Origin: an uncultured Rhodospirillales bacterium
GTDB lineage: Bacteria; Pseudomonadota; Alphaproteobacteria; Azospirillales; Azospirillaceae
Assembly: GCA_903920145.1 (NCBI GenBank)
Contig: CAIXKV010000081.1
Coordinates: forward strand, 1-50,543
Reading direction: 5' to 3'
DNA: 50,543 nt
Position numbers and translations under genes: made by a program. Shown piece after piece: positions 1-50,543 of this stretch (the first letter of the stretch is position 1; each line of letters begins with the position of its first letter). The notes below the pieces were generated by a model. The model searched no databases, was not told where the DNA came from, and worked only from the letters and a program-made list of their open reading frames with translations.

Positions 1-177
1 ACGACCTCGTCCAGACCCTCGCTTTCGCAAAGCCGCCACCTCTCCCCCCCTGACCGCGCCGGTCCTCTTCATGTGCCCAGACCCCTCCCGGCCCCAAAAA
101 AACACCCACATCCCAGCAAAAAGCCAAAATGAGAACTGCTGAACGATCAGAGCGAGGTCATCGGAAACAAGCCCTCG

Positions 178-2766
178 CTATGAGGCCGCCATCATCGCCC
201 GCTTGGTTCGGTTGGTGGGGGCCGCCGTCAGCGGGTCTTCGGGCCAAGCGTGCTTGGGATACCGTCCCTTCAGGTCGGCCTTGACCTGGTGATACCCGCC
301 CGCCCAAAACCCGGCCAAGTCGCGCGTCACCTGGACGGGCCGATGAGCCGGTGACAGCAAATGCAGCAGCACCGGGACCGTGCCACCGCAAATCGCCGGG
401 GTCTCCCGAGCGCCGAACATTTCCTGAAGACGCACCGCCAGAATCGGGCACGGGCCGCTGTAGTCCAAGGGCAAACGCGAGCCACTGGGCACGGTCAAAT
501 GACTCGGCGCCCAGTCGTCCAGCAACCGGCGTTGCCGCCAATCCAACCGCGCCTCGAGAATCGCCTGGAGATCGAGGCGCTTGAGATGAGCGGCACGGGT
601 ACAACCGGCCAAATGGGGCGCCAGCCACTCTTCCAAAGTCGCCAGCAGGACCGCATCGGACAGATCCGGCCACCCGCTGCCGCCCTCTTGCCCCGTATTC
701 GCCCGACGTTCCGGATGCTCAACCCGAGACAAAAAAGCCAGCCGCGCCCGCCAGGATTCAATGGCATCGGTCCAAGGCAGCAAAGCCAACCCATGATGAC
801 GAACCCCGTCCAACATGGCGGTGACAAGGCGAGTCGGGTCTGGAGTCTTCAGGCTCTCCGAGGCCAGCACCAACGCTCCCAACCGACGGCACCGACGCGC
901 CGTCACCGCCTGCTCGCGGGGCTCCCAGACCACCTCTTCCGCCGTTTCGATCAGGGCCTCGTATTCCAATTCCAGCTCGGCCTGAGTCACCGGAGCCGCC
1001 AGAAAAATCCGGGCCTCCCGGCGATCACCGTCCAGTTCGGCCACTGCTAGCCACGGTTCAGCCGCCAAGGGATCCCCCGGCGGCAACACCGCCCCTCGCC
1101 CCTGAGCCAAACGATAGTGCCCCTCGCCGCCGCTCGCCGATCGACGCTGGGCAATGCGATCAGGATAGGCCAGCGCCACCAAAGCCCCCGTCGCGGCAGG
1201 CCGAAGGGGCATAGCATCAAGCTTCAATGTTGATCCAAAGCTGCCCTTTGGCACCCGCATCTGTCTGGCCCATTGGGCCGCCGCGTGCCGAACCCGTTGC
1301 AAGGCGGCAGGATCGGCACCAGGGCCACCGCCGGCCATGACCAGCTCAACGCGCCGACGCAGATCCACATCACGAGTCCCGCCGCCCGGCCCGCCTTGGC
1401 CCGGCTTGGACCTGATCATATCCCGTTCGCCCAAAACCGCCGCCAGCACACAGGCCAGCGGTCCCCGCCCCAACGCCTGCCCCCGAACCATCATGTGCGC
1501 CAATCGGGGATGGATCCCAAACCCGGCGAGGTCGCGACCATGGCGGGTCAGGGTGCCATTTTCGTCAAGGGCTCCCAACTGCCGCAGCAAGGCTCGCGCC
1601 TGGGCCAAAGCAGGCGGCGGCGGCGGATCCAGCCAAGCCAACCCCCCAACATCGGCAACGCCCCACTCCGCCACTTCCAAGGCCAACGGCGCCAAGTCGG
1701 CAGATAGAATTTCCGGCGGCGTGAATGGCAACAATGCCCGCTGCTCGGCCTCGGGCCAAAGCCGATAGCATAAGCCAGGTTGAGTCCGGCCCGCACGGCC
1801 ACGCCGCTGATCGGCGGCAGCTCGTGAAACCCGAATGGTGTCAAGCCGGCTCATGCCGCCAACCGGATCGAAACGCGACACACGCATTAAACCGCTATCG
1901 ATGACAACCCGAACCCCTTCGATGGTCAGGCTGGTTTCAGCCAGTGCCGTCGCCAGAACCACCTTGCGCCGTCCGGGTGGCGAAGGCCGAATCGCCTGAT
2001 CCTGCTGATCGAGCCCCAAATCACCATGGAGCGGCGCAATCAACAGCCTTTCAGAGACCAAATCGGCCAATCGAGTCCCGGTGCGACGGATTTCGGCTCC
2101 ACCGGGCAGAAAGGCCAGAATATCGCCCTCCTCTTCGACCAAGGCCCGACGAATGGCCGCTGCCATGGCTTCTTCAATCCGGGTTCCCGGAGTCGGCGGC
2201 GTGTATTGGGTGACAACCGGAAAGGCTTGGCCTTCGCTGGTGATCATCGGGGCTCCGCCCAGCAAGGCCGAAACCGGCTCGCCATCAAGGGTTGCCGACA
2301 TGACCAGCAGGCGCAAATCCTCCCGAAAAGCGGCCCGAGCCTCCAACACCAGAGCCAATGCCAAATCGGCATCCAAGCGCCGCTCGTGAAATTCGTCGAA
2401 TAGCACCACCCCGATATCGGCCAGAGTTGGATCCTCCTGGAGCCGACGCAAAAACAGGCCGTCCGTCACCACCTCGATCCGGGTTCCCGGCCCCACCCGG
2501 CTGTCAAAACGCACCCGGTAGCCGACGGTGGCCCCGACCTCCTCACCCAGCATCGCGGCCATGCGCCGAGCCGCCGCTCGCGCCGCCAACCGACGAGGCT
2601 CAAGCACCACCACCCGCCGGTTGCCTAACCAGGGCTGATCCAATAATGCCAACGGAACCCTGGTGGTCTTGCCGGCTCCCGGCGGCGCTTGCAACACCGC
2701 CAATCCAACCTCGGCCAGCGCCGCTCGGATAGCGGGCAAAACCGGCTCGATAGGCAACGCCACCAT
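178..2766 (-). CDS. hrpB: ATP-dependent RNA helicase HrpB (DEAH-box family)
   Basis: This is an 862-residue DEAH/RHA-family helicase, close to the usual HrpB length. Visible motifs are Walker A (APPGAGKTT, about residues 27-35), DEFH box at 124-127, SAT at 157-159 and the QRRGRAGR arginine-finger motif at 320-327. The helicase-associated and HrpB C-terminal regions follow to the end. It should unwind RNA or RNP substrates in the cytoplasm; the physiological role of HrpB is poorly defined in bacteria generally. It is transcribed alone, divergently from the PagL-like gene. A 7-bp inverted repeat (AGCGAGG at 151-157, CCTCGCT at 173-179) overlaps its stop codon and may be a weak terminator, though no clear T-run follows. 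The first 177 bases of the window hold no other recognisable gene. The family assignment is very secure. Confidence 0.96.
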   Translation of the reverse strand: MVALPIEPVLPAIRAALAEVGLAVLQAPPGAGKTTRVPLALLDQPWLGNRRVVVLEPRRLAARAAARRMAAMLGEEVGATVGYRVRFDSRVGPGTRIEVVTDGLFLRRLQEDPTLADIGVVLFDEFHERRLDADLALALVLEARAAFREDLRLLVMSATLDGEPVSALLGGAPMITSEGQAFPVVTQYTPPTPGTRIEEAMAAAIRRALVEEEGDILAFLPGGAEIRRTGTRLADLVSERLLIAPLHGDLGLDQQDQAIRPSPPGRRKVVLATALAETSLTIEGVRVVIDSGLMRVSRFDPVGGMSRLDTIRVSRAAADQRRGRAGRTQPGLCYRLWPEAEQRALLPFTPPEILSADLAPLALEVAEWGVADVGGLAWLDPPPPPALAQARALLRQLGALDENGTLTRHGRDLAGFGIHPRLAHMMVRGQALGRGPLACVLAAVLGERDMIRSKPGQGGPGGGTRDVDLRRRVELVMAGGGPGADPAALQRVRHAAAQWARQMRVPKGSFGSTLKLDAMPLRPAATGALVALAYPDRIAQRRSASGGEGHYRLAQGRGAVLPPGDPLAAEPWLAVAELDGDRREARIFLAAPVTQAELELEYEALIETAEEVVWEPREQAVTARRCRRLGALVLASESLKTPDPTRLVTAMLDGVRHHGLALLPWTDAIESWRARLAFLSRVEHPERRANTGQEGGSGWPDLSDAVLLATLEEWLAPHLAGCTRAAHLKRLDLQAILEARLDWRQRRLLDDWAPSHLTVPSGSRLPLDYSGPCPILAVRLQEMFGARETPAICGGTVPVLLHLLSPAHRPVQVTRDLAGFWAGGYHQVKADLKGRYPKHAWPEDPLTAAPTNRTKRAMMAAS

Positions 2767-2915
2767 ACTATCCCCAATGCTCGTGTCAGAAATGCAACAA
2801 CGGCAACAATCCGTTACAGACTTTCTTTATCATCCTCGGTTACCTCTTACGACCCTGTCGTTCGCCATGTTACACGGGTCTCCAGGATGCTTTTGGCAGT
2901 TTTTGGGAGGGTGTC

Positions 2916-3536
2916 GTGGTACGGTCAGCTTTATCAATGAGTTCTGCCGCCTTTGCCTTGGCGCTGGTTTTGGGTGGCATTGCTAGCCCGGCCCAGGCTG
3001 ATGGTCTCGGCGGAATCGTCTCGGAAGTCCGGGTTGGCGTCCTCGATCATGATGCCGCACGCGACAACCAAACCAAGACGAAGGAAGAAAATACCGTCGA
3101 TATCAACGGCGAACTCCTCTTCACGCCAGTGGTTGTCGGCGTTTCGGAAACCCCGTTCCTGCAATCCATTCTGGCACCGCGCCCGATGGTCGGCTTCAGC
3201 GCAAACACGGCGGGCTGGACCAACAACGGCTACGGCGGCTTGTCGTGGGAATGGGGCCTTGGTGCGGGCTTCTTCTTTGACTTCGCCTTCGGCATGGATA
3301 TTCATGACGGCCAATTGAAGGCCAACAAAACCGCCACCGGCGCCTTTGAAATCGATGGTCGCCCCAACCTTGGGTCGCGGGTTCTGTTCCGTGAGGCGAT
3401 TGATCTCGGCTACCGGATCGACCCGGTTAATTCTCTGTCGGCCTATGCCGCCCACATCTCCAATGCCGGCTGGCTTGCCTCGCAGAACGATGGCATGAAT
3501 TTCGTCGGCGTTCGCTACGGCTTCCGGTTTAACTAA
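2916..3536 (+). CDS. PagL-like lipid A 3-O-deacylase / acyloxyacyl hydrolase
   Basis: A 206-residue secreted beta-barrel-type protein. Residues 1-28 look like a signal peptide ending in AQA. The C-terminus is aromatic (YGFRF), as expected for an outer-membrane strand. The stretch HISNAG places His180 and Ser182 where PagL has its catalytic His and Ser. The position of PagL's third catalytic residue (Glu) appears to be Asn195 here, so activity cannot be assumed; many alphaproteobacterial relatives seem to vary there. The predicted role is removal of the 3-O acyl chain from lipid A in the outer membrane. The GTG start at 2916 was chosen because GGGAGG lies 5 bases upstream; ATG at 2937 is an alternative. 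A strong terminator follows at 3586-3626. Family call good, catalytic competence uncertain. Confidence 0.8.
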   Translation: MVRSALSMSSAAFALALVLGGIASPAQADGLGGIVSEVRVGVLDHDAARDNQTKTKEENTVDINGELLFTPVVVGVSETPFLQSILAPRPMVGFSANTAGWTNNGYGGLSWEWGLGAGFFFDFAFGMDIHDGQLKANKTATGAFEIDGRPNLGSRVLFREAIDLGYRIDPVNSLSAYAAHISNAGWLASQNDGMNFVGVRYGFRFN

Positions 3537-3585
3537 ACCGCCAGCCCCGGATAGGAGCCACCGGGCTCCTCCAACCAAGAGTCAG

Positions 3586-3626
3586 AAACCCCTCCTCCGC
3601 TCCGGCGGGGCGAGGGGTTTTTGTTT
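3586..3626 (+). terminator. Rho-independent terminator after the PagL-like gene
   Basis: Arms AAACCCCTC (3586-3594) and GAGGGGTTT (3612-3620) pair perfectly over 9 bp, with a further GC-rich inner stem, and TTGTTT continues the T tract. It ends the pagL-like transcript before the DsbA-like gene. Confidence 0.88.
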
Positions 3627-3732
3627 GGCAATCCAGCCCGTTGGTGCCCACCCTGGACGATACCGACACGAACCTTGCCTCGGGCTGAAAGCTCGTCTTA
3701 TAGTCCCAACATGTTGTTGGGGGGAGATTCGG

Positions 3733-4371
3733 ATGTCCTATCTATTGCACCGTCTGCATGGTTTGGTCGTGGTTCTGGGCTTGGCACTGGCGGCTCTGCC
3801 CGGATTGGTTATCCAGGCGATCGCCGAACCGCTCGATGTTAAAGCGGCCTTGGTCGATCGTGTTCTCGGCAACCCTGCGGCGCCGGTCACCATGGACGAT
3901 TTTTCGTCTCTGACCTGCCCCCATTGTGCCGATTTCCATACCGAAACGCTTCCGCTCCTCATCACCAAATATGTCGACACCGGCAAAATGAAGGTGGTCT
4001 TCCACGACTTCCCGCTTGACCAATACGCCCTGCGAGCGGCCATGATGACCCGCTGCGCCGATCCTGACCATTATTTTGGCTTCCTGGGCGTGTTGTTCAA
4101 AGACCAAAAACAATGGGTGCATGCGTCCAATCCCCAGCAAGCATTGGCCCAAATCGGCGCCTTGGGTGGCCTGTCTGCGGCTGACTTCAGTGCTTGCATG
4201 GCCAATAAAGAGCTTTCCGACGCGATCATCGCCCGGACTCAAGAAGCCCAAAAGAAATTTGATGTCCGATCAACCCCAACCTTTGTCTTCAACAATGGCG
4301 CCAAAAAGTTAGAGGGGGCGCTGCCAATCGGGAAATTTACGGACGTGATCGACGGTCTGTTGTCGCATTAG
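3733..4371 (+). CDS. DsbA-family thiol:disulfide oxidoreductase
   Basis: A 212-residue thioredoxin-fold protein. A hydrophobic N-terminal segment (about residues 9-31) acts as signal peptide or anchor, so the protein works in the periplasm. The redox centre is C62-P-H-C65, the classic DsbA CPHC, in the context DFSSLTCPHC. The cis-proline loop is the STPTF stretch near residue 188. Between them is the helical insertion typical of DsbA and of the Com1/DsbG-like subfamily common in alphaproteobacteria. It would form or reshuffle disulfides in exported proteins. The start at 3733 has GGGGAG just upstream; an ATG at 3625 in the same frame lies too close to the preceding terminator and would hide the signal peptide. 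It is followed by smc after a 165-base gap. The family call is secure; oxidase versus isomerase role is not resolved. Confidence 0.9.
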   Translation: MSYLLHRLHGLVVVLGLALAALPGLVIQAIAEPLDVKAALVDRVLGNPAAPVTMDDFSSLTCPHCADFHTETLPLLITKYVDTGKMKVVFHDFPLDQYALRAAMMTRCADPDHYFGFLGVLFKDQKQWVHASNPQQALAQIGALGGLSAADFSACMANKELSDAIIARTQEAQKKFDVRSTPTFVFNNGAKKLEGALPIGKFTDVIDGLLSH

Positions 4372-4536
4372 CCTTCCGAATCAAGGCCGTATCTTGAATG
4401 CCCGATCACGTGACGAGACCGATACGTCATGTTGATCGGGTGTTGACGGTGACCACCGCCGCGCCACTCCTGCGGCGGCCTGCTGATGGGTTTCCGTCAG
4501 GGGACATTGGTATCAGCCCAACCCGAGGCCCTTATC

Positions 4537-7500
4537 TTGGACTTTGTCAAACTCCGTTTGGTTGGGTTTAAATCCTTCGTCGAAAATACCGAACTGGTGA
4601 TCGAGCCGGGCATGACCGGCGTTGTCGGTCCGAATGGCTGCGGCAAATCCAATCTGGTGGAGGCACTCCGCTGGGTTATGGGCGAGACGTCAGCCAAACG
4701 CATGCGCGGCGACGGGATGGATGACGTGATCTTCGGTGGCACCTCGCGCCGCCCGGCCCGAAATCTGGCCGAAGTCACTCTATCCCTCGACAATTCCAGC
4801 CGCACCGCACCCGCAGGGTTTAACGACAACAACGATCTCGAGATCACGCGGCGAATCGAACGTGGCGCGGGCTCCGAATACCGAATCAATGGAAAAACAG
4901 TGCGTGCCCGCGACGTTCAGCTTCTGTTCGCTGATAATGCCAGCGGCGCCAACTCACCGGCTCTGGTCAGTCAAGGTCAGGTCGGGGCCCTGATTCGAGC
5001 CAAGCCCCAAGACCGCCGGCAATTGCTGGAAGAAGCGGCTGGAATCACCGGCCTTCACTCGCGCCGCCACGAAGCCGAATTGCGATTGCGGGCTGCCGAA
5101 ACCAACCTGACCCGGCTTGATGACGTGATCAACGCCATGGATGGCCAGCTCCAGGGACTTCGCAAACAGGCCCGCCAAGCCTCCCGCTACCGCAACCTAT
5201 CGGACCAGATCCGGCGCAGTGAGGCGGTACTGTGGCATCTGCGCTGGCAGGCGGCAGAAGGGACAACCGCCGCCGCCCGAGCGGCCTTTGAGACCGCAGA
5301 GACCCAGGTTCGGGACTTGATGGGCGCGGTGGCCCATCTGACCACCCTGCGCACCAACAGCGCGGCAGACCTCCCCGAGTCGCGTCAAGCCGAAGCGGCG
5401 GCGGCGGCAGCCGTGCAACGCCTACTTGTGGCCCGCGAACAGTTGGACGCCGAAGAAAAGCGGGTCATCGATTCCCAAGCCGCCCATCGCCACCGATTGG
5501 AGCAGATTCGGCGAGATCTGGACCGGGAACGCGCCCTCGCTGCCGATGCCGACGGTGCTGTGGCCCGGTTGAACAGCGAACGGCGCCGACTGCGGGCCGC
5601 CCAAGACGATGAAGCGATTCTGACCGAAGAGGCCATGTTGGCCCTGGCCGAGAGTCGCGAGGCGGTTGACGCTGGCGATCGCGCCCTCACCGCTTTGACT
5701 GAACGGGTGGCCGCCGATGAAGCCCGCCGCTCGGCCTTGAGCCGCCAGACTCAGGATTTGGCCCAACGCTTAACCGTCGCCGACCAACGACTCGCCAACC
5801 AGCGCAGCCAACGCGAAACCCTGGAGCGCGCACTGGCGGCTAGCCCCGATCCGCTCGAGGCCGAAGCTCTGGTTGCAGCGGCTGAAGAACGATTGGAGCA
5901 AGCCCGCGAAGCCAGCGAAAGCGCCGAGCATGCAAAAGCGGCGGCAGAATCCCGGCTGGCCCGGTTTCGTGAAGAGCTTCAGGCTGCGGAAGCGGTGCGT
6001 TCCAAACTCAAAGCCGAAGCCACAGCCCTGTCGGAATTGCTCCATGGGCGCAACAGCTCCGGCGAGCTGTTCCCCCCCCTGATCGACGCCGTGACGGTGG
6101 CAGCCGGTTACGAAGGTGCCTTGGCCGCCGCCCTTGGCGATGACCTGACCGCACCAGTCAATGACGCCGCCGCCGTCCATTGGCGCACGCTTCCGCCTTA
6201 TTCCGAAATTCCATCACTCCCCGAAGGCGTGACGCCACTCAGTGCCAAGGTCAGCGGCCCGGCCGCCCTGACCCGCCGTCTTGGCATGTTGGGCCTAGTG
6301 GCCGACGCGGAGACCGGGGCCCGCCTGATGCCTCACCTGCTTCCCGGACAAGCCTTGGTCACACGGGACGGAGCGGCGTGGCGTTGGGATGGCCTAACCA
6401 TTACGGCAGGCGCTCCCACGGCGGCAGCGATCCGGCTTCGACAGCGCAACCGTCTTGAAGACGTTCGGCTGGACCTGAATGGTGCCGAAGAGCGGGTTGA
6501 CGACGCCCGCGCAGTGGTGGACGACGCCCGGCGAGCCGCCACCGACACCGCCGCCGATGAGAAGCGCAGCCGGGACGCCGTTCGGGACGCCTTCACCGCC
6601 GTCAATCAGGCCCGCGACCACCACAGCCGGTTGGAGCGCGATCATAGCAGCGCCGCTTCGCGGCTGGCTTCGGTGATTGAGCAATGGGAACGGCTGGAAG
6701 CCGACCGAACCGATGCTGTAACCCGGCTCGCCGAAGCTCAACTCACCCTGGAGTCGCTCCCTAGCACTGAGCCGGCCCGCGCCCAAGTGACCGAGGCGCG
6801 GGCCGCATTGGCTGCACAACGCGCGGCTCTGGCCGAGCGCCAAAGCCAACTCGACCGGCTGACCCGCGAAACCCATGGTCGCCGCCAACGCTTGGCGGCC
6901 ATCGAAACCGAAGAGCTTTCGTGGCGGACCCGTCAGCAGGGCGCCGATGGCCGGCTGGCCGAATTGGCCGAGCGCGCCGCCACCACTGAGAGCGAATTGG
7001 ACATCCTCGCCGACCGCCCCACCGAGATCGAAGCCACCCGCCAAACACTACTGACCCGCCTCGCCGATGCCGAACGCACCCGCAAACGAGCCGCCGATAC
7101 TCTGGTTGCCACGGAAAGCAAACTCACCGAAACCGAAGCCCAATTGAAACGCGCCGAAGTCGGATTGGCCGATGCACGAGAAGCCCGCGCCCGCGCCGAT
7201 GCCGCCGTGACCAATGCCCTGCAAGCGCGAACCGGCGTGGCCGAACGGATTCAGGAGCGGCTTGAGTGCCTGCCTGGTGATACGCTGGCCCTAACCGGAC
7301 TTCAACCCGGCGACGATCTGCCCGAAACGGCAGCAGTGGAAAGCCGGATGGAGCGCCTGATCCGGGAACGGGACAATATGGGGCCGGTCAATCTTCGAGC
7401 CGAACTGGAGGCCAACGAGCTGGAGGCCCAGATCAACAGCCTGACCAGTGAACGGACGGATCTGGTGGCGGCCATCAGCCGCTTGCGCCACGGCATCTCC

Positions 7501-8004
7501 AGCCTCAACCGAGAGGCACGAGAGCGGCTGTTGGCCTCGTTTCAGACCGTCAACACCCACTTCCAACAGTTGTTCGTCAAGATGTTCGGGGGAGGGCGGG
7601 CCCATTTGGAATTGACCGAGGCCGAAGATCCTTTGGAAGCCGGCCTGGAAATTTTCGCCAGTCCGCCGGGAAAACGGCTTCAGATTTTGACGTTGCTGTC
7701 GGGCGGAGAACAGGCATTGACCGCACTTTCCCTGCTCTTTGGGGTCTTTTTGACCAATCCCGCGCCGATTTGCGTGCTGGACGAGGTGGATGCACCGCTA
7801 GACGAGGCCAATGTGGGCCGTTTTTGCGATTTGGTGCAAGACATGGCGGCGTCTCGCCGGACCCGCTTCCTGGTTATCACTCACCATCGCCTCACCATGG
7901 CCAGAACCGATCGGCTGTTCGGCGTGACCATGTCCGAACAGGGGGTGTCTCAACTGGTTTCGGTAGATCTCCGGGGGGCCGAAGCCCTGCGCGCTATTGG
8001 GTGA
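4537..8004 (+). CDS. smc: Chromosome segregation protein SMC
   Basis: An 1155-residue SMC ATPase, the core of the bacterial condensin that organises and segregates the chromosome with ScpA and ScpB. Walker A is GPNGCGKS near residue 31. A long coiled coil follows to about residue 490, then the hinge (about 500-650), the returning coiled coil, and C-terminal signature LSGGE and Walker B LDEVDAPLDEAN. The family normally begins with a short M-x-F-x-K-L-x-L-x-G-F-K-S-F strand. TTG at 4537 gives exactly that and has GAGG 8 bases upstream, so I prefer it to ATG at 4486, which would add 17 atypical residues. Coding strand is rich in Ala, Glu and Arg, as expected for the coiled coil. The R1 repeat follows the stop. 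ScpA/ScpB are not in this window. Confidence 0.96.
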   Translation: MDFVKLRLVGFKSFVENTELVIEPGMTGVVGPNGCGKSNLVEALRWVMGETSAKRMRGDGMDDVIFGGTSRRPARNLAEVTLSLDNSSRTAPAGFNDNNDLEITRRIERGAGSEYRINGKTVRARDVQLLFADNASGANSPALVSQGQVGALIRAKPQDRRQLLEEAAGITGLHSRRHEAELRLRAAETNLTRLDDVINAMDGQLQGLRKQARQASRYRNLSDQIRRSEAVLWHLRWQAAEGTTAAARAAFETAETQVRDLMGAVAHLTTLRTNSAADLPESRQAEAAAAAAVQRLLVAREQLDAEEKRVIDSQAAHRHRLEQIRRDLDRERALAADADGAVARLNSERRRLRAAQDDEAILTEEAMLALAESREAVDAGDRALTALTERVAADEARRSALSRQTQDLAQRLTVADQRLANQRSQRETLERALAASPDPLEAEALVAAAEERLEQAREASESAEHAKAAAESRLARFREELQAAEAVRSKLKAEATALSELLHGRNSSGELFPPLIDAVTVAAGYEGALAAALGDDLTAPVNDAAAVHWRTLPPYSEIPSLPEGVTPLSAKVSGPAALTRRLGMLGLVADAETGARLMPHLLPGQALVTRDGAAWRWDGLTITAGAPTAAAIRLRQRNRLEDVRLDLNGAEERVDDARAVVDDARRAATDTAADEKRSRDAVRDAFTAVNQARDHHSRLERDHSSAASRLASVIEQWERLEADRTDAVTRLAEAQLTLESLPSTEPARAQVTEARAALAAQRAALAERQSQLDRLTRETHGRRQRLAAIETEELSWRTRQQGADGRLAELAERAATTESELDILADRPTEIEATRQTLLTRLADAERTRKRAADTLVATESKLTETEAQLKRAEVGLADAREARARADAAVTNALQARTGVAERIQERLECLPGDTLALTGLQPGDDLPETAAVESRMERLIRERDNMGPVNLRAELEANELEAQINSLTSERTDLVAAISRLRHGISSLNREARERLLASFQTVNTHFQQLFVKMFGGGRAHLELTEAEDPLEAGLEIFASPPGKRLQILTLLSGGEQALTALSLLFGVFLTNPAPICVLDEVDAPLDEANVGRFCDLVQDMAASRRTRFLVITHHRLTMARTDRLFGVTMSEQGVSQLVSVDLRGAEALRAIG

Positions 8005-8023
8005 TCAGCAGGATTATGGCCCC

Positions 8024-8114
8024 GTGTGACTCTAAGGGGGGGGCGCGGACGCGCCCGCCCGGTGTCTAAGGGCCGCTTTAATGGGGCCACATTAAAGCTC
8101 GATGGTATGAGTAC
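8024..8114 (+). repeat. Composite hairpin repeat, copy R1
   Basis: First copy of the dispersed intergenic family. A G-rich lead (GTGTGACTCTAAGG at 8024) and GC-rich block lead into a perfect 9-bp hairpin: GCTTTAATG (8075-8083), six-base loop, CATTAAAGC (8090-8098). It ends in TCGATGGTAT. The hairpin core, the flank TAAGGGC/TGAGGGC and the tail GCTCGATGGTAT recur at 12.7, 14.0, 20.4 and 50.4 kb. It lies directly after smc; no T-run follows, so termination is not evident. The gap to the next gene holds nothing else recognisable. Confidence 0.82.
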
Positions 8115-8202
8115 AATAGGGTGACTTGCTGAATAAAACAGCAACGGCTATGCTGCGGCACGGCATCGTCGGGTCAGATGCGACAGGGAAAGGATAACAG
8201 AC

Positions 8203-8907
8203 ATGGCGGATCAGACTCCTCCGTTTCTATTGCTTGACGAAGCAGCGATTGCTGCCGCTGAACTGAATCGAACGCCTTACGATTACGCCTATGTCGAGCA
8301 AGCAATCCCGCTGATTCACAAAGATAGCGTGCTTGCCGACGTTCCGGTGATTCCCGATCGCGGCAGTTACGCGGTTCCTCACCTGAAATCCGGCCCCAAA
8401 TTTAAATCCGTGCTTGAAGATCTGGCCAGTCCTCGGTTTCGTCGCCTGATCGAAAACAAGTTTGAAATTGACCTCAGCTCACGGCCCCAAGTTCTTCTGA
8501 TGATGGGGAACACCTCGGGCGCCTATAATGAAGGCTATGCCCACCCGGATTCCAAGCACAAGATCATCACCGTGCTCCTGGGATTCAGCAAGGAATGGCC
8601 TTACGAACGGGGCCGCCTGCGAATTTTGAACAGCTCAGACCGGAATGACTACGCTTTTGAGTATTCGCCGGAATTTGGGCGGATGCTGATGTTCCGGGTT
8701 AGCGATAAATCCTGGCATGGCTTCCTGCCCCAAAAAGGCCCCCGCATGAGCCTGCAACTCTGCTGGGTCGATACCGAATGGTATGTCCGTTACGAGTATC
8801 TACGCCACAATGTCAGCGCCATGCTGAAATCTGTCCCCTTTGTTGGGAATGCGATAAAATTGCTTCCCCGCCGCTCAAAATACACGAGCCCTCCCCCGCC
8901 GCCGTGA
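8203..8907 (+). CDS. 2-oxoglutarate/Fe(II)-dependent oxygenase family protein
   Basis: A 234-residue cytoplasmic protein with the 2OG-Fe(II) dioxygenase facial triad: H114-x-D116 (GYAHPD) and H172 (SWHG). Arg181 lies nine residues after the second His, where the 2-oxoglutarate carboxylate ligand is expected. Residues 40-100 form a basic N-terminal part, and the C-terminus ends in a Pro tract. The fold resembles the prolyl-4-hydroxylase-like 2OG-FeII_Oxy_3 group often found in sugar, lipid or peptide tailoring; no substrate can be deduced. AAAGGA sits 9 bases before the start. A strong terminator follows at 8957, so it is monocistronic, bounded upstream by repeat R1. Family call good, function open. 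Confidence 0.78.
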   Translation: MADQTPPFLLLDEAAIAAAELNRTPYDYAYVEQAIPLIHKDSVLADVPVIPDRGSYAVPHLKSGPKFKSVLEDLASPRFRRLIENKFEIDLSSRPQVLLMMGNTSGAYNEGYAHPDSKHKIITVLLGFSKEWPYERGRLRILNSSDRNDYAFEYSPEFGRMLMFRVSDKSWHGFLPQKGPRMSLQLCWVDTEWYVRYEYLRHNVSAMLKSVPFVGNAIKLLPRRSKYTSPPPPP

Positions 8908-8956
8908 TTGGCGAGACTATTCGGGGATTTTGAGGATTTACGGAAAAGATCATCAC

Positions 8957-9003
8957 AGAGCGATAGAATACGGGAAAAACCAGATTCTATCGCTCTTATT
9001 TTT
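8957..9003 (+). terminator. Strong Rho-independent terminator after the oxygenase gene
   Basis: A perfect 13-bp stem, AGAGCGATAGAAT (8957-8969) with ATTCTATCGCTCT (8984-8996), a 14-base loop and a following TATTTTT tract. It closes the oxygenase transcript. Confidence 0.92.
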
Positions 9004-9291
9004 CATAGGACGACTTTTCATAAAATTTATAGCTGGTGAAAGCTTATCAATATTCTACCAAAGATGATATTTTTAAGAATATAAATATATTCACGCCAAG
9101 GTCTTGGCTTTCGTTTTTCAGATTCCCTGGGCCATTCCTTTACGGCAACTTGTCATACCGCAATAACTGCGTCATACTCCCGGTAGGACGTAATTTTGTT
9201 TGGTTCCACCTTCAAATGCCCTTTCCATTTTTATACCATGGGTGATGAGCGGTGAGAGGCGATATGTTGTTGATTAAAAGGAGAATATAAA
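9004..9291. other. AT-rich intergenic stretch before the FGE-like gene
   Basis: After the terminator this region turns strongly AT-rich and carries no convincing ORF; a 69-codon open frame at 9036-9245 has no ribosome-binding site. AAAGGAG at 9280-9286 is the ribosome-binding site of the next gene. A promoter is likely here but no specific -35/-10 pair stands out. Confidence 0.5.
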
Positions 9292-10176
9292 ATGAAATTG
9301 CAGGACTTTTTAAACAAGATACAGAAAATCTTAAATAAAAAACAAGCAAAAATTACTAATATTTCGCAAAAAAATAACATTTTAGAACAAGATAAGCCTT
9401 ATTTTGAAGAAAATTACACGAAGCTACGTCTTTTACATGTCTCTGGAGGCCCCTTTTTGATGGGAGCCAATGAAATTAGTCCCGATGAAACAGCTTCACA
9501 TTGTGTGACATTGAGTCCATTCTGGATTGGTGAAACGCCAGTCCTTAATTGGCATTATTATAGATTTCTCGAAACAACACGATATGCAGACCTAAGTTTT
9601 TTTAAAAAAGGCAATTTTCGCGATCCCCATCAGCCCGTTGTTAATATTGATTGGGACGATGCACAATGTTATTGTAATTGGTTATCGGAAGGGTCAACGA
9701 AGTATAAATTCTCTCTTCCCAGTGAAGCTCAATGGGAATGTGCTGCGCGCGGGACTGATCAACGCCTTTATCCCTGGGGAAACGAGCCCCCAACAGAAAA
9801 GCGCGCCTGCTTTGGTCTTGACCCCACGACCGGCGCTCCTGGAGTGGTCAAGAGTTATCCCGAAGGATGCGGACCTTTCGAGACCTATGATCAGAGCGGA
9901 ACTGTTTGGGAATGGTGCCTTGATGACTGGAACGACTTAGCATATTGGTCGAGACTGAGGGGAGGCCAGATCGATCCCGTAGAAAAGGTAAAAAAAGCAA
10001 GCCGACGGAATTCAAAACAGGATGACGAAACATCTTATCGCGTGATTCGAGGTGGATGCTGGCGCTCCCCTCCTCCTCCTAGTAAGGAACTTTGGGCAGC
10101 CTACAGAAATAAGCGCCGACTCTGGTACAAGGGCCCCGACCTTGGATTCCGGGTTGTCGCAACTCTTCGTTCTTAA
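9292..10176 (+). CDS. FGE/SUMF1-superfamily protein lacking the catalytic cysteine pair
   Basis: A 294-residue protein with the formylglycine-generating-enzyme (C-type-lectin-like) fold. Hallmarks in order are GGPFLMG (52-58), PVVNIDWDDA (115-124), LPSEAQWECAARG (142-154), YPWGNE (160-165), SGTVWEW (202-208), RGGCW (253-257) and DLGFRVV (283-289). True FGE enzymes carry two active-site cysteines shortly after the RGG/KGGS motif; none occur between residues 257 and 294. A sulfatase-activating role is therefore unlikely, and a non-catalytic or different role is inferred. Residues 1-45 are Lys/Asn-rich and unlike the family. The 5' part of the gene is very AT-rich (13 G/C in bases 9301-9360), in sharp contrast to its neighbours, suggesting recent acquisition. 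No sulfatase or reverse transcriptase gene is nearby. Confidence 0.8.
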   Translation: MKLQDFLNKIQKILNKKQAKITNISQKNNILEQDKPYFEENYTKLRLLHVSGGPFLMGANEISPDETASHCVTLSPFWIGETPVLNWHYYRFLETTRYADLSFFKKGNFRDPHQPVVNIDWDDAQCYCNWLSEGSTKYKFSLPSEAQWECAARGTDQRLYPWGNEPPTEKRACFGLDPTTGAPGVVKSYPEGCGPFETYDQSGTVWEWCLDDWNDLAYWSRLRGGQIDPVEKVKKASRRNSKQDDETSYRVIRGGCWRSPPPPSKELWAAYRNKRRLWYKGPDLGFRVVATLRS

Positions 10177-10360
10177 TCAAAATTCTTTCTACACATAGGA
10201 TTGCGATCCGCCGATGATGCCTATGAGGCCGCAATATACTCCCTGATCATGCGGCGCTGCACAATTTTTTTGAAAGAAGCAGCCAGCTTTTCTCGGCTAA
10301 CACTTCCGGTCGCTATATGCTAGCCTGTCAACTGACGGCCTTGCTTGGAGACATCGGATA

Positions 10361-12661
10361 ATGAAGAACCTAAAAATCGGCACAAGGATTTACGTTGGCT
10401 TTTCCATTATGCTGCTCATTATCTTGAGCGTTGGTGTCATGTGCCTTGTGGTTGTCAACTATTTTGATGGAAAACAAGAATTATCGGTTAAACAAGCTCG
10501 GAATGTCTCGAGCATCCAAGAAATCGAGCGCGACACCATCGCTCTTCGCGGCCAAATATTCACTTATATTACAACAGGAACCGCCGATGATCTAAAAAAA
10601 GCAAATAGCCTAATTGATCTTATCAGAGGCAAATTTGATACATTGGGAGCCACACTAACCGATCAAAGCTTTCATACGCCGCTCACTCAACTCCAGGATA
10701 AACTTACTTTTTATGTGGATCAATTCAAGAAGTCTGTTGATTACCGGGAGCGCCGGGACTGGCTGGTTGAAACGGGCACTCAAAGCAACGCCGATGCGAT
10801 CATTATTGGCTTAAGGCCCGTGGTCAAGATGGCGCTGGCGGGTGGTAAATTCGAGTTGGCGGCCCATTTAGGCCAAGCGCAACAGCAACTTTGGGGCGCT
10901 CTGACCGCAAATGCCGAATTTGAAATCAGCGGGACTAAGGCTGATGCGGAACAGATTAAACCTCATATGGAACGATTTAACCAAGCCATGATCAGCGCAC
11001 AGGCCCTGCCCGACGCGCAACCTTTCCAGGCCAAATTGGCAAAAATCACGAAGTTTGGCCTCGATTACGATCGTGGCTTTGCCACATTGACTCCGATTGT
11101 CGTAGATTACAAGACCTTGGCATCCACGACACTACCAGCCTTGGCAGACGACTTTATCAAGTCGTCATCTGACTTATCGTCTCAAATGCGCCAGCGTCTC
11201 AAGGATATCCAAGACGACGTCGACCATACGGTTCAAACCATGATGGGATTGGTGGTCGGTGTTCTGTTGGTCAGTCTGATCATCGGAGGTTTGATCGCGT
11301 GGCTGATCGCCCAAGGCATCATCCGGCCCATTGTCGGAATGACCCGAACCATGACACTTCTGGCGAATGGTGATCTGACGGTTTCGGTTCCGGCTTTAGA
11401 AAACCGGGATGAAGTGGGGGGAATGGCCCGCGCTGTCGAGGTTTTCAGGGACCATGCCCTAGAAAATGAAATGTTGAAGGCCGTTCAAGTCGGCGAACAA
11501 CGAACCAAGGAGCGCCGACAGAAAGAAGCCGAAGAACTGATCGATATGTTTGGCTCCAGTGTCTCTGGTGTCTTCTCCTCACTGTCCTTGGCTTCCGGTG
11601 GCATGGCCAATACAGCGCAATCAATGCGGGCCGTGGTGGCTGAAACCAATCGGCAGATCGATATCGTTATGAAGGCCATTAGCGAGGCCGGACTCAATGC
11701 CGGTGCGGTAGCGGCGGCCTCCGAGCAACTAAGTGCCTCCATCAGCGAGATCAGTCGCTTGGTCAACGAGTCGGCAGCCGTCACCGACGAAGGCGCGCGC
11801 CAAGCCCAGGAGGTCATTCAGCGGGTCTCGCTGTTGCGCGCGGCGTCAGATAAAATCGGCGCCATCATCGGCATCATCTCGAACATTGCCAGCCAAACCA
11901 ACCTGCTCGCGCTGAATGCTACCATCGAGGCCGCGCGGGCCGGAGAGGCCGGAAAGGGCTTTACTGTGGTGGCCAGCGAAGTCAAGACTCTGGCAAGCCA
12001 AACCCAACGAGCCACGGTCGATATTACCGCTCAGATTCAAGATATTCAGAGTTCCATCGGCGATACCGTTACCGCCGTAGATGCCATCGGCCAAACCATC
12101 GACCACATCCACCGCTCCAGCGGGGCCATCGCGACAGCCATCACACAACAACAATCGGCTACCGACGGCATCACCCAAAACATTCATTTTGTTGCCAACG
12201 GTGCTGAACAAATCGCCAATAGCATGACATCGGTGCGCGCCTCGGCAGATCAGACCAGTGAAGCTTCACTTCAGGTCAATCAAGCCTCAACCTCCATGGC
12301 GGTTCAGTCCGAAAAACTCAGTATTGAGGTCAAAGATTTTCTACTGGCCATTAAAGAAGCCGGGACCAAGAATGAATTCGAACGCCTGGAAATTAATATC
12401 AACGCCACCGTTACCGTTGACGGACAGTCCCAGCAAACCCGAGCCCGGCACATCTCGGTCGGCGGGGCTTGGCTGGATGCCGTCATTGACCGCCCCCTCG
12501 GCAGCCTGGTGGCGGTTGCCCTGGACGGTTTCGAACAGCCGATCCGGGCTCGGATCGCTGGTGTCGCCGACAAAGGCACCCGCCTTCAATTCCCCATGGA
12601 CAGCACCCATCTGACGGCCATGACGGGAGCGATGAGACGTCTGGCCGCTGATAGGCCATAA
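10361..12661 (+). CDS. Methyl-accepting chemotaxis protein with C-terminal PilZ domain
   Basis: A 766-residue inner-membrane chemoreceptor. TM1 spans about residues 11-33 and a helical periplasmic sensor about 34-290. TM2 is about 294-318, then HAMP (319-370), the MA signalling domain with its hairpin tip near 508-548 ([23 protein letters not shown]), and a PilZ-like domain at about 671-766. The layout recalls Azospirillum Tlp1, a receptor whose PilZ domain binds c-di-GMP. The PilZ motif is degenerate: the [D/N]xSxxG position reads H697-I-S699-V-G-G702 and only one Arg of the RxxxR pair is evident, so nucleotide binding is uncertain. Its tip sequence ([14 protein letters not shown]) differs from the receptors at 38-44 kb (LSLNA[AS]IEAARAG), suggesting that it signals to another CheA. 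GGAG lies 10 bases before the ATG. Monocistronic, followed by repeat R2. Confidence 0.93.
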
Positions 12662-12675
12662 CCCTACTATCAAGA

Positions 12676-12770
12676 CCGACGCCGACGGGCGCGGGCGCGC
12701 CTCGCCCGCCCGCCCGCCCGGCGCTTGAGGGCAGCTTTAATGTGTCAACATTAAAGCTCGATGATATAAC
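12676..12770 (+). repeat. Composite hairpin repeat, copy R2
   Basis: A GC-rich block with repeated CGCC units (12690-12722) precedes GCGCTTGAGGGC and a perfect 10-bp hairpin, AGCTTTAATG (12733-12742), loop TGTCAA, CATTAAAGCT (12749-12758), then CGATGATATAAC. Core and flanks match R1. It lies just after the MCP-PilZ stop and before the SEC-C gene, in the same orientation as R1. Confidence 0.85.
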
Positions 12771-12821
12771 GGGGCTATTCATCTCCCGATCCTTTTGCTT
12801 TGACGGACACAAGGAAGAATC

Positions 12822-13310
12822 ATGACTCACTGCCCGTGCGGTTCCAACCGGACGCTAAACGAATGCTGCGGTCCCTATCTATCCGGCGAACGTCCAGCTC
12901 CCACCGCCGAAGCCTTGATGCGTGCGCGTTACTCCGCTTTCGCCACCCACCAAATCGACTATCTGGAAGAAACGCTGCTGCCAGAAACCCGCAGCGACTT
13001 TGATCGCGATCATGTTGCCCAGTGGGCCGAAACCAGTCAATGGACGGGCCTCGATGTGCTGGACGTAACCGACGGCGGGGAACATGACAACGAAGGCACG
13101 GTGGAATTCGCTGCCCATTTCACGGTCAACGGCCAAGCTCACCGGCATCACGAACTCAGTCGGTTTGTCAAACGTGAGGATCGTTGGTGGTATTTGGACG
13201 GCGACATCGTTCAACCTAAACCAAGAACCGTCGTCAAGATCGGTCGGAATGAGCCTTGTCCCTGCGGCAGTGGGAAAAAACACAAAAAATGCTGCGGCGC
13301 TACGACTTAA
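12822..13310 (+). CDS. YchJ-family (UPF0225) protein with two SEC-C zinc motifs
   Basis: A 162-residue cytoplasmic protein with a SEC-C-type Cys cluster at each end. The N-terminal one is CPCGSN...CCGP (residues 4-17) and the C-terminal one is [13 protein letters not shown] near residues 147-159. The middle has the NTF2-like sequence typical of YchJ ([18 protein letters not shown]). SEC-C motifs bind zinc and, in SecA, contact SecB and ribosomes; the function of YchJ itself is unknown. Length and domain order match the family. AAGGAAG precedes the ATG. It appears monocistronic, between repeat R2 and an AT-rich gap of 224 bases that shows no gene. Confidence 0.92.
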
Positions 13311-13534
13311 ACAAGAGGAAAATTTAGCTTAGATTTTTCTGACACTTTATTATAACGCATAGATAGCTCAGGCGGATCGTTTAGCTATAAAATTAAAGTA
13401 TAGCCTGGGCTATCAAGCGGACTAGTACAAATAGCTAGTGGACACGACCTCTTTTTTTAAGATAGCTTCCTTTCTGACCGTTGGGATCACGGTGAAGTTT
13501 CACCTAAAAGTAACGGTTAGAAAGGGTCACGACG

Positions 13535-13906
13535 ATGAGCGAACAGAACTATTACGACCTTCCATATGTGATCGTAAAAGCCATCCGAAGCGCCGACGTC
13601 CTGACCGGCGAGTTCCTGAAGCCGGTGGCCTCGGATTCCCTGGCCGACCTGCGCCGCATGGGACTGGCCTTTGCCGATCAACCGGCCTTGACCCCGCACG
13701 GCATCGCCATTCGCTCCTGGCTCATGCGGGGAGCGCCCAGCGCCCCCCACCAAGTCGCGGCTCTACTTCGGGCGGCAGCGCTCGGAGGATCGCGGACTGC
13801 CGGCGCCACGACTTGGTCCGGTGAGTCTTCAGACTTGCCGCGATTGACTGGCCCCGAAATGCTGTTTTCCGGCACCCCGCGTGCGCCTCTCGGTCGCGCC
13901 TCCTGA
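13535..13906 (+). CDS. Hypothetical protein, possible winged-helix-like N-terminus
   Basis: A 123-residue protein that I do not recognise. Residues 1-70 are compact, and LRRMGLAFADQPALTPHGIAIR resembles the second helix and wing of MarR/ArsR-type winged-helix domains, which often read L-x-x-x-G-L then L-T-x-x-G. Residues 75-123 are Ala/Gly/Ser/Pro-rich and look disordered. There is no signal peptide, no membrane helix and no Cys. AAAGGG lies about 9 bases before the ATG, which supports expression. Codon use matches the GC-rich neighbours. A DNA-binding role is only a guess. It lies between an AT-rich gap and repeat R3. Confidence 0.6.
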   Translation: MSEQNYYDLPYVIVKAIRSADVLTGEFLKPVASDSLADLRRMGLAFADQPALTPHGIAIRSWLMRGAPSAPHQVAALLRAAALGGSRTAGATTWSGESSDLPRLTGPEMLFSGTPRAPLGRAS

Positions 13907-13995
13907 AGAGACGAGCCGAGAGACCTTATGCATCCAGGGGTTTTACCCCTGGCCGTGAGCAGGTGGCTGTTTTACTCACCCGCGTTGAGGACTGT

Positions 13996-14092
13996 ATACC
14001 GGCGAGCCCTAACCCTGACACAGTGCCGGTATCGGGCCGCGTCCGTCCGGCGTCTGAGGGCAGCCTTGATGGATCACCATCAAAGCTCTAAA
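13996..14092 (+). repeat. Composite hairpin repeat, copy R3 (both hairpin modules)
   Basis: This copy carries both modules. The type-2 hairpin has arms ATACCGGC (13996-14003) and GCCGGTAT (14025-14032) around CCCTAACCCTGACACAGT. The type-1 hairpin is AGCCTTGATGG (14062-14072) with CCATCAAAGCT (14077-14087), with one mismatch. The link GGCGTCTGAGGGC matches R2. The reverse complement of bases 14005-14055 closely matches R5. Confidence 0.83.
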
Positions 14093-14166
14093 CTATTCCT
14101 GTTGCGATCACGCGCCGAGCCGAGCATCATAGTGTCCACGTCAGGATCTATCGAAGAGGCTGCGCC

Positions 14167-14346
14167 ATGGACATCAACTCGACCCCAGCGGCAGGTCTGA
14201 TTGCGCAACAGGGGGGTCAAACCAAGTTTAATTTGACAACCCTCAAACACGACAGTCAAGTGAATGAGCAGGTGGCCTTGATGGCCTCGCAGACCGCGCT
14301 TCCGGTGGATGCCAGTCGTGGGCGCACTGTCAATACAACCGCCTGA
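14167..14346 (+). CDS. Small 59-residue protein, possibly YjfB-like motility protein
   Basis: A 59-codon frame starting at ATG 14167 and ending TGA 14344. The N-terminus MDINSTPAAGL, a Gln-rich stretch and a following LKHDSQVNEQVALM helix resemble the short 'putative motility protein' YjfB family (M-D-[IV]-x-S, about 50-65 residues), whose function is unknown. There is no Cys, no signal peptide and no membrane helix. No strong ribosome-binding site is visible, which lowers confidence. It ends 55 bases before the radical SAM gene on the same strand, so it could also be a substrate peptide for that enzyme, but no leader-like motif supports this. Recognition is tentative. Confidence 0.5.
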   Translation: MDINSTPAAGLIAQQGGQTKFNLTTLKHDSQVNEQVALMASQTALPVDASRGRTVNTTA

Positions 14347-14401
14347 ATAAAAAGTCCGGTCCTACACGGACGTTAACTTTCAGAAGAAGGCCACTGCCTT
14401 A

Positions 14402-15910
14402 ATGGTCGGGCTTGATGTTTTGATGGTAACGCCGCCCAGCCGGCTGACCGTCTATCAGGGGTTAAGCACCGATCTGGCCGCGATCGAGCCGCCGGTCTGG
14501 TCTGGGTTGATCGCCGCGTTTTTGCGTCGACGGGGTTTCGCCGTGGCCATGCTCGATGCCGAAGCTGAGGGGCTGGACTTCGAACAAACCGCCCAGCGCA
14601 TCGCCGCCACGGCGCCGGCCTTGGCGGTGTTCATGATTTACGGCCAACAGCCTTCGGCCTCCACCCAATGCTTGCCAGGCGCCTCAAAGACGGCGGCCCG
14701 CTTGAAGACGCTAACCGGAGGAACGATACCAACCCTGGCTATTGGCACCCATCCTTCGGCCCTCCCCCGACGCACCTTGCTGGAGGAACCCTACAGCTAT
14801 GTCTGTCAAGGCGAAGGTCCGTTCACCGTCGCGGCACTGATTGAAGCCTTGCGTGGAGAGCTGCCCTTCTCGGCAGTACCCGGCCTGTGGTACCGCGCCC
14901 CGGATCAAAAGGATCAGCCGCTCGGGAATCCCCCGGCCCCCGTGATTGACGACCTTGATCACACCCTGCCCCGTCAAGCCTGGGATTTGCTCGATATGGC
15001 GCGCTACCGCGCCCACAACTGGCACTGTTTTTCTGACTTGGACAGTCGGGGCTCGTATGCCTCGATCCAAACCAGCCTCGGCTGTCCGTTCAAATGCGGC
15101 TTTTGCTGCATCCACGCCCCATTTGCCGAACACCGGCTGAGAACCTGGAGCGCCGATACCGTCATTGACCAAATTGATTCGTTAGTCCGGGATTACGGTA
15201 TCCGTAACATCAAAATCCCCGACGAAATGTTCGTGCTCAACCGGCGGCATGTGCTGGCCCTAACGGATCGGCTGATCGAGCGGAATTACGGACTCAATCT
15301 GTGGGCCTATGCCCGAATCGACACGGTGGAAGACACCCAGATGCTTGAGCTGTTGAAGCGGGCCGGCTTCAACTGGCTGGCTCTCGGCATTGAATCCGGC
15401 TCCCGTCATGTCCGCGACGGCGTGGCCAAGGGCCGATTCGGCAACACTGATGTCCGGGCCGCTGTCAAGCGGGTCCAAAATCACGGCATCCATGTGGTGG
15501 CCAATTATATTTTCGGCCTGCCTGACGACAATCAAGCCAGTCTTCAGGAAACCCTGGATATGGCGCTCGACCTCAATACCGAATGGGCGAATTTCTACAC
15601 CGCGATGGCCTATCCCGGCTCTCCGCTCCACGATACCGCCCGCGCCCAAGGCTGGCGGCTGCCCGACGATCCTGGCGGTCCCGGTTGGATCGGCTACGCG
15701 CAACATGCCGTAGAGTGCCTACCGCTTCCCACCGAGCATCTTTCGGCCCTTGAGGTTCTGGACTTCCGCGACCACGCCTTTGACCGCTATTTCACCAATC
15801 CGGCCTATCTGGCCATGATCGAACGGACGTTCGGCCCCAAAGCCGTGACGCACATCCAGGCCATGACCACCCACCGGCTTCGACGACGCCATCATCAAGC
15901 GAGGGATTAA
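14402..15910 (+). CDS. B12-binding-domain radical SAM protein
   Basis: A 502-residue enzyme. Residues 1-160 form a Rossmann-type cobalamin-binding domain (DVLMVTPPSR near the start, GEGPFTV near 140). The radical SAM core begins with C228-P-F-K-C232-G-F-C235, the CxxxCxxC ligands of the [4Fe-4S] cluster that cleaves S-adenosylmethionine. Further core motifs are GIESGS and GLPDDN. This class (B12-rSAM, e.g. methyltransferases and BchE-like cyclases) acts on many lipids, peptides and pigments; the substrate here cannot be read from sequence. A fourth Cys (C236) directly follows the cluster motif. The ATG at 14402 has a poor ribosome-binding site, and ATG at 14423 would also keep the domain intact. 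It converges on the MsbA-like gene. Confidence 0.88.
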   Translation: MVGLDVLMVTPPSRLTVYQGLSTDLAAIEPPVWSGLIAAFLRRRGFAVAMLDAEAEGLDFEQTAQRIAATAPALAVFMIYGQQPSASTQCLPGASKTAARLKTLTGGTIPTLAIGTHPSALPRRTLLEEPYSYVCQGEGPFTVAALIEALRGELPFSAVPGLWYRAPDQKDQPLGNPPAPVIDDLDHTLPRQAWDLLDMARYRAHNWHCFSDLDSRGSYASIQTSLGCPFKCGFCCIHAPFAEHRLRTWSADTVIDQIDSLVRDYGIRNIKIPDEMFVLNRRHVLALTDRLIERNYGLNLWAYARIDTVEDTQMLELLKRAGFNWLALGIESGSRHVRDGVAKGRFGNTDVRAAVKRVQNHGIHVVANYIFGLPDDNQASLQETLDMALDLNTEWANFYTAMAYPGSPLHDTARAQGWRLPDDPGGPGWIGYAQHAVECLPLPTEHLSALEVLDFRDHAFDRYFTNPAYLAMIERTFGPKAVTHIQAMTTHRLRRRHHQARD

Positions 15911-15968
15911 GGGCTTTTCATGGGCTTGTCGCCCCCCGCAAAAAGCCCAGGGAAAAATCCTCCAAAGC

Positions 15969-17759
15969 CTAACCGCCGGTCTGAAGCCCATACAGCCGAC
16001 CGTAAAGGCCATTCTGAGCCAGCAGCTCCCGGTGCCGTCCGAACTCAACAATCTGCCCATGCTCCATGACATAAATGCGATCCGCATCGACCACCGTCGA
16101 CAGGCGATGAGCAATGACCAGCGTGGTCCGGCCATGCTGGAGCGTCCGTAGCGCCTCTTGAACCGCCCGCTCGGACTCGGTGTCCAAAGACGACGTGGCC
16201 TCGTCCAGCAACAAAATTGGAGCATCGCGCAGCATGGCACGGGCGATGGCGATTCGCTGGCGCTGCCCGCCAGACAGCTTGACCCCATGCTCACCAACCA
16301 AAGTGTCATAGCCCTGGGGCAAACCGATGATGAACTCGTGGGCGGCGGCGGCACGGGCCGCTTCAACAATCTCCGCCTCGGACGCCTCGGGACGACCATA
16401 GGCGATATTGGCGCGAATCGACTGGTCGAACAGCGCCACCTCTTGGCTCACCAAGGCGATGTGACGGCGCAAAGACGACAGAGTCATGTCGCGCACATCC
16501 ACGCCGCCAATGGTGACCGCACCTTGAAGCGGATCATAAAAGCGCGGGATCAGGTTCAACACTGTGGACTTGCCGGCCCCCGATGGTCCCACCAAGGCGA
16601 CGGTTTGGCCATGCTCCACCGTCAGCGTCACCCCTCGCAAAGCCGGAGCATCGTCGCGATAGGCGAAATGGACCGCATCAAAGTGAATATCGGTGCGCGC
16701 CAGAGTCATCGGCTGGGCCTGGGGCCGATCCACAACCATCGCCCGCACGTCCAACAGCTCGAACACCCGCTCGGCGGCAGCCAATCCCGATTGTAACTGT
16801 GCATTGATTTTGGACAACCGTTTCATGGGCTCGTAAGCCAGCAGAAACGCCGCAATGAACGACATCAGCGCGCCCACCGTGCTGCCCCCATCGATCACCC
16901 GGAACCCGCCATAGATGATTACCGCAACGATGGCCAAACCGCTAAGAACCTCTGTAACCGGAGTGGTCAGGGCTGAAACCCGAAACGCTTTACAGACCAG
17001 CGAAAACAGTCGGTCAATGATCGCGGAAACCCGTTCGCGCTCATGCTGCTCTTGGCCGTAGGCTTTGACGTGGCGGACCCCCTGGAAGGTCTGGTTCAAT
17101 ACGGTGGCAAAGTCCCCCAGTTCGGCCTGGGTGTTGGTGGTCACCCGCCGCATCCGCTTGCCCATGCGCGCCACAAACACACCTGCCGCCGGAAACGCCA
17201 AAAACGCCCCTGCCGCCAACAGCCAATCGTCGTAAAACATCACCCCGACCAGAAACACCAGGGTCAAAGAGCTTTTGCCGAAACTGGTTAAACACTCTCC
17301 CATGGCCCCGCGCATCACCATGACATCGTTAATCATCCGCGAGATCAGGCTGCCGGTCGCCGTCGCATGGAAAAAGGCCAGATCAGCGCCCAATAAATGG
17401 CTGTATAAGGCCTTTTGAACATCGGCAACGACATTCTGGCCGATTCGATTCATCATGACAGAATGGAAATAGTCGGAAAATCCGCGCACCACAAAAGCCA
17501 GAAAGACCATCGAGGCCACTGGAATGACCATAGCCCGATCCCGCTGTTCAAAAATACCGTCCATCACCGGCTGCATCAGCCACGCCATAACCCCGGTGGT
17601 TGCGGCATTGATGGCCATAAAGACCATAGCCACCCACAGCGCCGCCCGATGGGGCCACAGGTAGCTTCCGAACAGGCGGCGGACCAGCGGCCAGGTCGCG
17701 GCATGGCCATCTGGGGTTCGCGATGAGGCGTTGGTCGCGGCGGTCAACGGCGGCAACAA
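15969..17759 (-). CDS. MsbA-like ABC exporter (lipid A/lipid flippase type)
   Basis: A 596-residue half-transporter with an N-terminal six-helix membrane domain (about residues 30-320) fused to one ATPase domain. The ATPase motifs are Walker A GPSGAGKST (about 388-396), signature LSGGQRQR, Walker B ILLLDEATSSLD and switch-His IAHRLS. It matches the MsbA/subfamily B exporters that move lipid A core or other lipids across the inner membrane using ATP. The neighbours are not an LPS operon, but GT9 and GT4 glycosyltransferases lie 6-9 kb away. It is monocistronic, converging with the radical SAM gene and divergent from the patatin gene. Family call is secure; lipid A as substrate is inferred. Confidence 0.9.
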   Translation of the reverse strand: MLPPLTAATNASSRTPDGHAATWPLVRRLFGSYLWPHRAALWVAMVFMAINAATTGVMAWLMQPVMDGIFEQRDRAMVIPVASMVFLAFVVRGFSDYFHSVMMNRIGQNVVADVQKALYSHLLGADLAFFHATATGSLISRMINDVMVMRGAMGECLTSFGKSSLTLVFLVGVMFYDDWLLAAGAFLAFPAAGVFVARMGKRMRRVTTNTQAELGDFATVLNQTFQGVRHVKAYGQEQHERERVSAIIDRLFSLVCKAFRVSALTTPVTEVLSGLAIVAVIIYGGFRVIDGGSTVGALMSFIAAFLLAYEPMKRLSKINAQLQSGLAAAERVFELLDVRAMVVDRPQAQPMTLARTDIHFDAVHFAYRDDAPALRGVTLTVEHGQTVALVGPSGAGKSTVLNLIPRFYDPLQGAVTIGGVDVRDMTLSSLRRHIALVSQEVALFDQSIRANIAYGRPEASEAEIVEAARAAAAHEFIIGLPQGYDTLVGEHGVKLSGGQRQRIAIARAMLRDAPILLLDEATSSLDTESERAVQEALRTLQHGRTTLVIAHRLSTVVDADRIYVMEHGQIVEFGRHRELLAQNGLYGRLYGLQTGG

Positions 17760-18006
17760 TCAGGTTGAACAGTAAGCGACGGCATTCCGAACCCTCTTCT
17801 CCGATGCCAACGGCGGCACCCCGACGGCGGAACCACCGATACCACAATCGGCGGTTTTTCACAGCCCGTTCCTCTGGACCGCAATCGGGAGACTGACGGG
17901 CGTAGGGAGTTGTCAGCCCCCGCTTCCCGGATCAGATTATGGCTCACAGATACAAGCCCCTTCGCTTTCCGGGGGCGTCTTCCTGCTAGCCACCGCGAGG
18001 ACAGCC

Positions 18007-18993
18007 ATGGCGATGATCGACGACGGTGTTGCGCCACGTATCCGGCCTCGGATCGGCTTGGCGCTGGGCGGCGGGGTGGCCCGTGGTTGGGCCCATATCG
18101 GAGCGGTTCGGGCCTTGCGCCGATATGGCATCGAGCCGGACGTCATCGCCGGGTCTTCGGTGGGGGCGCTGGTGGGTGGGGTCCATCTGGCGGGGCGGCT
18201 GGCTGAACTCGAGGATTGGGCCAAACGACTGACCAAGCTGAAAATCGTCAGCTTTTTGGATCTACGCCTGAGTTCTGGCGGACTGATCGGTGGCGCCCGA
18301 TTGGTGGCGGAAATGCAGCGCCATCTGGGGGAAACCCGGATCGAGGCGCTCCGCTCGCCTTTTGTCGCGGTCGCCACGGATCTGGTGACAGGACATGAGG
18401 TCTGGTTACGCGAAGGCTCTTTGGTTGAAGGCATGCGCGCTTCATTTTCCCTGCCCGGCGTGTTTGCCCCGGTGCAGATCGATCACCGATGGTTAGTGGA
18501 TGGCGCCTTGGTCAATCCGGTCCCGATTTCGGTTTGCCGAGCATTGGGGGCGCAAATGGTGATTGCGGTCAATCTAAGCGCCGATTTGATCGGCAAGGCT
18601 CGCCGCCCCGGCTCTTTAGTGCCGACCGCTGCCGGCTTTGACCTGCTCAAGCTACTGGAGGAAGCGCGCCCGGCCCCAGACATTCCCACCCCGTCGGCAC
18701 TCAACGCCCTCACCCGACGGATATTCCGCCGGGACTATGACGGGCCGAGCCTGTTCGGCGTAATGGTTTCATCCTTCGGAATCATCACTGACCGCATCAC
18801 CCGCTCGCGCCTAGCCGGCGAGCCCCCGGACGTCCACATCGCTCCGCGCCTTGGCCATATCGGGCTCCTGGAATTCGACCGGGCTGAGGAAGCCATTCTC
18901 GAGGGCGAAAGCGCCGTCGAACGGGCCCTTCCCGAACTGTGCGACGCCTTGTCGGTCTTTGGCAACAACGGGCGAGAAGGTGTGCGAGGGTAA
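18007..18993 (+). CDS. Patatin-like phospholipase, RssA/NTE type
   Basis: A 328-residue patatin-family lipid acyl hydrolase. The oxyanion hole is GGGVARG (residues 21-27), the nucleophile is Ser51 in G-S-S-V-G, and the catalytic Asp is D165 in VDGALVNP. It belongs to the small bacterial RssA/YchK-like group with no signal peptide, so it probably works on the cytoplasmic face of the membrane on phospholipids or lysophospholipids. Residues 200-328 are a family-typical C-terminal extension. It is divergent from the MsbA-like gene with a 247-base gap. All catalytic residues are intact. Confidence 0.9.
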   Translation: MAMIDDGVAPRIRPRIGLALGGGVARGWAHIGAVRALRRYGIEPDVIAGSSVGALVGGVHLAGRLAELEDWAKRLTKLKIVSFLDLRLSSGGLIGGARLVAEMQRHLGETRIEALRSPFVAVATDLVTGHEVWLREGSLVEGMRASFSLPGVFAPVQIDHRWLVDGALVNPVPISVCRALGAQMVIAVNLSADLIGKARRPGSLVPTAAGFDLLKLLEEARPAPDIPTPSALNALTRRIFRRDYDGPSLFGVMVSSFGIITDRITRSRLAGEPPDVHIAPRLGHIGLLEFDRAEEAILEGESAVERALPELCDALSVFGNNGREGVRG

Positions 18994-19300
18994 ATATCAT
19001 CGGGCTTATACCAACGGCCCATGACAGTGCGGCTTCTTCGTCAAATAAAACAACACACCCCCCTAGCAAGACTTGTTGATACGGTTCTGTGGTAATAGAC
19101 AAGACGATAGCGCATGGTATGCGCCGCAACGAACCGATATCAATCATTAGACTATCCGTAAATTCCGAACCTTCCCTTTCCTATTCCCTATAGTGATAGT
19201 TCAGGTTCCTACGGAAATGCCGATCCGGGACGGCCATATTCGGCCTAAGATGGCCGAAAGCCGTCGCCGGGCGCGTCTCCCGAAACCGAGGACATCAGCA
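18994..19300. other. Intergenic region upstream of the DUF2383 gene
   Basis: A 307-base gap. It holds a short palindrome, GCGCATggtATGCGC, around 19111-19125 but no repeat-family core and no credible ORF. GAGG at 19288-19291 serves the next gene. A promoter is expected here, possibly stress-controlled, but no recognisable sigma motif was found. Confidence 0.4.
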
Positions 19301-19783
19301 ATGCCCAGCATCAACGAACGACAGATTGACGTGCTCAACGGCCTGATCGCGACCACAATGGACAGCGCGGAGGGGTATGGTGCCGCCGCCAAAGACGCCA
19401 AGAATCCGCGCTTCAAGACGATGTTTGATGTCCGCGCCACCCAGCGCCACACGCTGACCGCCGCGCTTCAGGACGAGGTGCGGAGTCTGGGTGGTGAACC
19501 CAAGGACAGCGGCAGCATCCTCGCCGCTGGTCACCGTATGTTCCTGAACCTCAAGAATGCCGTCACAGGTAGCGACGAGGGCGTTATCAACGAGGTCGAA
19601 AGCGGCGAAGACTTCATCAAGGACAAGTACGAAGCAGCCCTTCAGGAAGGCAGCCTAACCGCTCCGATCAAAGCGATCGTGTCTAAGGCTTATGAAAGCA
19701 TCAAAACCGACCATGACGTGATTCGCGATCTCAAACACGAATTCCAGGCGCGGGCAAATCCGGGTGCCGAATCTCATATCTGA
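19301..19783 (+). CDS. PA2169/DUF2383-family four-helix-bundle protein
   Basis: A 160-residue all-helical, charged protein of the PA2169/DUF2383 family (ferritin-like four-helix bundle, function unknown). Typical features are the N-terminal LNGLIATTMDSAEGYGAAA and the later KDKYEAAL...DHDVIRDLKHE helices. It lacks a signal peptide. In other proteobacteria such genes are often induced in stationary phase or stress, which fits the small envelope and stress genes around it. The start at 19301 has GAGG 9 bases upstream and gives the usual family N-terminus; an upstream ATG at 19193 would add an Arg-rich tail not typical of the family. A 12-bp hairpin follows. Confidence 0.88.
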   Translation: MPSINERQIDVLNGLIATTMDSAEGYGAAAKDAKNPRFKTMFDVRATQRHTLTAALQDEVRSLGGEPKDSGSILAAGHRMFLNLKNAVTGSDEGVINEVESGEDFIKDKYEAALQEGSLTAPIKAIVSKAYESIKTDHDVIRDLKHEFQARANPGAESHI

Positions 19784-19800
19784 TCCCGAACGAATATTCA

Positions 19801-19828
19801 CACGGGCCGGAAAATCTTCCGGCCCGTG
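19801..19828 (+). terminator. 12-bp hairpin after the DUF2383 gene
   Basis: CACGGGCCGGAA (19801-19812) pairs perfectly with TTCCGGCCCGTG (19817-19828) around AATC. There is no T-run after it, so it may be a weak terminator or an mRNA 3'-end stabiliser. Confidence 0.65.
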
Positions 19829-19908
19829 TCGGCATGAGGGTTTTCCGAACCTTGTTGTGGCCAATCGCCTTCAGTCATATCAGTCCGAAACTTGTGGAGT
19901 GAACGGCT

Positions 19909-20211
19909 ATGAAACGATTTTTGCCTGCATTTGTCATGCTCTTCGTCTTTGCGCTTCCCATGGGGAATGCGAAAGCCGATTCACTGATCGGCAACGCCGT
20001 CATCGCCTGCGCGGTTGGAGCTGGGGCCGTGGGGGCCGCCACCTATGTCGGCTGGGTTCCGGCATTGGCTTCCGGTGTCATGCTCGTCCCAGTCTCGGAG
20101 ATCATCGCCGCCAACGCGTTGATCGGGTGTGGCGTCGGGTTCATCGGAGTCCTTTCCGCAACCTTGATCGGTCGAGCCATCGACCCAAACCTCGTCGTCA
20201 TCAAGCAATAG
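19909..20211 (+). CDS. Small exported or membrane protein of unknown function
   Basis: A 100-residue protein with a signal peptide (residues 1-23, ending NAKA before DS). Two long hydrophobic, Gly/Ala-rich segments (about 27-50 and 60-88) could be membrane helices. Two cysteines (about 33 and 74) sit inside them. The sequence is not a family that I recognise; length and composition recall small alphaproteobacterial inner-membrane proteins. GGAG lies 9 bases before the ATG, which supports translation. It lies in a run of small stress or envelope genes between DUF2383 and PRC-barrel genes but has its own gaps on either side. Existence is fairly secure, function unknown. Confidence 0.7.
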   Translation: MKRFLPAFVMLFVFALPMGNAKADSLIGNAVIACAVGAGAVGAATYVGWVPALASGVMLVPVSEIIAANALIGCGVGFIGVLSATLIGRAIDPNLVVIKQ

Positions 20212-20662
20212 GTTCGGACAACCGATTCAAAAAAGCAGATGCCGTAGTCCGTATCCAGACCGAATCCCCGAATGGTTTCTTAGCTCATCAGTACGGCTAC
20301 AGCCTACGCCTCGGCCATGCTGTTTCGACGTCCTCGCCCCCCATTTTGTATGAACGGCATGATACCGACGAACCCTAACAACGGTACCATCGAGCCTTGA
20401 TGGATCAAACACCAAGGCTCGATGGTAGCAGACGCTGCTATTTCGCGGACAAATTCATAATAATCATCCAAATAAAGAAATACTAAGTAATTTCCGATCC
20501 TTGTTACGCGCATGATGCGCCACGATATTATCAGTTCGACAAGTCGTCCTCTGGACAACAGATAATGAATAAGTCCAGAACTATACTTAAGAACTGCTTG
20601 GAAAAGCACCTGCGTTTTCAGTACGTTCCAACATCCCTGAACAATCACCGAGAGGAATTCCG
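20212..20662. other. 451-base intergenic region containing repeat R4
   Basis: Apart from the hairpin at 20370-20427, nothing coding is convincing here. A 114-codon open frame on the minus strand (20304-20648) runs through the hairpin and is rejected. The last 200 bases are AT-rich and probably hold the promoter of the PRC-barrel gene; GAGAGG at 20650-20655 is its ribosome-binding site. Confidence 0.45.
20370..20427 (-). repeat. Composite hairpin repeat, copy R4 (longest stem)
   Basis: TACCATCGAGCCTTG (20385-20399) and CAAGGCTCGATGGTA (20413-20427) form a perfect 15-bp stem with a 13-base loop. The upstream piece ATACCGACGAACCCTAAC matches the left half of the R3 type-2 module. TACCATCGAGC is the inverted form of the R1 tail, so this copy lies in the opposite orientation and both arms carry the conserved flank. 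Confidence 0.85.
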
Positions 20663-21313
20663 ATGACGCGTCCGATCACATTTCTTGCGGGTGCCGCCCT
20701 CATCGCGGCGACTTTGAGCACTCCGGCTTTTTCACAAGGGGTGCTCCAGACGCTGTCCCTGTCGAAGGTCAGTCCGACGTCGCAAGCCACAGGTTACCGT
20801 GTGTCCAAGGTGGTGGGGAGCGCCGTCGTCAATGGGGCCAAAGAAAAAGTGGGAACGATCGATGATTTAATCATCACCCAGGACGCGAGTGTACCGTTTG
20901 CAGTCCTCTCGGTCGGTGGTTTCTTGGGCGTAGGTACGAAGTCTGTAATCGTGCCCTACAGTTCATTGGTGGTGCATGATACGGAGATCCTGTTCCGCGA
21001 TGCCACCAAAGAAACCGTCGCAAGCCTTCCCGACGTGTCGGTGGCGAAGAATGGCAAGCGGACCTCCGAGCTGGTTGGCGCCAGTGTCATTAACGGTGCC
21101 AACGAGACCGTGGGGACGATCGACGACCTGATCGTCACACCCAACGAGAAGGTGCCGTTTGCAGTGCTGTCGGTCGGCGGCTTCCTGGGCCTGGGCACGA
21201 AATACGTCGTGGTGTCCTACGATGCTCTCAAACTGAATGGCAAAGACGTTGTGTACCGCGATGCGACCAAAGAATCGCTGAAGACTCTTCCTGAATTCAC
21301 TTACAGCAAGTAA
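20663..21313 (+). CDS. Periplasmic protein with two tandem PRC-barrel domains
   Basis: A 216-residue secreted protein. The signal peptide covers residues 1-24 (TPAFS/QG). Two PRC-barrel-like repeats follow, about 50-122 and 138-210. They are closely alike: VGTIDDLI at 63-70 and again at 150-157, and VPFAVLSVGGFLG then GTK...V..Y in both, 87 residues apart. PRC-barrel domains bind RNA-maturation or photosynthetic partners in known cases, but small periplasmic ones in alphaproteobacteria have no assigned role and are often stress-induced. GAGAGG precedes the start. A terminator hairpin follows at 21320. The internal duplication looks recent because the two halves remain so similar. Confidence 0.88.
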   Translation: MTRPITFLAGAALIAATLSTPAFSQGVLQTLSLSKVSPTSQATGYRVSKVVGSAVVNGAKEKVGTIDDLIITQDASVPFAVLSVGGFLGVGTKSVIVPYSSLVVHDTEILFRDATKETVASLPDVSVAKNGKRTSELVGASVINGANETVGTIDDLIVTPNEKVPFAVLSVGGFLGLGTKYVVVSYDALKLNGKDVVYRDATKESLKTLPEFTYSK

Positions 21314-21319
21314 TTTGGC

Positions 21320-21358
21320 AATCGCAGGGCGACATGCCCCGCCTGTCTCCCTGCGATT
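21320..21358 (+). terminator. Terminator-like hairpin after the PRC-barrel gene
   Basis: AATCGCAGGG (21320-21329) pairs perfectly with CCCTGCGATT (21349-21358) around a GC-rich loop. It lies 7 bases after the stop codon. There is no strong T-run. Confidence 0.65.
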
Positions 21359-21425
21359 ACCCTAAAACAAATGCTTTCTCTGGAACTGATTCGAATCTTT
21401 TTAGATCCACAGACCCACACAGGCA

Positions 21426-21833
21426 TCAATGCCGGGCACTACTCTCTGGGCTGGCGCTCAAATGAACAGAGGCAATCGGCGAGCGACTGTGGGCTATCCG
21501 AAAATCGGAAAGCTGCTCCATGACATAATCGGCTTCGAAATCAGCCAGATTTTCTTGAATATACAGGTCGACGATGCCTTCCGGACTGAGATGATCAAGA
21601 GTCTCATAGCTGTCGCTGAGAGTCCGCCGAAAATACTCCTGCATATCGCCGGTAAAACGCAGGGCCAAACGACGGGCCTCACCCTCGATCGTCTCGGCAT
21701 CTAAGCCAACCATGCCGCGTGTCGGGGACAAGCGATCTCGCAAGAAGCGGGCGAAGTGCCAAACCAAAGAGCACATGAATTTGCGCCCAACACCAATTTC
21801 AAGCCGGCAATCTGATGTATCGATGCTCAACAT
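21426..21833 (-). CDS. Hypothetical cytoplasmic protein
   Basis: A 135-residue protein that I do not recognise. It begins with MLSIDTSDCRLEIG, has a central FARFLRDRLSPTRG segment and an acidic helical half (about residues 55-115), and a Ser-rich tail. There is no signal peptide or membrane helix. The start at 21833 was chosen because GGAGGG lies 7 bases upstream; a GTG at 21881 would add 16 residues but has no ribosome-binding site. It is convergent with the PRC-barrel gene and preceded by a 316-base gap holding repeat R5. The strong ribosome-binding site and normal codon use make it a likely real gene. No function is proposed. Confidence 0.62.
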   Translation of the reverse strand: MLSIDTSDCRLEIGVGRKFMCSLVWHFARFLRDRLSPTRGMVGLDAETIEGEARRLALRFTGDMQEYFRRTLSDSYETLDHLSPEGIVDLYIQENLADFEADYVMEQLSDFRIAHSRSPIASVHLSASPESSARH

Positions 21834-22033
21834 ACCCCAACCCTCCGGCCCCGGATCGACCCGTCCCCACTCCGTATACACTGACCATCATCGGACGGGA
21901 GGGTTAACGAAGTGTAACGGCTTCCAGCCTGCGGCGTTTTGTCGCTTAAGGCGCAATCATCCTTTGCCCCATCAATTTTTCCACCCCGACACGGTTGCCC
22001 ATACCAATGGCCTTGGACGTTGACACGTCCGCA

Positions 22034-22120
22034 GCGCCCTCAGACGCGGGGCCGCCGTCGCGGCCCGATACCGGCGATGTGTCAGTATCAGGGAGCGCCG
22101 GTATCAGACGCCGGGCGGGC
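22034..22120 (-). repeat. Composite hairpin repeat, copy R5 (type-2 module)
   Basis: Within the 21834-22149 gap. It starts with GCCCTCAGACGC, then GGCCGCCGTCGCGGCCC, and a perfect 10-bp hairpin: GATACCGGCG (22067-22076) with CGCCGGTATC (22096-22105) around ATGTGTCAGTATC. It matches the reverse complement of R3 base for base over long parts and the 50.34-kb copy. The type-1 hairpin is missing. The rest of the gap shows nothing recognisable. Confidence 0.82.
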
Positions 22121-22149
22121 GCATGAGAGGGCCTTCGGAAACCGCAAGG

Positions 22150-23106
22150 TTACGCTGGCACAGTCCACCCCGGCTCCAACGGACTGACAGTGGCCGAACC
22201 GGCGGTCAGTGGCGCCACACGAGGGTCAGCGATGTCCAACCGCAGCAAGGCCAGCGCCACCCCATCGACCCCGGAACGAATGACTCCGACTTCACTGTCG
22301 CCTTGGCGCACCGGGGTTCCTGGCTCTGGCAGCCCCCCCAAGACCTGCACAGGCCGCAACCGACGGCGAACCAAGCCACGATACCGAGTCCGAGCCGTCA
22401 CCTCCTGGCCAACATAACATCCTTTGGTCCAGGAAATGGCATTCAGAGCGTCCAGATTACCTTCCAGTGCCAAAGTCGGTTCGGCGGCCAAGTCCTGCTG
22501 GCCCTCCGGCACCCCCAACGCCAGCCGATGCCGGTCATAATCGGCATAGGTGCCGGGACCAGCGCCCACCGCCGCCAGGGCCGCTGCTGCCGTGTTGCGC
22601 GGAACCAACAGCCGGACGCCCAAGGCCGCTAGACGAGGGTCAACGAAGGCCACCCCACCGGCAGCGAAGGCCGCCGTGGCTCCCGGCATAACCGGCAGCG
22701 CCACAGCCGACGCGGCGACATCGGCGTTGTCCCCCGCCATCAAAGCCCAACTGCCGAAGAATGACGTCACATCCTCTAACGTCACCTTGGCCCGCAACCG
22801 ATAGCGGCGCAGACGCTCCAGCAGGTCCGCGACGCCCACAGCTTCGACGTCAAGCAACACGGCCCCATCGGCGACGTCCGGGCCAGGATCGGCGACGATG
22901 AAAAAGTCGTGTAGCACCTTGCCCTGCGGCGTCAATAAGGCCGCATAGATCGATCGGTCGGGCGCAACCAACGTCACATCATGAGTCACAAGCCCTTGCA
23001 GAAATCGAACGCCGTCAACCCCAGCCACGCGCACCAGACGACGCCCGGTCAACGGCACAGCAGACAGTTCGGGAGAAGAAGAGGCAGACGACGCGACAGT
23101 GTTCAT
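22150..23106 (-). CDS. ygfZ: Folate-binding protein YgfZ (Fe-S cluster maintenance)
   Basis: A 318-residue GcvT-like protein. The family signature K-G-C-Y-V-G-Q-E-V lies near residues 228-236, the conserved Cys being the one needed in E. coli YgfZ. It starts with the folate-binding domain (RRLVRVAGVDGVRFLQGLVTHD) and ends in the barrel. YgfZ uses tetrahydrofolate to help assemble or repair certain Fe-S enzymes, including radical SAM enzymes such as MiaB. It is divergent from the glycosyltransferase operon. Length and motif agree with the family, so the call is secure. Confidence 0.93.
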   Translation of the reverse strand: MNTVASSASSSPELSAVPLTGRRLVRVAGVDGVRFLQGLVTHDVTLVAPDRSIYAALLTPQGKVLHDFFIVADPGPDVADGAVLLDVEAVGVADLLERLRRYRLRAKVTLEDVTSFFGSWALMAGDNADVAASAVALPVMPGATAAFAAGGVAFVDPRLAALGVRLLVPRNTAAAALAAVGAGPGTYADYDRHRLALGVPEGQQDLAAEPTLALEGNLDALNAISWTKGCYVGQEVTARTRYRGLVRRRLRPVQVLGGLPEPGTPVRQGDSEVGVIRSGVDGVALALLRLDIADPRVAPLTAGSATVSPLEPGWTVPA

Positions 23107-23225
23107 GACCGAACCTCGAATGGGGGCGGCGTTCCGGCTTGCCGGTCGCAGTCCCCACGGATATAACGCAACGAACCCAAGCGCGCCAGGGCTGGCGGCG
23201 ACCGTGGCGAGCGAGTGGATGCAGG

Positions 23226-24209
23226 ATGCGCGTTCTTTTCATCACGTCCAATCGGTTGGGCGACGCGGTGTTGTCCACCGGCCTGCTCGACCATTTGGTT
23301 CGCAGCCTGCCGGAGGCACGGTTCACCATCGTGTGCGGCACCATCGCCGCGCCGCTGTTTCGAGCCGTCCCCCGACTGGATCACGTGATCCCGCTGGTCA
23401 AGCGTCGCTACTCGGCCCATTGGCTGGCTCTGTGGCGTCACTGCATCGGAACCCCTTGGTCGCTGATTGTGGATTTGCGTAATTCGGTGGTGTCGCGGTT
23501 GCTGGTGGCCCGACGCAAGGTGGTCACCTCCCGGCCTGATGAAACCTGCCACCGGGTGGTTCATCTAGCCAGACTCTTAGGCCTGACAGAGGTTCCAGCG
23601 CCTCGATTGTGGTTTGCGGAGTCCGATCGTCAGGCAGCGGCGGCCCTGATTCCCGATGGCCCGCCGGTTTTGGCGCTGGGACCGGCGGCCAACTGGCGCG
23701 GCAAAATTTGGCGGGCCGACCGCTTTGCGGCAGTGGCGCGGCACCTGATCGGGCCAGAGGGGCCATTATCGGGTGCGCGGGTGGCCGTGTTGGCGGCAGC
23801 CGGCGAACGCTCCGATGCCCAGCCGGTTCTGGAAGCCATCGATCCTGCCCGCCGCCTAGACCTGATTGGTGCCGCCGATCCGCTGGTGATCGGCGCCTGC
23901 TTGGCTCGGTGTGCCCTTTTCATAGGCAATGATTCGGGACTGATGCACAGTGCCGCCGCTGTGGGGATTCCAACGTTGGGCCTGTTCGGCCCTAGCCGGC
24001 CAGAGCATTATGCTCCCTGGGGTGAGCAGAGCGCGGCGATAACCACCGCGCTGTCTTACCAGCAATTGGTAACGGCACCGGGCTATAACCATCGCACCAC
24101 CGGCACCCTGATGGACAGCCTTGACGTCGACACGGTGATCCGTGCCGCCGAGACCTTGTGGACGCGCACCCGCACAGCCATAGCCACCGAACAGGAGCAC
24201 AGGACATGA
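23226..24209 (+). CDS. Glycosyltransferase family 9 (heptosyltransferase-like)
   Basis: A 327-residue GT-B glycosyltransferase of family 9, the ADP-heptose:LPS heptosyltransferase group. The N-terminus MRVLFITSNRLGDAVLSTG and the C-terminal GNDSGLMHSAAA...GLFGPS are diagnostic; the second binds the nucleotide sugar. It would add heptose or a related sugar to the LPS core on the cytoplasmic side. ATG at 23226 gives the conserved N-terminus; ATG at 23139 would add 29 Arg/Gln-rich residues. Its stop overlaps the next gene's start by four bases (ATGA at 24206), implying translational coupling. Donor sugar is inferred from the family. Confidence 0.9.
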   Translation: MRVLFITSNRLGDAVLSTGLLDHLVRSLPEARFTIVCGTIAAPLFRAVPRLDHVIPLVKRRYSAHWLALWRHCIGTPWSLIVDLRNSVVSRLLVARRKVVTSRPDETCHRVVHLARLLGLTEVPAPRLWFAESDRQAAAALIPDGPPVLALGPAANWRGKIWRADRFAAVARHLIGPEGPLSGARVAVLAAAGERSDAQPVLEAIDPARRLDLIGAADPLVIGACLARCALFIGNDSGLMHSAAAVGIPTLGLFGPSRPEHYAPWGEQSAAITTALSYQQLVTAPGYNHRTTGTLMDSLDVDTVIRAAETLWTRTRTAIATEQEHRT

Positions 24210-25303
24210 GGGTTCTTCAGGTCATGGCCGGCGGTGAACATGGCGGCGCCGAAACCATGTATTCCGACAGCGTCGTGGCTTTGCATCACGCCGGACTGGA
24301 GCAACTGCTGATCACCCGACCCAACCCGCTGCGCGATACCCTATGGGCCGAACAGGGATTGGCAGTGCGCCACGCCCGCTTTCCGTCGCCACTCTTGGGC
24401 TGGGGAACCCATCGAACTCTGGCCCAGGCAATTCGCGATTTCCAGCCCGATGTTTGCCACTTCTGGATGGGGCGAGCTGCCAGCTACGCTCGGCGGGGTG
24501 GGCCTCCTAATATCGGTTGGTTCGGCGGCCCCTACGCCCTCAAATACTACCGCAACTGTCAGTTCTTCATCGGCGTCACCCACGAACTGGCCCGCCACAT
24601 CATCGCCAGCGGCGCCCCCACCGAAGCCACCGCCTGCATCCACACCTTTGCCGACCTGCCCCCGGCTGCGGCCATCGACCGGGCGGCCTTCGATACCCCC
24701 CAGGCAGCCCCGCTGTTGCTATCCCTGGCCCGGCTGCACCACAACAAGGCGCTGGATGTCCTGTTAAAGGCGCTGGTTCAGGTGCCTTCGGCCTATTTAT
24801 GGTTGGCTGGCGAGGGGCCGTTGCGTGAAGAGCTGGCAGCCTTGGCGCAAACTTTGGGCGTCGCCGAACGGGTCCGTTTTTTGGGCTGGCGAACCGACCG
24901 CGCCGCGTTGCTGGCAACCTGCAACCTTTGCGTCTTTCCCTCGCGGATCGAGCCCTTCGGAACCGTCATGGTCGAAGCCTGGGCCGCCGGGGTGCCTTTG
25001 GTAACCGCCGCCGCTGCCGGCCCCAAAGCCTATGTCGCCCCCGAACGCAACGCTCTGCTGGTCGCGGTCGACGACGTCGGCGGCCTCGCCACAGCCATCA
25101 ATCGCTGCCTTAACGATCCGGCCCTGTGCCAACGGTTGGTCGAAGGAGGCCGGCACGCCTATGAAAGCCAGTTCACCCGCGATGTGCTGGTCCGCGATCT
25201 GCTGGCCTTTTACCGGAAGGCGCGGGATAGTGGGCCCTCGAGAAGCCAAGCCCGCCGGAATGAAAACGCGCGAACGGACCTTGGCGGAACGTTTTTTCGT
25301 TGA
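24206..25303 (+). CDS. Glycosyltransferase family 4
   Basis: A 365-residue GT-B enzyme. The N-terminal GGEHGGAET is typical of GT4 acceptor domains, and the C-terminal EPFGTVMVEAWAAGVPLV carries the E-x7-E motif that binds the nucleotide-sugar donor. The start at 24206 overlaps the stop of the GT9 gene and has GGAG about 9 bases upstream. ATG at 24158 would add a His-rich tail coded within the GT9 gene. The GT9-GT4 pair likely extends LPS core or another envelope glycan. Sugar and acceptor cannot be told. Cytoplasmic, no membrane helices. Confidence 0.91.
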   Translation: MRVLQVMAGGEHGGAETMYSDSVVALHHAGLEQLLITRPNPLRDTLWAEQGLAVRHARFPSPLLGWGTHRTLAQAIRDFQPDVCHFWMGRAASYARRGGPPNIGWFGGPYALKYYRNCQFFIGVTHELARHIIASGAPTEATACIHTFADLPPAAAIDRAAFDTPQAAPLLLSLARLHHNKALDVLLKALVQVPSAYLWLAGEGPLREELAALAQTLGVAERVRFLGWRTDRAALLATCNLCVFPSRIEPFGTVMVEAWAAGVPLVTAAAAGPKAYVAPERNALLVAVDDVGGLATAINRCLNDPALCQRLVEGGRHAYESQFTRDVLVRDLLAFYRKARDSGPSRSQARRNENARTDLGGTFFR

Positions 25304-25382
25304 TCTCGCCAGCCGACAACCGCACTCTTACGGATGTTAACGCGCAGAATAAGGGTGCGAAAGCGTACCGGAGGTTCGACCC

Positions 25383-25718
25383 ATGTCCATGTCCTTATCG
25401 CCCAACCGTCGACGGCATGATCGCCACATCAGCGATGGCGCCTTGTTCGTCGTGGCGGGAAAGCCAGCCCGACTGGTCGATTGGTCCTTTGGTGGGTTGG
25501 CGTTACGAATGGAAGAACCGGCTGATTTCGCAATCTCTGAGGAAATCGATATCCGTATTCACGATGCCGACGTCGATGTTTGGGAAACCTTGCAAGGTCA
25601 CGTCCGGCGCGTCGATTCCAAAGGTGTGGTGGGCGTCGCCTTCGCCGACGATGGCGAAGCGTCGGTTCGTATTTTGTTAAAGCTGTTCGGCAGTCGAACG
25701 CGAACCAGCCGGGCCTAA
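25383..25718 (+). CDS. Single-domain PilZ protein
   Basis: A 111-residue PilZ protein with both c-di-GMP-binding motifs intact: R10-x-x-x-R14 (within NRRRHDRH) and D33-W-S35-F-G-G38. Single PilZ domains act as c-di-GMP-responsive adaptors for motility, exopolysaccharide or chemotaxis. GGAGG lies 7-10 bases before the ATG. It follows the glycosyltransferase pair by 79 bases and precedes the bacteriohemerythrin by 55 bases on the same strand, so co-transcription is possible. Unlike the PilZ domain fused to the MCP at 10.4 kb, this one should bind the nucleotide. Confidence 0.9.
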   Translation: MSMSLSPNRRRHDRHISDGALFVVAGKPARLVDWSFGGLALRMEEPADFAISEEIDIRIHDADVDVWETLQGHVRRVDSKGVVGVAFADDGEASVRILLKLFGSRTRTSRA

Positions 25719-25773
25719 GCACGGAACGGCAAGCCCTGGGGCCGAATGTGGCAGGGCTTGGCAAGGGGGCGCC

Positions 25774-26196
25774 ATGGCGATGGAATGGACCGACGCGCTG
25801 TCGGTGGGGCATAGCGTCGTGGATAGTCAACACAAGGGCCTGATTGACCGGCTCAACGGCCTCGTTGCCGCTGTCACCCAGGCGTTGGACGACGAGTCGG
25901 TCGGAATGACGCAGGTGATTGATCAGGCTGCCGCTTTCTTTTCATATTTTGAAGAGCATTCCGAAAGCGAAGAAGCCTTTATGCGGCAATTGCTTTATAC
26001 TCGCGTCGATTGCCACGCCAAACACCATAGACTTTTCATCAATACGCTACGCACGCTTCTGATCGATGATCCGAATCTCAACGCCATTAAAATCAATATG
26101 CCGTTTATTGAATCTGCGGTGATTGACCACCTGGAACGGGATGACCGGGATTTTGGCGAGCACTTGAGGACTCTGGGCTTGTTTGGTACGCTCTGA
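25774..26196 (+). CDS. Bacteriohemerythrin
   Basis: A 140-residue single-domain hemerythrin. All seven diiron ligands are visible: H20 (DSQH), H62 and E66 (HSESE), H81 and H85 (HAKHH), H119 and D124 (HLERDD). Spacing matches bacterial hemerythrins that bind O2 reversibly and deliver it to oxidases or enzymes, or buffer it. It is a cytoplasmic protein typical of microaerobic spirilla and methanotrophs. It lies after the PilZ gene and converges with yceI, with a 10-bp hairpin between. The call is secure. Confidence 0.95.
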   Translation: MAMEWTDALSVGHSVVDSQHKGLIDRLNGLVAAVTQALDDESVGMTQVIDQAAAFFSYFEEHSESEEAFMRQLLYTRVDCHAKHHRLFINTLRTLLIDDPNLNAIKINMPFIESAVIDHLERDDRDFGEHLRTLGLFGTL

Positions 26197-26221
26197 CCCA
26201 AGAGAGGTGAACTCTCTTGGG
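26197..26221. terminator. Hairpin between convergent hemerythrin and YceI genes
   Basis: CCCAAGAGAG (26197-26206) pairs perfectly with CTCTCTTGGG (26212-26221) around GTGAA, starting right at the hemerythrin stop. No T-run follows on either strand. A shared terminator for the convergent genes is inferred. Confidence 0.55.
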
Positions 26222-26253
26222 CCATCCCGTTCAGGTCACAGGATTGGTAGTGA

Positions 26254-26883
26254 TTAAGAGTGACGATCAAACTCGCCGCTGATGGTCAGGGTCACCGTGT
26301 CCCCAACCGCCGGGACATAGGCGCTCACGCCAAAATCCGAACGCTTCAAGGTTCCCGTGGCGCTGAATCCCAGGACATAGGCTTTGGTCATGGGGTTAAT
26401 TCCACCGCCGGCAAAGCTGGCGGTCAGCGTTACTGGCTTGGTGACGCCATGCAGGGTCAAATCGCCGGTAATCGTTCCTGTGGTCGGCCCGGTGACGGCA
26501 ATGCTGGTGCTTTTGAAGCTGGCATGAGGAAATTTCGCCACATCGAAGAAGTCAGGAGACTTCAGATGGGTGTCAAGCTTGGGGTTGGTGGTATCGATCC
26601 CATTGAGATCAATGGCGACTTCCAGCTTGCTGGCCGTTGGCGCCTTGGGATCAAAGGTCAGTTTGGCGTCAAAATCGGTGAATAGGCCATAGTATGTCGA
26701 GAAACCAAAATGGGTGGTGGAAAAGATGATCTTGGCGTGATTCTTATCGATAGAGAAGTTCCCTCCTTGGACCTTGCTGAGATCTGTGGTGGGCGCCTCT
26801 TGAGCCGGAGCCGGGGTTGTAAAAGCCAAAACCGACAAAACTGACAGGGCCGCCAAGCGGGCAGAGACAGAGCTAAGTTTCAT
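26254..26883 (-). CDS. YceI-family periplasmic lipid-binding protein
   Basis: A 209-residue exported lipocalin-like protein. The signal peptide ends near residue 28 (APAQ). The YceI core follows: FSIDKNHAKIIFSTTHFGFS, then FPHASFKS and GDLTLHGVTKPVTL. Members bind polyprenyl or other amphiphilic lipids in the periplasm. The start at 26883 gives a normal signal peptide and has AGAGG 7 bases upstream; the longer frame to 27030 runs into the divergent LysR gene. The promoter region shared with the LysR regulator carries a palindrome, which suggests that the regulator controls yceI. Family assignment is secure; ligand unknown. Confidence 0.92.
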   Translation of the reverse strand: MKLSSVSARLAALSVLSVLAFTTPAPAQEAPTTDLSKVQGGNFSIDKNHAKIIFSTTHFGFSTYYGLFTDFDAKLTFDPKAPTASKLEVAIDLNGIDTTNPKLDTHLKSPDFFDVAKFPHASFKSTSIAVTGPTTGTITGDLTLHGVTKPVTLTASFAGGGINPMTKAYVLGFSATGTLKRSDFGVSAYVPAVGDTVTLTISGEFDRHS

Positions 26884-26961
26884 GGTGGAACCTCTTTGGG
26901 TTTGCGTTGGGTTCGATGAGACAGAGATAGCCTGACTGGGCCCGTGGGACAAAAGCCGATA

Positions 26962-26980
26962 TTGGAACACATTGTTCCAA
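26962..26980. promoter_or_regulatory. Palindromic operator between yceI and the LysR gene
   Basis: TTGGAACA (26962-26969) and TGTTCCAA (26973-26980) form a perfect 8-bp inverted repeat with a CAT spacer. It fits the T-N11-A rule of LysR-type sites and lies 82 bases before the yceI ATG and 42 before the LysR ATG, where it could control both. Inference from position and symmetry. Confidence 0.6.
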
Positions 26981-27021
26981 AATTGGCGACAATAAAGATT
27001 TAGAGCGACCGATAGGGTGAC

Positions 27022-27906
27022 ATGAACCATTTGCGTGATATGGCGCTGTTCGTCGATGTGGTTAAAACCATGAGCTTTACCCGAGCATCCGAGGCTTTGG
27101 GGATTCCAAAGTCATCATTGTCCCGCCGAATCGCCGGATTGGAGCGGGAGATCGGTGTTCAGTTACTGAATCGCACCACACGAAAGATTGAACTGACCGA
27201 AGCCGGCGCAATTTACTATGCCCGCTGTAAAGAAATTATAGAATCAGCCCAAATTGCCCACGAACAATTGAAAGATATGGTCGAAATTCCTCGCGGTCAT
27301 TTGCGAATATCAATGCCACCTGATTTTGGAACAAGTGTTTTAGCGCCCTTAATTGCTGTTTTTGCCCATCGCCATCCCGACGTTACGATGGAACTGGACC
27401 TCAGCCCCCGGCGCGTCGATTTATTATCGGAACATTTTGACGTAGCGATCCGCATTGGCGAACAGCCGGACTCGACTCTAACCGCGCGGCGGTTGGGCTC
27501 GGTCGAACCGGCGCTTTACGCGGCTCCGGCCTATCTGGATCGTGCCGGGGAGCCCGATCACCCAGCCCAGTTGTCCGAGCATCTGTGCATCCGCTTGCCC
27601 CTGAGCACCGCCGCCGCCCGCTGGAGTCTACGGCGAGGCCAAGAACAGGTCGACGTGATGATTGACGGTCGAATCGCCGTTAACAACATTGCCATGGCCC
27701 AATGCTTGGCTGTCTTGGGTCTGGGGATCGGGCAATTGGATCGTCGCATGGTCCAGGATGATGTATCCGCCGGTCGACTGCGGCGGGTTTTGCCGGATTG
27801 GGCACCGCCTTTCGCACCAATTTATGCTTTTACCGTCACTCGCTCGCAACCCGCGAAAACCCGCGCCTTCATTTCTTTTTTGGTCGAAGCCATGCGCAAG
27901 AACTGA
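27022..27906 (+). CDS. LysR-family transcriptional regulator
   Basis: A 294-residue LTTR. The winged helix-turn-helix occupies residues 1-60 (FTRASEALGIPKSSLSRRIAGLE), and the linker helix and two-lobed effector domain follow (about 90-290). The sequence is nearest to the AaeR/DsdC-like 'LTTR without a known ligand' group that often sits divergent to single target genes. It is divergent from yceI and probably binds the palindrome at 26962 to control both genes. Signal ligand is unknown. The ATG is at 27022. Length and domains are normal. Confidence 0.93.
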   Translation: MNHLRDMALFVDVVKTMSFTRASEALGIPKSSLSRRIAGLEREIGVQLLNRTTRKIELTEAGAIYYARCKEIIESAQIAHEQLKDMVEIPRGHLRISMPPDFGTSVLAPLIAVFAHRHPDVTMELDLSPRRVDLLSEHFDVAIRIGEQPDSTLTARRLGSVEPALYAAPAYLDRAGEPDHPAQLSEHLCIRLPLSTAAARWSLRRGQEQVDVMIDGRIAVNNIAMAQCLAVLGLGIGQLDRRMVQDDVSAGRLRRVLPDWAPPFAPIYAFTVTRSQPAKTRAFISFLVEAMRKN

Positions 27907-28080
27907 AATTTGCCCTCCGAACTTGACTATCCCCTTGATTTCACCGTCAGACCCGGACAAGCTCCGCCCGTTCTCCTAGATTGAGTACTGTTCTGGGTTC
28001 CGACGCCTCTTCGCCCATCACACTTGTGCTATTCATCCCAACGCGGTTGTTCCGGCAGAGAGGTGAATTGGAGTTTTCCG

Positions 28081-29133
28081 ATGACGACAAATTACAACGA
28101 TTGGTTCCATGTATTAGAGAATACTGAGCCGCGCAGTGCCAAACTCGCGGATCGGACTTTCGAGAAGTTAGCAAAGGAACGGATGCCACCCACGCCTGAG
28201 AATTATGCTCTTTGGTACACATATTATGCCGGGTATCAACCCGATCTCAATCGCGTTATCGATCAAATGGAGCAAAGCGGCCAGCCCTTCACCCCGCTGC
28301 GCTGCGAAGATCTTGTAAAGAGGTTTTTTCGATTCGATGCCGAAGCCCACGCCGTGCGGTCTGCCGGCGATAAAACCCAAGAGGCGATCACAAAGGTTCT
28401 TAAAACCATCAACACCAGCCTAAGTGACAGTGGACGCTACCAGGGCGCTGTGGAGACTTTGCAAAGCACGCTGGAACAACCCCTGAATATGGATCGGTTG
28501 CGGACAGTGGTGGCCAGCGTCGTCGTCGAAGTTAAGACGATGGTCAATGAGCAAGAACAGTTGCGTCAACAATTGGATATGGCTTCCAGCGAACTTGCCA
28601 CCTTGCGGGCCAATCTTGATACGGTTCGACGCCAAGCTGAAACCGATGCTCTGACCGGCATCGCCAACCGCCGCGCCTTTGACCAAACCCTCAAACAGGC
28701 GTTGGGGGCGGCTGTCCGCAACCGAACAGCACTATCTCTGCTGTTGATCGATATTGATCATTTTAAAAAATTCAACGACACCTACGGTCATTCGCTTGGC
28801 GATCAAGTTTTAAAAGTCGTGGCGCGGTTGCTAACCCATTGCGTTGAAGACAAGGGCACGCCGGCTCGCTATGGCGGGGAAGAATTCGCCATTATTCTAC
28901 CGCGTTTGGACGCTACCGAAGCCAGAAAGATTGCCGAAACGATCCGCGTAACCATTTCTTCCAAGCAAATCGCCAACCGCGAGGGCGGCCAGACCTATGG
29001 CACCATCACCCTATCGGTGGGCGTCGCCCAATATATGGCGAATGAGTCCATCGGCAGCCTGATCGACCGGGCCGACGAGGCCCTTTATAAAGCCAAAAGC
29101 GGTGGCCGCAACCGGGTCCAACTTGCGGAGTAG
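28081..29133 (+). CDS. Diguanylate cyclase (GGDEF domain)
   Basis: A 350-residue cytoplasmic protein. Residues 1-70 form an N-terminal helical domain (PPTPENYALWYTYYAGY) found in many alphaproteobacterial diguanylate cyclases, then a coiled coil to about 185 and a GGDEF domain (about 190-345). The active site is G265-G-E-E-F269, with DIDHFKKFND upstream. It should make c-di-GMP from two GTP. The inhibitory I-site RxxD that normally lies a few residues before GGEEF is absent (the stretch reads VEDKGTPAR), so product feedback is probably lost. ATG at 28081 has GGAG upstream; ATG at 28024 adds an unlikely tail. It is convergent with the REC-PAS-PAS gene. Confidence 0.93.
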   Translation: MTTNYNDWFHVLENTEPRSAKLADRTFEKLAKERMPPTPENYALWYTYYAGYQPDLNRVIDQMEQSGQPFTPLRCEDLVKRFFRFDAEAHAVRSAGDKTQEAITKVLKTINTSLSDSGRYQGAVETLQSTLEQPLNMDRLRTVVASVVVEVKTMVNEQEQLRQQLDMASSELATLRANLDTVRRQAETDALTGIANRRAFDQTLKQALGAAVRNRTALSLLLIDIDHFKKFNDTYGHSLGDQVLKVVARLLTHCVEDKGTPARYGGEEFAIILPRLDATEARKIAETIRVTISSKQIANREGGQTYGTITLSVGVAQYMANESIGSLIDRADEALYKAKSGGRNRVQLAE

Positions 29134-29178
29134 AGGAAACGTCGGGGAGCCATTGCCCCCGCCCCTCGCCCCTCCATC

Positions 29179-30351
29179 CTAATCGCGCGCCGTATCCGCG
29201 CGGGCCGGACGAAGATAACGGAGCATGCCGCCGGTTGCCGTGCGATATTGGTGGAAATAAAGTGGGCGACCTTCGCGGATCGGCTCGCAAACCGGCAATT
29301 CGGTATGCAGCTTGCTATCGCGCCACTCGGCTAACCAATCGTCAACACGGCCCTTGGCCGCAGTGAAAAAGCCCTGTTCCGCAGCAATCCGCAGGATGCC
29401 CAAGAACGTCGTTCCGGGCAAGAAGGCGTCGCCAGCCACCGGCAACAGGTTGAAAGCCCGATCATTGGCCAGCAGTAACCGATCATCCCCATCGAAAATC
29501 ATCACCCCTCCGGGGAAGGAGGCGATGGAGTCGGTGAGAATGGCCAGCATCCGCCCCGCAAACTGAGTCGACTCGAGTTCCTCGGTGACATCGGTGCTCA
29601 CCGTCCGATAACCGAGAAATTTTCCAGATCGGGAATAGACCGGCTTACCACTCAGACGAAGAATCCGATCCGGCGCAGCGGCCAACCTCACGGCCAGATT
29701 GCGATAGGGCTCCTGTCGTTCTACACATTGGAGATATTGAGCTATTTTATCGCGATCCTCGTCGGGTGCCAGCAAGTCCACCCAGGTCCGTCCGATAAAA
29801 CTCTCCGGGTCGATCTGCATGAGACCGCGCAACCGCTCGGAAACCCAGGTGATCCGCTGGGTCGGATCGGTCTCGCTGAACCAGTCTCCGGCGATTTCGG
29901 CAAAGTCCCGGAAGCGTTGCTCGCTGCGGGCTAAACGCTCGGCGGCGCGATGGCGTTCGACGGCATATTGCAGCGCCCGCACCACATGGCGGCCCTGGTC
30001 TTCGCCCTTTAAGAGAAACCCTTGGGCTCCAACCTTCATCGCCCGATGAGCCAGCAACGTATCGTCGGCAGGCGTCATCACGATGACCGGCAGCGTCGAG
30101 TCCTGCAACAAACCACGCAGGGTATCGATGCCTTCGGAATCCGGCAAATTCAAGTCAGCCAGGATAACGTCGTGGCGACGCGGCCTCAAAAGCGCCTTGC
30201 ATTCGGCCAACGTACCGACGGTGGTGAGGACAAACTCCCCTCCCCCTTCGTGCTCCAGAACACTTGACAGCAGATCGACGAACGAAGCGTCGGAATCAAC
30301 CACCAGAACGCGCGTCGGACCGGCGGTGGGAACCGATCTCAAGCTGGGCAT
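29179..30351 (-). CDS. Response regulator with two PAS domains and no output domain
   Basis: A 390-residue protein. The receiver domain (residues 14-130) has phosphoacceptor D66 (ILADLNLPD) and the acidic pair VVDSD at 18-21. A short coiled coil leads to PAS1 (about 145-260) and PAS2 (about 275-370). No GGDEF, kinase or DNA-binding domain follows. It may act as an adaptor, or partner with another protein. It lies 205 bases downstream of cheR on the same strand; whether it belongs to the chemosensory operon is open. The start has GGGA 7-10 bases upstream. The minus-strand stretch between it and cheR is AT-rich with no gene. Confidence 0.85.
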   Translation of the reverse strand: MPSLRSVPTAGPTRVLVVDSDASFVDLLSSVLEHEGGGEFVLTTVGTLAECKALLRPRRHDVILADLNLPDSEGIDTLRGLLQDSTLPVIVMTPADDTLLAHRAMKVGAQGFLLKGEDQGRHVVRALQYAVERHRAAERLARSEQRFRDFAEIAGDWFSETDPTQRITWVSERLRGLMQIDPESFIGRTWVDLLAPDEDRDKIAQYLQCVERQEPYRNLAVRLAAAPDRILRLSGKPVYSRSGKFLGYRTVSTDVTEELESTQFAGRMLAILTDSIASFPGGVMIFDGDDRLLLANDRAFNLLPVAGDAFLPGTTFLGILRIAAEQGFFTAAKGRVDDWLAEWRDSKLHTELPVCEPIREGRPLYFHQYRTATGGMLRYLRPARADTARD

Positions 30352-30556
30352 TTCCTATCCCTCTTCGGCGATTCCGAGCGATGATCAGTATTACCATACC
30401 GACTAGGGTTACAGTGATATCCAATCGTACCCTGAGATCCCGAAGCCGACGAAGACGAACCATAAAGGTCGGCATTATTATAATCAATGCCCACAATCAA
30501 TCCCCTATCAAAATTCCGTCACGAAACACCACCCAAGGCTGGCAAGGTCAAGCCCC

Positions 30557-31618
30557 CTAAACTTTCTGGTAGATAACCGTCGACGGTCCCCAATGCGCCC
30601 TGAACAAATTGGGATCGTCGGGAACATCGGTGGGGCCAAACACCGCAAAACCACCTGGATTCAGCAGCGTGTGAATCAGCTTAAAGACTCGACGACGACC
30701 GCCCGCATCAAAATAAATCAGCACATTCCGGCAGAACACGATATCGGCCTGCTCCAGCGGCGGCTTGTCTCCCAACAGGTTGAATTGCTGGAACCGAACA
30801 AAACGCCGAATATCAGGATGAACCTGCCAGGATGTCCCGCCTTCGATCGATGAATCGCCCTTTCCAGTGCGCTCAAAAAAACGCCAGCATTGTTGCGGCA
30901 GATTGCGGAACGGCCCCAACCCGAACTCGTGATAAACGGCGGCCTGGGCGGTGCGAATCGCTTGGCGAGACAGGTCCGACCCCACCACCTCGATGGTCCA
31001 CGGACGCAAAGTCCGAACATGGCCGGCCGCATCGATCACGGCTTCGCCCGCAGCGGCCAAGGTGTCCACCGCCAGCATGGCCAGGGAATAGGCTTCCTCG
31101 CCGGTCGAGCAGGCCGCCGACCATAAACGCAAAACGGGCCGGTCTTGGCCTTTTCGCTCGGCAATGACACGCGCCATGGCCTGCCGGCGCACGAAATCGA
31201 ACTGACCAGGATCCCGCATAAAGTAAGTTTCGTGAACGGTCAGCATCTCGACAAAAGACAACCATTCGGGATCGTTTGAATCAAGTCCCGCCAGACGCTC
31301 CATCCATGGACCAAGCTTGTCCGGGGGGTACGCTCCGGCAATCTTCTCTAACTTAGCGCGCACCGAGCCATTGATCGCGATGCCAACCCGACGACACACC
31401 TCGGCTGACAGCCATGAAACGGCATCGGCCAGCAACGGCGATGCCCCACGCGCAGGCGGAACACTCGCCGCCGGAGTCCGGCTAGACGATGCCGCCGTCG
31501 ACGACGATGATGATCTTGGCGTCAACAAGATGGCCCGCATCGCGTCCAACTGCTGCTGTAATGCCAGACCGGGGGGTTGAGCCAAAGGCCGGGAACTGAC
31601 CATGGTTGCGACTGGCAC
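30557..31618 (-). CDS. cheR: Chemoreceptor methyltransferase CheR
   Basis: About 353 residues. After a Ser/Ala-rich leader (residues 1-60), the CheR N-terminal helical domain and Rossmann methyltransferase follow. Key motifs are VHETYFMRD, SAM-binding WSAACSTGEEAYS, VGSDLS and FCRNVLIYF. CheR methylates Glu residues of the receptor signalling helices using SAM and is the adaptation partner of CheB at 35.5 kb. It is the last gene of the che operon and nearly overlaps cheW. GTG at 31618 is preferred because AAGGAG, inside the cheW end, lies 8 bases upstream. A GTG at 31627 (overlapping the cheW TGA) and ATG at 31603 are alternatives. Confidence 0.94.
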   Translation of the reverse strand: MPVATMVSSRPLAQPPGLALQQQLDAMRAILLTPRSSSSSTAASSSRTPAASVPPARGASPLLADAVSWLSAEVCRRVGIAINGSVRAKLEKIAGAYPPDKLGPWMERLAGLDSNDPEWLSFVEMLTVHETYFMRDPGQFDFVRRQAMARVIAERKGQDRPVLRLWSAACSTGEEAYSLAMLAVDTLAAAGEAVIDAAGHVRTLRPWTIEVVGSDLSRQAIRTAQAAVYHEFGLGPFRNLPQQCWRFFERTGKGDSSIEGGTSWQVHPDIRRFVRFQQFNLLGDKPPLEQADIVFCRNVLIYFDAGGRRRVFKLIHTLLNPGGFAVFGPTDVPDDPNLFRAHWGPSTVIYQKV

Positions 31619-31623
31619 TCCCT

Positions 31624-32046
31624 TCACTCCTTGGCCCCAGACGATAAAAGCGTAAAGACCGCGCCCCGACGCAAACGCAACACCCCTGCCCGCCCATCGC
31701 CCTCCACCAAAAGACCGTCAAAAGCCTGCCCCAGGATTGACGGTAACGGCGGAAGCGGACGGAAGAGGGCATTCTCTAACCGAAGCATCGGCCCCGCGCC
31801 ATCCACATCGAGAACGATGGTGCCGTGATCCGGGTCTTCCAGCACCACGGCAACCGGACGAGGAGCCAGGTCGGCGCCTAAAACCTCTGAAAAATCGACA
31901 ACCGGAAGCGTCTGCCCGCGCCACACGCGATGACCGGGGCATTCCACCACTGCATTTCCATCCCGATTCGTCATCACGTCCCGAATGTCTCCACTGTTGA
32001 TCAGCAGAGTATACTCCGCGGCCTTGACCTGAAGATAGGCACTCAT
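31624..32046 (-). CDS. CheW-like adaptor protein (divergent)
   Basis: A 140-residue protein with one CheW-like (SH3-like) domain: LQVKAAEYTLLINSGDIRDV at the start, RGQTLPVVDFSEVLG in the middle. It couples receptors to CheA. It is diverged from canonical CheW and is shorter at the N-terminus. It sits 18 bases after cheA and overlaps the cheR region at its stop; GGAGG precedes its ATG. The second, larger CheW-type protein of the operon is at 36.7 kb, so the array has two kinds of adaptor. Confidence 0.87.
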   Translation of the reverse strand: MSAYLQVKAAEYTLLINSGDIRDVMTNRDGNAVVECPGHRVWRGQTLPVVDFSEVLGADLAPRPVAVVLEDPDHGTIVLDVDGAGPMLRLENALFRPLPPLPSILGQAFDGLLVEGDGRAGVLRLRRGAVFTLLSSGAKE

Positions 32047-32064
32047 TGCCGCGTCCTCCGATTT

Positions 32065-35049
32065 CTAATGCACACTGGCGCCCTGAGCTGCCGCGTTTTC
32101 GGCTAAACTGAACAAGTCGTCACCATCAACGATTAAAACCACTTTGCCATCACCCGAAATTGACGCACCGCCCACACCAGGAATGGCCGCCAACTGAGGA
32201 TGGATTTCCCGCACAAACAGCTCTTGCCGCCGATGCAAACGCTCAACCTCGACACCGATCCGCTGCCGCCCTCGCGCTAGAACAACCATCGGACGATGCG
32301 TAAAGGGCGAAACATTCTCGCCAACCCGCGTAAAACCCAACAAGTCGCTCAGACGGAAAAGCGGTAAATACTTATCACGCAAAAGAATTGCTGGTCGCCC
32401 TCGCACCAGTTGATAGGTATCGCTATCGACCTCATAAATTTCCGACAAAAACCGCTCTGGAATGGCCAGCACTTTCCCAGCAGCTTCGACCATTAACACA
32501 CGCTGGATGGCGGCGGATAGTGGCAGTTGCAATAAAAATGTACTGCCCTTGCCTGGGCGGGTTTCCACCGAAATCAAACCGCCCATGCGTAAGACATTGG
32601 TTCGCACCACGTCCATGCCAACCCCACGCCCTGACGTCTCGCTCACCTGATCCGCCGTCGAAAAGCCGGGAGCAAAGATGAAATTGATCACATCGTCGTC
32701 GCTCAATCGCTCGGCCTCTGCGGCTCCCACCAAGCCGCGTTCAACCGCCTTTCGCCGAATCCGAGCCACATCCATCCCGCCGCCATCATCGGCGATCTGG
32801 ATTTCCACCCGATTGCCGCGACTGACCGCCGTTAAATGTAATGTTGCGATGGCAGGCTTGCCAACCTTCCGCCGATGTTCCGGGCTTTCAATCCCATGAT
32901 CCACAGCATTCCGCACCATATGCATCAAGGGATCCAACAACAGATCGACCATCCCTTTGTCAATCCGTACCTCGGCTCCGGTGGTTTCCAGCTTAACCTG
33001 CTTGCCTGTGGCCTGAGCGATATCCCGAACCACGCGTGGAAAGCGATTAAACAGCGTATCGATGGCCACCACTCGCAATTCCATGGTGGCATCTTGAAGA
33101 TGGGCAACCGCCGTCCCCAATTGCTCATCAACCCGCAGAAAAGCCAACCACGCCTGTTCGATAGCCTGCAAATGCTGAACGGCCTCGTCATGGCCAGTCT
33201 TGCTGATCATACTGCGCAAACCATTTAAAGCCGTCTCAATGGTACCCGTCCTGGCCGTGGTGTGCATCATATTGCTGATCGTCACCATTTCGCCGATCTG
33301 GGCCATCAATTGGTCAATGGTCTCTCCACGCACTCGCAGAACATTGCCGCCCTTCCCGACGCTGCCCATTATCCTGGTTGATTCCCCACCAGAGGCCCGA
33401 CCTGTGCGCGAGGCCCCGCCTGCCACCGATGGCGTAGCAGCGCCTTCGGGAACCTCCCGAGCTTGGCAAGAGCGCATCCGAACACACTCGCCAACCGGAT
33501 CCAAAGCGGCAATCCGGGACGCCACGGCATTGGCTTCCAGGTTTGAAACCACCAGGAATTCGAACCATGTTTTGCCGTCAATAAAGACGGTGCGATTCGT
33601 GATCGCCGTGGTTTCACTTTTAACCCAATTGACGAAGGCCAGAGTAAGCTGTTCCGAGCCCTCAAGATACGCGGATATTTCATAGAGATGGGTCCGGCCT
33701 CCCCGCACCGCTGCCACCAATTCTTGAATATTTTCCGCCGAAAGAATCTCGACCAATTCCGGCCTGATATCATAGTCTCCCAGCACGCGCTTGAGCGCCG
33801 ATACCGGGTCTACACCTTCGGTGGTTTTGCTACTGACCAAAACCGCCTGACGAAAGCGGTCCAGAATATCATCGGCAACACGGGCTTCGAGATCTCGCCA
33901 ACGCCCCATGCCTTCGGAAATGTTCGTCAGCAGCCCGGACACTTCCCGAGTCAGCGCCAACAGTTCCGGATAGACATGCATTTCGTGATGGGCAACGCGG
34001 GTAAAAACATCCTCGACCATCAGCAACAGACGCGAGGACTGGTGGAGATTCAAGAACACGAAAAAAGTGCAGGCTGATCGGCTGAGAATCGCCAACTCCT
34101 CGGCCAAAGCCTCGTCGCTGGCGATGGCCCGCGCAGGATCCGCCGAAAACCGCCCCAGAACCTCGAGCATAGACTCGACGATCAGATTCACCTCGGCTTG
34201 CAGCGCCCCGCCCAACCGATCGGCCAACCCCTGCCCGGCGATTTCCGCCGAAGACTCCCGTTCAATCAGCTCAAAGTCGGAGCGAATCCGCCCCAACGTC
34301 TCGATGACCAGACGTTTGGTGTCTTCAACCGGCTCTTGTCCCAGGCAAGCCCGCAAACTGGCCAAAGACACCGCCAAACCGAGAAACTCCATGACCTCGG
34401 TGGCGTGCAGCAGGGTGTCAATCGCCTCCACCGCCGCGTCCCGAACGCTCGCGTCGGCGAGTTCGGCAGTGGCACAACGGGCGATGGCCGGAAGGTGCTC
34501 ACGCACCATTTCGGCATAATAGCGGAGCATATCCGCGTCTAAGCCGGGAGCCAAAGGCACGTCACAAGGCTGCTCCTGGGGAGCGAGCACAGCACCGTCG
34601 CTCGACGAGCCAACAGATGCCGCCGTAACCACCGTTGTCGACGATGGTCCCGACGCCTTGGAACGGGCGGCGAAAGCCGCTTCCAGCGGTTCAATCACGC
34701 CCTCGGGAACCGGGGCGCTGATCCGCTGGGTAACCGCCGCTTCTCGCAAGCCCTTAAGAACGTCAACGGCATTCAGCAATAGAGCGATCAGACCCGCATC
34801 AAGAGCGGTCGTTCCTTCCCGCACCAACCCCAAGACATTCTCGGCATGGTGAGAAACCTCCTCCATGCCTTTCATATCCATGGAGCGGGCCAAGCCCTTT
34901 ACCGAATGAAAAGACCGGAACAACTGGGCGATGTCGGCAGCGACCACCGTCTGAGTCTCGGCGGCCACCAACAGAGGCTCGATGATCTCGAAATGCTCTT
35001 CGGTCTCGGCGGCAAACTCCCGCCACAAGGTTTCCGCCAAATCGGACAT
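32065..35049 (-). CDS. cheA: Chemotaxis histidine kinase CheA (long form)
   Basis: A 994-residue CheA, longer than the usual 650-750. The Hpt domain has phosphorylated His48 (SFHSVKGLARS). A helical region without the Hpt His (about 170-430) follows, then a P2-like or regulatory segment to about 540. The dimerisation region (about 570-640), HATPase (HMVRNAVDHGIESPEHR; GRGVGMDVV) and C-terminal CheW-like domain complete it. The kinase reads the receptor array and would phosphorylate the neighbouring receivers. There is no C-terminal receiver. It is 23 bases after the receiver gene and 18 before cheW. The extra helical region is the odd part of this protein. Confidence 0.94.
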   Translation of the reverse strand: MSDLAETLWREFAAETEEHFEIIEPLLVAAETQTVVAADIAQLFRSFHSVKGLARSMDMKGMEEVSHHAENVLGLVREGTTALDAGLIALLLNAVDVLKGLREAAVTQRISAPVPEGVIEPLEAAFAARSKASGPSSTTVVTAASVGSSSDGAVLAPQEQPCDVPLAPGLDADMLRYYAEMVREHLPAIARCATAELADASVRDAAVEAIDTLLHATEVMEFLGLAVSLASLRACLGQEPVEDTKRLVIETLGRIRSDFELIERESSAEIAGQGLADRLGGALQAEVNLIVESMLEVLGRFSADPARAIASDEALAEELAILSRSACTFFVFLNLHQSSRLLLMVEDVFTRVAHHEMHVYPELLALTREVSGLLTNISEGMGRWRDLEARVADDILDRFRQAVLVSSKTTEGVDPVSALKRVLGDYDIRPELVEILSAENIQELVAAVRGGRTHLYEISAYLEGSEQLTLAFVNWVKSETTAITNRTVFIDGKTWFEFLVVSNLEANAVASRIAALDPVGECVRMRSCQAREVPEGAATPSVAGGASRTGRASGGESTRIMGSVGKGGNVLRVRGETIDQLMAQIGEMVTISNMMHTTARTGTIETALNGLRSMISKTGHDEAVQHLQAIEQAWLAFLRVDEQLGTAVAHLQDATMELRVVAIDTLFNRFPRVVRDIAQATGKQVKLETTGAEVRIDKGMVDLLLDPLMHMVRNAVDHGIESPEHRRKVGKPAIATLHLTAVSRGNRVEIQIADDGGGMDVARIRRKAVERGLVGAAEAERLSDDDVINFIFAPGFSTADQVSETSGRGVGMDVVRTNVLRMGGLISVETRPGKGSTFLLQLPLSAAIQRVLMVEAAGKVLAIPERFLSEIYEVDSDTYQLVRGRPAILLRDKYLPLFRLSDLLGFTRVGENVSPFTHRPMVVLARGRQRIGVEVERLHRRQELFVREIHPQLAAIPGVGGASISGDGKVVLIVDGDDLFSLAENAAAQGASVH

Positions 35050-35072
35050 CGCCCGTAAGCTCCCTCACCCAA

Positions 35073-35483
35073 TCACTGTGCCGCTAACCCGCACGCCTTG
35101 CGAATGGCTTTAACGATGTCGCTACCCTTTTTGGCGGCAATGTCCAGGCTCATGGACCCCGACGGCTTGGCGATCACGTCAAAAGCCCCTAAACGACGCG
35201 CCTCCATCGCCTGGGTCGAGCCGACTTGAGCCACGGATGAAATGATGATCACCTTGGCCCGACTGGACAGCTTCAGCCGCTTCAGGGCCTCCAAGCCATT
35301 CATCTCGGGCATTTCGATGTCCAGCAGAACCACGTCGGGAGCCAGCTTGCCAACTTTCTCCAAAGCCACTTTGCCGTTTTCGGCTTCTCCAACCACCGCG
35401 AGGTCAGGATCGGCCTTCACGATGTCCGCAATCAAAGTCCGCATCATGAACGAGTCATCAACAACCATTACATTTTTTGCCAT
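35073..35483 (-). CDS. Stand-alone receiver protein resembling a CheB receiver
   Basis: A 136-residue REC domain. Acidic pocket D9-D10 and phosphoacceptor D55 (LLDIEMPEMNG), with Lys in GAFDVIAKPSG. The C-terminal wording (FDVIAKPSGSMSLDI) is that of CheB receivers, where the linker to the methylesterase begins, rather than of CheY. It may be the phosphate sink or the output protein of this array. It lies between cheB and cheA, with GAGGAG 6 bases before its ATG. It probably arose by duplication of the CheB receiver. Calling it CheY would be functional guesswork. Confidence 0.88.
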   Translation of the reverse strand: MAKNVMVVDDSFMMRTLIADIVKADPDLAVVGEAENGKVALEKVGKLAPDVVLLDIEMPEMNGLEALKRLKLSSRAKVIIISSVAQVGSTQAMEARRLGAFDVIAKPSGSMSLDIAAKKGSDIVKAIRKACGLAAQ

Positions 35484-35536
35484 TACTTAGCTCCTCTTCG
35501 TGATACGAAATTTCCGACGGGCTTTATCCATAAGCC

Positions 35537-36655
35537 CTATCTGTTACACCACTCTCGTAACTTTGCCCCTATGTCATCAATCGACAGGACAAAGGACGCT
35601 AAACCACCGTCAATCACCGCTTGGGGCATGCCGCCGATCACGCAGGATGCCGGCGTTTGCACCAAAACCGGCAAGTCGCGATCGGTAAAACGCCGACACC
35701 CCCGCGTTCCATCATTCCCCATCCCGGTTAGAACCACAGCCACCGGGGATTCGGTGACGCGCAGGGCGGATTCAAAGAGAACATCGGCGTTGGGATGAAT
35801 CGGCGCGTCAGGAACCACCCGCACATTGAGCAGCTTGTGCCCACCGATGCCATACCCCACCAGACCATCCTTACCGCCGGGAATGATCGCCACCAGACCG
35901 GGAGTCAGGACCATGCCATCTTCACCTTCGCGGACATCAAGGCCGGTTTCCTCTTTAAGATGCTCGGCAAAGCTGGCGGTGTAGTAGGGCGGCATGTGCT
36001 GCGCCACCACCATCGGGCACCGCAACGGCCCGCACGCCTTAAGCAAACCGGGAAACGTCTTGGGTCCGCCGGTGGACACGCCCACCACCACCAAATCCAC
36101 GGACCGAGGCGCCTTAGCCACGCGCGCGCGGGGCGTCGCCGCGCTGGCCGAAGAGGTGTTGAAAAGAGAGGCCACCGCAGCGGAGGCTGCCGAAGAAGCC
36201 GAAACGGACGCCGAAGAAGGGGCAAGACCAGCCCACGCCCCCATCGATAGCAGAGGACGACGGCCCCAATAGCGGATCTTCTCCCGCAATTCGCGGTCAA
36301 CCTGAACAATATCAAGCTGCACGAAGCTCGATGACTTGGAAATAAAATCAACGGCGCCGGCTTCCAACGCCTCCAAGGTTACCTTGGCGCCCTTTTGCGT
36401 GAGACTGCTCAACATAATCACCGGCGTTGCGCGCTCGGCCATGATCATGCGGGTTGCGCTAACCCCGTCCAGGTCTGGCATCTCCACATCCATGGTGATC
36501 ACGTCCGGCTTCAACTCGCGAGCCATGTTGACGGCTGCTACGCCGTTGCGCGCCTCACCGACGACTTGAATCTCGGGATCAGACGCCACCATCTTACGGA
36601 CGGCGATGCGCATGAACCCAGAATCGTCGGCAATCAAGAGCCGGATGGGCTTCAT
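35537..36655 (-). CDS. cheB: Chemotaxis methylesterase CheB
   Basis: A 372-residue protein with an N-terminal receiver (D56 in TMDVEMPDLDG) and a C-terminal methylesterase. The catalytic triad motifs are GVSTGGP (Ser), VAQHMP (His) and TGMGNDG (Asp). A long Ser/Ala-rich linker separates them (about 130-185). It removes methyl groups from receptors when phosphorylated by CheA. The start at 36655 overlaps the stop of the triple-CheW gene by four bases (ATGA), showing translational coupling; a longer frame to 36883 is not needed. Followed by the receiver gene after 53 bases. Confidence 0.95.
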   Translation of the reverse strand: MKPIRLLIADDSGFMRIAVRKMVASDPEIQVVGEARNGVAAVNMARELKPDVITMDVEMPDLDGVSATRMIMAERATPVIMLSSLTQKGAKVTLEALEAGAVDFISKSSSFVQLDIVQVDRELREKIRYWGRRPLLSMGAWAGLAPSSASVSASSAASAAVASLFNTSSASAATPRARVAKAPRSVDLVVVGVSTGGPKTFPGLLKACGPLRCPMVVAQHMPPYYTASFAEHLKEETGLDVREGEDGMVLTPGLVAIIPGGKDGLVGYGIGGHKLLNVRVVPDAPIHPNADVLFESALRVTESPVAVVLTGMGNDGTRGCRRFTDRDLPVLVQTPASCVIGGMPQAVIDGGLASFVLSIDDIGAKLREWCNR

Positions 36656-38139
36656 GAGGCCACAAGCTCCCTGGTTGCCCCGGCGTCTTCGGAAACCCCC
36701 TCTTCGTCTTCCAGAACATTCACGTCCAGGATATTGACCAACCGATTCCCAACCCGCCCAACCCCACATAATAAGCGCCCCGACAGCGCCCCACCAGAGA
36801 CCCCAGCATGAGCAGAGGCGCCGAGAATCGAGGCTTCTGGAACCCGAACCAACCGCTCCACGGCCTCGACCGCCAGAGCCCACAAGCCAAAAGCATCGGA
36901 GCGATCGGTTCGCACCACCACATAAGCCCCGGCCCTATCCCCCAGCGCGGCGCCGAACGCTAACCCCAAATCAGCCACAGGCAACACGCGCCCGCCGATT
37001 TCGGTCATGCCCACCCGTAGCCCTATCGCCTGCGGCAAGCCGGTGGGTGGAGAATAATTGGCAACGCGCTCAATCCGGCCAATATCGATGGCGCAGGTCT
37101 CGGAGCCCATGCGGACCAACAGCATCCTCCGTTCCTTCTCGGGAACCAGAACCGACAGATCCGCACCGTCGCGAATTCGGGGTAAAAAGGCCCGTAACCG
37201 GCGGAAGGATGACTCCGAGATCAGGCCATCCAGCTCCAACAGAATGGTCACCGTGCCATCGGCACCGATCAAAAAGCTGTCAATGCCAGCGGCGGGTTCG
37301 CTGGTCGCTTCCCGCCGGCTGATCGGAAATCGCCGAATCCCCAACAAAGCATCGCACCGAAACACCACAGGTAAGCCACGGGCGGTTGCCGCAACCATGC
37401 TGGCCCCGGCCCCATCGGCGGGCACCCCCAGTAGCCGTGCCAACGAAATCACCAAGCGCGGCTGACCTCGTAGCACTGAAATTCCAGCAACGCAGTCTGG
37501 AGCATCGGGTAACGGCGTCAGGGCCCTATCCACATAAACTTCCAGAACCCTGAGCAAAGGAAAAGCGTAACGCTCGCCACCGACAATCACCGCCAGAGTG
37601 GAAATCACCTCTTCCCGAGCCCGACGAAGAGCGGCGGTGTCGCCAACCTCCATCTCCCCCAACACCACCGAAGGCGAGCGTTGACCGAACGATCCGGCGG
37701 CCACCCCATCCAAGCCGATGCGCTCGGGACGGAGCAGGAAAACCGATTGATCCTGGTAACGAAAGACCCCGGCCAGTCGCTCCCGATGACCGTCCCCGTC
37801 AAGCCCAAGGTCGCCGTTGTCATCCAGGGTTTCGACCGAGGCAATATCGGTCTCGTCGACCCGCAGCATCCGCCACGTGGCGCCAACGCGTAGCGCGCAT
37901 TCCGTATCCCCGACGGCCAGAACCACCAGTTGGCCTTCCCCCTGAGTCTCTCCGGGCAGCATCAACAGCGCCCCCAAATCGATCTGAGGAAGAACCCGTC
38001 CTCCCAACGCCACCAACCCATCGACATACCGGGGAACGAACGGTAACGGCGTGACTTCGGCCACATCATCCACATGCCGGATGACATCCGCCGGTAGAGC
38101 ATAGGGCCGTCCCCGTACTTCGAACACCAGGACTCGCAT
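36652..38139 (-). CDS. Triple CheW-domain scaffold protein
   Basis: A 495-residue protein made of three CheW-like domains in a row: about residues 1-125 (VLVFEVRGRPYALPA; ALGGRVLPQIDLG), about 170-300 (LAVIVGGERYAFPL; LRGQPRLVISLARLLG) and about 330-490 (MLLVRMGSETCAIDI; IGGRVLPVADLG). Normal CheW has one domain of about 140-160 residues. A protein with three could link several receptors and CheA in one array, acting as a scaffold. It is translationally coupled to cheB and lies 82 bases downstream of an MCP gene. ATG at 38139 starts the first domain directly. No domain of another type is fused. The domain count is clear; the scaffold role is inferred. Confidence 0.88.
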   Translation of the reverse strand: MRVLVFEVRGRPYALPADVIRHVDDVAEVTPLPFVPRYVDGLVALGGRVLPQIDLGALLMLPGETQGEGQLVVLAVGDTECALRVGATWRMLRVDETDIASVETLDDNGDLGLDGDGHRERLAGVFRYQDQSVFLLRPERIGLDGVAAGSFGQRSPSVVLGEMEVGDTAALRRAREEVISTLAVIVGGERYAFPLLRVLEVYVDRALTPLPDAPDCVAGISVLRGQPRLVISLARLLGVPADGAGASMVAATARGLPVVFRCDALLGIRRFPISRREATSEPAAGIDSFLIGADGTVTILLELDGLISESSFRRLRAFLPRIRDGADLSVLVPEKERRMLLVRMGSETCAIDIGRIERVANYSPPTGLPQAIGLRVGMTEIGGRVLPVADLGLAFGAALGDRAGAYVVVRTDRSDAFGLWALAVEAVERLVRVPEASILGASAHAGVSGGALSGRLLCGVGRVGNRLVNILDVNVLEDEEGVSEDAGATRELVAS

Positions 38140-38221
38140 GGGTCTTCTTTCCCGCCGCCGGTAGAGGTAGAGAGGGATTTCTGGAGCCGTAGCCCCAACA
38201 GAGAATCGGTCGCTTATCCGT

Positions 38222-39895
38222 TCAGAATGTAAACCGTTCGACTTCCGTTCGGGTCTGGCCGGTGAGACGGGCCAACTCAACCACGGTGGCTGCCACCTGT
38301 TCCGAAGCAGCGGCGTTGGTTTCGCCGATCCGCGACAGCTCCTCGACCCGAGTCCGAATGGTCTCTACCGACGTCGTCTGCAAGGCCATGGCCTCGGCGA
38401 TGGCGGCGGCGGTACGGTCGGTCTCACTCACACCGCTGGCGATCCGATCGATGCTTTCCCCAACCGCTTGAGCACTGTCAACACCGCGTGTGGCATCCAC
38501 CGACGCCTGACGGATCAGCGTGTTGATCTCGTCCACAGATTTCGCCGAATGATCCGCCAGCTTACCAACCTCCTCAGCCACCACGGCGAATCCTTTGCCG
38601 GCTTCGCCAGCGCGGGCCGCCTCGATTGCCGCATTCAAAGAGAGCATATTGGTTTGGTTGGCGATGCGACCAATCACGTTGGTGATCTTTGAAATGCTGC
38701 GGGTGTTATTGGCAATGGCGTTGACCGACGAAACCATGCCCGAAACATTCTCGCTTCCCTCTGCCACCAAGGCTGCCGCATGCCGGGCTTGCTCGCTGGA
38801 CAGTTTGGCGCTCGACGACACCTCTTCAATGGCATGAGCCGATTGCCGAACGCCCGCCAGAATATGCTTCACCGCATTGAACTGCCCTTGGGCCCCATCG
38901 GAAATCTGACCGATGGCGGTGCTGACTTCACTGGTCGCCACGGCAACCTGCTTAACGTTCCCCATCACCGCCCGCATCGCCTGGGACAACCCATCAAGAG
39001 ACTGGTTCAGATTATCCTTCAGACATCCCGCATCCCCTCTGGCCTCGACCGAGACCCGAGCCGACAGGTCGCGCGCGGCAACACGTGCCATCACCCCGTT
39101 GATCGCACGAACAACGGCGTCAATCTCAGACATCAAGGCATTGAATGCCTCCGCTGTGCGGCCAAACTCGTCCCGGCGACGAACGGCAACCCGTCGAGAT
39201 AGATCCCCGGACTGTTGAATATCATCGATCCCTGAACGCAGATGACCCAGCTCTCGCAAAACGCCCTGGGCCAGCACCGCCGCAATGCCCATCCCCAATA
39301 ACGCCGTCAACAGCATGGCCACCAGCACCGCCGTTTTCGTGGCCGAGCCGCTTTCTGCGCCCTGCTGCGCTTCCTCCTTGCCTCCAGCTTCATTCAGCGC
39401 CAGAACCGCATCAACCGTGGTTTCCAGCCGTTTGAAAGTCGTGGCACCGTCAGTCACAAAATAGTTAACGGCATCAACTGGCTTTTTCTGACGAAACACG
39501 TCTTGGGTGGCCAGTCCCGATTGACGCACCTGGGCCCAATCCTTCACCATCTGATCGAGCAAGCGCCGTTCTTCGGCAGATCGCACCAACAGCGTATAAG
39601 TTCGAAGAGCGGCATCGACCTCTCCCGCCACCCTGGCCATCCGGTCTATTTGGGTCGCCGCTTCGTCGTCAGTGCGCGACAACAACATCCGCGCCTCGGC
39701 ACGCCGGTAGACGTCAAACTGCCGAACCAAGCGACTAAGCGCGGTCGCACTGGGTAACCAGCTCGTGGCGACCTCGTCAAGATGACCCGTGACGACGCCC
39801 AACTGGGAAATGGCGAAGGCACCCTGCCCAACGGAAAGCAGCACCATCAGACCAAAGGCAAGAAACAGCCTGGTACGAACGGAAATATCCCTCAT
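38222..39895 (-). CDS. Methyl-accepting chemotaxis protein, 4HB-type sensor
   Basis: A 557-residue receptor. TM1 lies about residues 9-29, a periplasmic helical (4HB_MCP-like) sensor about 30-183, TM2 about 186-209, then HAMP and the MA domain. The tip reads [23 protein letters not shown]. It ends in ...EVERFTF with no CheR-binding pentapeptide. GGGAG lies 10 bases before ATG 39895; an upstream ATG at 39916 has no such site. It is the third of three receptor genes in the operon, 70 bases after the Cache receptor. Its signalling half is very similar to theirs. Confidence 0.92.
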
Positions 39896-39965
39896 GAGTC
39901 TGCTACTCCCTGCCAATGTTGAGCCCTATACCGATCTCGCCTCAACACGCGCGTCAAATTTCGCC

Positions 39966-41654
39966 TTAAAACCGAAAGGCATCGACTTTTGCCCGAGTCT
40001 GATCCGCCAAACGCGCCAGTTCAATCATCGTGACCGTGACCTGTTCGGCGGCGGCAGCATTCCCCTCACCAATCCGGGACAGGTCTTCAATATTCGACCC
40101 GATGGTCGCCACCGCAGCCGACTGCTGGGCCATCGCCGCCGCAATCGCCGCCGCCATCCGATCGCTTTCCTCGGTCGTCCCGACGATACGTGTCATCCCG
40201 TCATCCACTGATTGCGCCAGTTGTACACCGCGCATGGTCTCGGCAAATGCTTTTTCATTATGCGACGAGATCTCGGTGGCTGAATGGCTGGTCTGTTCAG
40301 CGAGCTTGCCCACGGCTTCGGCCACCACGGCAAAGCCCTTACCGGCCTCGCCGGCACGGGCCGCCTCAATCGAAGCGTTCAAAGACAAAAGATTGGTTTG
40401 GGCCGCCACACGCTCGATGGTTTCGGCGATCCGCGCCACCTCTAACGCATTGTCGGAAATAGTATTGGTTAGATTCAGTAAAGCCTCCACCGTTTCCCGG
40501 CTATCACTCACCGCCTCCGCCGCTTCCCGAGCACAACTGCTAGAGACCTTCGCTTTTTCCGAGGCATCTTCGATAGATTGGGACGTCCGTCGAACGCTGG
40601 CTGAAATTTGCCGCAGAACCCCCACTTGCGTCTGCGCGCCATCGGCAATCTGACCAATGGCCAAATTCGCTTGATCCGTAGCTGTGGCCATTTGACGAAT
40701 ATTGCCTTTGACTGCGGCTAGGAAACTGGCCAAAGACTCGAGAGAACGGTTAACGCTGTCCTTGATATCATTGACCAACCGACTGGGGGCGTCCGCAGCC
40801 ACCCGAAGCGATAGGTCACCTGCCGCAACAGCCGACATGACCACCTTCATATCAGTGAGCACCGGCTCAAGGTCATCAAGAAACCCATTCAGAGCCAACC
40901 CGGCCTGCCCCAATTCATCCTGACTGTTAATTCTGGCACGAATGGACAGGTCTCCGGTCGCCTCGATGGCCAAGAGGGCTTGCTTCAAATCAACCGCAGC
41001 TTTGACGACTCTGGCACCAATGATCCATGACGCAGCCCCGACGATCAGCAGAGTCACAGCCAAGAGGATAAAGATACCCATGGACTGGCGACGGGCCTCA
41101 CTATGAACATCGTCAACATAAACGCCAGAACCAATAATCCAGCCCCAGCGATCATACAGTTTGACAAAAGAAACCTTATCAACAGGGGTCTGATCGTTGC
41201 CCGGTCGCCACCACTTATAATCAACAAACCCGGCCCCAGATTTTCGCACCAATCCAGCCATTTCAATAAAGAGATGTTTACCATCCTTATCGACATAATC
41301 ACTCAAGTCTTTTCCGTTCATCTCGGGTTTAAGAGGATGCATGATCATCCGTGGATGAAGATCATTAACCCACAAATAATTGCCATCCTGATAACGCATC
41401 GATCCGATCACTGCTAAGGCAGCCCGACGCGCCTCGTCTTCGGATAATTCTCCCCGAGTGGCCTTATCACCAAAAGCTGCGACAACACTATAGCCGCTTT
41501 CGACCAGCGCCTTCACTTCGCTTCGGTGAGAGTTCATCAAGCTTGAATCCAGTTGCCCGACTGCAATCACCGCAACCAGGATCAACATCACAAAGACGAT
41601 GGAAAATTGCACAATCAGCTTTGCGTGCAATCCTCTAAGGTTTAATTTAATCAT
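39966..41654 (-). CDS. Methyl-accepting chemotaxis protein with single Cache sensor
   Basis: A 562-residue receptor. TM1 about residues 13-33, then a periplasmic single Cache (sCache_2) domain of about 150 residues ([33 protein letters not shown]), TM2 about 190-212, HAMP, and the MA domain with tip [19 protein letters not shown]. sCache_2 domains usually bind small organic acids or similar ligands; the ligand here is unknown. AGGA lies 9 bases before the ATG. Second receptor of the operon; no C-terminal pentapeptide. Confidence 0.92.
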
Positions 41655-41709
41655 CGATGCGATCCTGTTTCATGTTAACCCTGTTATGTTCTGAATTCAT
41701 CAAAAACTG

Positions 41710-43839
41710 CTACCGCTCCTGAATTGGCGATTGAGACAGAGCTGCTACAGCTTCCTTGTCAGATCTTAAAATATGATTTTTCAACCAATCACCCAAAAAA
41801 GTCATGACTTCATTGCTCATATTGGTCTTACCGCTTTCAAACCGTGACAACAAAGAGCGAAGTTCCCGGACAAACTCGGTATGGGAACGTTTCTGACTGG
41901 GTAAGGCCGTGGGATTGCCAGCCCGCCAAATCTGCTCTTCCCGAGAAAAATGCTCCTCGGTGTATTTCACCAGAGCATGCAGAATGGCGCCAAGACTGGC
42001 GCTCCCCCGTCCCGAACGCATGGCCTCATGCAAATCATTGACGCAACGAACCAATCCCTTATGGTCGGCATCGATCACCGGATGCCCAACCAACAAACTA
42101 TCCGACCAAGGTAGAAAATCTTTTTTGACTGTATAAGACTCTGCTGCCTTTGCTTCAACGGCATTGGTTGCATATGATAACTTAAAGCGACCGATTTCAG
42201 CCTTGGTATGATCCGCCAGTCGCGCCAATTCAACCATGGTTGCCGTCACTTCTTCAGAGGCGGCAGCATTGGTTTCACCAATATGGCTCAGATCATCAAC
42301 GCTTCCTCGAATCTCTTCAATCGCTGCGGCCTGTTGTTGCATGGCCGTAGCAATCGCGGCGGCCATCTGATCACTTTCGCTGACCACCTTAGCGATACGG
42401 TCGATATTTTCACCAACCACCCGCGCCGTTTCAACTCCTGTTACAGTTTCCGCGCCGGCAATTTCAATCAAAGAGTTTATTTCTGATACCGAACGACCAG
42501 AATGCTCGGCAAGTTTGCCGACTTCCTCGGCGACGACGGCAAAACCTTTTCCGGCTTCACCGGCCCGTGCCGCCTCGATAGCAGCATTGAGAGACAACAT
42601 GTTGGTTTGGCTGGCAATCCGATCAATAACGCCGGTAATTTTCGAAATATCCCGCGCCCGGTCGGAAATCGCGTGCACCGATTGAACCATTCCCGCGACA
42701 TTATCCCGCCCATCACTGACCAGGGATGCGGCCTCTCGAGCGTGACCACTGGAGGCCTGGGCATTAACCGAAACCTCTTCGATGGCATGCGCCGACTGTT
42801 TAATACCAACAGCAATCCGCTTAACCGCATTCAACTGATTCAAAGCACCATCAGAAATCTGCCCAACGGCGGTACTAACTTGTCCTGTTGCTACGGCAAC
42901 TTGGGAAACATTATCCAATACAGCCCGAAGAGCCGTGCTTAAAGATGTCAAAGAGCGATTGACGTCGTCTTTAATATCCCGCACCAGTCTGCTTGCGGCT
43001 TCGGCACGAACGGTGCGCGTCAAATCGCCAGACGCCACTGCCGTCATCACCGCCCTCAAATCGTTTAAAACCAACTCCATATTGGCGAGAAAACCGTTCA
43101 AGGCACGCCCGGTTTCGCTGAACTCGTCATTGGCGGAAATGTCGGCTCGCAGCGAAAGATCGCCGGTCCGCTCGATCTCCGCCATCAAGTGACGCATAGC
43201 GAGTAATGGCCGCGTGATCCAACGCACCAACCAAATCCCCAGCCCCAGAGTAATGACCAAAGACAGTAAAATAACAGCAATAATGGCCCACTTGGTTTGC
43301 TCTTGAACTGCTTGCACGTCGCCACCTTGTGCTGACGCTTCAGCATTCGCTAAAGCAACGGCCTCATCAATGCGATCGCCGACAATATTATAAGATGCTT
43401 CCTCTTGTTTATAAAGAGCAATAGCCTCTACTGTTTTTTTCTGAAGCGCCAATGACAGCACTTTGTTGCTTGATACTTTGTAATCAGCCCAAGCCTGACT
43501 AAAATCATGAAAAATTTCACGATCTTTATTGCTAATCAATAGCTTTTGCCAGCGTGGTAATTTTTCATCAACGCTGCTGACTAATTTTGCAAATTCAGAA
43601 GAGACTTCCGTAAATTCCTTCTCACTTCCCGAGAAAATAGCTTCCGCCTCAAAAATACGCATATTCATAGTATCGTCGTTCAGCCCGCCAGCGACGTTAA
43701 TTTCCGGCAGCGAACTGACAAGGATTTTCCCGGTGTAGGTTCCAATCAGCCCGACCTGGCTCGTGGCGAAAAGGCCCTGCCCCACCACCACAATTAAGAC
43801 CCCCAGCAACATCAGGGTTAATTTCGCCTTGATCGACAC
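41710..43839 (-). CDS. Methyl-accepting chemotaxis protein with C-terminal hemerythrin domain
   Basis: A 709-residue receptor. TM1 about residues 8-26, helical periplasmic sensor, TM2 about 183-205, HAMP, MA domain (tip [18 protein letters not shown]) and a cytoplasmic hemerythrin domain at about 595-705. The general plan matches DcrH-type oxygen receptors. Ligands visible are His in DADH, HFSRE (His, Glu), H653 and HILRSD (His, Asp). The position i-4 to H653, normally the first His of HxxxH, is Gln649, so one diiron ligand seems replaced. GTG at 43839 was chosen because GGGGAGG lies about 6 bases upstream; ATG at 43989 would add a Cys-rich tail before TM1. First gene of the che operon. Confidence 0.91.
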
Positions 43840-44209
43840 CGCCCATTCCTCCCCGCTGTCCGTCACCTGACGGTGCATAAACGCCTTAAGCTTCGCCTCA
43901 CCGCCACAAGCCCGCCATCGGCACCGCAGCCCCGCAAGCGTCGTTTGACAGGATTCTTCTAAATTTTCAATCTCTTTTGAAGTATGCACGGTCAGGCCCT
44001 TACGCTCCTAAAGGTCCTGACGGCCTGGATGATAATCCAAACATTCAAACAAATAACGCTTAGACACGCATTTGCCAAGTGAGGCTATTTTATAAATACA
44101 AAATGCTTCATTAGCTCATTACAAAAACCAACACAAGACGCACAAACTCTATTTTGTTTAAATATAATAAAATACTTAATGTAATAATAAGACATCTAAA
44201 AATAGGAAA
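43840..44209. other. Intergenic region upstream of the chemosensory operon
   Basis: A 370-base gap between the RsbU-like gene and the first MCP, both read leftward. The part nearest the RsbU gene (44080-44205) is strongly AT-rich. Arms GTCAGG...CCTGAC near 43991-44022 form an imperfect hairpin. A promoter for the MCP-Hr to cheR operon is expected here; no clear sigma-28 or sigma-54 site was found. No gene is seen. Confidence 0.45.
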
Positions 44210-45478
44210 TCATCCCCATGAAATCCAAATTGCAGTCAAATCATCGTGATATGGTCCTCGGCGAGGTGCTGTAAAAGTATCAATTAAAGAATTAAGTGGA
44301 ATTTTATCATTTAATACATTTTTTACCAATGTTTCTAATCCATCTTCTTTGAGAACGGTCCCCATATGGTCGGGAGATTCGGTCAGAACATCACTATAAA
44401 GAAACAAAAAACCCTTGGCTCCTAATGATAGATAGCGATTATCGTACTGCTCTCCCGACCAACAACCAAGATAAACACCACTACCATCAATAATTTTTAC
44501 AACATTATTCTCTCCTCCTAAGAATGGATTTGGTTGTGCCGCAGAAGCATACGTTAAAGTGTGAGAATGGGAATCGATAACACCATAAAAAGCTGTACAA
44601 TATTGTCCGACCGGCAATATTTCGCACAAATCACTATTGAGATTGGTCAACATAGTGCCAGGGTCAGCCTGTTCCGCTTTGCTGCGCCGAGAAACCAAGG
44701 CATCAAATCGAAATGCATTAATAGCTGCCGCGATACCATGACCAGAAAAATCCGCAACCAAAATACCGATACGGTTCTCGTCAATTTCATGAAGCGACCA
44801 AAAGTCACCGCCGATTTCATCGCAGCTCTCAAAACGAGAGTTAATGGTTAATCCGCGCTGTTTTGCGACTCGATCCACCCGCTCTGGCTTTGGAATTAAA
44901 GCCAATTGCATCGTCCGCGCTATTTCCAAATCCCGCTCGATGCGCTGGCGGAATTTTTTTAGCTCGGCAATCATCGCGCGACGTTCCAAATGATAACCTA
45001 AACGTGCAATCAATTCGCCGGGATTCACAGGTTTAGAAATAACATCGCTCGCCCCCGCCTGAAAGCAGCGCGCCCGCGTTTGATCCGAATGCGACATGGT
45101 TTGTAATACAATCGGAACATCGCGCCCAGCAGGCAGAGTCCGCAGTAACCGGCAGGTTTCAATCCCAGTTAATGATCCTAAATTAGTATCGAGGAGAATT
45201 AAATTAGCTCCGATTTCGCCTACACGATCAAGAACGTCTCGACCATCCTTGGCAAAAACCACATCAGTAACGCCAAACCAACTCAGAAAACGGGTTAATG
45301 TCTTACGGCTGAAAGGACTAGAATCGGCGATTAAGATACGACAGTCGTGCAGAGGCGCCACTAAATCAAGTCCATATAAAGATGCGCATCCTTGACTTGT
45401 TTTTTCCGCAACAGGTCGGATAGCCGTCTCCAATCCAGAAAAATTATTTGATATTTTTAGAAAATCGTCGCCGACCAT
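44210..45478 (-). CDS. RsbU-like response regulator with PP2C (SpoIIE) phosphatase
   Basis: A 422-residue protein. The N-terminal receiver (about residues 45-170) has phosphoacceptor D97 (LILLDTNLG). A coiled linker with the helical IERDLEIARTMQLALIP motif leads to the PP2C/SpoIIE phosphatase. Metal ligands are Asp in EIGGDFW, VADFSGHG and HDDLTAIW. Such proteins dephosphorylate STAS antagonists to free an anti-sigma kinase or other output. It is encoded 18 bases after the STAS gene, its likely substrate, and GGAG lies 7 bases before its ATG. No C-terminal kinase is fused, unlike Pseudomonas HsbR. It could be phosphorylated by the adjacent CheA; that is inference. Confidence 0.92.
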   Translation of the reverse strand: MVGDDFLKISNNFSGLETAIRPVAEKTSQGCASLYGLDLVAPLHDCRILIADSSPFSRKTLTRFLSWFGVTDVVFAKDGRDVLDRVGEIGANLILLDTNLGSLTGIETCRLLRTLPAGRDVPIVLQTMSHSDQTRARCFQAGASDVISKPVNPGELIARLGYHLERRAMIAELKKFRQRIERDLEIARTMQLALIPKPERVDRVAKQRGLTINSRFESCDEIGGDFWSLHEIDENRIGILVADFSGHGIAAAINAFRFDALVSRRSKAEQADPGTMLTNLNSDLCEILPVGQYCTAFYGVIDSHSHTLTYASAAQPNPFLGGENNVVKIIDGSGVYLGCWSGEQYDNRYLSLGAKGFLFLYSDVLTESPDHMGTVLKEDGLETLVKNVLNDKIPLNSLIDTFTAPRRGPYHDDLTAIWISWG

Positions 45479-45496
45479 TGGTCGACTCCATTTTAT

Positions 45497-45802
45497 TTAC
45501 GATCTAATGGTAAAGAATCGTTCGAATTTAGCCATATCCATTAGCTTTCTGACTTCAGCTTTAGGATTTTCAATGATAAAATCTAGCCCTCTCTTTTTTG
45601 ATTCATCGCGAGCAATAATCAACATACCAAGCCCTGATGAGTCGATAATTTCAAGATCAGACATATCAAAAACCACCGATTCCCCTGCCGGCAAATCAAA
45701 GATTTTCATAATTTCCCGAAAGACTGCATGGTCAGAAAAACACATCCGACCAACAAGCGCAATTTTCACCATTCCAGGTGATTTTTTAATTTGATAATTC
45801 AT
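45497..45802 (-). CDS. STAS-domain anti-sigma-factor antagonist (RsbV-like)
   Basis: A 101-residue STAS domain. The phosphorylatable Ser lies in IIDSSGLGML (about residues 52-61), the classic SpoIIAA/RsbV position. It would alternate between phosphorylated and free states and so bind or release a kinase/anti-sigma partner. The PP2C protein encoded immediately downstream is the probable phosphatase. The expected Ser kinase (RsbW-like) is not in this window. AAAGGA precedes the ATG; the upstream ArsC-like gene ends 17 bases before. Confidence 0.93.
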   Translation of the reverse strand: MNYQIKKSPGMVKIALVGRMCFSDHAVFREIMKIFDLPAGESVVFDMSDLEIIDSSGLGMLIIARDESKKRGLDFIIENPKAEVRKLMDMAKFERFFTIRS

Positions 45803-45819
45803 CGATCTTAATCCTTTTT

Positions 45820-46338
45820 TTATTCTACATGCTCGTTGGACGCATGGGATCGCCCGATCAAATTCAAACGGCCATGCAGAGCTAAACGGTCAAGCCCTTC
45901 TAGACGCAGATTCGTGAAAATTTTTATCCGGCTTTCCAATTCAACATAAGCGCGCCGGAATGCTTTGATTTTTTTGTCTTCGGCCCCAACGAAAGCAACC
46001 GGGTCTTCGACGCCCCAATGGGCCGTCATGGGCCGACCAGGGAATACCGGACAGGTTTCCCTCATCGTCACGTCGCATACTGTGAAAACAAAATCAAAAA
46101 CAGGCGCATCCTCAACCACGAACTCATCCCAGCTCTTACTCCGAAGACTGCTAGTTTTATAATTCAGTCGTGCCAGTAATTCTAAAGTTAATGGATGAAT
46201 CGCACCTTTTGGATGGCTACCGGCACTGAATGCCCGAAATCGACCACCGCCATAGCGAGTCAGCGCACATTCAGCCATAATGCTGCGAGCTGAGTTGCCC
46301 AGACATAGAAAAAGAACATTGTAGATTTTTTCGGACAT
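45820..46338 (-). CDS. ArsC/LMW-PTP-family protein (arsenate reductase type)
   Basis: A 172-residue protein of the low-molecular-weight phosphatase fold. The P-loop is C12-L-G-N-S-A-R18-S. Two further cysteines at C88 (FTVCD) and C96 (ETCPVFPG) match the redox cascade of thioredoxin-coupled arsenate reductases, so reduction of arsenate is the natural call. No arsenite pump or ArsR lies nearby; instead the gene leads the STAS-RsbU operon. A regulatory phosphatase role remains possible. ATG at 46338 gives the normal N-terminus; one at 46377 adds 13 residues. The family is secure, the physiological role is not. Confidence 0.88.
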   Translation of the reverse strand: MSEKIYNVLFLCLGNSARSIMAECALTRYGGGRFRAFSAGSHPKGAIHPLTLELLARLNYKTSSLRSKSWDEFVVEDAPVFDFVFTVCDVTMRETCPVFPGRPMTAHWGVEDPVAFVGAEDKKIKAFRRAYVELESRIKIFTNLRLEGLDRLALHGRLNLIGRSHASNEHVE

Positions 46339-46524
46339 GGAACCAACACCATCAAGGTCAGGACAGGGCAAAGCCACCAGTCATGGTGATTTCTTTACCC
46401 CATCGCCTACAACAGTCTTATGACATCTTGATGACAAACCCGCAGAGTCACCGATAATTAATAAGTTATGGTGATTTCCAACATGTTTAGAAAAAACCAA
46501 CCAATCGAGAGACCCCCTCCGCCA

Positions 46525-48870
46525 TCACTCCTTCGCCACATAAGTATAGAATCGAATGGAACCATCAGCCTCGACTTCTCGATAAAGACCTTGGATTTCG
46601 TTATCAAAGCCTGGAAAAAGATTAGCCCCTCGCTCAAACACCTTGAGATACTCAATCATCGGCTGCGCTCGCTCATTAAGCCTTTCTCCTGGGACAATGG
46701 TGGCAATGCCAGGAGGGTAAACGACAAATAGAGTTGTCGCTATTCGACCTTCAATACGGTCAATAGGTAAATAATCAACTTTATTGCGCACCAATTGACG
46801 AGCTGCCACATGGGGCGGCATGACCATGGTCGGAAGATAATCAGGGCGAAACATCTTGCGTTGAAGATCACTCGTCTGAGAATCACGATAGAACGTATGC
46901 ATCTCAGCACACAGATCTCGCAAACGACGGCCCGCATAACGATGGGGACGACGCTTGACAAACTCTGGAATGGCATCTTCTAATAGCACATTATCGTCGT
47001 GTAACCGCTTAAATGCCACCAGGGCGCTCAAAAGCGTTCCTGCTTTACTGGATTCAACGCCTGGCGTTAGAAGAAAGAGCATAGAATTCAAATCATTCTT
47101 TTCTGGAACGATCTGATTTTCACGAAGATATTGGGAGATGACTGGGGCTGGAACGCCATGGTTGTCATAGGTGCCAGATCGACGATCAAAACCGGGGGTT
47201 AATAGAGTTAATTTATTAGGATCAGTCATGGCATAGCCGCTAGCCACATGACGAAAGCCATGCCAATTCGCATCCGGTGTCAATTCCCAAAAACGGGCAT
47301 TGGCAGCCAAAATATCGGTTGGAACATCTTCCCAAGCACAACTTTCTTGGTCATCAAGTGACAATTGAACTCTATCAGGAACAAACGGATCCACAAACCA
47401 GCGGCGAGCAGGATCGCTTTCTTTTTCTTCAAATTCACGACGGATAGTTCGTATTTTTTTACGTAATTCAATACCAAGACGAATGGTATCGTCCCATAGG
47501 ACTTCACCAGATCGCCCTTTCATCATTTGTGCGCCCACATCCAAAGAAGCGAACAACGGATAAAACGGCGATGTCGATGCGTGCTGTAAGAAGCTTTCAT
47601 TAAAGCGTCGATGTTCAACGCGCCTCTCTTGCCCTCGAATATGCGAATCTTTTATATGAATTTGTGAGGCTTGCGAGAAGCTGGCCAATTGCTTATGAGT
47701 CGATTGGGTCGCGATGATCCCTGGATCATTGGGGCCAAGCCGATTCAATCCCATGGCAAAACGCCCCCGGAACAGGGGATGAAACTTCATGAAACCAGCC
47801 CAGGCCTCGTCAAAGAGAATATAATCACAAAGGTGACCCAGTTTTTCCAAGATCAGCTCGGCGCTATAAATGGTTCCATCATAACTGCACTGTTCAATCA
47901 CCGCACACCGGAAGGGTCGTTGCTGCTGCCATGCATCAGGGTCCGAAACCAATGGATTCCGGCGAATTTTCTCCCGAATATGCGCTTCATCAAGAGCCTC
48001 GTAATCAATAGGACCAATTAAACCATGGGCGTTTCGGTCTGTTTCTAGGAAAATTGGAATGCCGCCACCCAATAAGAGGGCGCCATGATGGGCAGCTTTA
48101 TGATTGTTTCGATCAAAAAGAACCAAATCACCTTCTGCGACCAAAGCAGAAAGGACAATTTTATTCGATGCTGAAGTTCCATTTAATACAAAATAGGTCC
48201 GTTCAGCGCCAAAAATCTGCGCTGCTTCTTTTTGAGCCTGAAGTGCTGGACCTTCGTGAACCAGCAGGTCGCCTAAATCTAATACTGAATTATCGATGTC
48301 ATCACGAAATACGGCTTCTCCAAGATGTTCAACAAAGATACGTCCGATCGGACTCCTACGATAAAAAATACCCCCATTATGTCCCGGACAGGTCCAGAGC
48401 TGGTTGCCTTCTTCGGCATAATCGACCAGCGCCCCAAAGAATGGGGTTTTCAGAGTATCAGCATATTGTTTCAAGCGACTGACTAAATTTTTGGCGATAA
48501 ACTCGGGTGTCTCTTCCGCTAGAAAAACATAGCCATCGACATGATTCAACACGTCGACTGGGATGTTTTCAAACCGCTGCCGCCGCACCAACAGCATGAT
48601 TGGTGTTTCCAAACCGCGACGACGCACCAATTCGATTAAAGCCGCCGTCTTCCCATCCAGCCCCTTTTTGCTCCAATCAATAATCATACAGCCGATAGCG
48701 GCGTCAGTACGAATTGCAAGCTCGGCATCTTCCACCCGGCGCGCTTTAACCACTTGAAAACCGGCATGTTCGACTTGAGCAATGATCTGCTGAAGCCGCA
48801 CCCCTTCCAGGTCATTGACATCAAAAACCGGAGCGCACACCAAAAACGTGAAGTGCCTGAAGAAGTCCAT
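46525..48870 (-). CDS. Ornithine decarboxylase, biodegradative SpeC/SpeF type
   Basis: A 781-residue PLP enzyme of the Orn/Lys/Arg decarboxylase family. An N-terminal receiver-like wing domain (about residues 1-135) precedes the PLP core, whose Lys393 lies in STHKQLASFSQ. Text such as LGDLLVHEG, YFVLNGTSASNK, LFDRNNHK, GHLCDYILFDEAW and NGIVPEK matches ornithine decarboxylases SpeC/SpeF rather than AdiA or CadA. It would convert ornithine to putrescine and CO2, consuming a proton. A transporter gene (potE-like) is not adjacent. It is AT-richer than the 16-38 kb genes. Ornithine as substrate is a sequence-recall judgement and fairly sure. Confidence 0.88.
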   Translation of the reverse strand: MDFFRHFTFLVCAPVFDVNDLEGVRLQQIIAQVEHAGFQVVKARRVEDAELAIRTDAAIGCMIIDWSKKGLDGKTAALIELVRRRGLETPIMLLVRRQRFENIPVDVLNHVDGYVFLAEETPEFIAKNLVSRLKQYADTLKTPFFGALVDYAEEGNQLWTCPGHNGGIFYRRSPIGRIFVEHLGEAVFRDDIDNSVLDLGDLLVHEGPALQAQKEAAQIFGAERTYFVLNGTSASNKIVLSALVAEGDLVLFDRNNHKAAHHGALLLGGGIPIFLETDRNAHGLIGPIDYEALDEAHIREKIRRNPLVSDPDAWQQQRPFRCAVIEQCSYDGTIYSAELILEKLGHLCDYILFDEAWAGFMKFHPLFRGRFAMGLNRLGPNDPGIIATQSTHKQLASFSQASQIHIKDSHIRGQERRVEHRRFNESFLQHASTSPFYPLFASLDVGAQMMKGRSGEVLWDDTIRLGIELRKKIRTIRREFEEKESDPARRWFVDPFVPDRVQLSLDDQESCAWEDVPTDILAANARFWELTPDANWHGFRHVASGYAMTDPNKLTLLTPGFDRRSGTYDNHGVPAPVISQYLRENQIVPEKNDLNSMLFLLTPGVESSKAGTLLSALVAFKRLHDDNVLLEDAIPEFVKRRPHRYAGRRLRDLCAEMHTFYRDSQTSDLQRKMFRPDYLPTMVMPPHVAARQLVRNKVDYLPIDRIEGRIATTLFVVYPPGIATIVPGERLNERAQPMIEYLKVFERGANLFPGFDNEIQGLYREVEADGSIRFYTYVAKE

Positions 48871-48931
48871 GCCACGATCCTTGTCGGACGGATAAAACCA
48901 GAGGCGAGGTCACAGCATGACCCTCACAGAG

Positions 48932-49507
48932 TCATGACGGTTCTGTGAAACTTTCGTGAATTTTGACGGAGTCGGCCCCTGGCGCTCCAAGCGCCGGCTC
49001 CAGCGATCGCAACATCAGAACGCTGTCGCTCCAGTGGCCGAACTTAAAGCCCACTTCCCTCAACACCCCTGAACGTTCGAAACCAAAAGCCTCATGCAGA
49101 GCCAAAGATGGCGTATTGCTACTGTCGATAAAGGCAATCATCCGATGAAATCCGGCCTCGCTACATTGCTGGATCAAGGCAGGGAGAAGTAAGCGGCCAA
49201 TCCCCTGACGAAGATAATCTTTATGAATATAAATTGAGTGTTCGATGGTATAGCGATAAGCGGGGCGTTTGCGAAAGGGCGCTGCAAAGGCATACCCAAC
49301 CACGGCACCAGCGCAATCGGCCACAATATGAGGCATTTTGCGCTTAAGCATAACTTTCCGTCTGCGTTTTATTTCTCTCAGATGGAGTGGCTCTGCCTTA
49401 AAATCACCGATTCCCTGTTGAATATGATGGCTATAAATATCGATCATAAAGGGCACATCTTGATCGACCGAAGGCCGTAAAATAACCTTTTGAACCGAAT
49501 CTGACAT
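48932..49507 (-). CDS. GNAT-family N-acetyltransferase (phosphinothricin acetyltransferase-like)
   Basis: A 191-residue GNAT protein. The acetyl-CoA pyrophosphate loop reads R-Q-G-I-G-R-L-L (about residues 116-123), after the strand EHSIYIHKDYL; later ALHEAFGFERSGVLREVGFKFGHW is characteristic of the phosphinothricin/amino-acid N-acetyltransferase branch. The acceptor is unknown, possibly an amino acid or related amine. It lies just upstream of the ornithine decarboxylase on the same strand with a 61-base gap, so the two may be co-transcribed. No signal peptide. Confidence 0.88.
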   Translation of the reverse strand: MSDSVQKVILRPSVDQDVPFMIDIYSHHIQQGIGDFKAEPLHLREIKRRRKVMLKRKMPHIVADCAGAVVGYAFAAPFRKRPAYRYTIEHSIYIHKDYLRQGIGRLLLPALIQQCSEAGFHRMIAFIDSSNTPSLALHEAFGFERSGVLREVGFKFGHWSDSVLMLRSLEPALGAPGADSVKIHESFTEPS

Positions 49508-49698
49508 TTTTCGACCTCACACCGACAGCTAACCGCGACTCGCTGGCGGCAGAGATAGCCGGGCCGTCTAGCCGATGCAGGTTAAATTTTTGGGACAATG
49601 CGCCCGCACCCTCAATAATTGACAAGCCCGCGAGCTGTATGGTCTCTCAAATCCATCGTCGCTTGGTTTCCCCCTTTGGCTTCACCCTGGAGAGTCTC

Positions 49699-50187
49699 AT
49701 GACGCCGTTTCGCTCAACCATCGCCGTGCTGGCCCTGGCGGTGTTAACCGGCCCTGCTTTGGCCCATGACGCCAAGGTTGGCGCCATTGAAATCGAACAT
49801 CCCTGGGCGCGAGCAACCGCCCCCACGGCTCCGACCGGCGTTGTTTATCTTGAGCTGAAAAATGACGGTGAAACGGCGGATCGCCTAGTCTCGGCGGCCT
49901 CACCGGCGGCAACCACAGTGCAACTGCACACGCATATTCTGGAAGGGGGAGCCATGATGATGCGTGAAGTCAAAGCGATCGACCTCCCCTCCAAGGCGAC
50001 CGTTGAGCTGATTCCCAGCGGCCTGCATATCATGCTGATCGGACTGAAGAAGCCCCTGGTTAAGGATGAGGTCTTTCCTGTCACCCTGACCTTCGAAAAG
50101 GCCGGAACCGTCACGGTCGATGTGAAGACCGAAGGCCCCGGCGCCATGGGGCCAGCAGACGAAGAGACGGACGAGCACAAGCATTAA
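49699..50187 (+). CDS. PCu(A)C periplasmic copper chaperone
   Basis: A 162-residue exported protein. Signal peptide residues 1-22 (ALA/HD). The copper motif H-x10-M-x21-H-x-M is exact: H77, M88, H110, M112. These proteins carry Cu(I) in the periplasm to the Cu-A site of cytochrome oxidase, together with Sco. The C-terminus is His/Glu-rich (DEHKH). ATG at 49699 has GGAGAG 5-10 bases upstream; ATG at 49639 adds 20 unlikely residues. It is divergent from the GNAT gene and followed by two repeat copies. The call is secure. Confidence 0.93.
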   Translation: MTPFRSTIAVLALAVLTGPALAHDAKVGAIEIEHPWARATAPTAPTGVVYLELKNDGETADRLVSAASPAATTVQLHTHILEGGAMMMREVKAIDLPSKATVELIPSGLHIMLIGLKKPLVKDEVFPVTLTFEKAGTVTVDVKTEGPGAMGPADEETDEHKH

Positions 50188-50269
50188 GACCGGCGCCATC
50201 GCCTGCTCTGCCCGCACCCGCAAGAAGACTTTGCGAGGCGGGTAGAGCCGACGAAAAGTGAGCCCTATT

Positions 50270-50316
50270 TATACCAGCGAGCTTTCGACACATTAAAGCA
50301 GCCCCCCCTAGAGTCA
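50270..50316 (-). repeat. Composite hairpin repeat, copy R6 (degenerate)
   Basis: Reverse-complemented, this reads GTGACTCTAGGGGGG, then GCTGCTTTAATGTG and GAAAGCTCGCTGGTATAA: the lead, hairpin and tail of R1 with the GC-rich spacer deleted and the stem imperfect. It lies after the copper chaperone gene, opposite in orientation to R1. It explains most of the first part of the 50188-50543 gap. Confidence 0.75.
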
Positions 50317-50340
50317 CGGGGCTTCGCGCGCATGAGCGCG

Positions 50341-50425
50341 CGGGGCCGCCGTCGTGGCCCGAGGACCGGCACTGTGTTAGTGTTATACCATCGAGCCTTG
50401 ATGTTGACTCATCAAGGCTGCCCTC
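50341..50425 (-). repeat. Composite hairpin repeat, copy R7 (type 1 + type 2)
   Basis: GGCCGCCGTCGTGGCCCGAG and ACCGGCACTGTGTTAG (type-2 half) lead into TATACCATCG and a perfect 10-bp hairpin, AGCCTTGATG (50394-50403), loop TTGACT, CATCAAGGCT (50410-50419), then GCCCTC. It is the inverted form of R1/R2. The last 118 bases of the window hold nothing recognisable. Confidence 0.82.
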
Positions 50426-50543
50426 CAGCGGTTCTCAATGCGACTGAGTCGTGATCGCAGAAGGGCTCTGGTTGGCGGGGTGCTGGGGTGCGACAAAGCG
50501 ACTCTGGCAGGATAGGGGTGTGGCTGACGGGAGATAGATCTGA

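Follow-up and report, generated by a model that had tools for sequence, protein, structure and literature searches.

The window, that is, the whole stretch of 50,543 nucleotides analysed here from an uncultured Rhodospirillales bacterium, carries a complete membrane-receptor chemosensory cluster on its minus strand. The order of the genes is MCP (hemerythrin), MCP (sCache), MCP (4HB), cheWWW, cheB, receiver, cheA, small CheW, cheR and receiver-PAS-PAS (table 1), with the three MCP genes located directly upstream of cheWWW.

Table 1. Chemosensory genes of the window and domains of the triple CheW protein
Feature	Coordinates	Strand	Basis
MCP, 4HB and C-terminal hemerythrin domain, 2 TM	41710..43989	-	
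MCP, sCache_2, 2 TM	39966..41654	-	
MCP, 4HB, 2 TM	38222..39916	-	
Triple CheW adaptor (cheWWW), 495 aa	36652..38139	-	ORF and Pfam
CheW domain 1, H/G in place of the E38/R62 pair	37717..38133	-	
CheW domain 2, E38/R62 retained	37213..37596	-	
CheW domain 3, with R38, E60 and G62	36712..37125	-	
cheB, receiver and methylesterase, start overlapping the cheWWW stop	35537..36655	-	
Stand-alone receiver, CheY-like	35073..35483	-	
cheA, 994 aa: Hpt, long middle without Pfam match, weak H-kinase_dim, HATPase, P5	32065..35049	-	
Small divergent CheW-like protein, 24.7 bits	31624..32046	-	
cheR	30557..31627	-	
Receiver-PAS-PAS protein	29179..30351	-	

The triple CheW gene and its neighbours

The open reading frame of cheWWW runs on the minus strand from an ATG at 38139 to a stop at 36652 and encodes 495 residues. 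The plus strand of the same interval is full of stops, and no open frame spans that length. Pfam recognizes CheW (PF01584) three times in the protein (175.7 bits, E 4.6e-52) and no family besides it; in the whole-genome search, domains 1, 2 and 3 scored 68.0, 62.2 and 57.4 bits, respectively (curated cut-off 23.5). The product consists of three CheW domains and nothing else, as the preliminary description had stated.

The AlphaFold2 model, built from an alignment of 15 relatives, shows three beta-rich CheW-like domains (mean pLDDT 75), connected by flexible linkers at residues 145-174 and 323-333 (pLDDT < 50). With a pTM of 0.38, it describes the single domains and leaves their mutual arrangement unpredicted. 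The structural check proposed earlier for each domain supports the fold in domains 1 and 2, which match solved CheW structures with Z of ~19. The single-sequence model of domain 3 is poor, and its assignment to CheW is based on the profile score, the sequence match to Escherichia coli CheW and the same strand order.

The genes cheWWW and cheB overlap by ATGA (cheB ATG at 36655-36653, cheWWW TGA at 36654-36652), which renders the translational coupling claimed in the preliminary description plausible.

In the window CheA, ~450 residues between the Hpt and dimerization parts (residues ~105-560) have no Pfam match. At the place of the receiver-PAS-PAS gene, the cluster of the nearest relative has a receiver protein of equal size. 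The hemerythrin domain of the outermost MCP makes an oxygen or redox input possible. A receiver-SpoIIE phosphatase gene (44210-45478), upstream of the receptors, is either a possible output or a mere neighbor of the cluster.

Two kinds of clusters with a triple CheW

The combination of three CheW domains in a single protein was already known. Cluster I of Vibrio cholerae (class F9) encodes the “concatenated triple CheW” VC1402 (PMC7534058), the architecture has been termed unique to F9 (PMC9321776), and a “tripartate CheW” belongs to Che2 of R. centenum, a system for the synthesis of lateral flagella (PMC2890560). In a profile search, triple CheW proteins were found in at least 67 out of 82 genomes of the window's own order (9 of the 13 genera). 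Full-length representatives numbered at least ~10 in 337 genomes of the class and at least ~9 in 398 of the phylum, all of these being lower bounds, as the alignment searches score few candidates per genome. The preliminary description, which considered the protein unusual since most systems use a single-domain CheW, therefore overstated its rarity. What is new here is the non-F9 class context and the asymmetry of the domains.

The context of 45 triple-CheW loci, sorted with home-made profiles, divides them into two types. In the F9-like context, the triple CheW gene follows a soluble receptor of ~640 aa with no TM segment and a doubled signalling region. In the window-type context, each receptor is a transmembrane protein with a single signalling domain, and cheA usually encodes ~850-1070 aa. 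The small divergent CheW gene follows cheA in most of the complete clusters. This small protein often contains a proline-rich motif, e.g., LPPLP, ahead of a conserved F. Window-type members were found in five genomes of the window's own genus and in a second genus of the family (L063-L065, L150). Beyond the family, L145-L147 and L224-L226 belong to further families of the class, L141 to one genome from another part of the phylum, and G144 probably has a member as well (L227).

The kinase-P5 regions of CheA from 14 window-type systems form one clade (SH-aLRT 100), separate from four other CheAs of the window's own genome and from 12 F9-context CheAs, where F9 denotes an assignment through the DosM-like context and not through the MiST model.

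An alternative reading would place the window protein with VC1402 and R. centenum Che2, as the F9-type adaptor of a double-layered array in the cytoplasm. The triple CheW, a trait called unique to F9, is present in the window system, and F9-type clusters are common in its own order. However, the window cluster includes no soluble receptor with a double signalling domain (DosM-like), its adjacent MCPs have two TM segments and one signalling domain, its CheA falls outside the F9-context lineage (SH-aLRT 100), and its CheW domains lie apart from F9-context domains in the trees. F9 membership was rejected on the lack of DosM and on the different CheA clade. The F9-type reading is thus largely refuted and very improbable. 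Instead, we propose a membrane-receptor system distinct from class F9, in which the window protein serves as the main coupling adaptor. Orthology to R. centenum Che3 was also rejected, as gene order and CheA differ.

In comparison with known systems, the V. cholerae F9 cluster is likewise a full chemosensory cluster whose adaptor is one three-CheW protein, but it has the soluble double-ended receptor DosM, cytoplasmic sandwich arrays and a CheA of another clade. R. centenum Che2 shares the three CheW domains and belongs to the same order of bacteria, yet the locus taken as Che2 (L066 in G006) has the F9-type layout, unlike the window. Single-domain CheWs (E. coli, T. maritima) share the fold and PF01584, and the E38-R62 pair with domain 2 of the window; they differ in having one domain only, whereas domains 1 and 3 of the window are altered at this site. 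Multidomain use of CheW is also found in CheA with two CheW domains (F5) and in CheW-CheR-like proteins (F2), but there CheW is fused to kinase or methyltransferase-like parts and does not stand alone.

The window's own genome has a second window-type system, split over contigs: the triple CheW and a likely cognate MCP are on one (L021, G000:C27, 6344-7846), while CheA, a small CheW and CheR are on another (L023, G000:C171, 7442-12076). In a sister species (L059), these genes are found together. A third, strongly divergent protein of 487 aa (L022, G000:C152, 4564-6027) has two clear CheW matches plus a partial third one, and is flanked by MCP genes. In the same family, the adaptor of L208 (13096-14229) has two CheW domains, the last of which carries the R38/E60 signature of domain 3, and possibly represents a domain loss or an intermediate; the CheA of its cluster is 44% identical to the window CheA. 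The frames of L063 (8791-11301), L065 (9404-11854) and L224 (8822-11284) encode 816-836 aa, with ~350 extra residues ahead of the first CheW. Because a cheR frame overlaps this extra part, an upstream start in an open frame is more likely than a real extension.

Conservation and origin of the three domains

In E. coli CheW, the salt bridge E38-R62 is needed for the alignment of the receptor and kinase sites, as determined for CheW of class F7 only (PMC3828127). Among the F9-context proteins (n = 22), both residues are retained by the majority of domains at each of the three positions, whereas in the window type the pair is kept only in domain 2. In detail, R62 is found in 0/18 of the first domains. 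In domain 2, E38 is found in 14/18 and R62 in 15/18. In domain 3, R occupies site 38 in 16/18, an acidic residue occupies site 60 in 17/18, and R62 is found in 0/18. These counts are not independent, since one genus accounts for ten of the 18 systems and another for four. In the latter, domain 2 is without E38 in all four systems and without R62 in three. The pattern is unchanged in three later-fetched systems of another family (L224-L226) and only partial in G144. The R38 and acid 60 of domain 3 are possibly a charge-reversed pair.

The absence of the E38-R62 pair from domains 1 and 3 would also fit a protein in which domain 2 alone works and the other two are decaying copies kept by chance. 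Against this stands the retention of both over several families, each with conserved residues of its own, namely TpLPf.P..V.GL in domain 1 and R38 with E60 in domain 3, and all three domains still score as CheW. Decay is therefore rather unlikely.

In single-domain trees, positions 1, 2 and 3 of the window type each form their own clade across families (support 99/92, 98/95 and 99/90, respectively). The triplication therefore predates the divergence of the window-type systems. The F9-context domains are located elsewhere, near single CheWs. When the three positions are all constrained to be shared with F9, the tree is worse by 38.6 log units (AU p 0.004, LG+F+G4), and by 28.1 (p 0.014) when these topologies are evaluated under a mixture model. 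When a shared origin is tested for each position separately, significance is not reached (p 0.12-0.18). All these tests use a 133-column alignment, and the joint hypothesis is post hoc, framed after the trees were seen. For these reasons, two origins are only favored and not proven; the trees disfavor a three-position origin shared with F9.

Domain 2 was also considered as a mimic of CheA P5, to which it is weakly joined in domain trees (88 and 85/85). This was rejected, as 18/18 second domains score higher with the single-CheW than with the P5 profile.

Receptors and the proposed place of the adaptor in the array

The three MCPs of the window share the tip QTN[ML]LSLNA, and two of them are almost identical there. 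The same tip was found in three further, nonadjacent MCPs of the genome (C65, C58 and C23; 64-65% identity over the signalling domain) and in one MCP on C27. The genome has ~70 signalling-domain matches, and the other sampled MCPs with a readable tip have LALNA. Judging from these sequences, a receptor subfamily with six or more members seems to be dedicated to the window system.

The preliminary description also suggested that one protein might serve three cognate receptors. One domain for each neighboring receptor would agree with the three MCPs that adjoin cheWWW in the window and in its closest relatives. This is contradicted by relatives with a single adjacent MCP (L057, L146 and L224-L226), in which all three domains are kept, and by the tip signature shared among six MCPs of the genome, including the three nonadjacent ones. 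The idea was ruled out on these grounds and is hardly credible.

The best explanation, of middling confidence, is that the protein is the coupling adaptor of a non-F9 membrane system, in which domain 2 would couple and domains 1 and 3 would take other positions. With three CheW domains in fixed order and flexible linkers, one chain could fill three positions of the baseplate. Domain 2, proposed as the coupler because it alone keeps E38-R62, would act as an ordinary CheW between the receptor and CheA P5. Domains 1 and 3 would sit elsewhere in the CheA/CheW rings, or in rings made of CheW only, at positions that do not require coupling, and would stabilize the plate; a fit of these two domains to the altered tips of the dedicated receptors is also possible. 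The architecture, the gene cluster, the separate CheA clade, the conservation at each position and the tip signature of the receptors are observed; the binding partners, the ring positions and the division of labor among the domains are what we infer.

The preliminary description also raised the possibility of a special lattice. Concatenation might force one of another symmetry or receptor-trimer spacing, given that covalent linking could restrict the composition of the rings and that adaptor variants of T. denticola can accompany P2 arrays (PMC7666581). However, the baseplate of V. cholerae F9 consists of CheA and the triple CheW, and its arrays show ordinary 12-nm hexagonal packing (PMC3964821, PMC7534058). 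A changed in-plane lattice is thus not expected from concatenation alone, and we consider it quite improbable.

In conclusion, the triple CheW may have arisen at least twice, a scenario that we regard as evenly poised. The second lineage would be a membrane-receptor class without DosM, with functionally distinct domains, i.e., one coupling and two flanking for other baseplate contacts, and it would co-evolve with a receptor subfamily with tips of its own.

The literature covered here links the concatenated triple CheW to F9 and to its cytoplasmic arrays. A separate second lineage, whose receptors are transmembrane, shows that concatenation is not confined to arrays of this kind. Because nature has divided E38-R62 unevenly among the domains, the protein offers a handle on which positions of the baseplate need receptor-kinase coupling and which are needed for structure only, a question hard to approach with identical single CheW units.
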